Below, piece by piece: positions 1 to 44,441 of a stretch of 44,441 nt of DNA (the first letter of the stretch is position 1; each line of letters starts with the position of its first letter). This DNA comes from Blautia sp. BIOML-A1 (GTDB lineage Bacteria > Bacillota > Clostridia > Lachnospirales > Lachnospiraceae). The position numbers and the translations under genes are program-made. The stretch covers positions 1-44,441 of the forward strand of contig NZ_WWVR01000026.1 of NCBI RefSeq assembly GCF_009883055.1, read 5' to 3'. The notes below the pieces were generated by a model that searched no databases, was not told where the DNA came from, and saw only the letters and a list, made by a program, of their open reading frames with translations.

Positions 1-77
1 AACAGGTTCTGTCCTCGATAACTAATGACATATCTTATATCAGTTTTTTCTGTTTACACAAAACTTGAAACGCTCTC

Positions 78-138
78 ACAGGCGGTACCTGCTTTTCATT
101 TTTAGTCATCTGACTGTCATGAAATCAGTACCGCCTGT
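78..138. terminator. Long-loop inverted repeat downstream of the flavoprotein gene
   Basis: An 11-bp perfect inverted repeat (ACAGGCGGTAC at 78-88, GTACCGCCTGT at 128-138) encloses a 39-nt loop that itself contains AGTCA-TC-TGACT. A T-rich run follows on the plus strand. It lies just past the stop of the minus-strand gene at 152-1225 and could end transcription from either side. The long loop makes it an atypical terminator. Bases 1-77 hold nothing I recognise. Confidence 0.4.
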
Positions 139-151
139 TTTCTGTTATTTC

Positions 152-1225
152 TTAGTATGCCAGTTCCTTCATCAGTTCATGAACTGTCGTCATCTCATGG
201 ATTCTTCCAACGTTTGAACCACAGAAGATCAGACCCTGATCAAGATTTCCTTTTACCGCTTCGATCAGTGCTTTGGTAATACAATACGGAACATTTTTCG
301 GGTCACATTTTTCCAGACAGTTGTAACATTTACGGACAGGTTCCCTCGCTGTCTCCAGATTACGGATAAAGGTATTTCTAAGTGCCCTTCCCGGCATTCC
401 TACCGGACTCTGTACGATCTGAATATCTGCTTCCTCTGCATCAAGATATGCTTTCTTGTAAGCGTCCGAGGCATCACACTCTTTGGTCGCCACAAATCTG
501 CTTGCGATCTGTACACCATCCGCGCCAAGTTCCAGTGCATGATCGATATCTGCTCTGTCAAAAATCCCCCCTGCAACGATCACCGGGATCTTTCTGGAAA
601 ATTTTTCTTCATATTCTTTCTTACATTCGATGATCTGTCGGATTTCTTCATCAAAATCCAGTGTATCCAGCCTGGACAGCTGTTCTCTGGAAAATCCCAG
701 ATGGCCTCCTGCCTGCGGTCCTTCAATAACAATAAAATCTGCGGTCCTTCCATATCTGTGTGCCCACATCTTAAGGATCAGATTCGCCGCACGTCTGGAA
801 GAGACGATCGGTGCAATCTTTGTCCCGGACTCCTCACTCACCATCTTTGGAAGCTCCATCGGGAGTCCCGCTCCGCTGATGATCACATCTGCTCCGGCTT
901 TCACCGACTCCCTGACATGTTCTTCATAATGCTTCAAGGCCACCATGATATTGACACCGACAATACCTCTGCCGCCTGCAATCTCTTTTGCACGTCTGAT
1001 GTGCTTTGCAATTGCAGCCCGGTTGCATCCTGCCTGATCATTGGCAAATCCCTCTTCATCATAGCCAATCTGCGCTGTTGAGATTATGCCGATACCACCT
1101 TCCCGTGCTACCGCCCCGGCAAGACTGCTTCTGCTGATTCCGACACCCATGCCACCCTGAATGATTGGGATCTGTGCTGTTTTTTCTCCAATATGAAGTG
1201 CTTTTAATCTGCTTTTATTTTCCAT
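152..1225 (-). CDS. NAD(P)H-dependent flavin oxidoreductase (nitronate monooxygenase / FabK-like family)
   Basis: This 357-residue FMN TIM-barrel protein belongs to the family that contains nitronate monooxygenase and the enoyl-ACP reductase FabK. Sequence signs are the N-terminal IIQGGMGVGIS, the VNIMVAL strand, a GGHLG segment that carries the catalytic His in nitronate monooxygenases, and VAGGIF with GADGVQIASRF for phosphate binding of FMN. A cysteine-rich stretch (CYNCLEKCDPKNVPYC) near residue 300 is an extra I cannot assign. The start chosen is the ATG at 1225, 9 nt after GGAGGAAGG; an upstream in-frame ATG has no such site. It has its own promoter and operator (1254-1304). The protein is longer than typical FabK (about 320), so a detoxifying or unknown redox role is as likely as fatty-acid synthesis. 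Confidence 0.85.
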   Translation of the reverse strand: MENKSRLKALHIGEKTAQIPIIQGGMGVGISRSSLAGAVAREGGIGIISTAQIGYDEEGFANDQAGCNRAAIAKHIRRAKEIAGGRGIVGVNIMVALKHYEEHVRESVKAGADVIISGAGLPMELPKMVSEESGTKIAPIVSSRRAANLILKMWAHRYGRTADFIVIEGPQAGGHLGFSREQLSRLDTLDFDEEIRQIIECKKEYEEKFSRKIPVIVAGGIFDRADIDHALELGADGVQIASRFVATKECDASDAYKKAYLDAEEADIQIVQSPVGMPGRALRNTFIRNLETAREPVRKCYNCLEKCDPKNVPYCITKALIEAVKGNLDQGLIFCGSNVGRIHEMTTVHELMKELAY

Positions 1226-1253
1226 TGTATCCTTCCTCCGGTCCATCAATTAC

Positions 1254-1304
1254 TTTGATTATCAAACTATTTGATAGTATACTCTTTCTATCTCGCTATG
1301 TCAA
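1254..1304 (-). promoter_or_regulatory. Promoter and TTTGAT/ATCAAA operator of the flavoprotein gene
   Basis: On the minus strand TTGACA (1299-1304), a 17-nt spacer and TATACT (1276-1281) form a near-consensus sigma-A promoter. Overlapping and just downstream are three alternating half-sites: TTTGAT (1254-1259), ATCAAA (1261-1266) and TTTGATA (1270-1276). They form a 6-1-6 palindrome and a 7-3-7 palindrome that share the middle half-site. The position over the start point suggests repression. TTTGATnATCAAA resembles the FabT-type box described for fatty-acid genes in some Firmicutes; this link is inference. Confidence 0.65.
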
Positions 1305-1447
1305 TGTATTGTTGAATCTTTTTCTAGTTTACATGGTTTTTATTACTACATTATCCTTTTTACAAAATATCTGGACTTTACCGGAGCTTTTTTATAAAAT
1401 AGTCGTGACTGCTCTGTACGCAGAATACTTCCAAAGAGGATTTTCTA

Positions 1448-2404
1448 ATGAACTATCAGGATGGATTTGAATTTGAAAAACGCTGTGCTGCCTTTCTTAA
1501 GACCAAAGGCTATCACAAGATAACGGTCACTCCGCCAAGCGGTGACCAGGGAATTGATATTATCGCGTATAAATCCGGTCTGAAATATGGCATCCAATGC
1601 AAATATTATTCTGCTCCCGTTGGCAACAAGGCCGTCCAGGAGGCTTACAGCGGTGCTCGTTTTTATGACTGTAACCGTGCTGCTGTCATGACAAATCATA
1701 CCTTTACGAAGGCTGCCAGAGAACTGGCTGACAAACTGGAGGTTGAACTGTGGGATTACTGCAACCCAACTGTTCAAACAGATTTTTTCCGAAAAGTATC
1801 CTGTGTGTTCCTGCTTCTTTTTCTGCTCGCAGGTATTTCTGCCGGTATTTCCATGTTGATTTTTGAATACCCGAAACCTACTTTTTTAAACTATTCCGAT
1901 ATTTTTCTTATGATCACTGCATCCCTTCTGGGAATCTTCGGATGGCAATTTTTTTTCCCGAATCTGCTCTCTGGAGTTTTGCACCTTATTTTATTCTTTC
2001 TGCTGTTATTTTCGGGAACCGGAAAAATTCTTCCGGCTGTTTTTCTTCCTGTGTTTCTTCTTCCGGCACTTCTCATGTTCGGACACAGTATTTTTCTTCA
2101 CCTGCATCGTGCATCTGCAGACACCGGGGACGGCTCTGACAGCCGCAGTAAAAAAGCTGCAGATGCTATTGGAAAGGCTTACCTCAAAGTACTTTCCTGC
2201 GGACTTCACACAAAAATCCGCTTTGTAAGCTCCGAGAAAAATGAACTGGAATATAAGTTTCTTTTTTATGCCGATCATTTTTCCACGCAGGAGCTTTATG
2301 CCTTGGAAAAAGAAATGAATCGTTCTATGAAGGATCACTACCGCCTGCAAAAAGTTGACGATTCTCATTTTTATCTGCACAGAATCGAAAAAAAAGGAAA
2401 ATAA
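1448..2404 (+). CDS. Membrane-anchored Mrr-like restriction-endonuclease-fold protein
   Basis: The 318-residue product begins with a PD-(D/E)XK nuclease domain of the Mrr type (residues about 5-110): GFEFEKRCAAFL at the start, D33-Q-G-I-D37 and Q50-C-K52, which match the family's metal and catalytic positions. Four hydrophobic segments follow (roughly 117-139, 148-170, 173-192 and 194-216), then a charged cytosolic tail of about 100 residues that I do not recognise. The ATG follows AGAGGA at a normal distance. The gene stands alone, with no methylase or specificity gene near it, so it is not an ordinary restriction-modification partner. It may act on foreign or damaged DNA at the membrane. 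Its substrate is unknown. Confidence 0.75.
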   Translation: MNYQDGFEFEKRCAAFLKTKGYHKITVTPPSGDQGIDIIAYKSGLKYGIQCKYYSAPVGNKAVQEAYSGARFYDCNRAAVMTNHTFTKAARELADKLEVELWDYCNPTVQTDFFRKVSCVFLLLFLLAGISAGISMLIFEYPKPTFLNYSDIFLMITASLLGIFGWQFFFPNLLSGVLHLILFFLLLFSGTGKILPAVFLPVFLLPALLMFGHSIFLHLHRASADTGDGSDSRSKKAADAIGKAYLKVLSCGLHTKIRFVSSEKNELEYKFLFYADHFSTQELYALEKEMNRSMKDHYRLQKVDDSHFYLHRIEKKGK

Positions 2405-2443
2405 AAAACCAGGACAGCCATTAACAGACTGTCCTGGTTTTTT
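2404..2443. terminator. Bidirectional terminator
   Basis: AAAAACCAGGACAG (from 2404) pairs with CTGTCCTGGTTTTT (to 2443) around an 11-nt loop, with A-rich and T-rich flanks. It sits between convergent genes whose stop codons touch it on each side, so it can serve both. Confidence 0.9.
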
Positions 2444-3803
2444 ATTTTCCATTTGTTCCGAACATCTTTTTCATGTTTACGTTCATAATAAAATAGTACA
2501 TGGCGATCAGAAGACCTCCCGCAAGTACCCAGGCTGCCGGACCTGCCATACAGACACCCGTATAGCTTCTCTTTGCCCCGGCGATCACCGCGACAACGCC
2601 TCGTCCGATCAATTCTGCGACACCCGCCATCATCGGAAGAAGTCCATATCCAAGTCCCTGAATACCATTTCTGTAAATATTGACTACTGCAAGCGGAATA
2701 AAGAAAATTCCGATGCATTTCAGATAGATATCAACCGAACTCATGATGATCTCTACATCCTCTGAAACAAAGAGATAAGTCATATATTTACCAACTGTCA
2801 TGATAAAAGCAGCTGCCACAAAGGAATATATCACGCCAATGATCGTACACGCCTTAAATCCTTCACGAATACGCTTCACAGAACCTGCTCCCATGTTCTG
2901 GGCAGCGTAAGTTGCCATTGTTGTTCCCATCGCCACATATGCCTGTGTTACAACCTGCTCGATCTTGCCAGCTGCCGTATAAGCGGCAACCAGAGTAGAA
3001 CCAAGAATATTCAGGGAAGACTGTACCATCATAGTTCCAATTGCTGTGATCGAATACTGAAGTGCCATCGGCAGACCTATACGCAGCTGATTCTGGTAAA
3101 TGGTACTTCCTACATCGAGATCTTCACGCTTCAGATGAAGGATCGGAATCTTTGCAATAATATAAAACAAACAGAGAATTCCGGAAACTCCCTGTGCGAT
3201 CACAGTTGCAACCGCAGCTCCCTTTGCTCCCATTCCAAATCCGACAATGAATACCAGATCCAGAACAATGTTCAAAAGAGCACTGATCACAAGAAACAGA
3301 AGCGGCAGTTTACTGTTTCCAAGCGCTCTTAAGATGCTGGACAAAAGATTATAAAGCATCTGTGCCAGGATACCACCGCTGACGATCATGATATATGCAT
3401 ATGCATCCGCAAAAATATCCTCTGGTGTATTCATAAGGATCAGAAGAGGCTTCATAAATGCCATAAAAAGTACTGTCAGAAGTGCTCCGACCAGAAGCGA
3501 AAGAATTCCTGCTCCTGCCACAGTCTTACGCATCCCCTTCATATCACCGGCTCCGAATTTCTGTGCTGTAAGCACCGTGAATCCTGCCGTCATTCCCACA
3601 ACAAAACCATAGATCAGAAACATGATCGTACCCGTGCTTCCTACCGCAGCGAGTGCTTTGTTTCCTACAAATTTACCAACGATCACGGCGTCTGCCATGT
3701 TGTAAAACTGCTGAAATACATTCCCTATAAAAATCGGCAGCGTGAAACCACAGATAATCTTCATTGGGTTTCCGGCAGTCATATCATTTTGTGCTGATTT
3801 CAT
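2442..3803 (-). CDS. MATE family multidrug/sodium antiporter
   Basis: The 453-residue protein has twelve predicted membrane segments arranged as two MATE halves. The start matches the family closely: GNPMKIICGFTLPIFIGNVFQQFYNMADAVIVGKF, with the second-half counterpart beginning at LRIGLPMALQYSITAIGTMMVQ. MATE proteins export cationic drugs or metabolites in exchange for Na+ or H+ at the cytoplasmic membrane. The gene is monocistronic, between a terminator at 2404-2443 and its own promoter at 3838-3866. The ATG follows GGGAGTG. Substrate cannot be told from sequence. A second MATE gene, only distantly similar, lies at 37316-38638. Confidence 0.9.
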   Translation of the reverse strand: MKSAQNDMTAGNPMKIICGFTLPIFIGNVFQQFYNMADAVIVGKFVGNKALAAVGSTGTIMFLIYGFVVGMTAGFTVLTAQKFGAGDMKGMRKTVAGAGILSLLVGALLTVLFMAFMKPLLILMNTPEDIFADAYAYIMIVSGGILAQMLYNLLSSILRALGNSKLPLLFLVISALLNIVLDLVFIVGFGMGAKGAAVATVIAQGVSGILCLFYIIAKIPILHLKREDLDVGSTIYQNQLRIGLPMALQYSITAIGTMMVQSSLNILGSTLVAAYTAAGKIEQVVTQAYVAMGTTMATYAAQNMGAGSVKRIREGFKACTIIGVIYSFVAAAFIMTVGKYMTYLFVSEDVEIIMSSVDIYLKCIGIFFIPLAVVNIYRNGIQGLGYGLLPMMAGVAELIGRGVVAVIAGAKRSYTGVCMAGPAAWVLAGGLLIAMYYFIMNVNMKKMFGTNGK

Positions 3804-3837
3804 TTTTATACACTCCCGTTTTTTTCATCGTTTGCAT

Positions 3838-3866
3838 ATTATATACTCATTTTATGCTTTCGTAAA
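3838..3866 (-). promoter_or_regulatory. Promoter of the MATE gene
   Basis: Minus-strand TTTACG (3861-3866), 17-nt spacer, TATAAT (3838-3843). The predicted start point is about 30 nt upstream of the ATG at 3803. Confidence 0.6.
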
Positions 3867-3925
3867 CCCATTTTTTGATTATTTTGGAATACAATTCTGC
3901 CTAATTTTTATCTGTGAAATCGGCT

Positions 3926-4408
3926 TCAGTGAATATATTCACCAATCTGTTTCCAGGCCTCTTTCAGCCTCTCCAGAGAATAACCTGCATTGGCCGGGCT
4001 GGTCGATGGAAGCTTATGTGCTTCGATCCCGTTTACAGGATAAATATACTTCTGATACAGTTCATATGCCTTGCCGCCATTTGTATAAATTGCCTGAATA
4101 TCTGCTGTTCTCAGAATCTCCGACAGATCATTTGGTATTACGTCCCGGATACTTGCATCTGAAGAGCCTTCAATCTCACAGCTCTGTATTACATCCCACA
4201 CTGCGATGTGATGTTTCAGAAGCATCTCCTTTTTCTCCTCAATTGTCTGAGGCACTTTACAGCCAAGAATCCCTGAAACCACTTTCCAGAACCTATTCTG
4301 CTTATGCCCGTAAAAAAATTTCTGCTCCCTGGACTTTACCGACGGAAAACTTCCAAGGATCAGTATTCTGGAGTTCTCATCATACACAGGATTTATTGTA
4401 TGTTCCAT
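3926..4408 (-). CDS. DNA-deoxyinosine glycosylase-like protein (uracil-DNA glycosylase superfamily)
   Basis: The 160-residue product has the short alpha/beta fold of the uracil/hypoxanthine-DNA glycosylase superfamily. Visible motifs are ILILGSFPSVKSREQKFFYG near the N-terminus, with the family's GSxPS turn and the NRFW that follows it, VAVWD-type strand AVWDVIQSCE, and the C-terminal STSPANAGYS loop. Members excise deaminated bases (hypoxanthine) to start base-excision repair in the cytosol. I took the ATG at 4408 because AAGGAG lies 9 nt before it; an in-frame ATG nine codons upstream lacks a site. It lies 36 nt after the GntR gene, so the two may share a transcript, although no functional link is evident. 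Confidence 0.8.
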   Translation of the reverse strand: MEHTINPVYDENSRILILGSFPSVKSREQKFFYGHKQNRFWKVVSGILGCKVPQTIEEKKEMLLKHHIAVWDVIQSCEIEGSSDASIRDVIPNDLSEILRTADIQAIYTNGGKAYELYQKYIYPVNGIEAHKLPSTSPANAGYSLERLKEAWKQIGEYIH

Positions 4409-4444
4409 ACACTGTATCTCCTTCTCAAATTCCACAGCTTCAGT

Positions 4445-5134
4445 TTATATTGCCATCATCCAACTCTTCTTCAGATCAGATTCTTCAAGTTTCTGATCCT
4501 GCAGCATACGGAAAATGGTTGTCCAGTAATGCTTTTTGACTTCCTGGCAGATCTTGTTACAGTCTCCCTCTTTGCATGCCTCCAGGATGGCAATATGATT
4601 ATCATACTGTCGTTCCAGTATTTTTTCTTTTTCTGCCAGTAAATTGTATCCTGCCAGCAGATTGCTGTAATACAGTTCTTTCCATGCCTTCTCAAGCCGC
4701 GGAAGTTTTGACATCAATACCAGTTGTTCATGAAACTGGTTGTCATATTCAAACACACGGTCAAATTCATTTACAGGAATATTTTTCATATGTTCCAGAA
4801 TGTTTTCCATATTCCTGATCGTATCTTCAGGCACCTTTCCATTCAGCAGACGTATGCTGACTATTTCATAATTGGTACGAAGAAGATACACTTCATAAGA
4901 ATCCTTAACGGAAAAATTACACACGGAGCATCCCACATTTCTGGTATATTCTACAATCCCCTCAATCTCCAGCTGACGCAGTGCTTCACGGATCGGACCT
5001 CTGCTTGTATGAAATTCCTGTGCCAGTTCCAGTTCCACAATCCGCTCACCCGGACGGATCTGATGATTCATGATTTTGGCCCGGATAGCATTCACTACAC
5101 TCTCTCTTAATGTTTTGTACAATAATTCGCTCAT
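4445..5134 (-). CDS. GntR family regulator, FadR/FCD subfamily
   Basis: The 229-residue protein carries an N-terminal winged helix (LRESVVNAIRAKIMNHQIRPGERIVELELAQEFHTSRGPIREALRQLEIEGIV, about residues 6-65) and an all-helical FCD effector domain. FCD metal-ligand positions are present: D and H in YDNQFH, H in YDNHIAI, H in KKHYWT, so it probably binds a carboxylate or similar ligand through a metal ion. The start is the ATG at 5134 after GGGAG. It lies downstream of pepT and the opp operon on the same strand. A TTGT-CG-ACAA palindrome on the opp start site (12802-12813) fits the motif style of FCD regulators. It has its own promoter flanked by an inverted repeat, consistent with autoregulation. 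The ligand is unknown. Confidence 0.85.
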   Translation of the reverse strand: MSELLYKTLRESVVNAIRAKIMNHQIRPGERIVELELAQEFHTSRGPIREALRQLEIEGIVEYTRNVGCSVCNFSVKDSYEVYLLRTNYEIVSIRLLNGKVPEDTIRNMENILEHMKNIPVNEFDRVFEYDNQFHEQLVLMSKLPRLEKAWKELYYSNLLAGYNLLAEKEKILERQYDNHIAILEACKEGDCNKICQEVKKHYWTTIFRMLQDQKLEESDLKKSWMMAI

Positions 5135-5210
5135 ATGTCTCCCTGCTATATCATAGCTGTAATGCACCTGCATGGACTGACAGTGCATCTTCAGTTATCT
5201 GTTACTTTAT

Positions 5211-5257
5211 CACTTTACCATAAAATATTATATCTAAATTTTTTTCACTGTAAAGTG
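5211..5257 (-). promoter_or_regulatory. GntR gene promoter flanked by an inverted repeat
   Basis: Minus-strand TTTACA (5249-5254), 16-nt spacer and TATAAT (5227-5232). Arms CACTTTAC (5211-5218) and GTAAAGTG (5250-5257) lie on either side of the promoter, one over the -35 element and the other just past the predicted start. This arrangement suggests an autoregulatory operator. It differs in sequence from the opp palindrome. Confidence 0.5.
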
Positions 5258-5271
5258 TTATCACAAAAGCA

Positions 5272-6483
5272 TCACATTTTTTTGATAATGTTTTTGATGA
5301 TTTCTACGGACTGATCCATTCCTTCCACCGTAATATGTTCAAACGGACCATGGAAGCCATCTCCGCCGGTACCGAGATTCGGACACGGCAGTCCTCTGAA
5401 GCTCAGACGGGCACCATCTGTACCGCCACGGATCGGAGCGATATCCGGCTCTACCCCTGCCTCTTTGCAGGCTTCTTTCGCATAGTCAATCAGCTGCATA
5501 CATGGTTCGATCTTTTCTCTCATATTACGGTAAGATTCTTCAAGTTTTACCTCTGCTGTCCCGTCTCCGTAAATGGTATTGATCTGGGCTACTGCCTGAC
5601 GCATTTTCTCCTGTTTTTCCTCGAATAATGTTGAATCAAAATCACGGATAATGTATTTCATCACTGCCTGTTCTACATTTCCATTAAAATCTGTCAGATG
5701 ATAAAATCCCTCATATCCCTCTGTTTTTTCCGGACATGCATCTTTTGGCAGCATTCCATGGAACTCCATGGCAATGGTCTGGGCATTTTTCATAATATCC
5801 TTGGCGCTTCCCGGATGAACATTTACGCCATGTACTACCACTTCTGCGCCGGCTGCATTGAAGTTTTCAAACTGGATTTCTCCTTCATGGCTTCCATCCA
5901 GCGTATAACCGTAAACTGCCCCGAATTCAGGAATCTTCAGATAGTCTGCCCCTCCGCCTACCTCTTCATCCGGTGTGAAGGCGATGCAGATTTTTCCATG
6001 AGGGATCTTGTCTCTCATCAGTTCTTCTGCAGCTGTAAGAATTTCTGCAATTCCTGCTTTGTCATCTGCACCCAGAAGTGTAGTTCCATCTGTTGTGATC
6101 AGTGTTCTTCCCTTATATGTTTTTAATCTTGGAAAATCTCTGACAGAAAGTACTTTCCCGGAGGTTCCCAGTGCTACATCTTCTCCGTTATAATCCGGGA
6201 TGATCTGTGGCTTTACGCCACATCCACTATAATCCGGAGCAGTATCCATGTGGGCGATCAGAGCAAGAGCCGGTACCTCTTCCATTCCTTCCGTAGCCGG
6301 AAGATATCCATAAACATAACCATATTCATCAATTTTAACATCGGAAAGACCGAGTTCATTCATCTCCTCAACGAGAAGATTTCCCAGATCCAGCTGTCTT
6401 TTGGTAGTTGGAACCGTTGTACTGTCTTCATCACTTGAAGTCCAGACAGTTACATATTTCAAAAAGCGTTCATAGGCTTTCAT
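5272..6483 (-). CDS. pepT: Peptidase T (tripeptide aminopeptidase)
   Basis: The 403-residue protein matches the M20B zinc peptidase PepT in length and motifs: HMDTAPD (first zinc ligand), LLGADDKAG (bridging Asp), TPDEEVGGGAD (general base and ligand Glu), YTLDGSHEG, and GTGGDGFHGPFE near the end. It removes N-terminal residues from tripeptides in the cytosol. It is the first gene after oppA on the same strand, with AAGGAG before the ATG and a terminator between them, so it would process the oligopeptides imported by Opp either by read-through or from a separate promoter. Nothing in the active site is missing. Confidence 0.95.
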   Translation of the reverse strand: MKAYERFLKYVTVWTSSDEDSTTVPTTKRQLDLGNLLVEEMNELGLSDVKIDEYGYVYGYLPATEGMEEVPALALIAHMDTAPDYSGCGVKPQIIPDYNGEDVALGTSGKVLSVRDFPRLKTYKGRTLITTDGTTLLGADDKAGIAEILTAAEELMRDKIPHGKICIAFTPDEEVGGGADYLKIPEFGAVYGYTLDGSHEGEIQFENFNAAGAEVVVHGVNVHPGSAKDIMKNAQTIAMEFHGMLPKDACPEKTEGYEGFYHLTDFNGNVEQAVMKYIIRDFDSTLFEEKQEKMRQAVAQINTIYGDGTAEVKLEESYRNMREKIEPCMQLIDYAKEACKEAGVEPDIAPIRGGTDGARLSFRGLPCPNLGTGGDGFHGPFEHITVEGMDQSVEIIKNIIKKM

Positions 6484-6508
6484 ATCACAATCTCCTTAGT
6501 TTTTCGAG

Positions 6509-6539
6509 AAAAACAGCCCGGACACTATATCCGGGCCGT
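6509..6539 (-). terminator. Terminator after oppA
   Basis: GCCCGGATA and TGTCCGGGC pair around a short AT loop and are followed by TGTTTTT on the minus strand. It lies between the oppA stop and the pepT ribosome-binding site, so pepT may be expressed at a lower level by read-through. Confidence 0.8.
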
Positions 6540-6556
6540 ATCTTTATAAAATAATC

Positions 6557-8266
6557 TTATGCCTGGTGGGTATATCCGAAGAAGAAATATCCAAGTGGGC
6601 AATAATACATTCCTTCGATACCATCTGCAAGCATGTATTTCTGAGTATAGAAGTACAGCGGAGCTAAAGCGTTGTCTTCGCCGATGATCTTATCCTCAGC
6701 TTTATGAAGCAGTTCCATACGTTCTTTGACATCTGTTGTAGTTTTTGCTTCTTTGATAAGAGAATCATATTCTTCATTTGAATACTGAGCGTCGTTGTTT
6801 CCGCCGCCAGTCATCCACATATCAAGGAAGGAAATCGGGTCATTGTAGTCAGCAATCCAGCCGTTACGTGCGATAGAGTAATCTCCATCCTTACGTGTCT
6901 GAAGGAATGCTGCCCATTCCTGGTTATTCAGAGTAACCTTTACGCCAAGTTCTTCTTCCCACATGTACTGAAGAGCTTCTGCTACAGCTTTGTGAGCATC
7001 ACTTGTGTTATAGAGATATTCTACAACCGGGAAGCCTTCTCCGTTTTCATATCCTGCCTCAGCAAGAAGTGCTCTCGCCTCTTCACAGTTCGCTTCATAG
7101 TCAGCATCTGTAGGTTTGTAGTAATCTCCACCAACTGTACGGAAGTCATCTCCGGTTGCTCCCTCGGCATCGTAAACACCAGCCGGTACAAATCCGCCAG
7201 CTTCAACCTGTCCGGACTGTGTAACCTGGTTTACGATATAAGTACGATCGATTGCCAGAGAGAATGCTTTACGAACTCTCGGGTCATCGAATGGTGCTTT
7301 CTGAGTCTGGAAGCATACATAATATGTTCCGATATAGTCTACGATCTTCATATCACCGGAAGCGATCAGGTTAGCGATCTCTGCCTGCGGAACATCCTCG
7401 ATGAAATCAAGCTCACCGGAATTGAATCCGGAAAGCATAGCGTTCTGGTTATCCATCAGCTTGAATGTGATTGTTTCCGGTCCGAGTTTCTCATAATCAT
7501 AGTAGTTTTCGTTCTTTTCTACCACGATCTGAGAGTTATGAGTCCACTCTTTCATTTTGTAGGCTCCATTGGAGATGTATGTTGAAACATCAAATGTCCA
7601 GTTATCTCCAGCTTCTTCGATAACATCCTGACGTACTGGCATCATAGCCGGAAAAGCACACAGTTCTTCAAAATATGGCAGATCATTTACGAGAGTTACT
7701 TCGAATGTTTTGTCATCAACTGCTTTAACAGCCAGTTCAGATGCATCTTTTTCACCGGCGATGATCTCGTTGGCATTAACAACACAATCCAGCATGTAGC
7801 TGTAATCAGCTGCTGTTGCAGGATCTACAAGACGTTTCCATGCATATTCAAAATCACCTGCTGTTACATCTTTACCGTCAGACCATTTGATTCCATCACG
7901 AAGTTTGAAGGTATAAGTTACAGTTCCGTCTTCATTCTCTGTTTTTTCGTAGCTTTCTGCCTGTCCTGGAGCCAGCTGTGCACTGTTAGCAGTACCGTCA
8001 CTGCCATTTACTTCTACACCACTGTCTTCCCATTTCATCAGACCTTCAAACAGATGGTTAGCCATGTTACTGCCATCACTGGTAGTATTAAGTGTCGGAT
8101 CCATTGTCTGAGGCTCAGAAGCCAGGTTTACTGTGATATTAAAATCACCAGTACTTGCAGTTTCCTCTGTTGCTTCGTTCTCAGCTGCACTTACCATTGT
8201 TGCACCAGCAAACATAGATACGGTAAATGTTGCAGCTAACAGGATAGATAAGACTCTCTTCTTCAT
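6557..8266 (-). CDS. oppA: Oligopeptide ABC transporter, substrate-binding protein
   Basis: The 569-residue protein is an SBP_bac_5 family peptide-binding protein: NLASEPQTMDPTLNTTSDG near the start, LRDGIKWSDGKDVTAGDFEYAWKRLVDP in the middle, and WIADYNDPISFLDMW toward the end. It captures peptides outside the membrane for OppBCDF. The signal peptide (MKKRVLSILLAATFTVSMFA...) ends in VSA-AEN and has no lipobox cysteine, which is unusual for a Gram-positive OppA; it would be cut by signal peptidase I rather than lipidated. AGGAGAGAGG precedes the ATG. It is last in the opp order. A small hairpin (ACAGG/CCTGT, 8300-8313) lies between oppF and oppA. Binding specificity cannot be read from sequence. 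Confidence 0.92.
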   Translation of the reverse strand: MKKRVLSILLAATFTVSMFAGATMVSAAENEATEETASTGDFNITVNLASEPQTMDPTLNTTSDGSNMANHLFEGLMKWEDSGVEVNGSDGTANSAQLAPGQAESYEKTENEDGTVTYTFKLRDGIKWSDGKDVTAGDFEYAWKRLVDPATAADYSYMLDCVVNANEIIAGEKDASELAVKAVDDKTFEVTLVNDLPYFEELCAFPAMMPVRQDVIEEAGDNWTFDVSTYISNGAYKMKEWTHNSQIVVEKNENYYDYEKLGPETITFKLMDNQNAMLSGFNSGELDFIEDVPQAEIANLIASGDMKIVDYIGTYYVCFQTQKAPFDDPRVRKAFSLAIDRTYIVNQVTQSGQVEAGGFVPAGVYDAEGATGDDFRTVGGDYYKPTDADYEANCEEARALLAEAGYENGEGFPVVEYLYNTSDAHKAVAEALQYMWEEELGVKVTLNNQEWAAFLQTRKDGDYSIARNGWIADYNDPISFLDMWMTGGGNNDAQYSNEEYDSLIKEAKTTTDVKERMELLHKAEDKIIGEDNALAPLYFYTQKYMLADGIEGMYYCPLGYFFFGYTHQA

Positions 8267-8342
8267 ATATCCTCTCTCCTTTTCTCTTTTTATTGATAAA
8301 CAGGGAGTCCTGTATATCTTGAATTAATAACATGCAATACCT

Positions 8343-9380
8343 TTACTTTTCAAGCAGATGACATGCCACCCAGTGACCCTTGTCATATTCCTTGAATGTC
8401 GGTACGACCTGTTTACATTTCTCAGTAGCATAAGGACAACGTGTATGGAATCTACAGCCGCTTGGCGGATTCATAGGAGACGGAATATCTCCTTCCAGTA
8501 CGATTCGCTGTCTGCTTCTGCTTACCTCAGGATCCGGTACCGGAACAGCAGAAAGCAGTGTCTTGGTGTATGGATGCAGAGGATTGCGGTTCAGCTCATA
8601 GCTTTCTGCAAGCTCAACCATTGTACCCAGATACATAACACCGATACGATGAGAAATATGTCTTACAACCGAAAGGTCATGAGCAATAAACAGATAGGTA
8701 AGTCCCATCTCATGCTGCATATCCTCCAGCATATTTACAACCTGAGACTGGATAGAAACATCCAGCGCGGAGATTGGTTCGTCACACACGATAAATTCCG
8801 GATTTACTGCAAGTGCACGTGCGATACCGACACGCTGCTGCTGTCCACCGGAGAATTCATGAGGATAACGGTTTGCATGCTCTGTATTCAGACCTACATG
8901 TCCAAGCAGTTCCTTGATACGGTCTGTTCTGTCCTTCTTGCTGGCATATAACTTGTGAATATCAAGTGCCTCGCCAATAATCTCTCCGACCGTCATACGC
9001 GGGTCAAGACTTGCAGATGGATCCTGGAAAATGATCTGCATCTTACGACGGTAAGGAAGCATGTTCACCTGTTTTGCCTTCGGGACTTTTACCGGATGAA
9101 GGATTCCATTCTCATCTCGTTTCCAGGGATCCTGTCCCTCAAAAATTGTTTCTCCGTCATAAATGATCTTTCCGGAAGTAGGATTATATAACTGTAATAC
9201 TGTACGGCCGAAGGTTGTTTTTCCACAACCGGATTCCCCTACCAGTCCAAGAGTCTCTCCTCTCTTGATCTCAATGGAGATATCCTCTACAGCCTGTACT
9301 CCAGGTCCCTTAATGCCTTTGACCGGGAAATATTTTTTCAGGTGTTCAACCCGAACAAGAGTATCATTTTTCTCACTCAT
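8343..9380 (-). CDS. oppF: Oligopeptide ABC transporter, ATPase OppF
   Basis: The 345-residue ATPase has Walker A GESGCGKTT, Q-loop IIFQDPSASLDPRMT, signature HEFSGGQQQRVGIARAL, Walker B FIVCDEPISALD and the switch His in IAHDLS. The oligopeptide/dipeptide C-terminal extension is present (PVPDPEVSRSRQRIVLEGDIPSPMNPPSGC and CPYATEKC), whose cysteines bind an iron-sulfur cluster in characterised dipeptide/oligopeptide importers. The ATG overlaps the end of oppD by 8 nt, so the two are translationally coupled. It forms the ATP-driving heterodimer with OppD on the cytosolic face. Confidence 0.95.
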   Translation of the reverse strand: MSEKNDTLVRVEHLKKYFPVKGIKGPGVQAVEDISIEIKRGETLGLVGESGCGKTTFGRTVLQLYNPTSGKIIYDGETIFEGQDPWKRDENGILHPVKVPKAKQVNMLPYRRKMQIIFQDPSASLDPRMTVGEIIGEALDIHKLYASKKDRTDRIKELLGHVGLNTEHANRYPHEFSGGQQQRVGIARALAVNPEFIVCDEPISALDVSIQSQVVNMLEDMQHEMGLTYLFIAHDLSVVRHISHRIGVMYLGTMVELAESYELNRNPLHPYTKTLLSAVPVPDPEVSRSRQRIVLEGDIPSPMNPPSGCRFHTRCPYATEKCKQVVPTFKEYDKGHWVACHLLEK

Positions 9381-10428
9381 GGCTGCCTGCCTCCGTTTTT
9401 TCTGTATTTTTGTCTGCTGCTTTCTGTGCCTTTATCTGATCCTGCACACACAGCCAGCATGCAGCTCTGTGGTTTTCGCCCAGTTCTACATATGGCGGCA
9501 TCTTCTGCAGACAAATCTTCATGGCACTTTCACAACGCGGTGCAAAAGGACATCCTTCCGGAGGATTCAGCATATCTACCGGAGTTCCCTCGATCGGGAT
9601 CAGACGTTCATAGCTGTCTGCGTCTACTCGCGGCATGGAGCGAAGAAGACCTCTGGTATAAGGATGACCCGGCGCATAGAAAATATCATCAACCGGTCCC
9701 TGCTCTACCATCTTACCTGCATACATAACAGATACTTTGTCACAGATTTCTGCCACAACGCCGAGGTTATGTGTGATGAAAATAATACCCATCTGATTTG
9801 TCTTCTGGAGTTTTTTCATCAGTTCAAGAATCTGTGCCTGGATCGTTACATCAAGTGCCGTTGTCGGCTCATCTGCGATCAGAAGCTTCGGATGACAGAT
9901 CAGACCCATTGCGATCATAACACGCTGACGCATACCGCCTGAGAGTTCATGCGGGTACTGTTTCATACGTTTTTCAACGTTGTTGATACCTACTTCCTCA
10001 AGCATTGCCATGGCACGTTTCTGAGCATCTTCTTTGCTGATGTTCTTGTCATGAGCTTTTAATGCCTCAACCAGCTGGTTCCCAATCGTATATACCGGGT
10101 TCAGACAGGTCATCGGGTTCTGGAAGATCATTGCCACTTCACTTCCTCGGAAGTTGACCATCTCTGCCGGAGTCTTGGCCAGTACGTCCTGGCCTTCAAA
10201 AGTAATGGAGCCGCCAATTACTTTACCTGGATTCTGTAAGAGACCGATGATGGAATAAGCTTCCACACTTTTTCCGGATCCGGACTCACCAACAACACCC
10301 ATTACTTCATTATAATTCAAATCATAACTGATTCCATTTACTGCTTTTACTTCTCCTGCCGGAGTGAAGAAAGAAACCTGGAGATCTCTGACTTCCAAAA
10401 GCTTGTCAGTTTTTTTATTCTGTTCCAT
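9373..10428 (-). CDS. oppD: Oligopeptide ABC transporter, ATPase OppD
   Basis: The 351-residue ATPase has Walker A GESGSGKS, Q-loop MIFQNPMTCLNPVYT, signature HELSGGMRQRVMIAMGL, Walker B LLIADEPTTALD and the switch His in ITHNLGVV. The C-terminal oligopeptide-transporter motif (PIEGTPVDMLNPPEGCPFAPRC with further cysteines MKIC and CWLC) identifies it as the OppD/DppD partner. AAGGGAG precedes the ATG, 16 nt after the oppC stop. It acts at the inner face of the membrane with OppF, OppB and OppC. Confidence 0.95.
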   Translation of the reverse strand: MEQNKKTDKLLEVRDLQVSFFTPAGEVKAVNGISYDLNYNEVMGVVGESGSGKSVEAYSIIGLLQNPGKVIGGSITFEGQDVLAKTPAEMVNFRGSEVAMIFQNPMTCLNPVYTIGNQLVEALKAHDKNISKEDAQKRAMAMLEEVGINNVEKRMKQYPHELSGGMRQRVMIAMGLICHPKLLIADEPTTALDVTIQAQILELMKKLQKTNQMGIIFITHNLGVVAEICDKVSVMYAGKMVEQGPVDDIFYAPGHPYTRGLLRSMPRVDADSYERLIPIEGTPVDMLNPPEGCPFAPRCESAMKICLQKMPPYVELGENHRAACWLCVQDQIKAQKAADKNTEKTEAGSHE

Positions 10429-10444
10429 TATGTTTCTCCCTTTC

Positions 10445-11797
10445 TTATTTTTTCAGCTTAGGATCTAATGCATCACGAAGGCCATCACCAAACAGGTTCA
10501 GAGACAGGATCATAACACTTAAGATCACTGCCGGAATGAACAGTCGGTATGGATAAGTTGTGAGTCCGCTCAGTGCTTCGGAACACATGGATCCAAGACT
10601 GGTAAGCGGAGCTGATACACCAACACCCAGGAAAGATAAGAAGGATTCCAGGAAGATTGCTGAAGGGATCTGCAGGAAAGTAGTCGTAACGATCTGTCCG
10701 ATACAGTTCGGAAGCAGATGCTTTGTGATGATACGTCCACCCTTGGCACCAAGTGCTCTGGCTGCTGTTACATATTCCTGCTGTTTTAACTGCAGGATTT
10801 GTCCACGGATGATACGGCTCATAGTTACCCAGTACAGAAGACCAAAAGCAATAAACATTGAGATCAGGTTTGGTCCAAGCAGAGTTACCAGACTCTGTAA
10901 AATACCATCCCCTGAATTCTGGAACTGTTCCAGTGCCGGTTTCAGAGTTGCAGATAACAGAAGGATGATCAGCATCTCCGGAATAGAGTAAATGATCTCA
11001 ACGATACGCTGCATCACAGTATCGACCATGCCGCCACAGTAACCGGAAATAGAACCATACAGTGCACCAATAATCAGTACCAGAAGCGCTGCACAGACAC
11101 CTACGATAATAGATACTCTGGCTCCGACCATTACACGGACCATGATATCACGTCCCTGATCGTCAGTACCAAATACATGCGGGAATACTTTTTCACCTTC
11201 AGCTTTTTTCTGAAGTTCTTTATTGGAGTAACCAAACATACTGTGTTTGATACCCAGTGCTTTGACAGCATCTGCCTCTGTGACTTTTTCTTCATTGTCA
11301 CTTGCTTGCTGCTGGGATACGTTTGCTTTGGCACGGATCTTGGCTTCATCCACACGGCTTAAAGTGGTACCCTTGGCTTCTGCTTCTTTACGTGCCTGTT
11401 CTACTGCTTCATCAGGGGACAGCTTACCGGCACCACTGTGCTCTTCCATGTAAGCATTGATCTTTTCCTGATCTTCCAGGCTGTAGTGCCATGGATGTAA
11501 AGCTTCTGAGCCACGGATCTGCTGTTTGTATGTATACGGAACAACAGCCGGTCCTACAAATGCGAAGATTGCCAGCAGGATAATAATAACCAGTGCCACC
11601 ATCGCTACTGTGTTTTTGCGAAGACGTCTCCATGCATCTTTCCAATAGGACACACTTCTGCGGTCCTGAATAAAATTCTCTTTCTCTTCAGATGTTGCCG
11701 GTTCAAAAGCATCTGCCGGCAGGTCATTCCACTGGAGGATGTCCTCAATATTTGGCTGAAGAGAACCCGGTTTATGAAATCTTTTCTTATCAGACAT
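10445..11797 (-). CDS. oppC: Oligopeptide ABC transporter, permease OppC with a large extracellular insertion
   Basis: The 450-residue permease has the BPD_transp_1 core in its second half, with the EAA loop EYVTAARALGAKGGRIITKHLLPN and the FGTDDQGRDIMVRVMVGARVSIIVG entry typical of OppC. TM1 lies at about 62-84. Between TM1 and the FGTDDQGRD motif (about residue 209) there are roughly 120 residues, where ordinary OppC proteins have a few tens. The extra piece (about 105-204) is hydrophilic, rich in Glu, Lys, Ala and Gln, probably helical, and would lie outside the cell. The N-terminal 55 residues are a cytosolic extension containing the amphipathic SYWKDAWRRLRKN. The gene lies 6 nt from oppB. 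Confidence 0.93.
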   Translation of the reverse strand: MSDKKRFHKPGSLQPNIEDILQWNDLPADAFEPATSEEKENFIQDRRSVSYWKDAWRRLRKNTVAMVALVIIILLAIFAFVGPAVVPYTYKQQIRGSEALHPWHYSLEDQEKINAYMEEHSGAGKLSPDEAVEQARKEAEAKGTTLSRVDEAKIRAKANVSQQQASDNEEKVTEADAVKALGIKHSMFGYSNKELQKKAEGEKVFPHVFGTDDQGRDIMVRVMVGARVSIIVGVCAALLVLIIGALYGSISGYCGGMVDTVMQRIVEIIYSIPEMLIILLLSATLKPALEQFQNSGDGILQSLVTLLGPNLISMFIAFGLLYWVTMSRIIRGQILQLKQQEYVTAARALGAKGGRIITKHLLPNCIGQIVTTTFLQIPSAIFLESFLSFLGVGVSAPLTSLGSMCSEALSGLTTYPYRLFIPAVILSVMILSLNLFGDGLRDALDPKLKK

Positions 11798-11803
11798 AAC
11801 CTT

Positions 11804-12745
11804 TTAGTTTCCTCCCTTTACCAGATTAATTCGCGGATCCACCAGTTTGTAGCACAGGTCTACGATCAGGTTCATCACGATAATAAATGCTGCCAGGAAA
11901 ATCGTTGTTCCCATGATCAGCGGATAGTCACGGTTCTGGATAGCCTGTACAAAATATCTTCCCAGTCCCGGAATTGAAAATACAGTTTCTACTACAAGAC
12001 CACCGCAAAGTGTAAATGCGATCTGGGGTCCGAGATAAGTGATAACCGGAATCAGCGCATTACGCAGAGCATGTTTGAAGATAATCTTATTGTTTTTCAG
12101 ACCTTTTGCTCTGGCTGTCTTGATATATTCCTGATTGATGGCATCCAGCATGGATGTCCTGGTCTGTCTGGAAAGATAGCACATAGGATAAAATCCAAGA
12201 GCTGCACACGGCAGTACGTAACTTGCCGGTGTTCCGTCAAACAGTGCCGGAAAAACTTTCAGACCTTCAATACCTCCACAGAACGTATGCAGCAACAGTG
12301 TAGCTACAACAAATCCCGGCATTGAAATACCGATGGTACACAGCACTCGCAAAAAGCTGTCCACCCAGGTTCCTCTCTTGAAGGCTGCAAGACATCCAAG
12401 GGGAACACCTACGAGCACTGCCCATAAAAGAGCAATACTGCCGACTTTTGCAGAAACAGGGAACATTTCCTTGATGATGCTCAGAACCGGACGGTTCTTC
12501 TGCATCTTAATGGAGGTTCCAAAATCTCCCTGTGCCAGATTCTTCAGATATTTGCCCAACTGGATATACTTAGGCTGGTCCAGTCCGTATTTTGCATTCA
12601 GTGCCTGGATAGTTGCCTCAGATGGTGTCTTTTCTGATAACCAGGGATTACCCGGAATAGCATTCATCAGAAAGAACGTAATACTGGCAACAAGCAGCAA
12701 TGTAACAAATGCCATACAGACTCTTCGTACTGTGTATTTTGTCAT
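11804..12745 (-). CDS. oppB: Oligopeptide ABC transporter, permease OppB
   Basis: The 313-residue permease has the standard OppB/DppB layout: TM1 at the N-terminus (VRRVCMAFVTLLLVASITFFLMNAIPGNPW), then the periplasmic segment with KYGLDQPKYIQLGKYLKNLAQGDFG, five more membrane segments, and the EAA loop EYIKTARAKGLKNNKIIFKHALRNALIPV that contacts OppD/OppF. It forms the translocation channel with OppC. It is the first gene of the opp transcript, starting about 70 nt downstream of a near-perfect promoter whose start site is covered by a palindrome (12802-12813). Confidence 0.95.
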   Translation of the reverse strand: MTKYTVRRVCMAFVTLLLVASITFFLMNAIPGNPWLSEKTPSEATIQALNAKYGLDQPKYIQLGKYLKNLAQGDFGTSIKMQKNRPVLSIIKEMFPVSAKVGSIALLWAVLVGVPLGCLAAFKRGTWVDSFLRVLCTIGISMPGFVVATLLLHTFCGGIEGLKVFPALFDGTPASYVLPCAALGFYPMCYLSRQTRTSMLDAINQEYIKTARAKGLKNNKIIFKHALRNALIPVITYLGPQIAFTLCGGLVVETVFSIPGLGRYFVQAIQNRDYPLIMGTTIFLAAFIIVMNLIVDLCYKLVDPRINLVKGGN

Positions 12746-12801
12746 ATTTTACACCTTTCCTCTCTATCTTCTCTCTTTTTTATCTATTCTGTCGATTGTA
12801 A

Positions 12802-12851
12802 ATTGTCGACAATATGACAATATTATACCTACTTTACCACATTAGTGTCAA
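12802..12851 (-). promoter_or_regulatory. opp operon promoter with palindromic operator on the start site
   Basis: Minus-strand TTGACA (12846-12851), 18-nt spacer and TATAAT (12822-12827) match the sigma-A consensus exactly. The perfect palindrome ATTGTCGACAAT (12802-12813) covers the predicted +2 to +13 region, and ATTGT and ACAAT half-sites recur on either side of it. The core TTGT-CG-ACAA fits the half-sites known for FCD-type GntR repressors, and such a regulator is encoded at 4445-5134. That pairing is inference. Confidence 0.75.
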
Positions 12852-12897
12852 GCTAAATCAGGGAATTTGTTTTTATTTTTCACACACTTGTATTTTG

Positions 12898-12930
12898 TTC
12901 ACGGACATTATAATGTGAAATGTCCGTGAA
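12898..12930. promoter_or_regulatory. Perfect 12-bp inverted repeat between divergent promoters
   Basis: TTCACGGACATT (12898-12909) and AATGTCCGTGAA (12919-12930) are separated by 9 nt. There is no poly-T tract on either strand, and the repeat lies upstream of both the opp and the M42 peptidase promoters, so it is more likely a protein-binding site than a terminator. Confidence 0.5.
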
Positions 12931-12962
12931 ACTATGATTTTTCCAAAATCTGCAAAATCTGA

Positions 12963-12990
12963 TTGACTTTTTTATTCCGATAGTTACAAT
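12963..12990 (+). promoter_or_regulatory. Promoter of the M42 aminopeptidase gene
   Basis: TTGACT (12963-12968), a 16-nt spacer and TACAAT (12985-12990). The predicted transcript has a leader of about 110 nt before the ATG at 13107. Confidence 0.65.
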
Positions 12991-13053
12991 GATATGCGAA
13001 GCTTTTCGGCCGCATGACAGATTTTTATTTCGGCAGACAAGCTTTATCCGACA

Positions 13054-13081
13054 ACAGCCCTCTGATGGGGCTGTACTTTTT
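13054..13081 (+). terminator. Terminator-like hairpin inside the M42 peptidase leader
   Basis: ACAGCCC (13054-13060) and GGGCTGT (13068-13074) form a seven-pair stem, five of the pairs G-C, followed by ACTTTTTATT. It lies between the promoter and the AGGAGG ribosome-binding site, so it could act as an attenuator. Upstream leader sequence contains two AAGCTT segments that could pair in an alternative fold. No known riboswitch class was recognised. Confidence 0.45.
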
Positions 13082-13106
13082 ATTACAAATCAGGAGGAAC
13101 CGACAC

Positions 13107-14126
13107 ATGAGTTCTTATATGGACTTTATCACAGAACAATTATACGCACTGACTGCTGTTCCAAGCCCGACCGGCTTTACCAAAAAAGCAGCCGATTACC
13201 TTTTGGCAGAACTGACTTCCCTTGGATATACCCCAGAACTTTCCAATAAAGGAAATGTATCTGTCACTCTGGGAGGAAGCGGCTCGCCTCTGGTACTGGC
13301 TGCTCACGTTGATACTTTAGGTGCTATGGTTCGTTCCATCAAGGAAAATGGACGCCTTCGTCCTACAACCCTCGGTGGTCATCAGTGGTCTACCGCTGAC
13401 GGAGAAAACTGCACTATCCATACCCGGGACGGCAGAGTTTACACCGGCGTGGTGTTAAACACCGAACCATCTGCCCATGTTGCAGATCAAAAAGTTGAAA
13501 CTCTGGAAGAGAACATGGAAATTCTGCTGGATGAAAATGTATCCTCCAAAGAAGATGTTCTGGCCCTCGGCATTCAGACCGGAGACATCATCGCCATGGA
13601 TCCCCGCACAGTTATTACCAAAAGTGGATACATCAAAAGCCGTTTTCTGGATGACAAGCTCTCTGCTGCTATCCTTCTCGGCCTTGCCAGGGCTATCCGG
13701 GATGAAAACTGGAAACTGAACCGTAAAGTTTCTTTGTTGTTTACAGTCTATGAGGAAGTGGGACACGGCGGATGTTTCATACCTTCGGATACCGAAGAAA
13801 TGCTTTCCGTAGATATGGGCTGTGTCGGTGCCGATCTTGGCTGTACAGAACGGATGGTATCTATCTGTGCCAAAGATTCCGGCGGTCCTTATAATTATGA
13901 TCTGGTAACCACACTTTCTAATATTGCCAGAGAGCAGAAGCTGGATTATGCCATTGACATTTATCCACATTATGGATCCGATGTAGAAGCTTCTTTACGT
14001 GCCGGCTACGATATCCGTCACGGCCTGATCGGACCCGGTGTCTATGCTTCCCACAACTATGAGCGTTCCCATGTAAATGGAGTTCGCTGCACCTTTGAAC
14101 TGTTAAAGACCTATATTACGAAATAA
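13107..14126 (+). CDS. M42 family metallo-aminopeptidase (glutamyl aminopeptidase/deblocking type)
   Basis: The 339-residue protein carries the M42 co-catalytic metal site: AAHVDTLGAM (His ligand), SRFLDDKLSAA (bridging Asp), YEEVGHGG (catalytic Glu pair), LSVDMGCVG (Asp ligand) and ASHNYERSH near the C-terminus (His ligand). The PDZ-like insertion typical of the family lies between the first two motifs. Such enzymes form large cytosolic tetrahedral complexes that trim peptides. The start is the ATG at 13107, nine nt after AGGAGG; the longer frame from 13014 would read through the leader hairpin. It is divergent from opp, so import and breakdown of peptides are encoded side by side. A strong terminator follows. 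Confidence 0.92.
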   Translation: MSSYMDFITEQLYALTAVPSPTGFTKKAADYLLAELTSLGYTPELSNKGNVSVTLGGSGSPLVLAAHVDTLGAMVRSIKENGRLRPTTLGGHQWSTADGENCTIHTRDGRVYTGVVLNTEPSAHVADQKVETLEENMEILLDENVSSKEDVLALGIQTGDIIAMDPRTVITKSGYIKSRFLDDKLSAAILLGLARAIRDENWKLNRKVSLLFTVYEEVGHGGCFIPSDTEEMLSVDMGCVGADLGCTERMVSICAKDSGGPYNYDLVTTLSNIAREQKLDYAIDIYPHYGSDVEASLRAGYDIRHGLIGPGVYASHNYERSHVNGVRCTFELLKTYITK

Positions 14127-14127
14127 C

Positions 14128-14183
14128 AAACAGCCGGATACTTTTGATCATGTTTACAGAATCAGAAGTATTCGGCTGTTTTT
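14128..14183. terminator. Terminator between the M42 peptidase and symporter genes
   Basis: AAACAGCCGGATACTT pairs with AAGTATTCGGCTGTTT (one G-T pair), followed by TTT on the plus strand and preceded by A-residues, so it can serve both convergent genes. Confidence 0.85.
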
Positions 14184-14231
14184 ATCTGAGCAGATAAGAG
14201 TCATTATCTTCTCAGAAAACTTATCCAATTA

Positions 14232-15629
14232 TTATATCCAGTCGGCAAATCCGGCAGATACCAGGAACAGAATCAACATGACGATCGGCACTACATAGCG
14301 GATCATAAATCGATACAAACCGGCCCGCCTGAAATGTTCCCCGTTTCGCTCCACCTCTCCTATGATCCAGTCGGGTCCGATCACCCAGCCGATCAGGATA
14401 CTGGTCAAAAGTGAGATAAATGGCATCAGAAAACTGTTGCTGATATAATCCATAACATCCAGGAGCTGTCCGACAGAACCATTTGGAAGTTTCAGTTCGA
14501 AATACAGTTTATTATACCCAAAGCAGATCAGCACTGCCGTAATAAGAGAATATACTCCGACCACGCCGCACATTTTTTTACGTGGTTTATGAGAAAGCTC
14601 CATGCAGTTTGCAACCAGAGTTTCCATAACCGATACACAGGAGGTCAGAGCCGCAAATCCCATCATCAGGAAAAACAGGATTGCCACCGGACGGCCGAAG
14701 ATTCCCATGACTTCAAATACCTTTGGCAAAGAGATAAAGATCAGGCTTGGCCCGGAAGCCATTCCATCGTTTCCAAGGAACACAAAGACAGCCGGGATGA
14801 TCATCATTCCTGCAAGAAATGCAACTCCGGTATCAAAAATTTCAATCTGATTTGTCGCCTTATTCAAATTCACTTCATTCTTTACATAAGAACCATAGGT
14901 GATCATAATTCCCATCGATACACTTAAAGAAAAGAACAGCTGGCTCATCGCATCCAGAAGAATCTCAAGGAAACGCTTTACTGTCAGACCGCTAAAATCC
15001 GGTCTGATATAAACAGCCAGTCCCTGAAGACCGGTACGAACAGTACCATCTGCATCCGTATGAGACAGGGTCAGTGAAAAAACAGCAATAACCAGAATCA
15101 GAAGGATCAGCCCCGGCATGATAATTCTGGAAAACTTTTCAATTCCCTTTTCCACACCACGAAATACGATCCAGGCGGTCAGTGCCAGAAAGATCAGCAT
15201 AAATACGATCGGTGCAATATCCGATGTGATAAACGATGTAAAATATCCATCTGCTGCCGCTTCCTTTCCATCAGACACAACATAAATAAAAAAGTACTTT
15301 GCGATCCATCCACCGATGACAGAATAGTATGTCATGATCAGTGCCGGAACCAGAAATGTCAAATGTCCCAAAAATTTCCACTTTGGATTAAGTGCTTCAA
15401 AAGCTCTCAATGCATTTTTCTTTGTTTTTCGTCCGATTGCAACATCTGTTGTCAGAAGTACAAAACCAAAAGTAAGTACCAGCACCAGATAAACCAGAAG
15501 AAACAGACCACCTCCGTCTTTTGCACAGAGATACGGGAATCTCCAGATATTCCCAACGCCTACGGCACTTCCGGCTGCTGCCAGGACAAATCCTATGGAG
15601 CCGGAAAAGCTGCTTCCTTTTTCTTTCAT
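14232..15629 (-). CDS. Neurotransmitter:sodium symporter (NSS) family amino-acid transporter
   Basis: The 465-residue membrane protein begins with the NSS signature SIGFVLAAAGSAVGVGNIWRFPYLCAKDGGGLF, which forms the Na+ and substrate site of TM1, and has about twelve hydrophobic segments. TM6/TM8 equivalents are visible (LFFSLSVSMGIMITYGSYV and FFLMMGFAALTSCVSVMETLV). Bacterial members such as LeuT and TnaT import amino acids or indole-like compounds with Na+. GAGGGG precedes the ATG. Its own promoter lies at 15692-15720, downstream of a PucR-type regulator gene on the same strand that may control it. The amino-acid substrate cannot be assigned. Confidence 0.92.
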   Translation of the reverse strand: MKEKGSSFSGSIGFVLAAAGSAVGVGNIWRFPYLCAKDGGGLFLLVYLVLVLTFGFVLLTTDVAIGRKTKKNALRAFEALNPKWKFLGHLTFLVPALIMTYYSVIGGWIAKYFFIYVVSDGKEAAADGYFTSFITSDIAPIVFMLIFLALTAWIVFRGVEKGIEKFSRIIMPGLILLILVIAVFSLTLSHTDADGTVRTGLQGLAVYIRPDFSGLTVKRFLEILLDAMSQLFFSLSVSMGIMITYGSYVKNEVNLNKATNQIEIFDTGVAFLAGMMIIPAVFVFLGNDGMASGPSLIFISLPKVFEVMGIFGRPVAILFFLMMGFAALTSCVSVMETLVANCMELSHKPRKKMCGVVGVYSLITAVLICFGYNKLYFELKLPNGSVGQLLDVMDYISNSFLMPFISLLTSILIGWVIGPDWIIGEVERNGEHFRRAGLYRFMIRYVVPIVMLILFLVSAGFADWI

Positions 15630-15662
15630 TTCAATTTCCCCTCTTCAAATAAAGTTTGATAA

Positions 15663-15720
15663 AGGCTGAATCTCTTCAGCCTAATATTTCTATATTAAGC
15701 CAAATAAGAAGATGTGTAAA
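15663..15720 (-). promoter_or_regulatory. Symporter promoter and leader hairpin
   Basis: Minus-strand TTTACA (15715-15720), 17-nt spacer, TAATAT (15692-15697). Downstream in the leader AGGCTGAA and TTCAGCCT (15663-15682) form an 8-bp stem with a 4-nt loop and only a weak T-run, so it may partly terminate the upstream PucR transcript or structure the leader. Confidence 0.5.
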
Positions 15721-15746
15721 CGGTAAAATTTTCTTTTCACGAAATT

Positions 15747-16913
15747 TTACTCCTTTGAGCCGTGCATACTTCGGATATAGAAAGCAATCTGATAGGGCAG
15801 TCTCTCTTCCGGTGTCTTCAGTTCATTTCCCAGAATTTTTCTGATATTGCCAATTCGGTATAACACTGTGTTACGATGAGTATACAATTCTGCAGCCACT
15901 GCCTGGATACTTCCATTATGTTTCAGATAGGATTTTAGCGTTTCCACGTAATCCGCGTGGTATCTGCGATCATATTCTTCCAGTGCTTCAAGACATTCTC
16001 TTTCTATTTCTTCCAGAATCTTCTTGTCTTCTACCCTGTAAAGCAGGCGGAACAATCCGCAGTCATCAAACTTTACCACCTGTTTTTTGTGTGTCACAGC
16101 CATTTGTGTTGCCGCTTTTGCCCTCTGATAACTTACAGAGAGCTGTGAAATATCTATACATCTGCTCCCGATCCCGACACACAATTCCAATCCCGGCATA
16201 CGCCTTTTTCCTCTTTTTAAGGCTTTTTCTACAAGATTACACAAATACTCTTCCGAAAGTGCATTGGCTACCAGCACAAAATCCGAATTATAATAAAAGA
16301 AACTGGCATTGTGCGAAATATCCTCAAGATATACCTGTATTCGATAAGACAGCTTCCTTCTCTCTACCGTATCCATAGAATCCAGTCCTTCGCAGGTGAG
16401 CAAAAATACCTGAAAACTTCCATCCACATCAAAATGCTGCAACAGTTCTTTTCTGTATGCCTTCTGGTTTTCGGGTGTCTCAATTGCCGCAATCAGAGCC
16501 GAGGCAATCTGCTCATCGGTATGATCCTGCAAAAACACATGAATACTGAAATCTTTTATCATATCTGACAAATGTACTTCCCATGGCACAGTCAGAAGCG
16601 GAAGATCATTTTCGTCACAGTATACCTTCAGTTCTTCTGGTACCTCATAAATATACTGTCCCACATTAATGATCAGTCCGGAGGCATGATATTTATTCAA
16701 CAGTCTTGCAAGATTCATCCAGTCTTCTTTTTGTGGAAAGCCAAGCCCTGTTGTCACTGCGAGTTCCTTTCCCCAAAAGTTCTGTATGATCGTGGTATCT
16801 TCCAGAAGATGCACCCAGCTGATTGAATTTGCCCAGCCATTTTTTCCTGCAAGAAACTTCATTTCATATCTCTCTTCTGCCGTCAGTATCATATCTTCTA
16901 TTGTAAAACTCAT
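15747..16913 (-). CDS. PucR family transcriptional regulator
   Basis: The 388-residue protein has the PucR N-terminal domain (residues about 1-125, with WVHLLEDTTIIQNFWGKELAVTTG and LIINVGQYIYEVPEELKVYCDENDLPLLTVPW), a middle GGDEF-like CdaR/PucR segment (about 170-290), and a C-terminal HTH_30 domain (LKSYLKHNGSIQAVAAELYTHRNTVLYRIGNIRKILG). Relatives activate genes for purine, sugar-acid or amino-acid use in response to the substrate. GAGGGG is close to the ATG. It lies directly upstream of the NSS symporter on the same strand, which is its most likely target. The effector is unknown. Confidence 0.9.
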   Translation of the reverse strand: MSFTIEDMILTAEERYEMKFLAGKNGWANSISWVHLLEDTTIIQNFWGKELAVTTGLGFPQKEDWMNLARLLNKYHASGLIINVGQYIYEVPEELKVYCDENDLPLLTVPWEVHLSDMIKDFSIHVFLQDHTDEQIASALIAAIETPENQKAYRKELLQHFDVDGSFQVFLLTCEGLDSMDTVERRKLSYRIQVYLEDISHNASFFYYNSDFVLVANALSEEYLCNLVEKALKRGKRRMPGLELCVGIGSRCIDISQLSVSYQRAKAATQMAVTHKKQVVKFDDCGLFRLLYRVEDKKILEEIERECLEALEEYDRRYHADYVETLKSYLKHNGSIQAVAAELYTHRNTVLYRIGNIRKILGNELKTPEERLPYQIAFYIRSMHGSKE

Positions 16914-17048
16914 ATCCCCTCACCTCTGTCTTCCATCTGATTTACCTTTTTGTCTCTTCTTCTCTTATTATATCATCTTATTGTGCTGGAAGCACATATT
17001 TAACCCCTGATTTTTAGAATTATCCCCTATAGTTTTTATTTAATTTTG

Positions 17049-17057
17049 TGCTACAAT
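17049..17057 (+). promoter_or_regulatory. Extended -10 promoter of the small-protein gene
   Basis: TG-C-TACAAT forms an extended -10 element (TACAAT at 17052-17057). No good -35 element is visible at 17-nt spacing. The predicted start is about 45 nt before the ATG at 17108. Confidence 0.45.
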
Positions 17058-17107
17058 ATAAGTAACTTAAGAAATACTTATAAGGATTCATTAAAGGAGG
17101 CGTGATT

Positions 17108-17260
17108 ATGAGATTCGCAACTTATACAAATTCACCGGATACTCTTCCGGAATGGATTACAACGGAACGGTATATGTATTGTGACAATTTTATAAACGAT
17201 TATATGCACTCTGAACATTTCAGTCTTCTTGCATTTATCAGACGTCTGTTTCACAGATAA
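17108..17260 (+). CDS. Unrecognised 50-residue small protein
   Basis: I do not recognise this protein. The frame runs from an ATG seven nt after AAAGGAGG to TAA, giving 50 residues that start MRFATYTNSPDTLPEWITTE and end in a basic, aromatic tail (LLAFIRRLFHR). There is no signal peptide or obvious membrane span. The middle is rich in Tyr, Asp, Asn and Met with one Cys. Its own extended -10 promoter and a strong terminator immediately after the stop argue that this is a real gene rather than a chance frame. It is transcribed away from PucR and converges on the hybrid kinase gene. Function unknown. Confidence 0.65.
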   Translation: MRFATYTNSPDTLPEWITTERYMYCDNFINDYMHSEHFSLLAFIRRLFHR

Positions 17261-17280
17261 TATATACGCTCCCTTTTAGT

Positions 17281-17318
17281 AAAAAGGACATCCTTAGACT
17301 CAGGATGTCCTTTTCTTT
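17281..17318. terminator. Bidirectional terminator
   Basis: AAAGGACATCCT and AGGATGTCCTTT pair around a 7-nt loop, with A-runs on one side and T-runs on the other. It separates the small-protein gene from the convergent hybrid-kinase gene. Confidence 0.9.
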
Positions 17319-17319
17319 T

Positions 17320-20301
17320 TTATCTGCCAAAAATCTGATCCAGATTTTCCAGGATCACATCTGCATTGATCGGTTTTGCAATATGACCGTTCATACCTGC
17401 CTTGATCGCCTTTTTACGATCTTCTTCAAAAGCATTCGCAGTCATCGCGATGATCGGTATATTTGCACATTTCAGATCCGTAAGCGTACGTATCTCTCGG
17501 GTTGCAGTATAGCCATCCATCTTCGGCATCTGAATATCCATAAAGATCAGGTCATATTTTCTGCCTTCTGCTGATGACATGATGTTTACAGCATCCGTAC
17601 CATCCTCTGCAATATCCACACTCAGACCAATTTCCTGCATGATCGCCGTCGCGATCTCACGATTCAGTTCATTGTCCTCTACAAGAAGAACTTTCTTTCC
17701 TTCATAATTTCTCTGGCTTTCTGCCTGAAGCTTCTGATTCTCATTCTTAAGAAGTGCTCTCTGCTCCGGATTCATCAGAACTTCCCGCAGTTCTGAAAGA
17801 AACAGAGGTTTCGACACAAATGCAGTTACACCCGCTTCCTTTGCCTCCTGTTCAACATCTGACCAGTCATAAGCCGTCAGGATGATAATTGGATTCTCAG
17901 GTCCAACCACCATACGGATCCTGCGGACTGTCTCAATTCCATTCATGTCCGGCATCAGCCAGTCAATGATATAAACCTTAAATTCCTGATTCTGTTCATA
18001 AGCTTCCTTGGCACGAAGCACCGCTTCTTTTCCTGAAGTAGTCCAGTCTGCTGTCATCTCAATCTCACGCAGCATCCGGCTTACACTCATGCAGGTTTCC
18101 GCATCATCGTCCACCACAAGAGCCCGTGCTCCCTTAAGTTCCGGAATAGCTCCCCGTTTCACTGTCACTCCTGCTGTTTCGCATTCAAGCCTGACTGTAA
18201 ATTCTGTTCCTTTTCCTACTTCACTTTCAACCTGGATCGTACCGCCCATCATATCCACGATATTTTTGGTGATCGCCATCCCAAGACCGGTTCCTCCGAT
18301 TCCATTCTCCGTAACTGTATGTTCTCTTGAAAATGAATCAAACACCTGCTCCCGAAACTCCGGTGACATTCCGATTCCATTATCCTTCACACTGAAGATC
18401 ACCGTTGTATATCCTTCTCTTCTGCATGGTTTCTCCGAGACACGAATATTAACCATACCACCAACCGGTGTAAACTTCACAGCATTACTGATAATATTCA
18501 GAAGCACCTGCGTCAGACGCAGCTTATCGGTAACGATATCTTCATGGAGTACATCCTGTGTATCAATATAAAGATCCTGCTGCTTGGAATACACATATCC
18601 CTGAATGATTGTTCTCAGATCGTGCAGAATGTCCGGCAGATGTACCGTTGTATATTCAATCCGGACGGAACCACTCTCAATTCTACTCATATCCAGTACA
18701 TCATTGATCAGGCTTAACAGATGTTGTCCGGACGTATGGATCTTTTTCAGATAATCCAGAACAAGCTCCGTGCTGTCGATATGTGCTGTCGCAAGTGCAG
18801 TGAATCCAATGATCGCATTCATCGGCGTGCGGATATCATGAGACATATTATTCAGAAAGGCTGTCTTCGCCTTGTTCGCATGCTCCGCAGCCGCAAGTGC
18901 ATTTCTCAGATTCTTATCCTGTTCCATCTCACGTTCTTTTTCTTCTGTCACATCACGATTCGCAACCAGGACTGCACACAGGTTCTTATCCTTATCATAT
19001 TCCTGCGGCACAATGATCATCGTCATCCATCTTTCATCCACTGTCCGTGCTGTAAGACTCAATGTCATACGTTCTTTCAGTCGCTTCGCCACCGTACTCA
19101 TATCGGCAAATTCCCGATACGCCTTCTGAAATGGCTCTGCAATAACCTGCTGTATCAGTTCTTCCTGATGTGCTTTCGAAATCCTGTCACCCTTCTGATC
19201 CGGCTTCATATAGTTTGAAGATTTTACAACTTCTATTTCCTCTGTTTTTAAATTCACAAGAGAAATAGAGGAATATGCATGACCCAGTGCATTGATCACT
19301 CGAAGTCTCTTCTGATCCTGAAGGATACTTCTTTTTTCTGTTCTGCTTCTGCTCACTCGATAAAGAGAAAAAAGAAGCAGTGCAAGCAGCACATAGATTA
19401 CACATACAATATTTCGTGTGATGTACACCTGAACTTCCGGAAAAAAGATATATGCATCATAATCTTTGATCTTTTCCTGACGTCCATACCAGTTTCCGTT
19501 CTTTGAATGAAGACGGACAATTCCCTTCACACCTGCCTTAAATTCATTTTCATACAGGGACTTTGAGTCTTCTATCGAGTGAGCGGCCAGATCCTGTTTA
19601 TTTGTACTGACAATCTTATCCTCATCACAGATCACAATACTTCCATTCATCTTAAAGGGAAAATCCGAAAATAGCGATGCCATCGTCAAATCTCCGTTAA
19701 GCTCATTTACTTCCTCTTTCTGCATATAGGAAATCAGGATGCCTGTCTCATCCTGTCTTGCCACCGCCGCAAAATCGTAGAGCTTTCCTTCGTTTCTCAG
19801 ACGGGTCGTATAAGTCTTTTCCGGATGGTCTATAATATCACGTACATAATTACTTTCGATCAGTTTCTGCCACAGCGGCATGCTGTCTCCATCCTGCGTC
19901 TGTTCCTCTACATTCAGGCTCTGATCTAGCACAAGGATTCCTGTCAGACGCTGTTCCCTGGCATATTCATCCAGCATTTCTGCACTGAGATTTCCCTCCC
20001 GCGCCAGAACCCGGCTCAATTCTGTTATCTTATCCATAAGACGTACCAGACTCTTCACCTGGTCGTTCGTATTATAGATCTCATATCTTTCAATCCGGTT
20101 TTTTGCAAAGTCAAATGTCTCATCCAGCGTATTATTCAGCTTTTTATTATCACTCGCAGTCAGCAGCAGAAAAATCAGGATTCCGACAAAAATCTGTACA
20201 GTCACCAGTAAACAGGCATTTCTGTCAAACTGCTTTTTCTTCCCTGTGTTTTTCCCTCTTTTCTGTGTCTGCGGCATCTGCGTCCTCATCTGTCTGTTCA
20301 T
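17320..20301 (-). CDS. Hybrid sensor histidine kinase with two receiver domains
   Basis: The 993-residue protein has TM1 at about 29-50, an extracellular sensor of about 240 residues, TM2 at about 292-314, a PAS-like cytosolic linker, a HisKA dimerisation helix with phosphoacceptor His488 (NNMSHDIRTPMNAI), and an HATPase domain with the N box NAVKFTP and G boxes DNGIGM and GTGLGM. Two receivers follow: REC1 with Asp780 (YIIDWLMPDMNG) and REC2 with Asp922 (FMDIQMPKMDG). There is no DNA-binding or enzymatic output, and no Hpt domain. The gene overlaps the upstream substrate-binding lipoprotein gene by 4 nt (ATGA), so the two are probably made together and the lipoprotein likely presents ligand to the sensor. 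The downstream phosphorelay partner is not in the window. Confidence 0.93.
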   Translation of the reverse strand: MNRQMRTQMPQTQKRGKNTGKKKQFDRNACLLVTVQIFVGILIFLLLTASDNKKLNNTLDETFDFAKNRIERYEIYNTNDQVKSLVRLMDKITELSRVLAREGNLSAEMLDEYAREQRLTGILVLDQSLNVEEQTQDGDSMPLWQKLIESNYVRDIIDHPEKTYTTRLRNEGKLYDFAAVARQDETGILISYMQKEEVNELNGDLTMASLFSDFPFKMNGSIVICDEDKIVSTNKQDLAAHSIEDSKSLYENEFKAGVKGIVRLHSKNGNWYGRQEKIKDYDAYIFFPEVQVYITRNIVCVIYVLLALLLFSLYRVSRSRTEKRSILQDQKRLRVINALGHAYSSISLVNLKTEEIEVVKSSNYMKPDQKGDRISKAHQEELIQQVIAEPFQKAYREFADMSTVAKRLKERMTLSLTARTVDERWMTMIIVPQEYDKDKNLCAVLVANRDVTEEKEREMEQDKNLRNALAAAEHANKAKTAFLNNMSHDIRTPMNAIIGFTALATAHIDSTELVLDYLKKIHTSGQHLLSLINDVLDMSRIESGSVRIEYTTVHLPDILHDLRTIIQGYVYSKQQDLYIDTQDVLHEDIVTDKLRLTQVLLNIISNAVKFTPVGGMVNIRVSEKPCRREGYTTVIFSVKDNGIGMSPEFREQVFDSFSREHTVTENGIGGTGLGMAITKNIVDMMGGTIQVESEVGKGTEFTVRLECETAGVTVKRGAIPELKGARALVVDDDAETCMSVSRMLREIEMTADWTTSGKEAVLRAKEAYEQNQEFKVYIIDWLMPDMNGIETVRRIRMVVGPENPIIILTAYDWSDVEQEAKEAGVTAFVSKPLFLSELREVLMNPEQRALLKNENQKLQAESQRNYEGKKVLLVEDNELNREIATAIMQEIGLSVDIAEDGTDAVNIMSSAEGRKYDLIFMDIQMPKMDGYTATREIRTLTDLKCANIPIIAMTANAFEEDRKKAIKAGMNGHIAKPINADVILENLDQIFGR

Positions 20302-21137
20302 TTATTTTCTCCTCCCGGCAGAATCTTGTCCGCATCCAGTCCATATTTTATAACTATTTTTTCTGTAATACCCTCACCCTGCATCTCCTTGAGCGTTTCT
20401 GTAAGCTCTTCTGCTAATTCCTTATGAGTTCCTTTTTTAAAGGCTATTCCAAGTTCTGATGTATAAATACTTTCCTCCAGCATACGATAAGCGCCCTCAC
20501 CGTCCTGTACCAGACTATTAAGCATCGCCTCATGTCCTGCAATCGCATCCACATAATTTTTCCTGAGTGCGGCATAAAGTTCATTCGTTGTAGAAAAACA
20601 GTTTACCTGCTCCATCTGTGGAAGATCTGAATCAATATTATGAAGAAAAAGATCCTCTGCCTTTGTAGTTGCCTGAACTGCGACTCTCTTCCCTTTCAGA
20701 TCCTGAACCTTCTTGATTTCACTCTCGGCTCTTACGGCCACCATCTGACGACTGTACAGGTACGGACCTGCCCACTGATATTTATCTTCTCTTCCATTCA
20801 TGGAATAACTGCTCCACAGACAGTCTATTGTCCTGTCTGCCAAAAGTTCATCCTTGTCTTCCCAGACAATATTCTCAAACTTCGGCTGATAACCCAGCCT
20901 CTGAAATGCTTCCTGGGCAAGTTCCACATCGATACCTTTGTATTCGCCGTCACTCGTCTGATAGCTGTAAGGTTCAAAATAATCCATTCCGATGACAATC
21001 TCCGGCAGTTCACTGTCCGCAGCTTTCTCTTTCTTTCCTCCACATCCTCCCAGCATAAGACTGCCAGCCAGAAGAAATGCAGTAATGCAAATTCTTTTTC
21101 CCCGGGTACGGGAGTTATTCTTTCGATTTTTTCTCAT
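20298..21137 (-). CDS. Substrate-binding lipoprotein (SBP family 3) coupled to the hybrid kinase
   Basis: The 279-residue protein has a basic N-terminus, a hydrophobic signal segment and a lipobox ending LGG-C, so it is a membrane-anchored lipoprotein. The mature part is a family-3 solute-binding fold: IVIGMDYFEPYSYQTSDGEYKGIDVELAQEAFQRLGY, then RTIDCLWSSYSMNGRED, LKGKRVAVQATTKAED and the C-terminal LGIAFKKGTHKELAEEL. Relatives bind polar amino acids. The ATG at 21137 follows AAGGAA; a longer frame lacks a site and would bury the signal peptide. No permease or ATPase gene is adjacent; instead the stop overlaps the hybrid kinase start. It is therefore more likely a sensor subunit than part of an importer. 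Confidence 0.9.
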   Translation of the reverse strand: MRKNRKNNSRTRGKRICITAFLLAGSLMLGGCGGKKEKAADSELPEIVIGMDYFEPYSYQTSDGEYKGIDVELAQEAFQRLGYQPKFENIVWEDKDELLADRTIDCLWSSYSMNGREDKYQWAGPYLYSRQMVAVRAESEIKKVQDLKGKRVAVQATTKAEDLFLHNIDSDLPQMEQVNCFSTTNELYAALRKNYVDAIAGHEAMLNSLVQDGEGAYRMLEESIYTSELGIAFKKGTHKELAEELTETLKEMQGEGITEKIVIKYGLDADKILPGGENK

Positions 21138-21255
21138 ATCCAGTTCCTTTTTTATTTGTTTAACGTAACGCCAAAAAAGAACAGCCAATATATATTCGAA
21201 CTGTTCCCCTGGTACTTTCATTTCTGCAAAAATCATTTTCGCTTATATCATTGTT

Positions 21256-21284
21256 ATAATATCACAGGCACTTCCTTTTGTCAC
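21256..21284 (-). promoter_or_regulatory. Promoter of the lipoprotein-kinase operon
   Basis: Minus-strand GTGACA (21279-21284), 17-nt spacer, TATTAT (21256-21261) preceded by TGA, which gives an extended -10. The predicted leader is about 110 nt. Confidence 0.5.
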
Positions 21285-21338
21285 ATAAAAGTTTAAAGTC
21301 TCAAACCAAAAGCCCCTGTATTCATAGAACATCATATT

Positions 21339-22265
21339 TTATAGATTTTCCATCACAAAACGATGTGCATTTCCGTAAAAGATTTTCTCTGTCAGCTCTT
21401 CTGAAAAACCATGTTTCATAACTTCCTCTCTTAAGAGTGGAATAGACTGTACTCCATTTATTCCCGCCGGAAAATGTCCGTTACAGCCGTCAAAATCACC
21501 TCCAATGGCAAGGCAGTCCTCCCCGCCCATTTCCAGTACAGCATCTATATGTTTCAAAAGATCTGATATCTGTGGTTTCTCACCTACAAACGCAGCACAG
21601 AAATTCATTCCTATAATTCCCCTCCTGCGGATCAGTTCCGCAAGATGACTCTTCTGAATATTACGAGGCATGTTCCATACTTCTCTTACATCCGAATGAG
21701 AGGCCATGATCGGTCTGTCTGTTATCTCAAACAGATCTTCAACTCCCTGATCCGACAGATGCGAAATATCTATCACGATTCCCTGATCTGTCAAAGCTTT
21801 TATTGTTTCTTTTCCCTTAGATGTCAGCCCCTTTCTCTGATCAAAGGCTGCGCCACATGCATATTTATTTTCGTAATTCCAGGCAGGCATTGCAAATCGA
21901 AATCCCATCTCATAAACTGTTTCGATATATTTTCCCATGACAGACATATCTTCAATAGATAAAAATGCGGCTGCTTTTCCCTGTCTGTGCGCTTTCTCCA
22001 TTTCTGCTCCATTCAGACACAAGGTGATCTTACGGTTTTCATCTTCGAGATATGCCATAGCTCGATGATATAATCTCAGGAAATCCTGGTCAGGATCTTC
22101 TCTGTCCAGTTTCTTCGCATCTTTCCAGACAGCAAAAATCTGCGTGTAATTTTCTACAAAATCGCCTGCTCTTTTCAGATCCAGATCACCGGAGTTTTCC
22201 TCCAGACAGTCTCCTGGTTTTACAATTTCAGTCAGTGTATCTGCATGACAGTCAAAATAATTCAT
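21339..22265 (-). CDS. Membrane dipeptidase (renal dipeptidase family, peptidase M19)
   Basis: The 308-residue protein matches the M19 family: DCHADT at residues 5-10 (zinc ligands), FLSIEDM (bridging Glu), VIDISHLS and IMASHSDVR (His ligands), and AIGGDFDG near the end. Members hydrolyse dipeptides, including D-amino-acid-containing ones, using two zinc ions. There is no signal peptide, so it should be cytosolic. AAAGGA precedes the ATG. With pepT, the M42 enzyme and Opp nearby it fits a peptide-catabolism neighbourhood, but it is not in the same transcript. Confidence 0.93.
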   Translation of the reverse strand: MNYFDCHADTLTEIVKPGDCLEENSGDLDLKRAGDFVENYTQIFAVWKDAKKLDREDPDQDFLRLYHRAMAYLEDENRKITLCLNGAEMEKAHRQGKAAAFLSIEDMSVMGKYIETVYEMGFRFAMPAWNYENKYACGAAFDQRKGLTSKGKETIKALTDQGIVIDISHLSDQGVEDLFEITDRPIMASHSDVREVWNMPRNIQKSHLAELIRRRGIIGMNFCAAFVGEKPQISDLLKHIDAVLEMGGEDCLAIGGDFDGCNGHFPAGINGVQSIPLLREEVMKHGFSEELTEKIFYGNAHRFVMENL

Positions 22266-22500
22266 TTTATCCGCCGTTCCTTTCTTCTATCTGAGGTATT
22301 TTCGTGAACCTTTTTTTACATTCATCTTATCATTCTCATATACAGTTTGTCCAGATTGGATCTCTGTCTTTCCAGTCTGATCAATAAGTCAAAATACCGT
22401 AATTTTTTGTCATATTAGCAGTAGATTTTTTCTTCCGTCACAGTTATAGTAGAAGATAACAAAGCGGAATAATTTCGGCAGTTTTTCTTAAAACCAGCTG

Positions 22501-22552
22501 AAAAGTGCTTTTATAAGTCAGAATAGTGTTATTAACAGGCACTTTTCTGACT
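22501..22552 (+). other. Interleaved inverted repeats in the leader before the AraC gene
   Basis: The 319-nt gap between the divergent M19 and AraC genes holds two interleaved 8-bp pairings just upstream of the AraC ribosome-binding site: AAAAGTGC (22501-22508) with GCACTTTT (22539-22546), and AGTCAGAA (22516-22523) with TTCTGACT (22545-22552). They cannot both form fully, because 22545-22546 are shared; this gives a pseudoknot-like or switching topology. They may equally be DNA operator repeats. The rest of the gap shows a weak minus-strand promoter (TGGACA-N18-TAAGAT) for the dipeptidase gene. Confidence 0.4.
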
Positions 22553-22584
22553 CAAATGACAACAACCATACAGGAGAAAAAACG

Positions 22585-23550
22585 ATGGCAGAGGAAAAAA
22601 AAGGCCAGTTTCCTTCTTCCTTAAAAGAAGCAAGGCAGCATGGAAGCTTCAGTTTTCCATGTGCATTTTACCAGGCAGTGCCTGAAACCAATCCGCCCGG
22701 ATTTCCATTTACGGTCAAACATCACTGGCACGAACCGGTCGAGATCATCTATCTTGAGCAGGACTCTTATCAGGTTGATATCAATATGACGCTGACTCAT
22801 CTCAAAAGCCCATGCTTTTGTTTTATCAACAGCGGAGAACTGCATGCACTTACCTCCGATTCTGAACAGTATCAGGAACAGGCTGTCGTCTTTTCTCCCG
22901 ATCTGCTCACATTCGCCGCTCCGGATCCGGCACAGGAACAGTTTCTGCTTCCATTATCGGAACATAAACTTTCCTTTCCATCTTTTCTTGGATCTGATCA
23001 CCCGGCCTTTTCGGAAGTACAGCAGGAATTTTTCCGGATCCGCTCAATCTTTTCCCGCGAAAACCGGAGCTGTCTGGATCAGTTTACAATCGAAAGTCCC
23101 ATTTCACAGCTGCGGATCAAGGCAGCACTTTTGAGTATTCTCGGAATTCTTGCCGAGTATGATCTGCTTACCCTGAACGATCCGGTACACAACCCTCGCG
23201 TAGAGCTTCTCAAGACCGTGATCAGTTATATCCGCCAAAACTACCAGCGTCCGCTTTCTCTTGGAGAGCTGGCTGCACTTGCCGGAATGAATGAGCAGTA
23301 CTTCTGCCGTTTTTTCAAAAAAGCCCTCGGCAAAACACCCATTTCCTATATCAATGACTTTCGCATCCGGCATGCGGCAACGCTGCTGTGCACGACCGAA
23401 CTGCCCGTCACGGAGGTCTGTCTGGAAAGCGGGTTCAATAATCTCGGACATTTTATGAAGGAATTCAAAAAAGCGACCCAGTTTACACCGCTGCAGTTCC
23501 GAAGGCAAAGTATGACGGAAACTTTTCCCGATAACAAACACTCTTTATAA
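22585..23550 (+). CDS. AraC family transcriptional regulator with cupin sensor domain
   Basis: The 321-residue protein has an N-terminal cupin-type ligand domain (about 35-120, beginning HHWHEPVEIIYLEQD) and a C-terminal double helix-turn-helix (about 205-305): LSLGELAALAGMNEQYFCRFFKKALGKTPISYINDFRIRHAATLL and ITEVCLESGFNNLGHFMKEFKKATQFTPLQFR. AGGAG precedes the ATG. It lies 32 nt upstream of a GH13 glucosidase gene on the same strand and probably activates that operon in response to a sugar. The two genes share a G+C-rich third-position bias unlike most of the window. Confidence 0.9.
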   Translation: MAEEKKGQFPSSLKEARQHGSFSFPCAFYQAVPETNPPGFPFTVKHHWHEPVEIIYLEQDSYQVDINMTLTHLKSPCFCFINSGELHALTSDSEQYQEQAVVFSPDLLTFAAPDPAQEQFLLPLSEHKLSFPSFLGSDHPAFSEVQQEFFRIRSIFSRENRSCLDQFTIESPISQLRIKAALLSILGILAEYDLLTLNDPVHNPRVELLKTVISYIRQNYQRPLSLGELAALAGMNEQYFCRFFKKALGKTPISYINDFRIRHAATLLCTTELPVTEVCLESGFNNLGHFMKEFKKATQFTPLQFRRQSMTETFPDNKHSL

Positions 23551-23582
23551 CTATTTTTATAACTAATGAAAGGAATTTTACT

Positions 23583-25259
23583 ATGCAAAAAAAATGGTGG
23601 CACAAAAAAACAGCCTATCAGATCTACCCAAAAAGCTTCTGCGATTCCAATGGAGACGGCATCGGCGATCTTCCGGGCATTATCAGCAAACTCGATTACC
23701 TCAAAGACCTCGGCATCGACATTATCTGGCTCTCTCCGATCTACTGCTCTCCGCTCGCAGATCAGGGCTATGATATTTCGGATTATTACAACATCGACCC
23801 ACGCTTCGGCACAATGGACGATATGGACCGTCTGATCGCGGAGGCCAAAAAACGTGATATGTACATCCTGATGGACCTCGTTGTCAATCACTGCTCTGAT
23901 GAGCACGAATGGTTCAAAAAAGCCTGCGAAGATCCGGATGGCGAGTACGGAAAGTATTTTTATATTGAAGACTGTCCTGATGGAAAACTGCCGTGCAACT
24001 GGCGTTCCTACTTCGGCGGCAGTGTCTGGGAGCCGCTCCCGGGCCATCCGGACAAATATTACCTGCATATGTTCCACAAAAAACAGCCGGATCTGAACTG
24101 GGAAAATTCAAAACTGCGCGATGAAATCTACAAGATGATCAACTGGTGGCTCGATAAAGGACTTGCCGGCTTCCGTATCGATGCGATCATCAACATCAAA
24201 AAGGCGCTTCCATGGCAGGATTACCCGGCAGACCGTGCAGATGGTATGTGCAGCCCAGCCGAGATGCTCAAGCATGCAGTCGGTGTCGGCGAATTCCTGG
24301 GAGAAATGCGTGACCGCACTTTCCTTCCGCACGGTGCCTTTACTGCCGGCGAAGTCTTCAATGAGAAACCGGAGGAACTTCCGGATTTCATCGGTGACAA
24401 CGGATACTTCTCAACGATGTTTGATTTCAACGAAACCATCTTCGGCGGCAGCGAAAAGGGCTGGTACGACCAGACTCTGATCACCCCGAATGACTACCGC
24501 AGCTGTTGCTTTGCCAGCCAGAAAAAGATCGGCAACATCGGTATGCTCTCTAATATTATCGAAAACCACGATGAACCGCGCGGTGTTTCCCGTTATATCC
24601 CGGAGGGCGAATGTACCTCCACCGCCAAAAAGCTTCTTGCCACAATGAACATCATGCTCCGTGGTCTTCCGTTTATCTATCAGGGACAGGAAATCGGTAT
24701 GGAAAATGTAGAATTCCAGTCGATTGACGAAGTAGATGATATTTCAACACTCGACGAGTACCAGGTAGCCTTGAATGCCGGTCTGACACCAGCCGCCGCC
24801 CTGAAGGCAGTAAACCGTGTCAGCCGTGACAATGCACGTACTCCGTTCCAGTGGGATGCTTCTGCAAACGCAGGCTTTACGTCCGGCACTCCATGGCTGA
24901 AGGTAAACCGCAATTACACAAAGATCAACCTGGAAAGCCAGAAAGATGATCCAGACTCCGTTTATCAGTACTACCGCCGCCTGCTTGCACTACGCAAGGA
25001 TCCGGCTTATGCCGAAACTGTCGTATATGGTGATCTGCTTCCTGTATTTGAAGATCAGGACCGCGTCATGGCATACTACCGAAAGTCCGCAGATCAGACA
25101 CTGCTCGTGATCGGTAACTACAAAACACAGCCACAGACTCTGACACTTCCGTCCAAGATCAAACATATCGTGCTGAATAATCTGCCGCAGCTTAAGACAG
25201 AAGGAAATGAAATTATGCTGGAAGGCTATCAGGCAGTCATTCTGGAAGTATTTTCATAA
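23583..25259 (+). CDS. Alpha-glucosidase (GH13_31, oligo-1,6-glucosidase type)
   Basis: The 558-residue (beta/alpha)8 enzyme has all four GH13 regions: DLVVNHCSDEH, GFRIDAI with nucleophile Asp200, TAGEV with acid/base Glu257, and ENHDEPR with transition-state Asp330. The start WWHKKTAYQIYPKSFCDSNGDGIGDLPGI is typical of oligo-1,6-glucosidases and related alpha-glucosidases, which cut terminal alpha-1,6 or alpha-1,4 glucose from short sugars in the cytosol. The N-terminus has no signal peptide. It is co-transcribed with the AraC gene. Codons are visibly richer in G and C at third positions than in neighbours, suggesting strong expression or a different origin. A paralogue is at 34748-36385. 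The exact substrate is unknown. Confidence 0.93.
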   Translation: MQKKWWHKKTAYQIYPKSFCDSNGDGIGDLPGIISKLDYLKDLGIDIIWLSPIYCSPLADQGYDISDYYNIDPRFGTMDDMDRLIAEAKKRDMYILMDLVVNHCSDEHEWFKKACEDPDGEYGKYFYIEDCPDGKLPCNWRSYFGGSVWEPLPGHPDKYYLHMFHKKQPDLNWENSKLRDEIYKMINWWLDKGLAGFRIDAIINIKKALPWQDYPADRADGMCSPAEMLKHAVGVGEFLGEMRDRTFLPHGAFTAGEVFNEKPEELPDFIGDNGYFSTMFDFNETIFGGSEKGWYDQTLITPNDYRSCCFASQKKIGNIGMLSNIIENHDEPRGVSRYIPEGECTSTAKKLLATMNIMLRGLPFIYQGQEIGMENVEFQSIDEVDDISTLDEYQVALNAGLTPAAALKAVNRVSRDNARTPFQWDASANAGFTSGTPWLKVNRNYTKINLESQKDDPDSVYQYYRRLLALRKDPAYAETVVYGDLLPVFEDQDRVMAYYRKSADQTLLVIGNYKTQPQTLTLPSKIKHIVLNNLPQLKTEGNEIMLEGYQAVILEVFS

Positions 25260-25270
25260 ACAGAAAAGAC

Positions 25271-25314
25271 ACAGAGCAGAACCTTCATTCATCCGGTTCT
25301 GCTCTGTATTTTAA
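25271..25314. terminator. Terminator after the GH13 gene
   Basis: ACAGAGCAGAACC (25271-25283) pairs perfectly with GGTTCTGCTCTGT (25295-25307), followed by ATTTTAA. It lies between convergent genes and can act on both. Confidence 0.88.
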
Positions 25315-25323
25315 CTTATTCTG

Positions 25324-25809
25324 TCAAATATCGAACATTTCTCTACAAATTGTTTTTCCACACGCTGTTTTGAAAATATTATGATAAGCTTTTAAAGCAG
25401 CTTCTTTCGTCAGACTATCCTCCATGATATTTACCAGAAAATCTGCCTCTACCAATATTTGATAATCCATTGCATCAATATCATTATATGTATGATGATG
25501 TGCGATCAAATACTGAACCCGGTCAGATACCTCCTGATCAAATCCTAATTTTTTGAGTAGTCTTTCTGCTATTGCAGGACCTTCCTGCTCTTGTAGTCTG
25601 CCATTACAATTTCCATATTTTTCTTCACAGAAATGGATTCCAATATCATGTGTCAAGGCAGCAGCCTCAATAATAAATAAACTTTTCTTGTCTACATTCT
25701 CCGTTTCGGCAATTAACTTTGCATAACTATGCACTTTACAGAAATGTTGAATTCTCTTTGCATCTCCTCTATATAGTTCAATCATTGCCAGGTGTAATTT
25801 ATTTATCAT
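25324..25809 (-). CDS. HD domain-containing phosphohydrolase
   Basis: The 161-residue protein is a single HD domain. Metal-binding residues are visible: H in HSYAKLIAE, the HD pair in ALTHDIGIHF, the HHH in LIAHHHTYND, and the D in LVEADFLVN. Such proteins are nucleotidases or phosphodiesterases of varied substrate. I took the ATG at 25809 after GGAGG; an upstream ATG has no site. It is monocistronic and at the edge of the accessory region. Its role cannot be narrowed. Confidence 0.82.
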   Translation of the reverse strand: MINKLHLAMIELYRGDAKRIQHFCKVHSYAKLIAETENVDKKSLFIIEAAALTHDIGIHFCEEKYGNCNGRLQEQEGPAIAERLLKKLGFDQEVSDRVQYLIAHHHTYNDIDAMDYQILVEADFLVNIMEDSLTKEAALKAYHNIFKTACGKTICREMFDI

Positions 25810-25896
25810 CTCATGTCTTCCTCCACTTTCTCGCATATATAATTACTCGTAAATTAATCCTATCATTTTTCATGATGAATATTATTTTTCGTAATT

Positions 25897-26037
25897 TTAA
25901 TATGATTCATTGCGTTTCCTTCTCTTCTCATCATTAAGCATCTGTTTGTACAGAAAACGACAACAGCCAAACGTTTTTCCAAGGAGTATCTTCTGTTCTT
26001 CTGTTGGATAAATCCGGAAACGATATGCTATGTTCAA
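25897..26037 (-). pseudogene. tnpB: Truncated IS200/IS605 tnpB (N-terminal stub)
   Basis: Only the first 46 or so residues of an OrfB/TnpB protein remain (LNIAYRFRIYPTEEQKILLG, then FGCCRFLYKQMLNDE), after which the frame stops and unrelated AT-rich sequence follows. The frame begins with TTG overlapping the tnpA stop (TTGA), a usual arrangement in these elements. The RuvC nuclease domain is completely missing, so this is a relic. Confidence 0.8.
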
Positions 26038-26288
26038 TTCTTTTTCTCTCCCTGGTTTTCGATGTATTGACGGATCACTTCTACTGGTGCCCCTCCTGCC
26101 GTCAAAAGGCAGAAACTCTGGCTCCAGAACGCTTCTTTCCAAAGTTTTTCCCGGATTTCCGGATACTCTTTTTTCAGCAGCCTGCTGCTGGCACTTTTAT
26201 AAGCATTGATAAATTTACTGAGTTCTGTTTTAGGCTGTGCACGAAACATTACATGCACATGGTCAATATCATGATTCCATTCCTCCAA
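26034..26288 (-). pseudogene. tnpA: 5'-truncated IS200/IS605 transposase tnpA (Y1 HUH)
   Basis: The remaining 84 residues include the HUH metal motif (DIDHVHVMF), the conserved ELSKFINAYKSASSRLLK and FWSQSFCLLTAGGAPVEVIRQYIENQ, where the Tyr is the catalytic nucleophile. The first third of the protein is missing from this frame. A different frame upstream (to about 26377) may hold more of it (DELQKIKKERLFGDKIHG), implying a frameshift near 26303. An imperfect hairpin (26353-26374, CTCCCACCT/AGGTAGGAG) could be an element end. It is a dead copy, of a different subgroup from the intact element at 32.7 kb. Confidence 0.8.
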
Positions 26289-26399
26289 AACAATTCCATA
26301 CCGTGGATTTTATCACCAAACAAGCGTTCTTTTTTTATTTTTTGCAATTCATCTCCCACCTGTAGAGGTAGGAGAATTTTTATAAGGCTTTATATATTT

Positions 26400-27683
26400 T
26401 TACAGTTTCATAGCACTGCGGATGCAGTTCTCAATAAATTCTTCTCCCAAATCTGTATTCAGGCTAAGATCAAAGTTTCCGGCTGCTCCCCACATACGAT
26501 GAGTGTAATAGCGGTAGTTATCTGCACGGAGTTTTTCATTTTTCTGAACCGTAGCTTTGGCTTCTCCCTCGGAGATATTCTGTCTCTGTGCCACTCTTCT
26601 TATTCTGCTCACAAAAGGCGCTGAAAAAAATACTTTCAGACAGTTTCCGGAATTTCTGAGAACGTAATCTGCACAACGGCCTACTATGACGCAGTTGCCT
26701 TTTTTCGCAAGATTGCGTACAACCTGACATTCTGCCTCGAAAATTTTATCCTTCGGTGCTTCATCCTGCCTGTCTGTATTCAGGTACATCTGATTGACCA
26801 GATCATAGAGAAGGCTGTTTGTCATGATCTCCTCGTTTTTCTTAACGAATTCCGGGGTATATCCGGTGGTTCCTGCTGTCATCTGGATGATCTCTGCATC
26901 ATAAAAATCGTAGCCCAGCTTTTCTGCAAGAACCTTGCCGATATCGTGACCGCCGCTTCCGAACTGTCTTCCAATGGCGATAACATTTTTTCCATAGATT
27001 CCTGCTGTCTGTTCTTTTGCTTCGTTCTCGTTTTCTGCAGATACGCTTTCGGGGAAAATCATATCTTTCAGGAATGCAAGTTTCTTAGCGATGAGTCTGG
27101 CGATAAAGCCTACCAGAAGGGCAGCAATAACGGTACCTTCTCTTACACCAGCCAGCTTTCCTGCAAATACGAAAGAAAGTACAGCAGCGATTACTGACAT
27201 GGATACATCAAAACATATCTTGGTTGTTCCGAAATTTGTTTTCCATGTAAGAACAATAGCACGGACAAAAGACTCTCCCGGAAGCATAACAACGTCTGCC
27301 AAGACCTCCATATATACACCTACGCCAAGGATCAGACATCCGATAAGAAGATATACAATCTTCATGATGTACGCTTCCGGATTGACCCAGAAAAAAAGAA
27401 TCATGGTAAGATCAATAAAATATCCAAATATGATGGATACCGGAATCTGAAGGATGTGTTCCAATTTAAAGTTCTTTCTCAGGATGATCAACTGAAGTAC
27501 GATCAGAAAGATACTGAAAAAGATGGTAAAGTTTCCAAGTGTAAATGGAAAATTAAGACTTAATACGTAAGGAATTGATGAAATCGGGGATGTTCCCAGG
27601 TTTGCCTTTGTGATCAGGCTGACTCCCAGGGAGTTTACAAACAATCCTACCAGAAATATTAAATATCGTTTTAATTTCTCCAT
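26400..27683 (-). CDS. YczE-like membrane protein fused to a cytidylate-kinase-like domain
   Basis: The 427-residue protein has two unlike halves. Residues 1 to about 205 form five or more membrane helices of the YczE/YitT-like type (LVGLFVNSLGVSLITKANLGTSPISSIPYVLS). After a charged linker (about 210-230) comes a P-loop domain of the cytidylate-kinase-like family: VIAIGRQFGSGGHDIGK (233-250), CVIVGRCADYVLRN, and an NYRYYTHRMWG segment near the end. The kinase half would be cytosolic. GGAGGGG precedes the ATG. It lies 39 nt after a MarR gene on the same strand, so the regulator and the fusion form an operon. Its substrate is unknown: the domain relatives phosphorylate nucleoside monophosphates, but this subgroup is uncharacterised as far as I know. 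Confidence 0.85.
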   Translation of the reverse strand: MEKLKRYLIFLVGLFVNSLGVSLITKANLGTSPISSIPYVLSLNFPFTLGNFTIFFSIFLIVLQLIILRKNFKLEHILQIPVSIIFGYFIDLTMILFFWVNPEAYIMKIVYLLIGCLILGVGVYMEVLADVVMLPGESFVRAIVLTWKTNFGTTKICFDVSMSVIAAVLSFVFAGKLAGVREGTVIAALLVGFIARLIAKKLAFLKDMIFPESVSAENENEAKEQTAGIYGKNVIAIGRQFGSGGHDIGKVLAEKLGYDFYDAEIIQMTAGTTGYTPEFVKKNEEIMTNSLLYDLVNQMYLNTDRQDEAPKDKIFEAECQVVRNLAKKGNCVIVGRCADYVLRNSGNCLKVFFSAPFVSRIRRVAQRQNISEGEAKATVQKNEKLRADNYRYYTHRMWGAAGNFDLSLNTDLGEEFIENCIRSAMKL

Positions 27684-27722
27684 TTTTTATCCCCTCCTCA
27701 TTTCATATTTTTTATTGCCGGA

Positions 27723-28145
27723 TCATTTCATATCTGCAAGATTTCGATAGATCCGGCAAAAAATATCCATAAACAGCTTCTGCTCTTCTTCGGAAATACC
27801 ATTTAATGCAGTTTTTTCTATTTTCTTAAAAGCCTCCTCCACAAGCTTCTGATTTTTCTTTCCAGATTCTGTCATAAAAATATGAAAGGTACGACGGTTT
27901 CCATTGAGCATTTTTCTTTCAATCAGATTTTTTTCTTCCATACGGTTTAAAATGGACGTTAAAGATCCTGCCTCAATGAGGCATCCTGCCGCAATCTCTT
28001 TCTGGCTGACACCATCATGATCTTTCAGGTAATCTAATACTTTGGGCTGTCCCAAGGTAAGGCCTGTATCTTTCAGCTGTTCCATTAGTTTTTTCTGGAT
28101 AGTCATATGGTTTATCATAGACAGGTAGTGAAATGAATCATCCAT
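27723..28145 (-). CDS. MarR family transcriptional regulator
   Basis: The 140-residue protein has the MarR winged helix: LTLGQPKVLDYLKDHDGVSQKEIAAGCLIEAGSLTSILNRMEEKNLIERK, with the beta-hairpin NGNRRTFHIFMTESGKK. MarR proteins repress transporter or stress genes and release DNA on binding small phenolic or lipid ligands or on oxidation. AAGGGGA lies before the ATG. It is the first gene of an operon with the membrane/kinase fusion. AT-rich sequence upstream contains AATTC-N9-GAATT and related dyads that could be its own operator. Confidence 0.9.
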   Translation of the reverse strand: MDDSFHYLSMINHMTIQKKLMEQLKDTGLTLGQPKVLDYLKDHDGVSQKEIAAGCLIEAGSLTSILNRMEEKNLIERKMLNGNRRTFHIFMTESGKKNQKLVEEAFKKIEKTALNGISEEEQKLFMDIFCRIYRNLADMK

Positions 28146-28275
28146 TTATTATTTATCCCCTTCTTTTATTATATAGTATAATTACAATTCAAACATTTAG
28201 AATTATAACTATATTTATGGTGTATGTCAACAGCTTCTTTTAATATATTGGAATCTTATACAATGTATCACCATC

Positions 28276-28461
28276 TTGAGAATATACAGTCCAGATTTGA
28301 ACCCTATTGAAAAAATGTGGTCAAAAATGAAATCCTTTCTCAGAAAGAGGAAAGTCCGCGTTGCTACTGAACTACCTGAGGCTGTAAAAGCGGCCTTAGA
28401 AACAATAAGCACGAATGATTGCAAAGGGTGGTTCCACTCATCTGGAATTTGCGTTAATTAA
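28276..28461 (+). pseudogene. IS630 family transposase C-terminal remnant
   Basis: About 60 residues remain of a DDE_3 transposase: YSPDLNPIEKMWSKMKSFLRKRKVR, where the Glu of NPIE is the last catalytic residue of the DDE triad, then the usual C-terminal helix. The two upstream Asp residues and the DNA-binding domain are absent. It is a fragment between the MarR gene and the decayed LysE gene. Confidence 0.82.
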
Positions 28462-28495
28462 GAGGATAGCTATAGAATTGCTCTCAAAGCAGCAA

Positions 28496-28955
28496 TTATC
28501 TTAACATTCCCCAAATACACTCCAGTAATGTTAGTGCAAGGATAATGTTAATAACACGGAAATGCCGCAGATAAAACTTCTGAATCAGTACGTCCAAGCC
28601 AGTCCAAGTACAGGTTGCTGAAGCCTTTTAGAAACGATGCGGATTGCTCTGTGTTTTCTGAGGTCTTCTTACTGAAAGCAATATGAATCGCAAGCCACAG
28701 TATATAGGCTGCTCCGATGTACTTCATCACTTCCATTACATTTGGAAGCAAAGAATTAACCCCATATACAAAAATTGCGCATAAGATTTGTACTACATAG
28801 TAGCCTGCAAAAATTCCAAAGAACAGCGGCTTTCCTTTTTTATATCCATAGTTTGTTACGGTATTTAATGCCAGAATATTTCCCGGCCCCGGAGTAAAGG
28901 CATTTATAACGCAATAAATCAGAAAATTGCTTAGTACCGCCATAGGCATAATCAT
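28496..28955 (-). pseudogene. Decayed LysE family amino-acid exporter
   Basis: From an ATG after AGGTGG the frame reads a good LysE N-terminus (SNFLIYCVINAFTPGPGNILA, then YGYKKGKPLFFGIFAGYYVVQ) through SFLKGF. It then changes frame: the first frame stops at 28548, while another frame continues with DVLIQKFYLRHFRVINIIL and ends in ALTLLECIWGMLR at 28496. Intact LysE proteins are about 200 residues; some 40 residues between SFLKGF and the C-terminal helix are missing too. So there is both an internal deletion and a frameshift, and the gene is not functional as it stands. Confidence 0.78.
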
Positions 28956-29023
28956 CAACCACCTTTCTGCTGTTATTATATCAGCAAACAGCGGTACATA
29001 CATAACACCTATTTTATATGGTT

Positions 29024-29046
29024 ATCCATAGCCTATGACTATGGAT
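29024..29046 (-). promoter_or_regulatory. Dyad upstream of the decayed LysE gene
   Basis: ATCCATAG (29024-29031) and CTATGGAT (29039-29046) form an 8-bp inverted repeat with a 7-nt spacer, just upstream of an AT-rich -10-like stretch for the LysE gene. It may be the operator once used for that exporter. Confidence 0.35.
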
Positions 29047-29117
29047 TGGCTGGAGCATATTTCCGTAATTCTTCCAGATAGCTTTTTCCAAGTTCACTTA
29101 ATTCCTGATTTTCATTC

Positions 29118-29528
29118 AAATTAAAAGTTCAGGAGTTGCTGTTTTTTTTAGATATGCTGGATTTAGAAAATACAAAAAGATTGAACCAGTATGTTTCCGG
29201 ACAGGTGGAAACTATCAAAGAAATTCACAGTCTGATGACATCCGACCTAAAACGCCACTATACTATTGAAGAGTTGTCAAAACAGTACCTGATGAACACC
29301 ACTACTTTGAAATCGGTTTTCAAAGCAGTCTATGGAATGCCCATCGCTTCTTACATGAAAGAATACCGTATGAAGTTGGCATCAAATATGCTGTTGCAGG
29401 AAGATAAATCTATTTTGGAAATTGCCGCCGCTGTGGGATATAAAAGCCAAAGTAAATTTACATCGGCTTTCCGAGATATATTTCAGATATTACCTACTGC
29501 ATATCAGAAACTGTATCGTAATCAATAA
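29118..29528 (+). pseudogene. N-terminally truncated AraC family regulator
   Basis: The open frame covers about 137 residues from LKVQELLFFLDMLDLEN to the end. It contains the double helix-turn-helix (YTIEELSKQYLMNTTTLKSVFKAVYGMPIASYMKEYRMKLASNMLL and SILEIAAAVGYKSQSKFTSAFRDIF) but not the usual 150 or more residue sensor domain. No ribosome-binding site suits the first ATG (29136 or 29154). It sits divergent to the decayed LysE gene, so regulator and exporter seem to have decayed together. A separate DNA-binding domain could in principle still be made. Confidence 0.65.
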
Positions 29529-29536
29529 TTTTAATG

Positions 29537-29573
29537 CAAAACTGCACCCACAATATCCCTGAGTGCAGTTTTG
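29537..29573 (+). terminator. Terminator after the truncated AraC gene
   Basis: CAAAACTGCAC (29537-29547) pairs perfectly with GTGCAGTTTTG (29563-29573). The A- and T-flanked stem could act on both strands; the convergent sirtuin gene ends at 29629. Confidence 0.8.
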
Positions 29574-29628
29574 TATCAATCAATATTCTAATGTTTCTTC
29601 ATTAAGTGGAATATCAAGAACAAGTATC

Positions 29629-30606
29629 CTATACAAATGCACTTTCCTCTTTTGCTTTCCGCAAATCTTTTAACACTGTTCCTATATCTCCCAAAATAGC
29701 AATCCCCTTATCTTCAATGAATTCCGGCAAAAACTGATATTCTGAATTTACGGAGATATAATATGCATCTTTCAAGCTGTTTGTCAGTTCCCAAAACGGT
29801 TCCTGTATAAACATCGGTGTCATGCGCCCTACTCCAAGTTCTATGAAGAGAATTTTTCTATCTTTGTTCTTTTGAATGTATTTTGAAATTTTCTCATATT
29901 CTTCTTCGTATTTTTTCCCTTGCAGAAAATTCCCATATCCTCTTACCCACGGAAACATTTCCGCACCACAATGAGGGCAGCGAGGAATCAGTTCATCCGG
30001 CACCATTGTCCCCTCTCCCATAGCCGCAATCATATCTGCCACAGGTTGTACGGCATCCCATGTTTCATCCTGACAACACTGGGAACACTGGAAGAAACGA
30101 TGATCTCCTTGAATCTCACTGACCTTTTCTTCCGGATAAATCTTTACAAACTGTGTATCCTGATTAGTCGTTAAGATATGAAAATCCTTTCCCTGCAAGA
30201 TTCTATCCAAATCCAGATATGGCTCTCTGATAGGGGCATTTTGTGTAGTATTTAAAAAGGTTGCCACATATCCCCAGTGTTCATTTCTTGTAGAAAACCG
30301 ATGCATCATTCCGCTAAAAGCACCTTTGAATCCATACTTATCTGCAAATTTTCCAAAATGCTCACGAAAAGAAGGGGTATCACTATAATAAAAGTCACCA
30401 CCTCCAGCCGCTGATAAACCGGATGCTCCGCCTACTACGATACACTCTGCCTCCTGCACTCTGCGAACAAATTCCTGAATCTGTTCCTCATAAGGAAGTG
30501 GTTTTTGTTTGCTCAACACTACAGCAGTACCGCCGGATGCATAGGTACTATAGTGTCTGGAATAGTTCATTTGTGTTTTCATTACCAAATTTTCATAACA
30601 ACTCAT
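29629..30606 (-). CDS. SirTM-type sirtuin (NAD-dependent ADP-ribosyltransferase/deacylase)
   Basis: The 325-residue protein has a Rossmann sirtuin core. The NAD loop reads VVGGASGLSAAGGGDFYY, TTNQDTQF replaces the classical QNID motif, and the classical catalytic His (HG) is replaced in EIQGDHRFFQC by Gln. The zinc module is CSQCC...CPHC. A C-terminal ELGVGRMTPMFIQEPFW closes the fold. These changes match class M sirtuins (SirTM), which ADP-ribosylate proteins rather than deacetylate them. There is a 45-residue N-terminal extension. AGGAG lies 9 nt before the ATG. It is the third gene of a same-strand run of three sirtuin-like genes. The usual SirTM partners (macrodomain hydrolase, GcvH-like protein, lipoate ligase) are not in the window. 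Confidence 0.85.
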   Translation of the reverse strand: MSCYENLVMKTQMNYSRHYSTYASGGTAVVLSKQKPLPYEEQIQEFVRRVQEAECIVVGGASGLSAAGGGDFYYSDTPSFREHFGKFADKYGFKGAFSGMMHRFSTRNEHWGYVATFLNTTQNAPIREPYLDLDRILQGKDFHILTTNQDTQFVKIYPEEKVSEIQGDHRFFQCSQCCQDETWDAVQPVADMIAAMGEGTMVPDELIPRCPHCGAEMFPWVRGYGNFLQGKKYEEEYEKISKYIQKNKDRKILFIELGVGRMTPMFIQEPFWELTNSLKDAYYISVNSEYQFLPEFIEDKGIAILGDIGTVLKDLRKAKEESAFV

Positions 30607-30653
30607 TTTTTCATTCTCCTATCTCACAACTGTAATATCTTTAACCACTTTAC

Positions 30654-31502
30654 TTAGTCTATCCTTCCCTTTCTGATTTCCTTTAACGCTACCGTAAGAT
30701 TACCATCCACACCGATGGATTTTTCTTTGATTTCCTCTGGAATGTAAATTTCGCCCTTGTTAAATGTGATATATCTTGCCTGTGGTTCTACTGCTGCAAG
30801 CTGCATCAAAGGAGCTTTAATCATCTGATTTCTCCAACCAATGCCAAATTCCAGAATTACCAGCTTCTTTCCATGTAAATTCTGAATAAATTCTTGATAG
30901 AGGGCAGCCTTTTCCTTCCAATTTTTCGTTTCTGTAAACGAGGACATCTCACCCCAATTTACTTCCATATCTCCACCACATTTTGGACATTTCGGCAGTA
31001 ATTCTTTAGGTACTCTTCCGTTTACTTCCTCTTCTGTCATGGCGAGAACTGCTTTTTGATTAGGATAGACCTCGTCATGACATCTGTTCTTGCACCGCAT
31101 CTGGGTTAATTTCCCTTCCATTTCAAAAACACGGTCTGCCTCAAAACCTGCCGGCACAAAATGATCCTCCGCATTGGAAGTTACTACGAAATATTCTTTA
31201 TCCTTTACTAGGGCATAGATGTTTTTCATAATCTCACTCGGCTCATCCTGCATAGCTTTTGCCTTAACAAGTCTGCTTACAAACGCCCACTTTTCTTCTA
31301 CCTTCATTGGCACTGAAAATCCATGTAAAACACAACGCAGTCCGTATTTTTCTCTGAAATCTCCCATATTTTCCTGAAACCATGCGTCATCTGCAAAAAT
31401 ATTATATCCCTCTGCGATAGACAAACCATTACTGGCTCCAATCAAAATACCATCTGCTTCTTTGATGATTTGACTTATCTCTTGATATACATTCATCTTC
31501 AT
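30654..31502 (-). CDS. Second SirTM-like sirtuin with divergent active site
   Basis: The 282-residue protein is a homologue of the gene at 29629-30606: ILIGASNGLSIAEGYNIFADDAW for the NAD loop, TSNAEDHF in place of QNID, MRCKNRC and CPKCGG as the zinc ligands, and VILEFGIGWRNQMIKAPLMQ near the end. At the catalytic-His position it reads EMEGKLTQM, so neither His nor the Gln seen in its neighbour is present; activity may differ or be lost. The ATG at 31502 shares its A with the TGA stop of the upstream truncated homologue (TGATG), which indicates coupled translation; an in-frame GTG one codon earlier is possible. AAAGGA precedes it. Confidence 0.82.
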   Translation of the reverse strand: MKMNVYQEISQIIKEADGILIGASNGLSIAEGYNIFADDAWFQENMGDFREKYGLRCVLHGFSVPMKVEEKWAFVSRLVKAKAMQDEPSEIMKNIYALVKDKEYFVVTSNAEDHFVPAGFEADRVFEMEGKLTQMRCKNRCHDEVYPNQKAVLAMTEEEVNGRVPKELLPKCPKCGGDMEVNWGEMSSFTETKNWKEKAALYQEFIQNLHGKKLVILEFGIGWRNQMIKAPLMQLAAVEPQARYITFNKGEIYIPEEIKEKSIGVDGNLTVALKEIRKGRID

Positions 31503-31894
31503 CACATTTCCTTTCCCACTATGTTTTCTTTTAAATCCCGCAGGGTTTCTGCCAAATCTCCTGCTATATAAATGCCTTTGTCTTTTATATGCTCTGGAAC
31601 TGAGGATTTCTTCTGATTCAGACAGGCATAAAACACCTTTTCATTTTTGTATGTCATTTCCCAAAAAGGAAGTTTAATAATACTGGGTGTCATCTCACCA
31701 ACCCCCAGCTCCAGCAGTACAACATTCTTATCTGTTCCATTCATGAGATATTTTTTTAGGAAATTCTCATATCGCCTTACACCTTCCCTCCAGTCTTTTC
31801 CCTCCAAAAATGTATCATCCCTTACCCAGGGAACCATGATTCTCCCGCACTCATTACATCTTGGCAGAAAACTGACTTGTTCCTCCTTTTGCAT
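31502..31894 (-). pseudogene. 5'-truncated third sirtuin-like gene (C-terminal half only)
   Basis: The frame encodes the part of a SirTM-like protein after the first zinc-cysteine pair: LPRCNECGRIMVPWVRDDTFLEGKDW, then VVLLELGVGEMTPSIIKLPFWEMTY, ending at IAGDLAETLRDLKENIVG. The NAD-binding half is absent, and the 118 nt upstream are intergenic, so the gene lost its 5' end. Yet the remaining frame is intact, has AAAGGAG 12 nt before the ATG at 31894 (a GTG at 31930 is an alternative), and overlaps the next gene. It is either a relic that still drives coupled translation or a short accessory zinc/C-domain protein. Confidence 0.6.
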
Positions 31895-31974
31895 ACACCA
31901 CTTTATCTCCTTTTTTATATCAGATTCCACTCTTTTTATTTCGCTTGACTTTTATTTTTTTACTTGTTAAAATC

Positions 31975-32016
31975 AAAATTACATCAAGCATTAAAATCAT
32001 ACTATCATGTAATTTT
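31975..32016. promoter_or_regulatory. Inverted repeat between the Rrf2 gene and the sirtuin run
   Basis: AAAATTACAT (31975-31984) and ATGTAATTTT (32007-32016) are perfect 10-bp arms 22 nt apart, centred in the divergent intergenic region. It is a candidate Rrf2 operator. Promoter elements on both strands are poor matches, so no start points are proposed. Confidence 0.45.
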
Positions 32017-32048
32017 TAAAATTGCAAGAAGAAAATTCGAGGTGACAA

Positions 32049-32486
32049 ATGAAATATTCCACAAAGCTTAGTGACACCATTCATATTCTTATATTTATTG
32101 CTCTTGGAGATGACGAACAACTCTCCAGCACAAAAATTGCAGAAAGTATCAAGACAAACCCGGCTTATGTCAGACAGCTTATGGCAACCCTGAAAAATGC
32201 AGGTATTGTTGTCAACACACAAGGTCATGCGAATGCCGCTCTTGCAAAATCGGCAGATAAAATCAGTATGTATGACATCTACCGAGCCGTAGAGGGCGAT
32301 AAGCCGCTGCTTCACCTGGACACAGATACCAATCCGGATTGTGGAATCGGTATCAACATTCAATTCGCTATTGGGGACTTCTATCATGAAATTCAAAATA
32401 TGGTAGATGAAAAAATGAAATCCATTACATTGCAGGATATTATTGACCGGTATTATTTTAAAATCATGAAAGTTAAAAGCCTTTAA
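32049..32486 (+). CDS. Rrf2 family transcriptional regulator
   Basis: The 145-residue protein has the Rrf2 winged helix (KLSDTIHILIFIALGDDEQLSSTKIAESIKTNPAYVRQLMATLKNAGIV) followed by the wing HANAALAKSADKISMYDIYRAVEG. It has a single cysteine (NPDCGIG), so it lacks the three-cysteine iron-sulfur site of IscR or NsrR and resembles the YwnA/YwgB type. GAGGTG precedes the ATG. It is divergent from the sirtuin-like genes and probably controls them through the 31975-32016 repeat. The signal it senses is unknown. Confidence 0.88.
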   Translation: MKYSTKLSDTIHILIFIALGDDEQLSSTKIAESIKTNPAYVRQLMATLKNAGIVVNTQGHANAALAKSADKISMYDIYRAVEGDKPLLHLDTDTNPDCGIGINIQFAIGDFYHEIQNMVDEKMKSITLQDIIDRYYFKIMKVKSL

Positions 32487-32671
32487 CTAATCAAGAATAG
32501 CAAGCACTGCCTGTGTCATGACACAGGCGAAATCCCCCACACTTTCCTATCGTCTTTGCTACAATTTGCCTTGGGTAGTTACACCTAAAATTGAATAACT
32601 GTGCGTCGCATTCTCGTTACTTCAATGATGAGTTAGACGCACTATTTTCTTAAAATTAAATAGAACAAATG

Positions 32672-32701
32672 TTTACATAATCTTTTCGCATATGCTATAA
32701 T
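32672..32701 (+). promoter_or_regulatory. Promoter of tnpA, apparently leaderless
   Basis: TTTACA (32672-32677), 18-nt spacer, TATAAT (32696-32701). The predicted start point falls at the A of the ATG (32708), and there is no ribosome-binding site before it, so the transcript would be leaderless or nearly so. Confidence 0.55.
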
Positions 32702-32707
32702 AAAAAC

Positions 32708-33160
32708 ATGGAGAAAAATATATTTAATATTAATAATAATGAACTTTCATATGGTAGAGGATATGTGTATTCTCTGCAGTACCATCTGGTATGGTGTACA
32801 AAATACCGGAAAAAGATTTTAAAAGATGGTATTGATGCAGAATGCAAAGAAATGCTCTATGACCTTGCAGAAGAATATAAATTTCAGATTCTGGCAATGG
32901 AGGTTATGCCGGATCATATCCATCTGCTTGTAGATTGCAGACCACAGTTTTATATTCCGGATATGATCAAGATCATGAAGGGGAACATTGCCAGGCAGAT
33001 GTTTCTTGCCCATCCGGAACTGAAGAGGGAACTTTGGGGAGGGCATCTGTGGAATCCATCTTATTGTGCAATAACGGTGAGCGACAGGAGCAGGGAACAG
33101 GTATGCTCTTACATCGAAGGGCAAAAAGAAAAACAGAAACCTGAAAGAAGCAGTTTTTAA
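32708..33160 (+). CDS. tnpA: IS200/IS605 transposase TnpA (Y1 HUH)
   Basis: The 150-residue protein matches full-length Y1 transposases. YSLQYHLVWCTKYRKKIL opens the fold, the HUH motif is MPDHIHLLVDC, a LWGGHLWNPSYCAIT strand follows, and the catalytic Tyr lies in VCSYIEGQ. It nicks and rejoins single-stranded element ends during replication. It is followed after 25 nt by tnpB. The ATG has no ribosome-binding site and sits 7 nt after a TATAAT box. Confidence 0.92.
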   Translation: MEKNIFNINNNELSYGRGYVYSLQYHLVWCTKYRKKILKDGIDAECKEMLYDLAEEYKFQILAMEVMPDHIHLLVDCRPQFYIPDMIKIMKGNIARQMFLAHPELKRELWGGHLWNPSYCAITVSDRSREQVCSYIEGQKEKQKPERSSF

Positions 33161-33185
33161 AACTGTAAGCAGAAAGAGGGAAGAG

Positions 33186-34514
33186 ATGAAGACAGTATCC
33201 AGTTATGGTGCAGAATTGCGAAAACAGAATATCCCGATCCGCCAGACACTGGATATTTATCGTTCCGCAGTCAGTTGCCTGACGGAGATTTATGCTCAGA
33301 TATGGGATGAACTGGCAGCAATCACGGAACCTAAAAAACGTTTTAACACGGCAGAACATCTGGTACATAGCACTAAAAAGAATCAGGCAAGGTTTGATTT
33401 TGACCTGTGTTTTCCAAAGATGCCTTCCTATCTGCGAAGGGCAGCTATCCAGCATGCTCTGGGAAGTGTGTCCTCATATAAGACGAGGCTGGAACTGTGG
33501 AAAAAAACGAATCAAAAAGGTGGCGAGCCGAAGCTGGTGTGTGATAATCATGCTATGCCGGTATTCTACCGAGATGTGATGTACCGCGAAGATACAGAAG
33601 AAAAAGATGGGGCGTACCTGAAACTTTATGATGGTCATGACTGGAAATGGTTCCGGGTCAGTCTCCGTCATACAGATATGGAATATCTCAGAAAAAACTG
33701 GGCAGGAAAAAGAGCTGCTGCACCCGTACTGGAAAAAAGGCATCATAAATACTTCCTGCGTTTTTCTTATACAGAAGAGGTGCCGCTTACAAGGGCATCT
33801 GCAAAAGAACAGATCATCTGCAGTGTGGATTTAGGACTCAATACGGATGCAGTCTGCACCATTATGCGGTCAGATGGAACTGTCCTGGGAAGAAAGTTTA
33901 TCAATTTTCTCAGTGAAAAAGACCGGATGTACCGTGTGCTGGGACGGATAAGCAGGTTCCAGCGGAAGCATGGCTCTGTACAGGTGAAAAGCAGATGGGC
34001 TTATGCGAAGCGTCTTAACACAGAACTCGGAAGAAAGATCGCAGGAGCAGTTACAGGATATGCGGAAGAAAGCCATGCGGATGTGATCGTGTTTGAGTAT
34101 CTGGAAATAAAAGGAAAGATATCGGGAAGAAAGAAACAGAAGCTGCATCTGTGGAGGAAAAGGGATATCCAGAAAAGATGTGAACATCAGGCTCACAGGA
34201 GAGGAATGCGGATATCCAGGATCTGTGCATGGAATACCAGCAGGCTTGCATATGATGGGTCAGGAACAGTTGTCCGTGATCCGGGCAATCACAGTCTCTG
34301 TACATTCCAGAATGGAAAAAGATATAACTGTGATCTTTCGGCATCCTATAATATTGGAGCAAGATATTTTATCCGTGAATTCTTAAAACCCCTTCCGGCA
34401 ACGGAAAGGTCTTTGCTGGAGGCAAAAGTCCCTTCGGTAAAGCGTAGGATCTCATGTGTATATGCGGACTTAAGAGAATTATTTTCAGAAATGGAACTCT
34501 TAAAAACTGCATAA
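33186..34514 (+). CDS. tnpB: RNA-guided nuclease TnpB of an IS200/IS605 element
   Basis: The 442-residue protein has the RuvC triad of TnpB: Asp215 (SVDLGLNTDA), Glu304 (VFEYLEIKG) and Asp383 (YNCDLSASYNIGAR). The zinc ribbon normally found between the last two (two CxxC pairs) is degenerate: the first pair reads TSRLAYDGSG and only scattered Cys remain (ICAW, LCTF, YNCD). The protein is longer than many TnpBs (about 370-400). GAGGGAAGAG precedes the ATG. TnpB proteins cut DNA guided by an RNA made from the element's right end, which helps the element persist. Whether this subgroup without the zinc ribbon is an active nuclease is uncertain. Confidence 0.88.
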   Translation: MKTVSSYGAELRKQNIPIRQTLDIYRSAVSCLTEIYAQIWDELAAITEPKKRFNTAEHLVHSTKKNQARFDFDLCFPKMPSYLRRAAIQHALGSVSSYKTRLELWKKTNQKGGEPKLVCDNHAMPVFYRDVMYREDTEEKDGAYLKLYDGHDWKWFRVSLRHTDMEYLRKNWAGKRAAAPVLEKRHHKYFLRFSYTEEVPLTRASAKEQIICSVDLGLNTDAVCTIMRSDGTVLGRKFINFLSEKDRMYRVLGRISRFQRKHGSVQVKSRWAYAKRLNTELGRKIAGAVTGYAEESHADVIVFEYLEIKGKISGRKKQKLHLWRKRDIQKRCEHQAHRRGMRISRICAWNTSRLAYDGSGTVVRDPGNHSLCTFQNGKRYNCDLSASYNIGARYFIREFLKPLPATERSLLEAKVPSVKRRISCVYADLRELFSEMELLKTA

Positions 34515-34680
34515 ACACAGGCAGATATACAGCGGACTACCTGTGGTGTGGGAACCTGCCATATCTGGCATGGAAAAAGCGCATGACTGCGCATGTCCTA
34601 AGTTACAGGCGTATCCGCCGATATTTAGCCTTGTCGCTTAAAGCGACTGAGGAGCACGTGACTTTAATCACGTGAGATCC
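34515..34680 (+). ncRNA. Right end of the IS element and possible omega-RNA scaffold
   Basis: Downstream of tnpB lie three compact hairpins: GCGCA-TGAC-TGCGC (34579-34592), GTCGCTT-A-AAGCGAC (34633-34647) and CACGTGA-N6-TCACGTG (34655-34674). In characterised IS200/IS605 elements this position encodes the RNA scaffold used by TnpB, with the guide just beyond the element end. No promoter or exact boundary can be assigned here. Confidence 0.4.
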
Positions 34681-34747
34681 ACATCCACATAATTTCACTA
34701 TCACTTATGCTAGTAAGTGAATTTTGATGCCAAAAAAGAAACTCAAT

Positions 34748-36385
34748 CTATTTGCCAGTAAATGCAATTATCACCGCCTCATAAGGACGCAATATATTTC
34801 CTTCTCTGTCGTCCTCATAATTCCGGATCCAGACTTCCCCGGCTTTCCACTCATCAAGCAATGGGCAGCTAACTTCCTCATCCGTAAAGTTTGTACATAT
34901 CAGCATCTTTGTATGCTCATCTGTTCTCGTATAGGCGAAAATTCTCTCATCTTCCGGCAGAAGAAGTTCAAATTTTCCATTCACGAATACTGGATTTTCT
35001 TTTCTTAAACGAATCAGCTTCTGATAATAGTAAAATACCGAATTTTCATCTTCCAGTGCCTCTTTGGCATTGATTCTGGTATAATTTGGATTCACGGCAA
35101 ACCATGGTTCTCCTGTTGTGAATCCTCCGTTCTCATCCCCTCTCCACTGCATCGGAGTACGGGCATTATCACGGCTTCTTGCGTAGATAGACTGCATGAT
35201 TTCTTCTGGCTGATATCCTTTTTCCAGACGCTCTTTGTACATATTCAATGTCTCAATATCTTCATATTCCTCAATGCTGTCAAACTGCACATTCGTCATT
35301 CCCAGCTCTTCTCCCTGGTAAATGTAAGGGGTTCCCTGCATTCCATGAAGCATTGTCGCCAGCATTGTTGCCGACTCTTTTCTGTATTTTCCGTCATTTC
35401 CCCAACGCGACACGATTCTAGGAAGATCATGGTTATTCATGAACAGACTGTTCCATCCTGTCTGATATAAAGTATTCTGCCACTTTGCAAGGCATTTTTT
35501 CAGCTTAACCAGATTCAATGGAATCGTATCCCATTTTTCTTTTCCTTCTTCCTGATCAAGCATAATGTGCTCAAACTGAAAAACCATAGAAAATTCACTG
35601 CCATCTGGATTACTATATTTCTTTGCAATTTCCGGTGTTGCTCCCCAGGCTTCTCCAACAGTGATCATATCCCCCTTCTGAAATGTTTCTCTGCTTAGTT
35701 CACGCAGAAATTCATGCAGCTTTGGTCCATTATTTGTGATCTTAAGATCTGGCTCTTTTGCAATCTGATCGATTACATCCAGACGAAATCCGCCTGCTCC
35801 TTTTTCCATCCACCAGAGAATCATATCATAGAGCTCTCTTCTCACTTTCGGATTCTCCCAGTTCAGATCTGGCTGTTTCACTGAAAACTGATGAAAATAA
35901 TACTGTCCCAGTTCTGGAACCCACTCCCATGCCGGTCCTCCGAACACAGAATTCATATCATTTGGGTAAATACCTTCTTCTCCATCACGCCACACATAAT
36001 AATCATGATACGGATTGTCTTTGCTTTTCTTTGCCTCCAAAAACCATCTGTGTTCATCTGAAGTATGATTCAGCACAAGATCCATCATAATTCGAATTCC
36101 GCGTTTCTTTGCCTCCGCAAATAACTGTTCCATATCTTCCATTGTTCCGAACATCGGCTCAATATCCTGATAGTCTGAAATATCGTATCCATTGTCATCC
36201 TGTGGCGAACGATACACCGGTGAGAGCCAGATTGCATCTATTCCAAGTTTTTTCAAATAATCCAATCTGCTGATAATTCCTGGAATATCACCGATTCCAT
36301 CTCCATCCGAATCTTGAAAGCTTTTCGGATAAATCTGATATACAACTGCATTTTTCCACCATTTATTCTTATTTCCCATACTCAT
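34748..36385 (-). CDS. Alpha-glucosidase (GH13_31)
   Basis: The 545-residue cytosolic enzyme contains the GH13 regions: DLVLNHTSDEH, GFRLDVI with nucleophile Asp203, VGEAW with acid/base Glu245, and NNHDLPR with Asp320. WWKNAVVYQIYPKSFQDSDGDGIGDIPGI at the start is shared with the enzyme at 23583-25259, though the middle sections differ. Substrates in this subfamily include isomaltose, sucrose, maltose and trehalose-6-phosphate; none can be chosen here. GGAGAG precedes the ATG. The AraC and MATE genes lie upstream on the same strand, with a 70-nt gap after AraC, so they may form one transcript. Confidence 0.93.
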   Translation of the reverse strand: MSMGNKNKWWKNAVVYQIYPKSFQDSDGDGIGDIPGIISRLDYLKKLGIDAIWLSPVYRSPQDDNGYDISDYQDIEPMFGTMEDMEQLFAEAKKRGIRIMMDLVLNHTSDEHRWFLEAKKSKDNPYHDYYVWRDGEEGIYPNDMNSVFGGPAWEWVPELGQYYFHQFSVKQPDLNWENPKVRRELYDMILWWMEKGAGGFRLDVIDQIAKEPDLKITNNGPKLHEFLRELSRETFQKGDMITVGEAWGATPEIAKKYSNPDGSEFSMVFQFEHIMLDQEEGKEKWDTIPLNLVKLKKCLAKWQNTLYQTGWNSLFMNNHDLPRIVSRWGNDGKYRKESATMLATMLHGMQGTPYIYQGEELGMTNVQFDSIEEYEDIETLNMYKERLEKGYQPEEIMQSIYARSRDNARTPMQWRGDENGGFTTGEPWFAVNPNYTRINAKEALEDENSVFYYYQKLIRLRKENPVFVNGKFELLLPEDERIFAYTRTDEHTKMLICTNFTDEEVSCPLLDEWKAGEVWIRNYEDDREGNILRPYEAVIIAFTGK

Positions 36386-36455
36386 TCTCGATATCTCTCC
36401 GGCAGATTTTCTGATTCTACCGGGATATCCTCTCCTTTCTAACCATATACCTGGC

Positions 36456-37307
36456 TTATTTTTTTCTATATTTTAACGGAGAAACTCCATATGTTTTTTT
36501 GAAGCTTCTGATAAAATAGCTTACATTCTGATATCCACTCTGCATTGCAATCTCTGTAACAGAAATATCCGTATCTTGTAACAGCTGTTTTGCATGCTCT
36601 AACCTTAAATGTGTTATATATTGCGAAAGGGTAATATGAAAATGTTCCTTAAAATATCGCGATATATATTTTTCCGAAAGATGAAACTGCTCACTAAATT
36701 CTTTTAATGATATCTTTTCCATAAAATTCTGCTGTATATATGAAATCATTTCTTTTTCTATCGTATTTCTCCCGCTTTTATCATTTTCAATTACAAAGCC
36801 CTTCTCCCACATTTCAAGAATAAACTGTAAAAGAATTATTTTTGTTTTTATCTGAGCAGTTATTTGGGGCTCAGTTTTCTTGTTTTTTGCCATATATATT
36901 TCAACCAACTGCTCACATAGTTCTTTTGCTGTATCTTTTACTCTTGGACTTATCATCAGATGACCATTTTTTAACGGCTCCAATAATTTATCATCCAATA
37001 TGTCATTTATGCAAAAAGATATGTATTTTAACGGAAAAAGGAAAGTAAAATAATCCACTGTATCAGTCTGTGAACCCATAAAATGCAGATTACCCGGCGA
37101 CACTACAAAAGCATCTCCGGGGGTTCCAATATAATTTTCTCCTGATATACTAACAGTCAAAAAACCGCTTTTTACATATATAATTTCCAGTTCATCATGC
37201 CAATGAACCGGTATCTGAAATGATTGTCCTTCATTTTTTATATGATATGTACTAAACGGATCATCCTTTGTACCATGTGGTTTATTTTCCTTTAATTCAA
37301 AGTACAT
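36456..37307 (-). CDS. AraC family regulator with cupin domain
   Basis: The 283-residue protein has an N-terminal cupin (FQIPVHWHDELEIIYVKSGFLTVSISGENYIGTPGDAFVVSPGNLHFM, about 30-80) and a C-terminal AraC domain (ISLKEFSEQFHLSEKYISRYFKEHFHITLSQYITHLRLEHAKQLL and ISVTEIAMQSGYQNVSYFIRSFKKTYGVSPLKYR). It follows the MATE gene by 8 nt, with AGGAGA overlapping that gene's stop region. It likely controls the adjacent GH13 gene in response to a sugar. It is the second AraC-GH13 pair in the window. Confidence 0.9.
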   Translation of the reverse strand: MYFELKENKPHGTKDDPFSTYHIKNEGQSFQIPVHWHDELEIIYVKSGFLTVSISGENYIGTPGDAFVVSPGNLHFMGSQTDTVDYFTFLFPLKYISFCINDILDDKLLEPLKNGHLMISPRVKDTAKELCEQLVEIYMAKNKKTEPQITAQIKTKIILLQFILEMWEKGFVIENDKSGRNTIEKEMISYIQQNFMEKISLKEFSEQFHLSEKYISRYFKEHFHITLSQYITHLRLEHAKQLLQDTDISVTEIAMQSGYQNVSYFIRSFKKTYGVSPLKYRKK

Positions 37308-37315
37308 ACTCTCTC

Positions 37316-38638
37316 CTATACTTCTACAAGACCTTTACTCTTCCATTTTCCACTCTTCCATCTAAGTACCATTCCCACTGCTCTCGCACATTCGTCACCT
37401 GCCATAGCAATATATGCTCCTACAGCCAGAAATCCCATGTGTATTCCGAGAAAATAGGTTCCGCCAACTGCAAACAAATACATAAATATCGCACCTAATA
37501 TAACCGGAAAAAATGCGTCTCCGCTCGTTTTTAACGCCTGCCCATATACAAGGTTTGTTACCCTTCCAAGTTCAAGAAATATATCTACTATTAACAACTT
37601 TACCACAAGATTTATCATCTGTATATCATCCGTAAATATATGCACGATAAAATGTCCCGCAAATGCAAAGGTCACGGAAAAGCATGTCGCTGTGATGATA
37701 CCATATATCGCAGCTTTTCTCGTCCCCCTGTTACATTCCTCAAACTCTTTTGCTCCAATTCTCCAGCCGGTCATAATTGCATTTGCCTGAGCAAGGGCAG
37801 CTCCCACGCAATACGAAAAATTTGCAATCTGTATCGCATATGAACGCGCTGTAACATTCATTCCATCCACATCCATCTGATTCATAAAACGCACTATAAA
37901 TGTCATTGCGATGTTGTAAAGTGCTGTTTCAAGCGCAGAAGGAAAACCAATCTTAACAATCTGTGCAAATATCTTTCTTGATGTAATTCGCTCAGGACTC
38001 TGCTTTGCTTTTATAAGTACAGCCCCCATGCCGGCTACAATAATAAGATTTACAACTCTCGAAATAACCGTGGCAACAGCAACTCCCATCACACCCCAGT
38101 TGAATGCAAATAAAAATACTGAATTAAGTATTATATTGAGAACATTTCCAACAACAGTTCCTATCAAAGAATGTTTTGTATATCCAAACACTCTCAAATA
38201 ACTGGAGAAAATAGGAATCAGTGCATTTAAAAAACATGTGCCGCCAACAATTTTAAGATATATTTCAGCCGGCTCAAGCAAAGCCGGAGCAATACTTACA
38301 ATTCTAAGTATCCCACCAGAAAAAGTAGCAAGAACGACAGACATTACGATACCTATCAATGCGTTGAATATAAGTCCAAGTTGCCTTGCCTGATATGCTA
38401 TCCCCGGTCTTCCAGCTCCGATATTTTGTGACATAACGGCTATCATACCCGATGATATTACTCCAAACATAATAATAAAAACACCTATATATGTATTTGC
38501 TGTTCCCACTCCTCCTACAGCCTGATCACTTACAGATGATAGCATAAGCGTATCAACCATACCTGAAAGCATATAAAATAAAGTTTCTAAGCATATTGGC
38601 ACAGATAGCTGTGTTAATGTTTTTCTTTCCGCTGCCAT
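37316..38638 (-). CDS. MATE family efflux transporter
   Basis: The 440-residue membrane protein has twelve predicted helices with MATE features: KTLTQLSVPICLETLFYMLSGMVDTLMLSSVSDQAVGGVGTAN at the start, VIMSQNIGAG-like AVMSQNIGAG, and a second half starting FAQIVKIGFPSALETALYNIAMTFIVRFMNQM. GAGGAG lies 7 nt before the ATG at 38638; an in-frame start 7 codons upstream lacks a site. Being the first gene of a MATE-AraC-GH13 run on one strand, it may export a sugar-related compound or simply be linked by chance. Substrate unknown. Confidence 0.88.
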   Translation of the reverse strand: MAAERKTLTQLSVPICLETLFYMLSGMVDTLMLSSVSDQAVGGVGTANTYIGVFIIMFGVISSGMIAVMSQNIGAGRPGIAYQARQLGLIFNALIGIVMSVVLATFSGGILRIVSIAPALLEPAEIYLKIVGGTCFLNALIPIFSSYLRVFGYTKHSLIGTVVGNVLNIILNSVFLFAFNWGVMGVAVATVISRVVNLIIVAGMGAVLIKAKQSPERITSRKIFAQIVKIGFPSALETALYNIAMTFIVRFMNQMDVDGMNVTARSYAIQIANFSYCVGAALAQANAIMTGWRIGAKEFEECNRGTRKAAIYGIITATCFSVTFAFAGHFIVHIFTDDIQMINLVVKLLIVDIFLELGRVTNLVYGQALKTSGDAFFPVILGAIFMYLFAVGGTYFLGIHMGFLAVGAYIAMAGDECARAVGMVLRWKSGKWKSKGLVEV

Positions 38639-38827
38639 AGTTTTTCTCCTCACATACAATTCAAGAATACCATATCAATAATACGATATATTTCTATGTA
38701 ATTCTTGTATAATATCATGTGAAAATTGCACTATTTCTACTTTATCTTAAAGAGCACTGGGTGTGAGCTATATGGAATAAAAGAAAAAGACTACATTTTA
38801 TATTCTGTTCAATCCATTTAGTCGGCG

Positions 38828-38947
38828 TCATAACAATTGATTACTCATGCTTACAAGGATTTGCAAATCAGGATAACTTTTTCCGTTTTCCCAATTTGAA
38901 ACAGTTTGCCTGGTAACATGAAATAATTTACCAAACTCCTCTAACCA
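38828..38947 (-). pseudogene. XRE-type HTH regulator remnant
   Basis: A minus-strand frame reads LEEFGKLFHVTRQTVSNWENGKSYPDL, then QILVSMSNQLL and a stop. This is the core of an XRE/Cro-type helix-turn-helix (compare RQxVSxWExGxSxPD). The start and the rest of the regulator are missing. It lies in a 487-nt stretch without intact genes between the MATE and FtsX genes. Confidence 0.6.
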
Positions 38948-38965
38948 GTAGGAAATGTTGCATGA

Positions 38966-39064
38966 TTAAGCTGCTGTTTTGGCTGCCTTGATATTTCTTA
39001 GGTTGACGGCTAGATACGCATTAGAGATGTCTCCATCCAAATGCTGTTTAGATTTATCATACAT
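38966..39064 (-). other. Short open frame of unknown status
   Basis: A 32-residue minus-strand frame (MYDKSKQHLDGDISNAYLAV, then NLRNIKAAKTAA) lies just upstream of the XRE remnant. There is no well-placed ribosome-binding site (an AGAGG is about 25 nt away). It may be part of the same decayed locus. The other bases of 38639-39125 show nothing I can identify. Confidence 0.2.
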
Positions 39065-39125
39065 ACAAAATGGAAGTTATCTATTTTTCCTCTTCGTTAA
39101 GACCTAGTTCATTACATATTACTTG

Positions 39126-41570
39126 CTATCCCTGATACCTTATTCTTTCTACCAGCGTTTCCTTTTTCAGATTACTGCTTAAAACGCAGGAAAGTACAAT
39201 CTGCAACAGACCGACCAAAAAAATCATAATAAAAATTGGTACGATTGGAACATGATAGATATTCATTCCAAATATTCCATTATGTTTTGCATAGGAAAAA
39301 AGTGCATAGCCGAGCGGCAGACCAATGATCAAAGCTACGCATATGGTACCAACCGTAAACATCATTCCCTGTAACTGCAGACATAAATTTAATTGTTTAT
39401 TTGTCATACCCACAGCCTGTAATACACCATATTCCTGCTTTTTTGTCGTAATATTCATAATTATGGTGTTTGCCATATTCATAAAACCGATGAGTCCTAC
39501 AACCGCCATAAACAGATAACAGCCAAGCTTCATCATGCGAGCTGTGAATTCTGCAGATTGTAACTGTGCATGATAGATATCCATTTTTATATGCGAAGTA
39601 TTAGAAATCAAAGTATTCAGACTCTGTTCCACAGATGCAACATCTTTTTTATCACAGTCCACCCACAGATAGCCATAGGCTGTTCCCCTCGGATTCATGG
39701 AACGGTATACACCTTCCGGAATGACAAGATAAGTGTCCGCGCTTACAAAGGATCCTGCAATCTTTCCCTGATAGGTATAGGTTTCACTTCCATTCTCAAA
39801 GTCAAATGCAATGGATTCACCCGGAGCATATCCATCTTGTTCCATCCACATCAACCAACCAAAGAAAATTTCACCATTCTTTACCGCCTGATCATAGTCC
39901 ATAGAGCCAATATCCCCGTCTTGGCGCATAAAATCAAAATCATTTTTACTCACAATATCAGCCGGAAATCTTGTTCCGTTCAGATTTACAGAGACAATCT
40001 CTCTCGTCATGACATCTGTCACTCCTGGAATGCTTTTGATTTCTTCAATCATTGAATCATTCAATGGATTATCCGTCAGAATCGTATCCAGATTATTCTC
40101 CGGATATCTTTCATCGTACTCAGCAGAATAGTCAAGCTGCAGTTCAAATTGTCCATGATTAACAGAAAGACGTGCTTCATGCTCCGTATCAATATTTCCT
40201 ACATAATTAGAGATAATCACAAACAATGCGCAGGAAAGCCCCAGTGTGAGGATGGTACCAATGGTTCTTTTTGGATTACCCGTTATATTTGCCATTGCCA
40301 TAGAAAACACGGTGACATTTTTTCTGCCATTTCGTTTTCCTTTTTTGTGTGTTTCTGCATTTTCTAAATACCGTGTTGCTTCGATAGGTGAAATCCGTGA
40401 AACAATTTTCATTGGTTTACGCAGCGCCAAAGCAACGGTAAAAAATGACACGAAAATACATAGAAGCATAACAGGCAGGGAAAACAGTGGCATCTGCTGA
40501 TTTTGGACTCCCATAGAGCCAGTTCCGGTTGATACAAGGTTTCCCTGTTCTACCAGCCAGTTAAAACCGCATTTTGCAATCAGAAAACCAAGAAGCAATC
40601 CAACTGGTATTGAAGAAATTGTCAAAAACATACCCTCTCTGAAGATCAGTTGTTTCATCTGCTTTTTTGTCGCTCCCAGAGCCTTGATTTTTCCATACTC
40701 CTGTATCTTGTTGGCAATACCGACCTGAAAAATATTATAAATGACCACAACAGAGAAAAGTACAATTGCAAGAATCAAAACCCCGCATACCGCAATCGTT
40801 TCATAACTCGGCTGCAAGACCCATTGCAAATAGAGATCATTGACTATAACGTTTTTTTCTTCGATCCCACAAGCTGCTGCAATCTGCTTTATAATCGAAT
40901 CAATATTATTCATAGATACATTTGCAGAATCATTTAAAGTAAAATAAATATTATACTGTCTGTCATTCTCTGCGACGTGCTCATCATAAAACTCCTGTGA
41001 CCCGAAAGCAACATAAGATGCCTCGATGGTATACTCATCCCGATCATATAGGATTCCGCTGACAACAAATTCTTCCAGCTTATATTCTGACTGCATCCCT
41101 GCGCGGTAATCCAGTGTAACCGTATCTCCGATCTTTACATCACCATACCCCATTGCACGAAAAAATGCTCTTCCTGCGGCAATTTCCTGCATTTTTTCCG
41201 GATACTTTCCTTCCTTCAACTCATATTCTTTATTATAAGGAAGCATTTTTCTTGCAGTCTCATCCATGCAGACAAACCCGCCTTTTTCATTGCCTTTTAT
41301 GATACCTTCGGTGCACATAGTGCCTGTAGCATCTATTTCCGCACGGCGGTTTACTTCTTTTAACTGCGATCCGTCTGCGGAAACAAACAGACCATAATTG
41401 CTTCCATATGATCCTGCCGCCTGACTTTTCTGTAAATGAATTACCCCATTTCCCACAGTACTGATGATAACAAGCAGCATCGTGGTCAGACAGATTGCCA
41501 TCATGATCAGTATACTTCTTGTCCTGTTCCTTTTGTCATTGCTATATGCAATCCTGCTTATTGTCTTCAT
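39126..41570 (-). CDS. FtsX-type ABC transporter permease (double FtsX domain)
   Basis: The 814-residue protein has eight predicted membrane helices in two FtsX/MacB-like blocks. TM1 (about 19-44) is followed by an extracellular domain of about 210 residues, then three helices, TM5, a second extracellular domain of about 220 residues, and three final helices (with GMTNKQLNLCLQLQGMMFTVGT in the last block). The N-terminus SNDKRNRTRSILIMMAICLTTMLLVIIS is typical. Such permeases, with a LolD/MacB-like ATPase, act on peptides or lipids at the outer membrane leaflet and often give antimicrobial-peptide resistance. The ATG overlaps the ATPase stop (ATGA). It is not BceB-like, which has a single large loop. 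Confidence 0.9.
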   Translation of the reverse strand: MKTISRIAYSNDKRNRTRSILIMMAICLTTMLLVIISTVGNGVIHLQKSQAAGSYGSNYGLFVSADGSQLKEVNRRAEIDATGTMCTEGIIKGNEKGGFVCMDETARKMLPYNKEYELKEGKYPEKMQEIAAGRAFFRAMGYGDVKIGDTVTLDYRAGMQSEYKLEEFVVSGILYDRDEYTIEASYVAFGSQEFYDEHVAENDRQYNIYFTLNDSANVSMNNIDSIIKQIAAACGIEEKNVIVNDLYLQWVLQPSYETIAVCGVLILAIVLFSVVVIYNIFQVGIANKIQEYGKIKALGATKKQMKQLIFREGMFLTISSIPVGLLLGFLIAKCGFNWLVEQGNLVSTGTGSMGVQNQQMPLFSLPVMLLCIFVSFFTVALALRKPMKIVSRISPIEATRYLENAETHKKGKRNGRKNVTVFSMAMANITGNPKRTIGTILTLGLSCALFVIISNYVGNIDTEHEARLSVNHGQFELQLDYSAEYDERYPENNLDTILTDNPLNDSMIEEIKSIPGVTDVMTREIVSVNLNGTRFPADIVSKNDFDFMRQDGDIGSMDYDQAVKNGEIFFGWLMWMEQDGYAPGESIAFDFENGSETYTYQGKIAGSFVSADTYLVIPEGVYRSMNPRGTAYGYLWVDCDKKDVASVEQSLNTLISNTSHIKMDIYHAQLQSAEFTARMMKLGCYLFMAVVGLIGFMNMANTIIMNITTKKQEYGVLQAVGMTNKQLNLCLQLQGMMFTVGTICVALIIGLPLGYALFSYAKHNGIFGMNIYHVPIVPIFIMIFLVGLLQIVLSCVLSSNLKKETLVERIRYQG

Positions 41571-42241
41571 CTGAAATCCACCACCTGTCCGTCCTCAATC
41601 ACCAGAATACGGTCAGCGACCTGTGCAATTTCGTCATCATGGGTAATCATTACAATTGTCTGTCCATATTTTTTTGCTGTCATCTTAAGCAGAGCGATTA
41701 CCTCATCACTGGTCTTAGAATCAAGATTTCCTGTCGGCTCATCTGCAAATATAATTTCCGGACGATTCACCAGTGCTCTTGCAATTGCTACTCTCTGCTG
41801 CTGTCCTCCGGATAACTGATTTGGCAGATTATAAATCCGGTTTTCAATCCCCAGAGTTGCAATAATATCATTTACATACGCTTCATCCACTTTTCTTCCA
41901 TCCAACCCCAGTGGCAGTACAATATTTTCCCAGACATTAACAGATGAAACCAGATTAAATGCCTGAAAAACAAATCCGATTTTTCTTCTGCGGAAAACAG
42001 CAAGGGCATCTTCCTTCATCCTGTATAAATCTTTCCCTGCTAAAGTAACACTGCCTTTTGTCGGGGTGTCTAGCCCTCCAAGCATATGAAGTAATGTACT
42101 TTTACCGGAACCTGACTTTCCAACAATTGCGACAAATTCTCCCTGCTCAATCTGAATGTCCACCTGATTGACCGCTTTGACCTGATTCTCACCTGCGCCA
42201 TAAAACTTACAAAGCTGCTTGGTTTCTAATATCACACTCAT
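41567..42241 (-). CDS. ABC transporter ATP-binding protein (MacB/LolD-like)
   Basis: The 224-residue ATPase has Walker A GKSGSGKSTLLHMLGGLD, Q-loop FVFQAFNLV, signature NQLSGGQQQRVAIARAL, Walker B IIFADEPTGNLDS and the switch His ITHDDEIA. The LGGLDxPTxG pattern is typical of the FtsX-linked MacB/LolD/BceA class. The ATG at 42241 follows AAAAGGAGG; a longer frame lacks one. It overlaps the permease gene by 4 nt. Upstream lie an extended -10 promoter (TGATACAAT, 42271-42279) and a TTACA-N4-TGTAA palindrome. Confidence 0.93.
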   Translation of the reverse strand: MSVILETKQLCKFYGAGENQVKAVNQVDIQIEQGEFVAIVGKSGSGKSTLLHMLGGLDTPTKGSVTLAGKDLYRMKEDALAVFRRRKIGFVFQAFNLVSSVNVWENIVLPLGLDGRKVDEAYVNDIIATLGIENRIYNLPNQLSGGQQQRVAIARALVNRPEIIFADEPTGNLDSKTSDEVIALLKMTAKKYGQTIVMITHDDEIAQVADRILVIEDGQVVDFR

Positions 42242-42302
42242 GTGTTGCCTCCTTTTCATCTTACATCCAAATTGTATCAGGACAATCTTTCATTTCACTT
42301 TC

Positions 42303-42344
42303 AAAAAACAAGCAGAAATCTTACAGAACTGTAAGATTTCTGCT
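42303..42344 (-). terminator. Terminator after the sensor kinase, containing a BceR-like operator
   Basis: AGCAGAAATCTTACA and TGTAAGATTTCTGCT (42311-42344) form a perfect 15-bp stem with a 4-nt loop, followed on the minus strand by TGTTTTTTG. It would end the regulator-kinase transcript. The top of the stem is TTACA-GAAC-TGTAA (42321-42334). Confidence 0.8.
42321..42334. promoter_or_regulatory. TTACA-N4-TGTAA palindrome upstream of the ABC transporter
   Basis: The site fits the TnACA-N4-TGTAA consensus described for BceR-like regulators of antimicrobial-peptide transporters. It lies about 44 nt upstream of the -10 element at 42271-42279, whose -35 region is poor, as expected for an activated promoter. 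The neighbouring OmpR-type regulator (43596-44285) is the obvious candidate; this is inference. Confidence 0.55.
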
Positions 42345-42354
42345 CACTTAAAAT

Positions 42355-43599
42355 TTAACCAACATATGGTAATTGAATCACAAACGTGCTTCCTTTTTTC
42401 TTTTTGCCGGAGGTTACCGTAATCGTACCTGCGTGTTTTTCGATAATTTCTCTCGATAGAAAAAGTCCGATTCCTGTACCACTCTTTTCCATGACCTCCT
42501 TGGAACTTCCTCTGTAAAATCGTTGAAAAATTTTGTGATACTCATTCTGCGGAATACCAATTCCCTGATCCTCAATTTCCATTCTTACAAGATAGTTTCT
42601 TTTTTGTAACCGGATAAATATTTTTGAACCACACGGACTGTACTTGACCGCATTGTCCAGAACGTTGATCACAGCTTCACCAAGCCACCTTTTATCCTGC
42701 ATAATCGTGCATGTTTCCAGCTCTTTTTCATAGTCAAAAACGAATTCAATTTCTTTCTCATCCGCTTTAGGATAAGTGCGGTTCACAGCAGATATGACAG
42801 TATCCATAAGCGGAAGTTTTTTCTTATTAATCTGAATCAGTCCAGTTTCCATCTTGGATATTTCAAGAAGCGACTGCAATAATGTCTCCAGACCATCCAG
42901 AGCACTCCGACAACGGATACGAAACTCCTCCTGTTCTGTGGCATTTAAGTCATTCTGCATCAGCACACTAAAACATGTATCCAAAGCTGCAACCGGTGTC
43001 TTTAACTGGTGAGAAATATCAGAAACCATTTCTTTCGTGTTCTCCTTTTCTGCCCTTGCTTCTTCCTTTATCAACTGAATATGATGTCCGATTGCTTCAA
43101 GCTGGTCATTCAATTTTTCCAGTTCTGCATGATTTTCCGTTTTCAGTAAATCATCAAATTTATTTTCACGGAATCTGATCAGAATTTCTTCCAACTGGTC
43201 TAAAATTTTCTGATGACACGCATCTTCTTTTTTCTTCCAATAAAGTAAAAAAGTCAAAAGAAGCACGCATATCACAGTGCTTACAGCACCGGTCACCATA
43301 ACCTGATACCGGAATTGCGAATAAAATGCATTCCCTTTATTCCCCCAGTATCCATATTGCTCCAATAATCGCCTTCCCTGTTCGTTAGTTTCAATATCCT
43401 TATCCTTAAGCAATTCCGAAACAGCATCCAGCCCGGAAAATTCTTCCTTTGCAGCAATCTCTGTCATAAGATTCATTTTATATTTATAATCTTCATAAAA
43501 CACATACGTGGTAAAGCAATTTAATATTGCAAACAATAATATGACGGGTAATACCAAGGAGAGCACTACTGTAATCTTCTTGCGATATCTCTTTGTCAC
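42355..43599 (-). CDS. Sensor histidine kinase
   Basis: The 414-residue kinase has TM1 at about 10-32, an extracellular loop of about 75 residues, TM2 near 100-122, a coiled linker, a HisKA domain with phosphoacceptor His197 (VSDISHQLKTPVAAL) and an HATPase domain (NVLDNAVKYSP, EDQGIGIP, GTGIGLFLS). The start is GTG at 43599, eight nt after AGGAGG, overlapping the regulator's stop as GTGA; the longer frame begins inside that gene. The extracellular loop separates it from loop-less BceS-type kinases. It presumably senses cell-envelope stress or a peptide and phosphorylates the upstream-encoded regulator. Confidence 0.92.
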   Translation of the reverse strand: MTKRYRKKITVVLSLVLPVILLFAILNCFTTYVFYEDYKYKMNLMTEIAAKEEFSGLDAVSELLKDKDIETNEQGRRLLEQYGYWGNKGNAFYSQFRYQVMVTGAVSTVICVLLLTFLLYWKKKEDACHQKILDQLEEILIRFRENKFDDLLKTENHAELEKLNDQLEAIGHHIQLIKEEARAEKENTKEMVSDISHQLKTPVAALDTCFSVLMQNDLNATEQEEFRIRCRSALDGLETLLQSLLEISKMETGLIQINKKKLPLMDTVISAVNRTYPKADEKEIEFVFDYEKELETCTIMQDKRWLGEAVINVLDNAVKYSPCGSKIFIRLQKRNYLVRMEIEDQGIGIPQNEYHKIFQRFYRGSSKEVMEKSGTGIGLFLSREIIEKHAGTITVTSGKKKKGSTFVIQLPYVG

Positions 43600-44285
43600 T
43601 GCCTTACCTCCTGATTCCATATATACCCAAGACCTCTGATATTCTTTATATAGACCGGTGCAGCCGGATTGTCTTCGATTTTCTCACGGAGTCTTCTGAT
43701 ATTGACAGCGATTGTATTTTCATCCACAAAATCCCCTTCCAGATCAAACACATTTTCCAATATTTGTGTTTTTGAAAGAATCTGTTTCGGATTCTGAAGA
43801 AAAAAAGTCAGCATTTTCAACTCCGTTTTTGTCAGACTGATTTCACGACTCTTTACCAGGACTTTCATTTCTCCTGCGATAAATACGATATCTCCCGAAA
43901 TCATCTTTCCGGCTTCCGTTTTCTCCTGTCTGCGGCGGAAATGTGCTTCTATTTTCAAAAGAAGTACCGAAAGACTAAACGGCTTTGTAATATAATCATC
44001 TGCCCCTGCTTCATATCCCATGACCTGATCCATCTCCTGATCTAGTGCTGTAAGACAAATAATGTATGTATTATAATTGCATCTCATCCACCTTACAAAT
44101 TCCAGTCCATTCCCATCCGGAAGATTCACATCACAAATGGTAACATCCACATTATTATCACTTGCAATTCTTTTCGCTTTTTTCACTGATTCTGCTGAAA
44201 AAACCTCATATCCGGATTTTTTCAGTGAAAATGTAATTCCACGATTTAAATTTTCATCATCTTCAACCACGAGTATACCTGGCAT
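43596..44285 (-). CDS. OmpR/PhoB family response regulator
   Basis: The 229-residue protein has a receiver domain (VVEDDENL, phosphoacceptor Asp52 in CDVNLPDGNG, the conserved Thr in CLTAL and Lys in YITKPF) and a winged-helix output (about 130-225) with the recognition and wing features LTKTELKMLTFFLQNPKQILSKTQILENVF and TIAVNIRRLREKIEDNP...IRGLGYIW. It is the first gene of the regulator-kinase pair, and an ABC transporter follows. The likely target is the 42321-42334 palindrome. No clear promoter is visible in the short stretch before the stem-loop array at 44320. Confidence 0.94.
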   Translation of the reverse strand: MPGILVVEDDENLNRGITFSLKKSGYEVFSAESVKKAKRIASDNNVDVTICDVNLPDGNGLEFVRWMRCNYNTYIICLTALDQEMDQVMGYEAGADDYITKPFSLSVLLLKIEAHFRRRQEKTEAGKMISGDIVFIAGEMKVLVKSREISLTKTELKMLTFFLQNPKQILSKTQILENVFDLEGDFVDENTIAVNIRRLREKIEDNPAAPVYIKNIRGLGYIWNQEVRQ

Positions 44286-44319
44286 AGCATCTGCACCTCT
44301 CTTTATTAACTAAGTTAGC

Positions 44320-44428
44320 AACCACCAGTTCAACTGGTGGTTTATCCCTGGCCCTCCAAAGGGCCATTGTTACTGCTCGCCCCAAAGAGCGGTATCGCAA
44401 GCACTTTTACTGGCCCGCTATAAAGCGG
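44320..44428. repeat. Array of four stem-loops at the window edge, possible IS200/IS605 end
   Basis: Four compact stem-loops follow each other: AACCACCAGTT/AACTGGTGGTT (44320-44342), TGGCCCT-CCAA-AGGGCCA (44349-44366), GCTC/GAGC (44375-44390) and CCGCT-ATAA-AGCGG (44415-44428). None has a clear U-tract. Such serial hairpins resemble the ends of IS200/IS605-type elements. The element body, if any, would lie beyond the window. Confidence 0.45.
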
Positions 44429-44441
44429 TACTACTGGAATC

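Follow-up and report, generated by a model that had tools for sequence, protein, structure and literature searches.

The closest described relatives of the genes reported here are the SirTM operons of Streptococcus pyogenes and Staphylococcus aureus, in which a class M, ADP-ribosylating sirtuin is encoded together with a macrodomain protein, a GcvH-like protein (GcvH-L) and a lipoate ligase (LplA2). Sections of PMC4518038 report that mutation of Asn118, Gln137 or Arg192 of the S. pyogenes enzyme (SpySirTM) dramatically lowers its activity, and that exchange of Gln137 for His abolishes it. Minimal pairs of a SirTM and a Zn-macrodomain have also been described (excerpts of PMC11490716). The operon analyzed in this work shares with the SirTM operons, as the sections of PMC4518038 present them, the class M residues of its type A and type C sirtuins, a fold relationship and a redox theme. 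It differs in that no macrodomain, GcvH-L or lipoate ligase gene was found adjoining it, that at least two sirtuin paralogues stand together, one of them (type B) with Glu and without Arg192, that type A has Met, Leu or Ile in place of Asn or Thr before the TP dipeptide, and that an Rrf2-family regulator is a neighbor. Two divergent sirtuin paralogues are likewise combined in FAM118A and FAM118B, which according to portions of PMC12700824 act on NAD very weakly each alone and are markedly more active when combined; they are filament-forming vertebrate proteins of the SIR2_2 subfamily, and in this unlike the sirtuins of the operon. Our literature search, which covered titles and abstract openings, found no description of a macrodomain-free multi-sirtuin operon, and an earlier mention is possible.

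In contig NZ_WWVR01000026.1 of Blautia sp. BIOML-A1, analyzed over a stretch of 44,441 nucleotides (the window), three sirtuin-like genes lie head to tail on the minus strand (Table 1). The preliminary description had recognized this arrangement and the TGATG coupling, in which the stop codon of g3 overlaps the start of g2, and both were confirmed. It had called the third gene 5'-truncated, which is incorrect: the start and first residues of g3 match an intact 301-aa gene. It had missed the divergent Rrf2 gene with the shared regulatory region, and it was silent on the extension of ~32 residues which precedes the SpySirTM-aligned part of g1 and is conserved within type A. The best sequence match in the PDB for both g1 (E 2.2e-42) and g2 (E 3.1e-36) is S. 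pyogenes SirTM, 5a3a. The Pfam SIR2 scores of the two proteins fall just below the cut-off, as does that of a macrodomain-linked SirTM. Among the 36 window frames scanned with Pfam, smaller frames lying outside the scan, none matched a macrodomain, GcvH or a lipoate ligase, in agreement with the preliminary description; the GcvH-L and LplA2 genes of the extended SirTM operons have no match in these frames.

Table 1 Features of the sirtuin operon and its regulator in the window
Feature	Position	Strand	Length	Remarks
g1, type A SirTM-like sirtuin	29629..30606	minus	325 aa	N148, D150, Q166, R222, GVGRMTP, four zinc Cys; N-terminal extension, ~residues 1-32
g2, type B sirtuin, altered active site	30654..31505	minus	283 aa	Gln137 to Glu, no Arg at 192, TP to NQ, ASN in NAD loop, zinc Cys retained
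g3, type C sirtuin	31502..31930	minus	142 aa left of 301	internal 477-nt in-frame deletion
Intergenic region, sirtuin operon / divergent Rrf2 gene	31931..32048
Inverted repeat TTACAT...ATGTAA	31979..32012	minus		near-identical clade; also L014
Rrf2-family regulator, divergent	32049..32486	plus	145 aa	single Cys98

Other contents of the window were recorded as well. An IS200/IS605-type element occupies 32708-34514, ~220 bp behind the Rrf2 gene, with TnpA at 32708-33160 (Pfam and NCBIfam) and a TnpB-like frame at 33186-34514 that scores under the TnpB cut-off. At 26400-27683, a DUF6198/YczE-like membrane part and a cytidylate-kinase-like domain share a single 427-aa frame. Apparent gene remnants lie at 28548-29003 (LysE-type transporter frame, 151 aa) and 29136-29528 (AraC-type C-terminal frame, 130 aa), and an Mrr-type restriction endonuclease domain is found in frame 1448-2404, distant from the sirtuin array.

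Relatives were collected by a genome scan with a g1 alignment, from which the best 80 of 242 were kept as loci, and catalytic residues were compared in a census of 192 sequences after identical sequences and frames under 200-220 aa had been dropped. The preliminary description had read a Gln in g1 (IQGD) and EMEG in g2; alignment places this Gln and the Glu of g2 at Gln137 of SpySirTM, and both readings are correct. In type A, Asn118, Asp120, Gln137, Arg192, the TP dipeptide and four zinc cysteines are kept in all 82 sequences, so that Gln in place of the catalytic His, together with Asn118 and Arg192, is present throughout as in class M. Two other class M features are absent. The residue before TP is Met in 47, Leu in 33 and Ile in 2 of the 82, compared with Asn in 11 of 11 comparison SirTMs, so that the motif GVGx[NT]TP is not found; and no linked macrodomain was seen, either among the window frames or in the 20 genomes searched up to 5 kb from the operon. 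For these two reasons we call type A SirTM-like rather than filing it as SirTM, and its departure from the class motif is also why its activity is worded conditionally here. Type C retains Asn118, Asp120 and Gln137 in 22 of 22 sequences and Arg192 in 21. From these conserved catalytic residues, members of types A and C are probably ADP-ribosyltransferases. The pN/pS of g1 is 0.109 (8 copies).

Type B presents a different and equally regular signature. Gln137 is replaced by Glu in 66 of 66 sequences, the Thr of TP by Asn in all 66 and the Pro by Gln in 65; Asn stands in the NAD loop and Glu replaces Asp120 in 65 each, and Asn118 is retained in every one. Arg is found at position 192 in none of the 62 sequences that have a residue there, the other four being gapped. 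Nine sequences carry an Arg within three columns of this position, which by alignment could stand in for Arg192. The class M combination of Gln-for-His and Arg192 is therefore missing from type B, and since both residues are among those that SpySirTM needs (sections of PMC4518038), type B probably does not function as a SirTM transferase. The fold, in contrast to the catalytic residues, appears intact. Each zinc cysteine is kept in at least 65 of the 66 sequences, and structure prediction gives g2 a complete sirtuin with the SirTM fold. The preliminary description had named a destroyed NAD pocket in both proteins as a finding that would speak against it; the complete fold predicted for g2 argues otherwise. 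With a pN/pS of 0.124 (8 copies), purifying selection on g2 is about as strong as on g1, indicating that g2 is not decaying. Seven B relatives, six of them near-identical and the seventh P0115N, are missing the zinc module, a loss that represents one or two events only; all seven retain Glu at 137.

In 69 of the 80 loci (best 80 of 242), types A and B belong to one cluster of genes on the same strand, with gaps of 1 kb or less. Of the 11 others, five lie near contig ends (L003, L049, L056, L072, L080), L074 has its B gene in an opposite-strand cluster, L042 has a broken B gene ~7.4 kb upstream, and L043, L052, L062 and L073 contain A with no B in the available stretch. At L003, g1 is present with no g2 in the 4.2 kb upstream, reflecting either loss or an assembly fault. 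Because A stands without B at these four loci and L003, A may work alone. The gene order among the 80 loci is A-B in 40, A-C-B in 10 and C-B-A in 5, with other orders in the rest; 'C' here lumps types C and D, and some of the rarer patterns stem from split hits. The operon is present twice, as L038 and L047, on one Faecalibacterium chromosome (NZ_CP094467.1), each time with A, C and B; the B gene of L038 is split. In the reverse search with g2, 154 of 299 genomes of the family of G001 gave a match, and the hits fall into two groups separated by a gap: 19 B-type hits of at least 262 bits, and the rest of 199 bits or less. Each of the 19 has a further SirTM paralogue no more than 1.5 kb away. 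This neighbor is of type A (at least 64%) in 17, incomplete or split in L096 and L097; in L085 it is a 44% relative, and L087 shows a type-C-like gene alongside the end of a g1-like gene. Among genomes of the class of G014, a search of 395 with P0115, a natural B-A fusion protein represented by one protein cluster, found type A only in G014, with B adjoining, and no second B-A fusion. The loci are partly close relatives or near-identical, and the pairing counts are accordingly not independent. The A-B pairing is not chance.

An unrooted tree of 77 sequences separates the types. The 19 A sequences lie on one side of a branch with 100/100 support, as do the 24 sequences of B and zinc-less B; 17 of 19 rows labeled C share one branch, two long rows falling elsewhere. 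The 11 comparison SirTMs form a group that also takes in one of these two stray rows; L104 and L106, the two of the 11 that were checked, adjoin a macrodomain gene. These results bear on the preliminary proposal that the paralogues act together. Occurrence of each gene alone at random sites, which would have spoken against it, was mostly not observed, apart from the four loci with A and no B, and the pair recurs in the 69 clustered loci, with another SirTM paralogue beside every B-type hit in the family of G001. Together with the separate clades, the similar purifying selection on both genes and the fusion P0115, this pairing supports joint action in part; shared operons also arise among independent enzymes.

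In the reading we prefer, with a rough probability of 45%, the locus is a thiol- or redox-responsive ADP-ribosylation operon with type A, and type C where intact, as transferases, type B as a partner that is not a transferase, and the Rrf2 protein as repressor. Types A and C would act as SirTM does, cleaving NAD and attaching ADP-ribose to a protein, as their residues predict. Type B, which keeps the sirtuin fold and the pocket Asn without the transfer Gln and Arg, would most likely bind A together with NAD or ADP-ribose, and so set the activity or the target choice of A. Both the A-B binding and thiol oxidation as the signal are steps that we infer. Rather less probable, and still to be taken seriously, is that A, B and C are separate enzymes with separate targets that share only a promoter and a stress signal, the Glu of B serving different chemistry on a substrate of its own. 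Such independence would fit the absence of C from many loci, the variable gene order and the near-universal zinc cysteines of B, kept as an enzyme with a substrate-binding module might keep them. It fits less well with a B gene that has a SirTM paralogue beside it at all 19 hits, with the absence of the zinc module from seven B relatives, and with the fusion of B to A in P0115.

For 20 of the 80 loci, the genome was searched for macrodomain and GcvH genes. Up to 5 kb from the operon these genomes showed no macrodomain, some of the operon contigs being short, and a macrodomain next door was rejected as a component on this basis. Macrodomains are encoded in 18 of the 20 genomes, the nearest to the operon at 6.0 kb (G011) and 9.3 kb (G012). 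In nine (G001, G004, G005, G007, G008, G009, G014, G017, G020) a separate SirTM-like gene stands beside a macrodomain gene, directly adjacent in eight and at ~1.7 kb in G008, so that this operon often coexists with an ordinary SirTM-macrodomain pair located apart from it. The minimal SirTM/Zn-macrodomain pairs (excerpts of PMC11490716; here L104 and L106) are related in sequence to the operon's sirtuins and occur in the same bacterial family and in these nine operon genomes, but they adjoin a macrodomain and group apart from A and B. Full-length GCV_H was found in two of the 20 genomes (G016, G017), on another contig or far from the operon, and the other eight genomes with GCV_H matches have short partial matches only; GcvH-L as the target was rejected on this count. 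An improbable alternative assigns the role of the missing eraser to type B, which would bind ADP-ribosylated protein and hydrolyze the bond by means of its Glu, replacing the macrodomain of the known SirTM operons. The empty 5-kb surroundings agree with it, as do the Glu that is invariant in both B and zinc-less B and the retained Asn118, but the macrodomains encoded elsewhere in 18 of the genomes could act in trans. We know of no sirtuin with ADP-ribose hydrolase activity.

The regulator matches Pfam Rrf2 with 104 bits against a cut-off of 30. A divergent Rrf2 gene is present in 51 of the 80 loci (best 80 of 242); among the 29 without one, three are cut by the contig, and L033 and L075 have one at another place in the locus. 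All 50 aligned sequences, the window and its near-copies included, have Cys98; at any other column Cys occurs in at most 15 sequences, leaving no second common Cys. In S. aureus, HypR is an Rrf2 repressor that senses oxidants through a Cys33-Cys99' disulfide (part of PMC10715087). The regulator shares with it the Rrf2 family and a conserved Cys near position 99, but has no common partner for Cys33 and scores 47.7 bits, far under the 180-bit cut-off of the NCBIfam HypR equivalog. Operators were counted in 42 distinct intergenic regions, after seven near-identical regions (not that of the window) and exact duplicates had been dropped. Shuffling leads one to expect 0.11 regions with the inverted repeat GTTA-N9-TAAC, which is present in 31 of the 42; a -35/-10-like pair stands in 34, against 0.61 expected. 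The clade of the window has no exact GTTA-N9-TAAC and carries TTACAT...ATGTAA instead. By analogy with HypR, the Rrf2 protein may repress the operon through the shared promoter region and release it on oxidation of Cys98. Of the stress or defense module suggested in the preliminary description, the stress half is favored by this Rrf2 gene with its invariant Cys. The defense half was not borne out: PADLOC (2023) models matched none of the three sirtuins at E 0.001, searches for near-identical DNA found nothing in plasmids and one 37-bp match in phages, and a single-protein query suited to close relatives found none on viral contigs. A defense system was rejected on these results.

A block from ~29.2-29.5 to 32.5-32.6 kb of the window is 96.7-98.8% identical in L001-L009 (partial in L003, L006 and L007), which are catalogued under Blautia, Eubacterium ramulus, Butyribacter, Hominisplanchenecus, Coprococcus catus, Anaerobutyricum hallii and a Lachnospiraceae MAG. 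At the sensitivity of a near-identity search, the flanks in the window have no match in L001-L009; L005 and L007 have flanks in common, as do L003 and L009. Because the end points of the block differ, it is not one transposon with fixed ends. Clustering of neighbors for a generally conserved further operon gene yielded mostly regulators, a few transport or ATPase genes and antisense frames, and this candidate class was dropped. Two small cysteine-rich genes recur locally. A PF09719 gene (131 aa, C_GCAxxG_C_C, putative redox-active protein) lies between g2 and g1 in L002 (3059-3454), L005, L007 and L008, four of the 80 loci, and is missing from the window, L001, L004, L006 and L009; short direct repeats at the junction suggest its loss. 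A CGGC-domain gene (PF08821) accompanies 13 of the 80 loci; several of these have it immediately after the Rrf2 gene (L026, 6823-7185). The products of these genes are possible targets or redox partners. More speculative still than the eraser reading is a sirtuin-only cycle, in which A and C would write the ADP-ribose mark and B, its Glu at the catalytic position and standing in for a macrodomain, would remove or read it on PF09719 and PF08821 redox proteins once a thiol-oxidation sensor switches the operon on; we regard it as a long shot.

Eight near-identical operons with the region complete, that of the window included, were compared for g3. The intact gene (301 aa; TTNID, YQGN, PWVRDD, GVGEMTP) is present in L001, L002 and L006 and has a pN/pS of 0.198 (3 copies). 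The remaining five have five different internal deletions, of 477 nt in the window, 737 in L004, 654 in L005, 516 in L008 and 693 in L009, so that g3 has been deleted repeatedly among near-identical operons. In four of the five, the frame runs to its own stop overlapping the g2 start, and in L004 it reads in frame into g2. If each deletion had a chance of one in three, at least four of the five would stay in frame with a probability of ~0.05, suggesting that selection keeps translation running from g3 into g2. L084 has an Rrf2-to-g2 spacing identical to that of L005, and further short g3 variants occur in the protein database, some of them fragments or chimeras. The g3 of the window is without its catalytic core and has likely lost its original function. 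The database proteins P0016, P0017, P0018 and P0001 include fusions of the beginning of g2 to the end of g1 and one protein in which g1 is partly repeated; they point to recombination inside the array, or to faulty assembly, among close relatives of the window. The five deletions and the additional short variants, like the movement of the operon between genera, could also be seen as marks of an NAD-depleting defense or self-poisoning module whose g3 is inactivated repeatedly because it is costly; we consider this very unlikely given the PADLOC, plasmid, phage and viral-contig results, the retention of g3 relatives in other lineages (the C clade) and the purifying selection on g1 and g2. That g2 and g3 are decaying duplicates of g1, as the lost catalytic core of g3 in the window and the missing transferase residues of g2 might imply, is highly improbable, since A, B and C form separate branches, the pN/pS of g2 is low and B has an invariant signature of its own.

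Taken together, the conserved set of sirtuins suggests a two-part protein-modification system that has not been described before. Since no full-length GcvH was found in 18 of the 20 genomes and no eraser is linked to the operon, its target and regulation probably differ from those of the known SirTM operons. The operon offers SirTM-like enzymes in common gut bacteria without a linked eraser, and it allows one to ask, in a natural setting, whether a sirtuin with altered catalytic residues can govern an active one, as reported for FAM118A and FAM118B in vertebrates (portions of PMC12700824).
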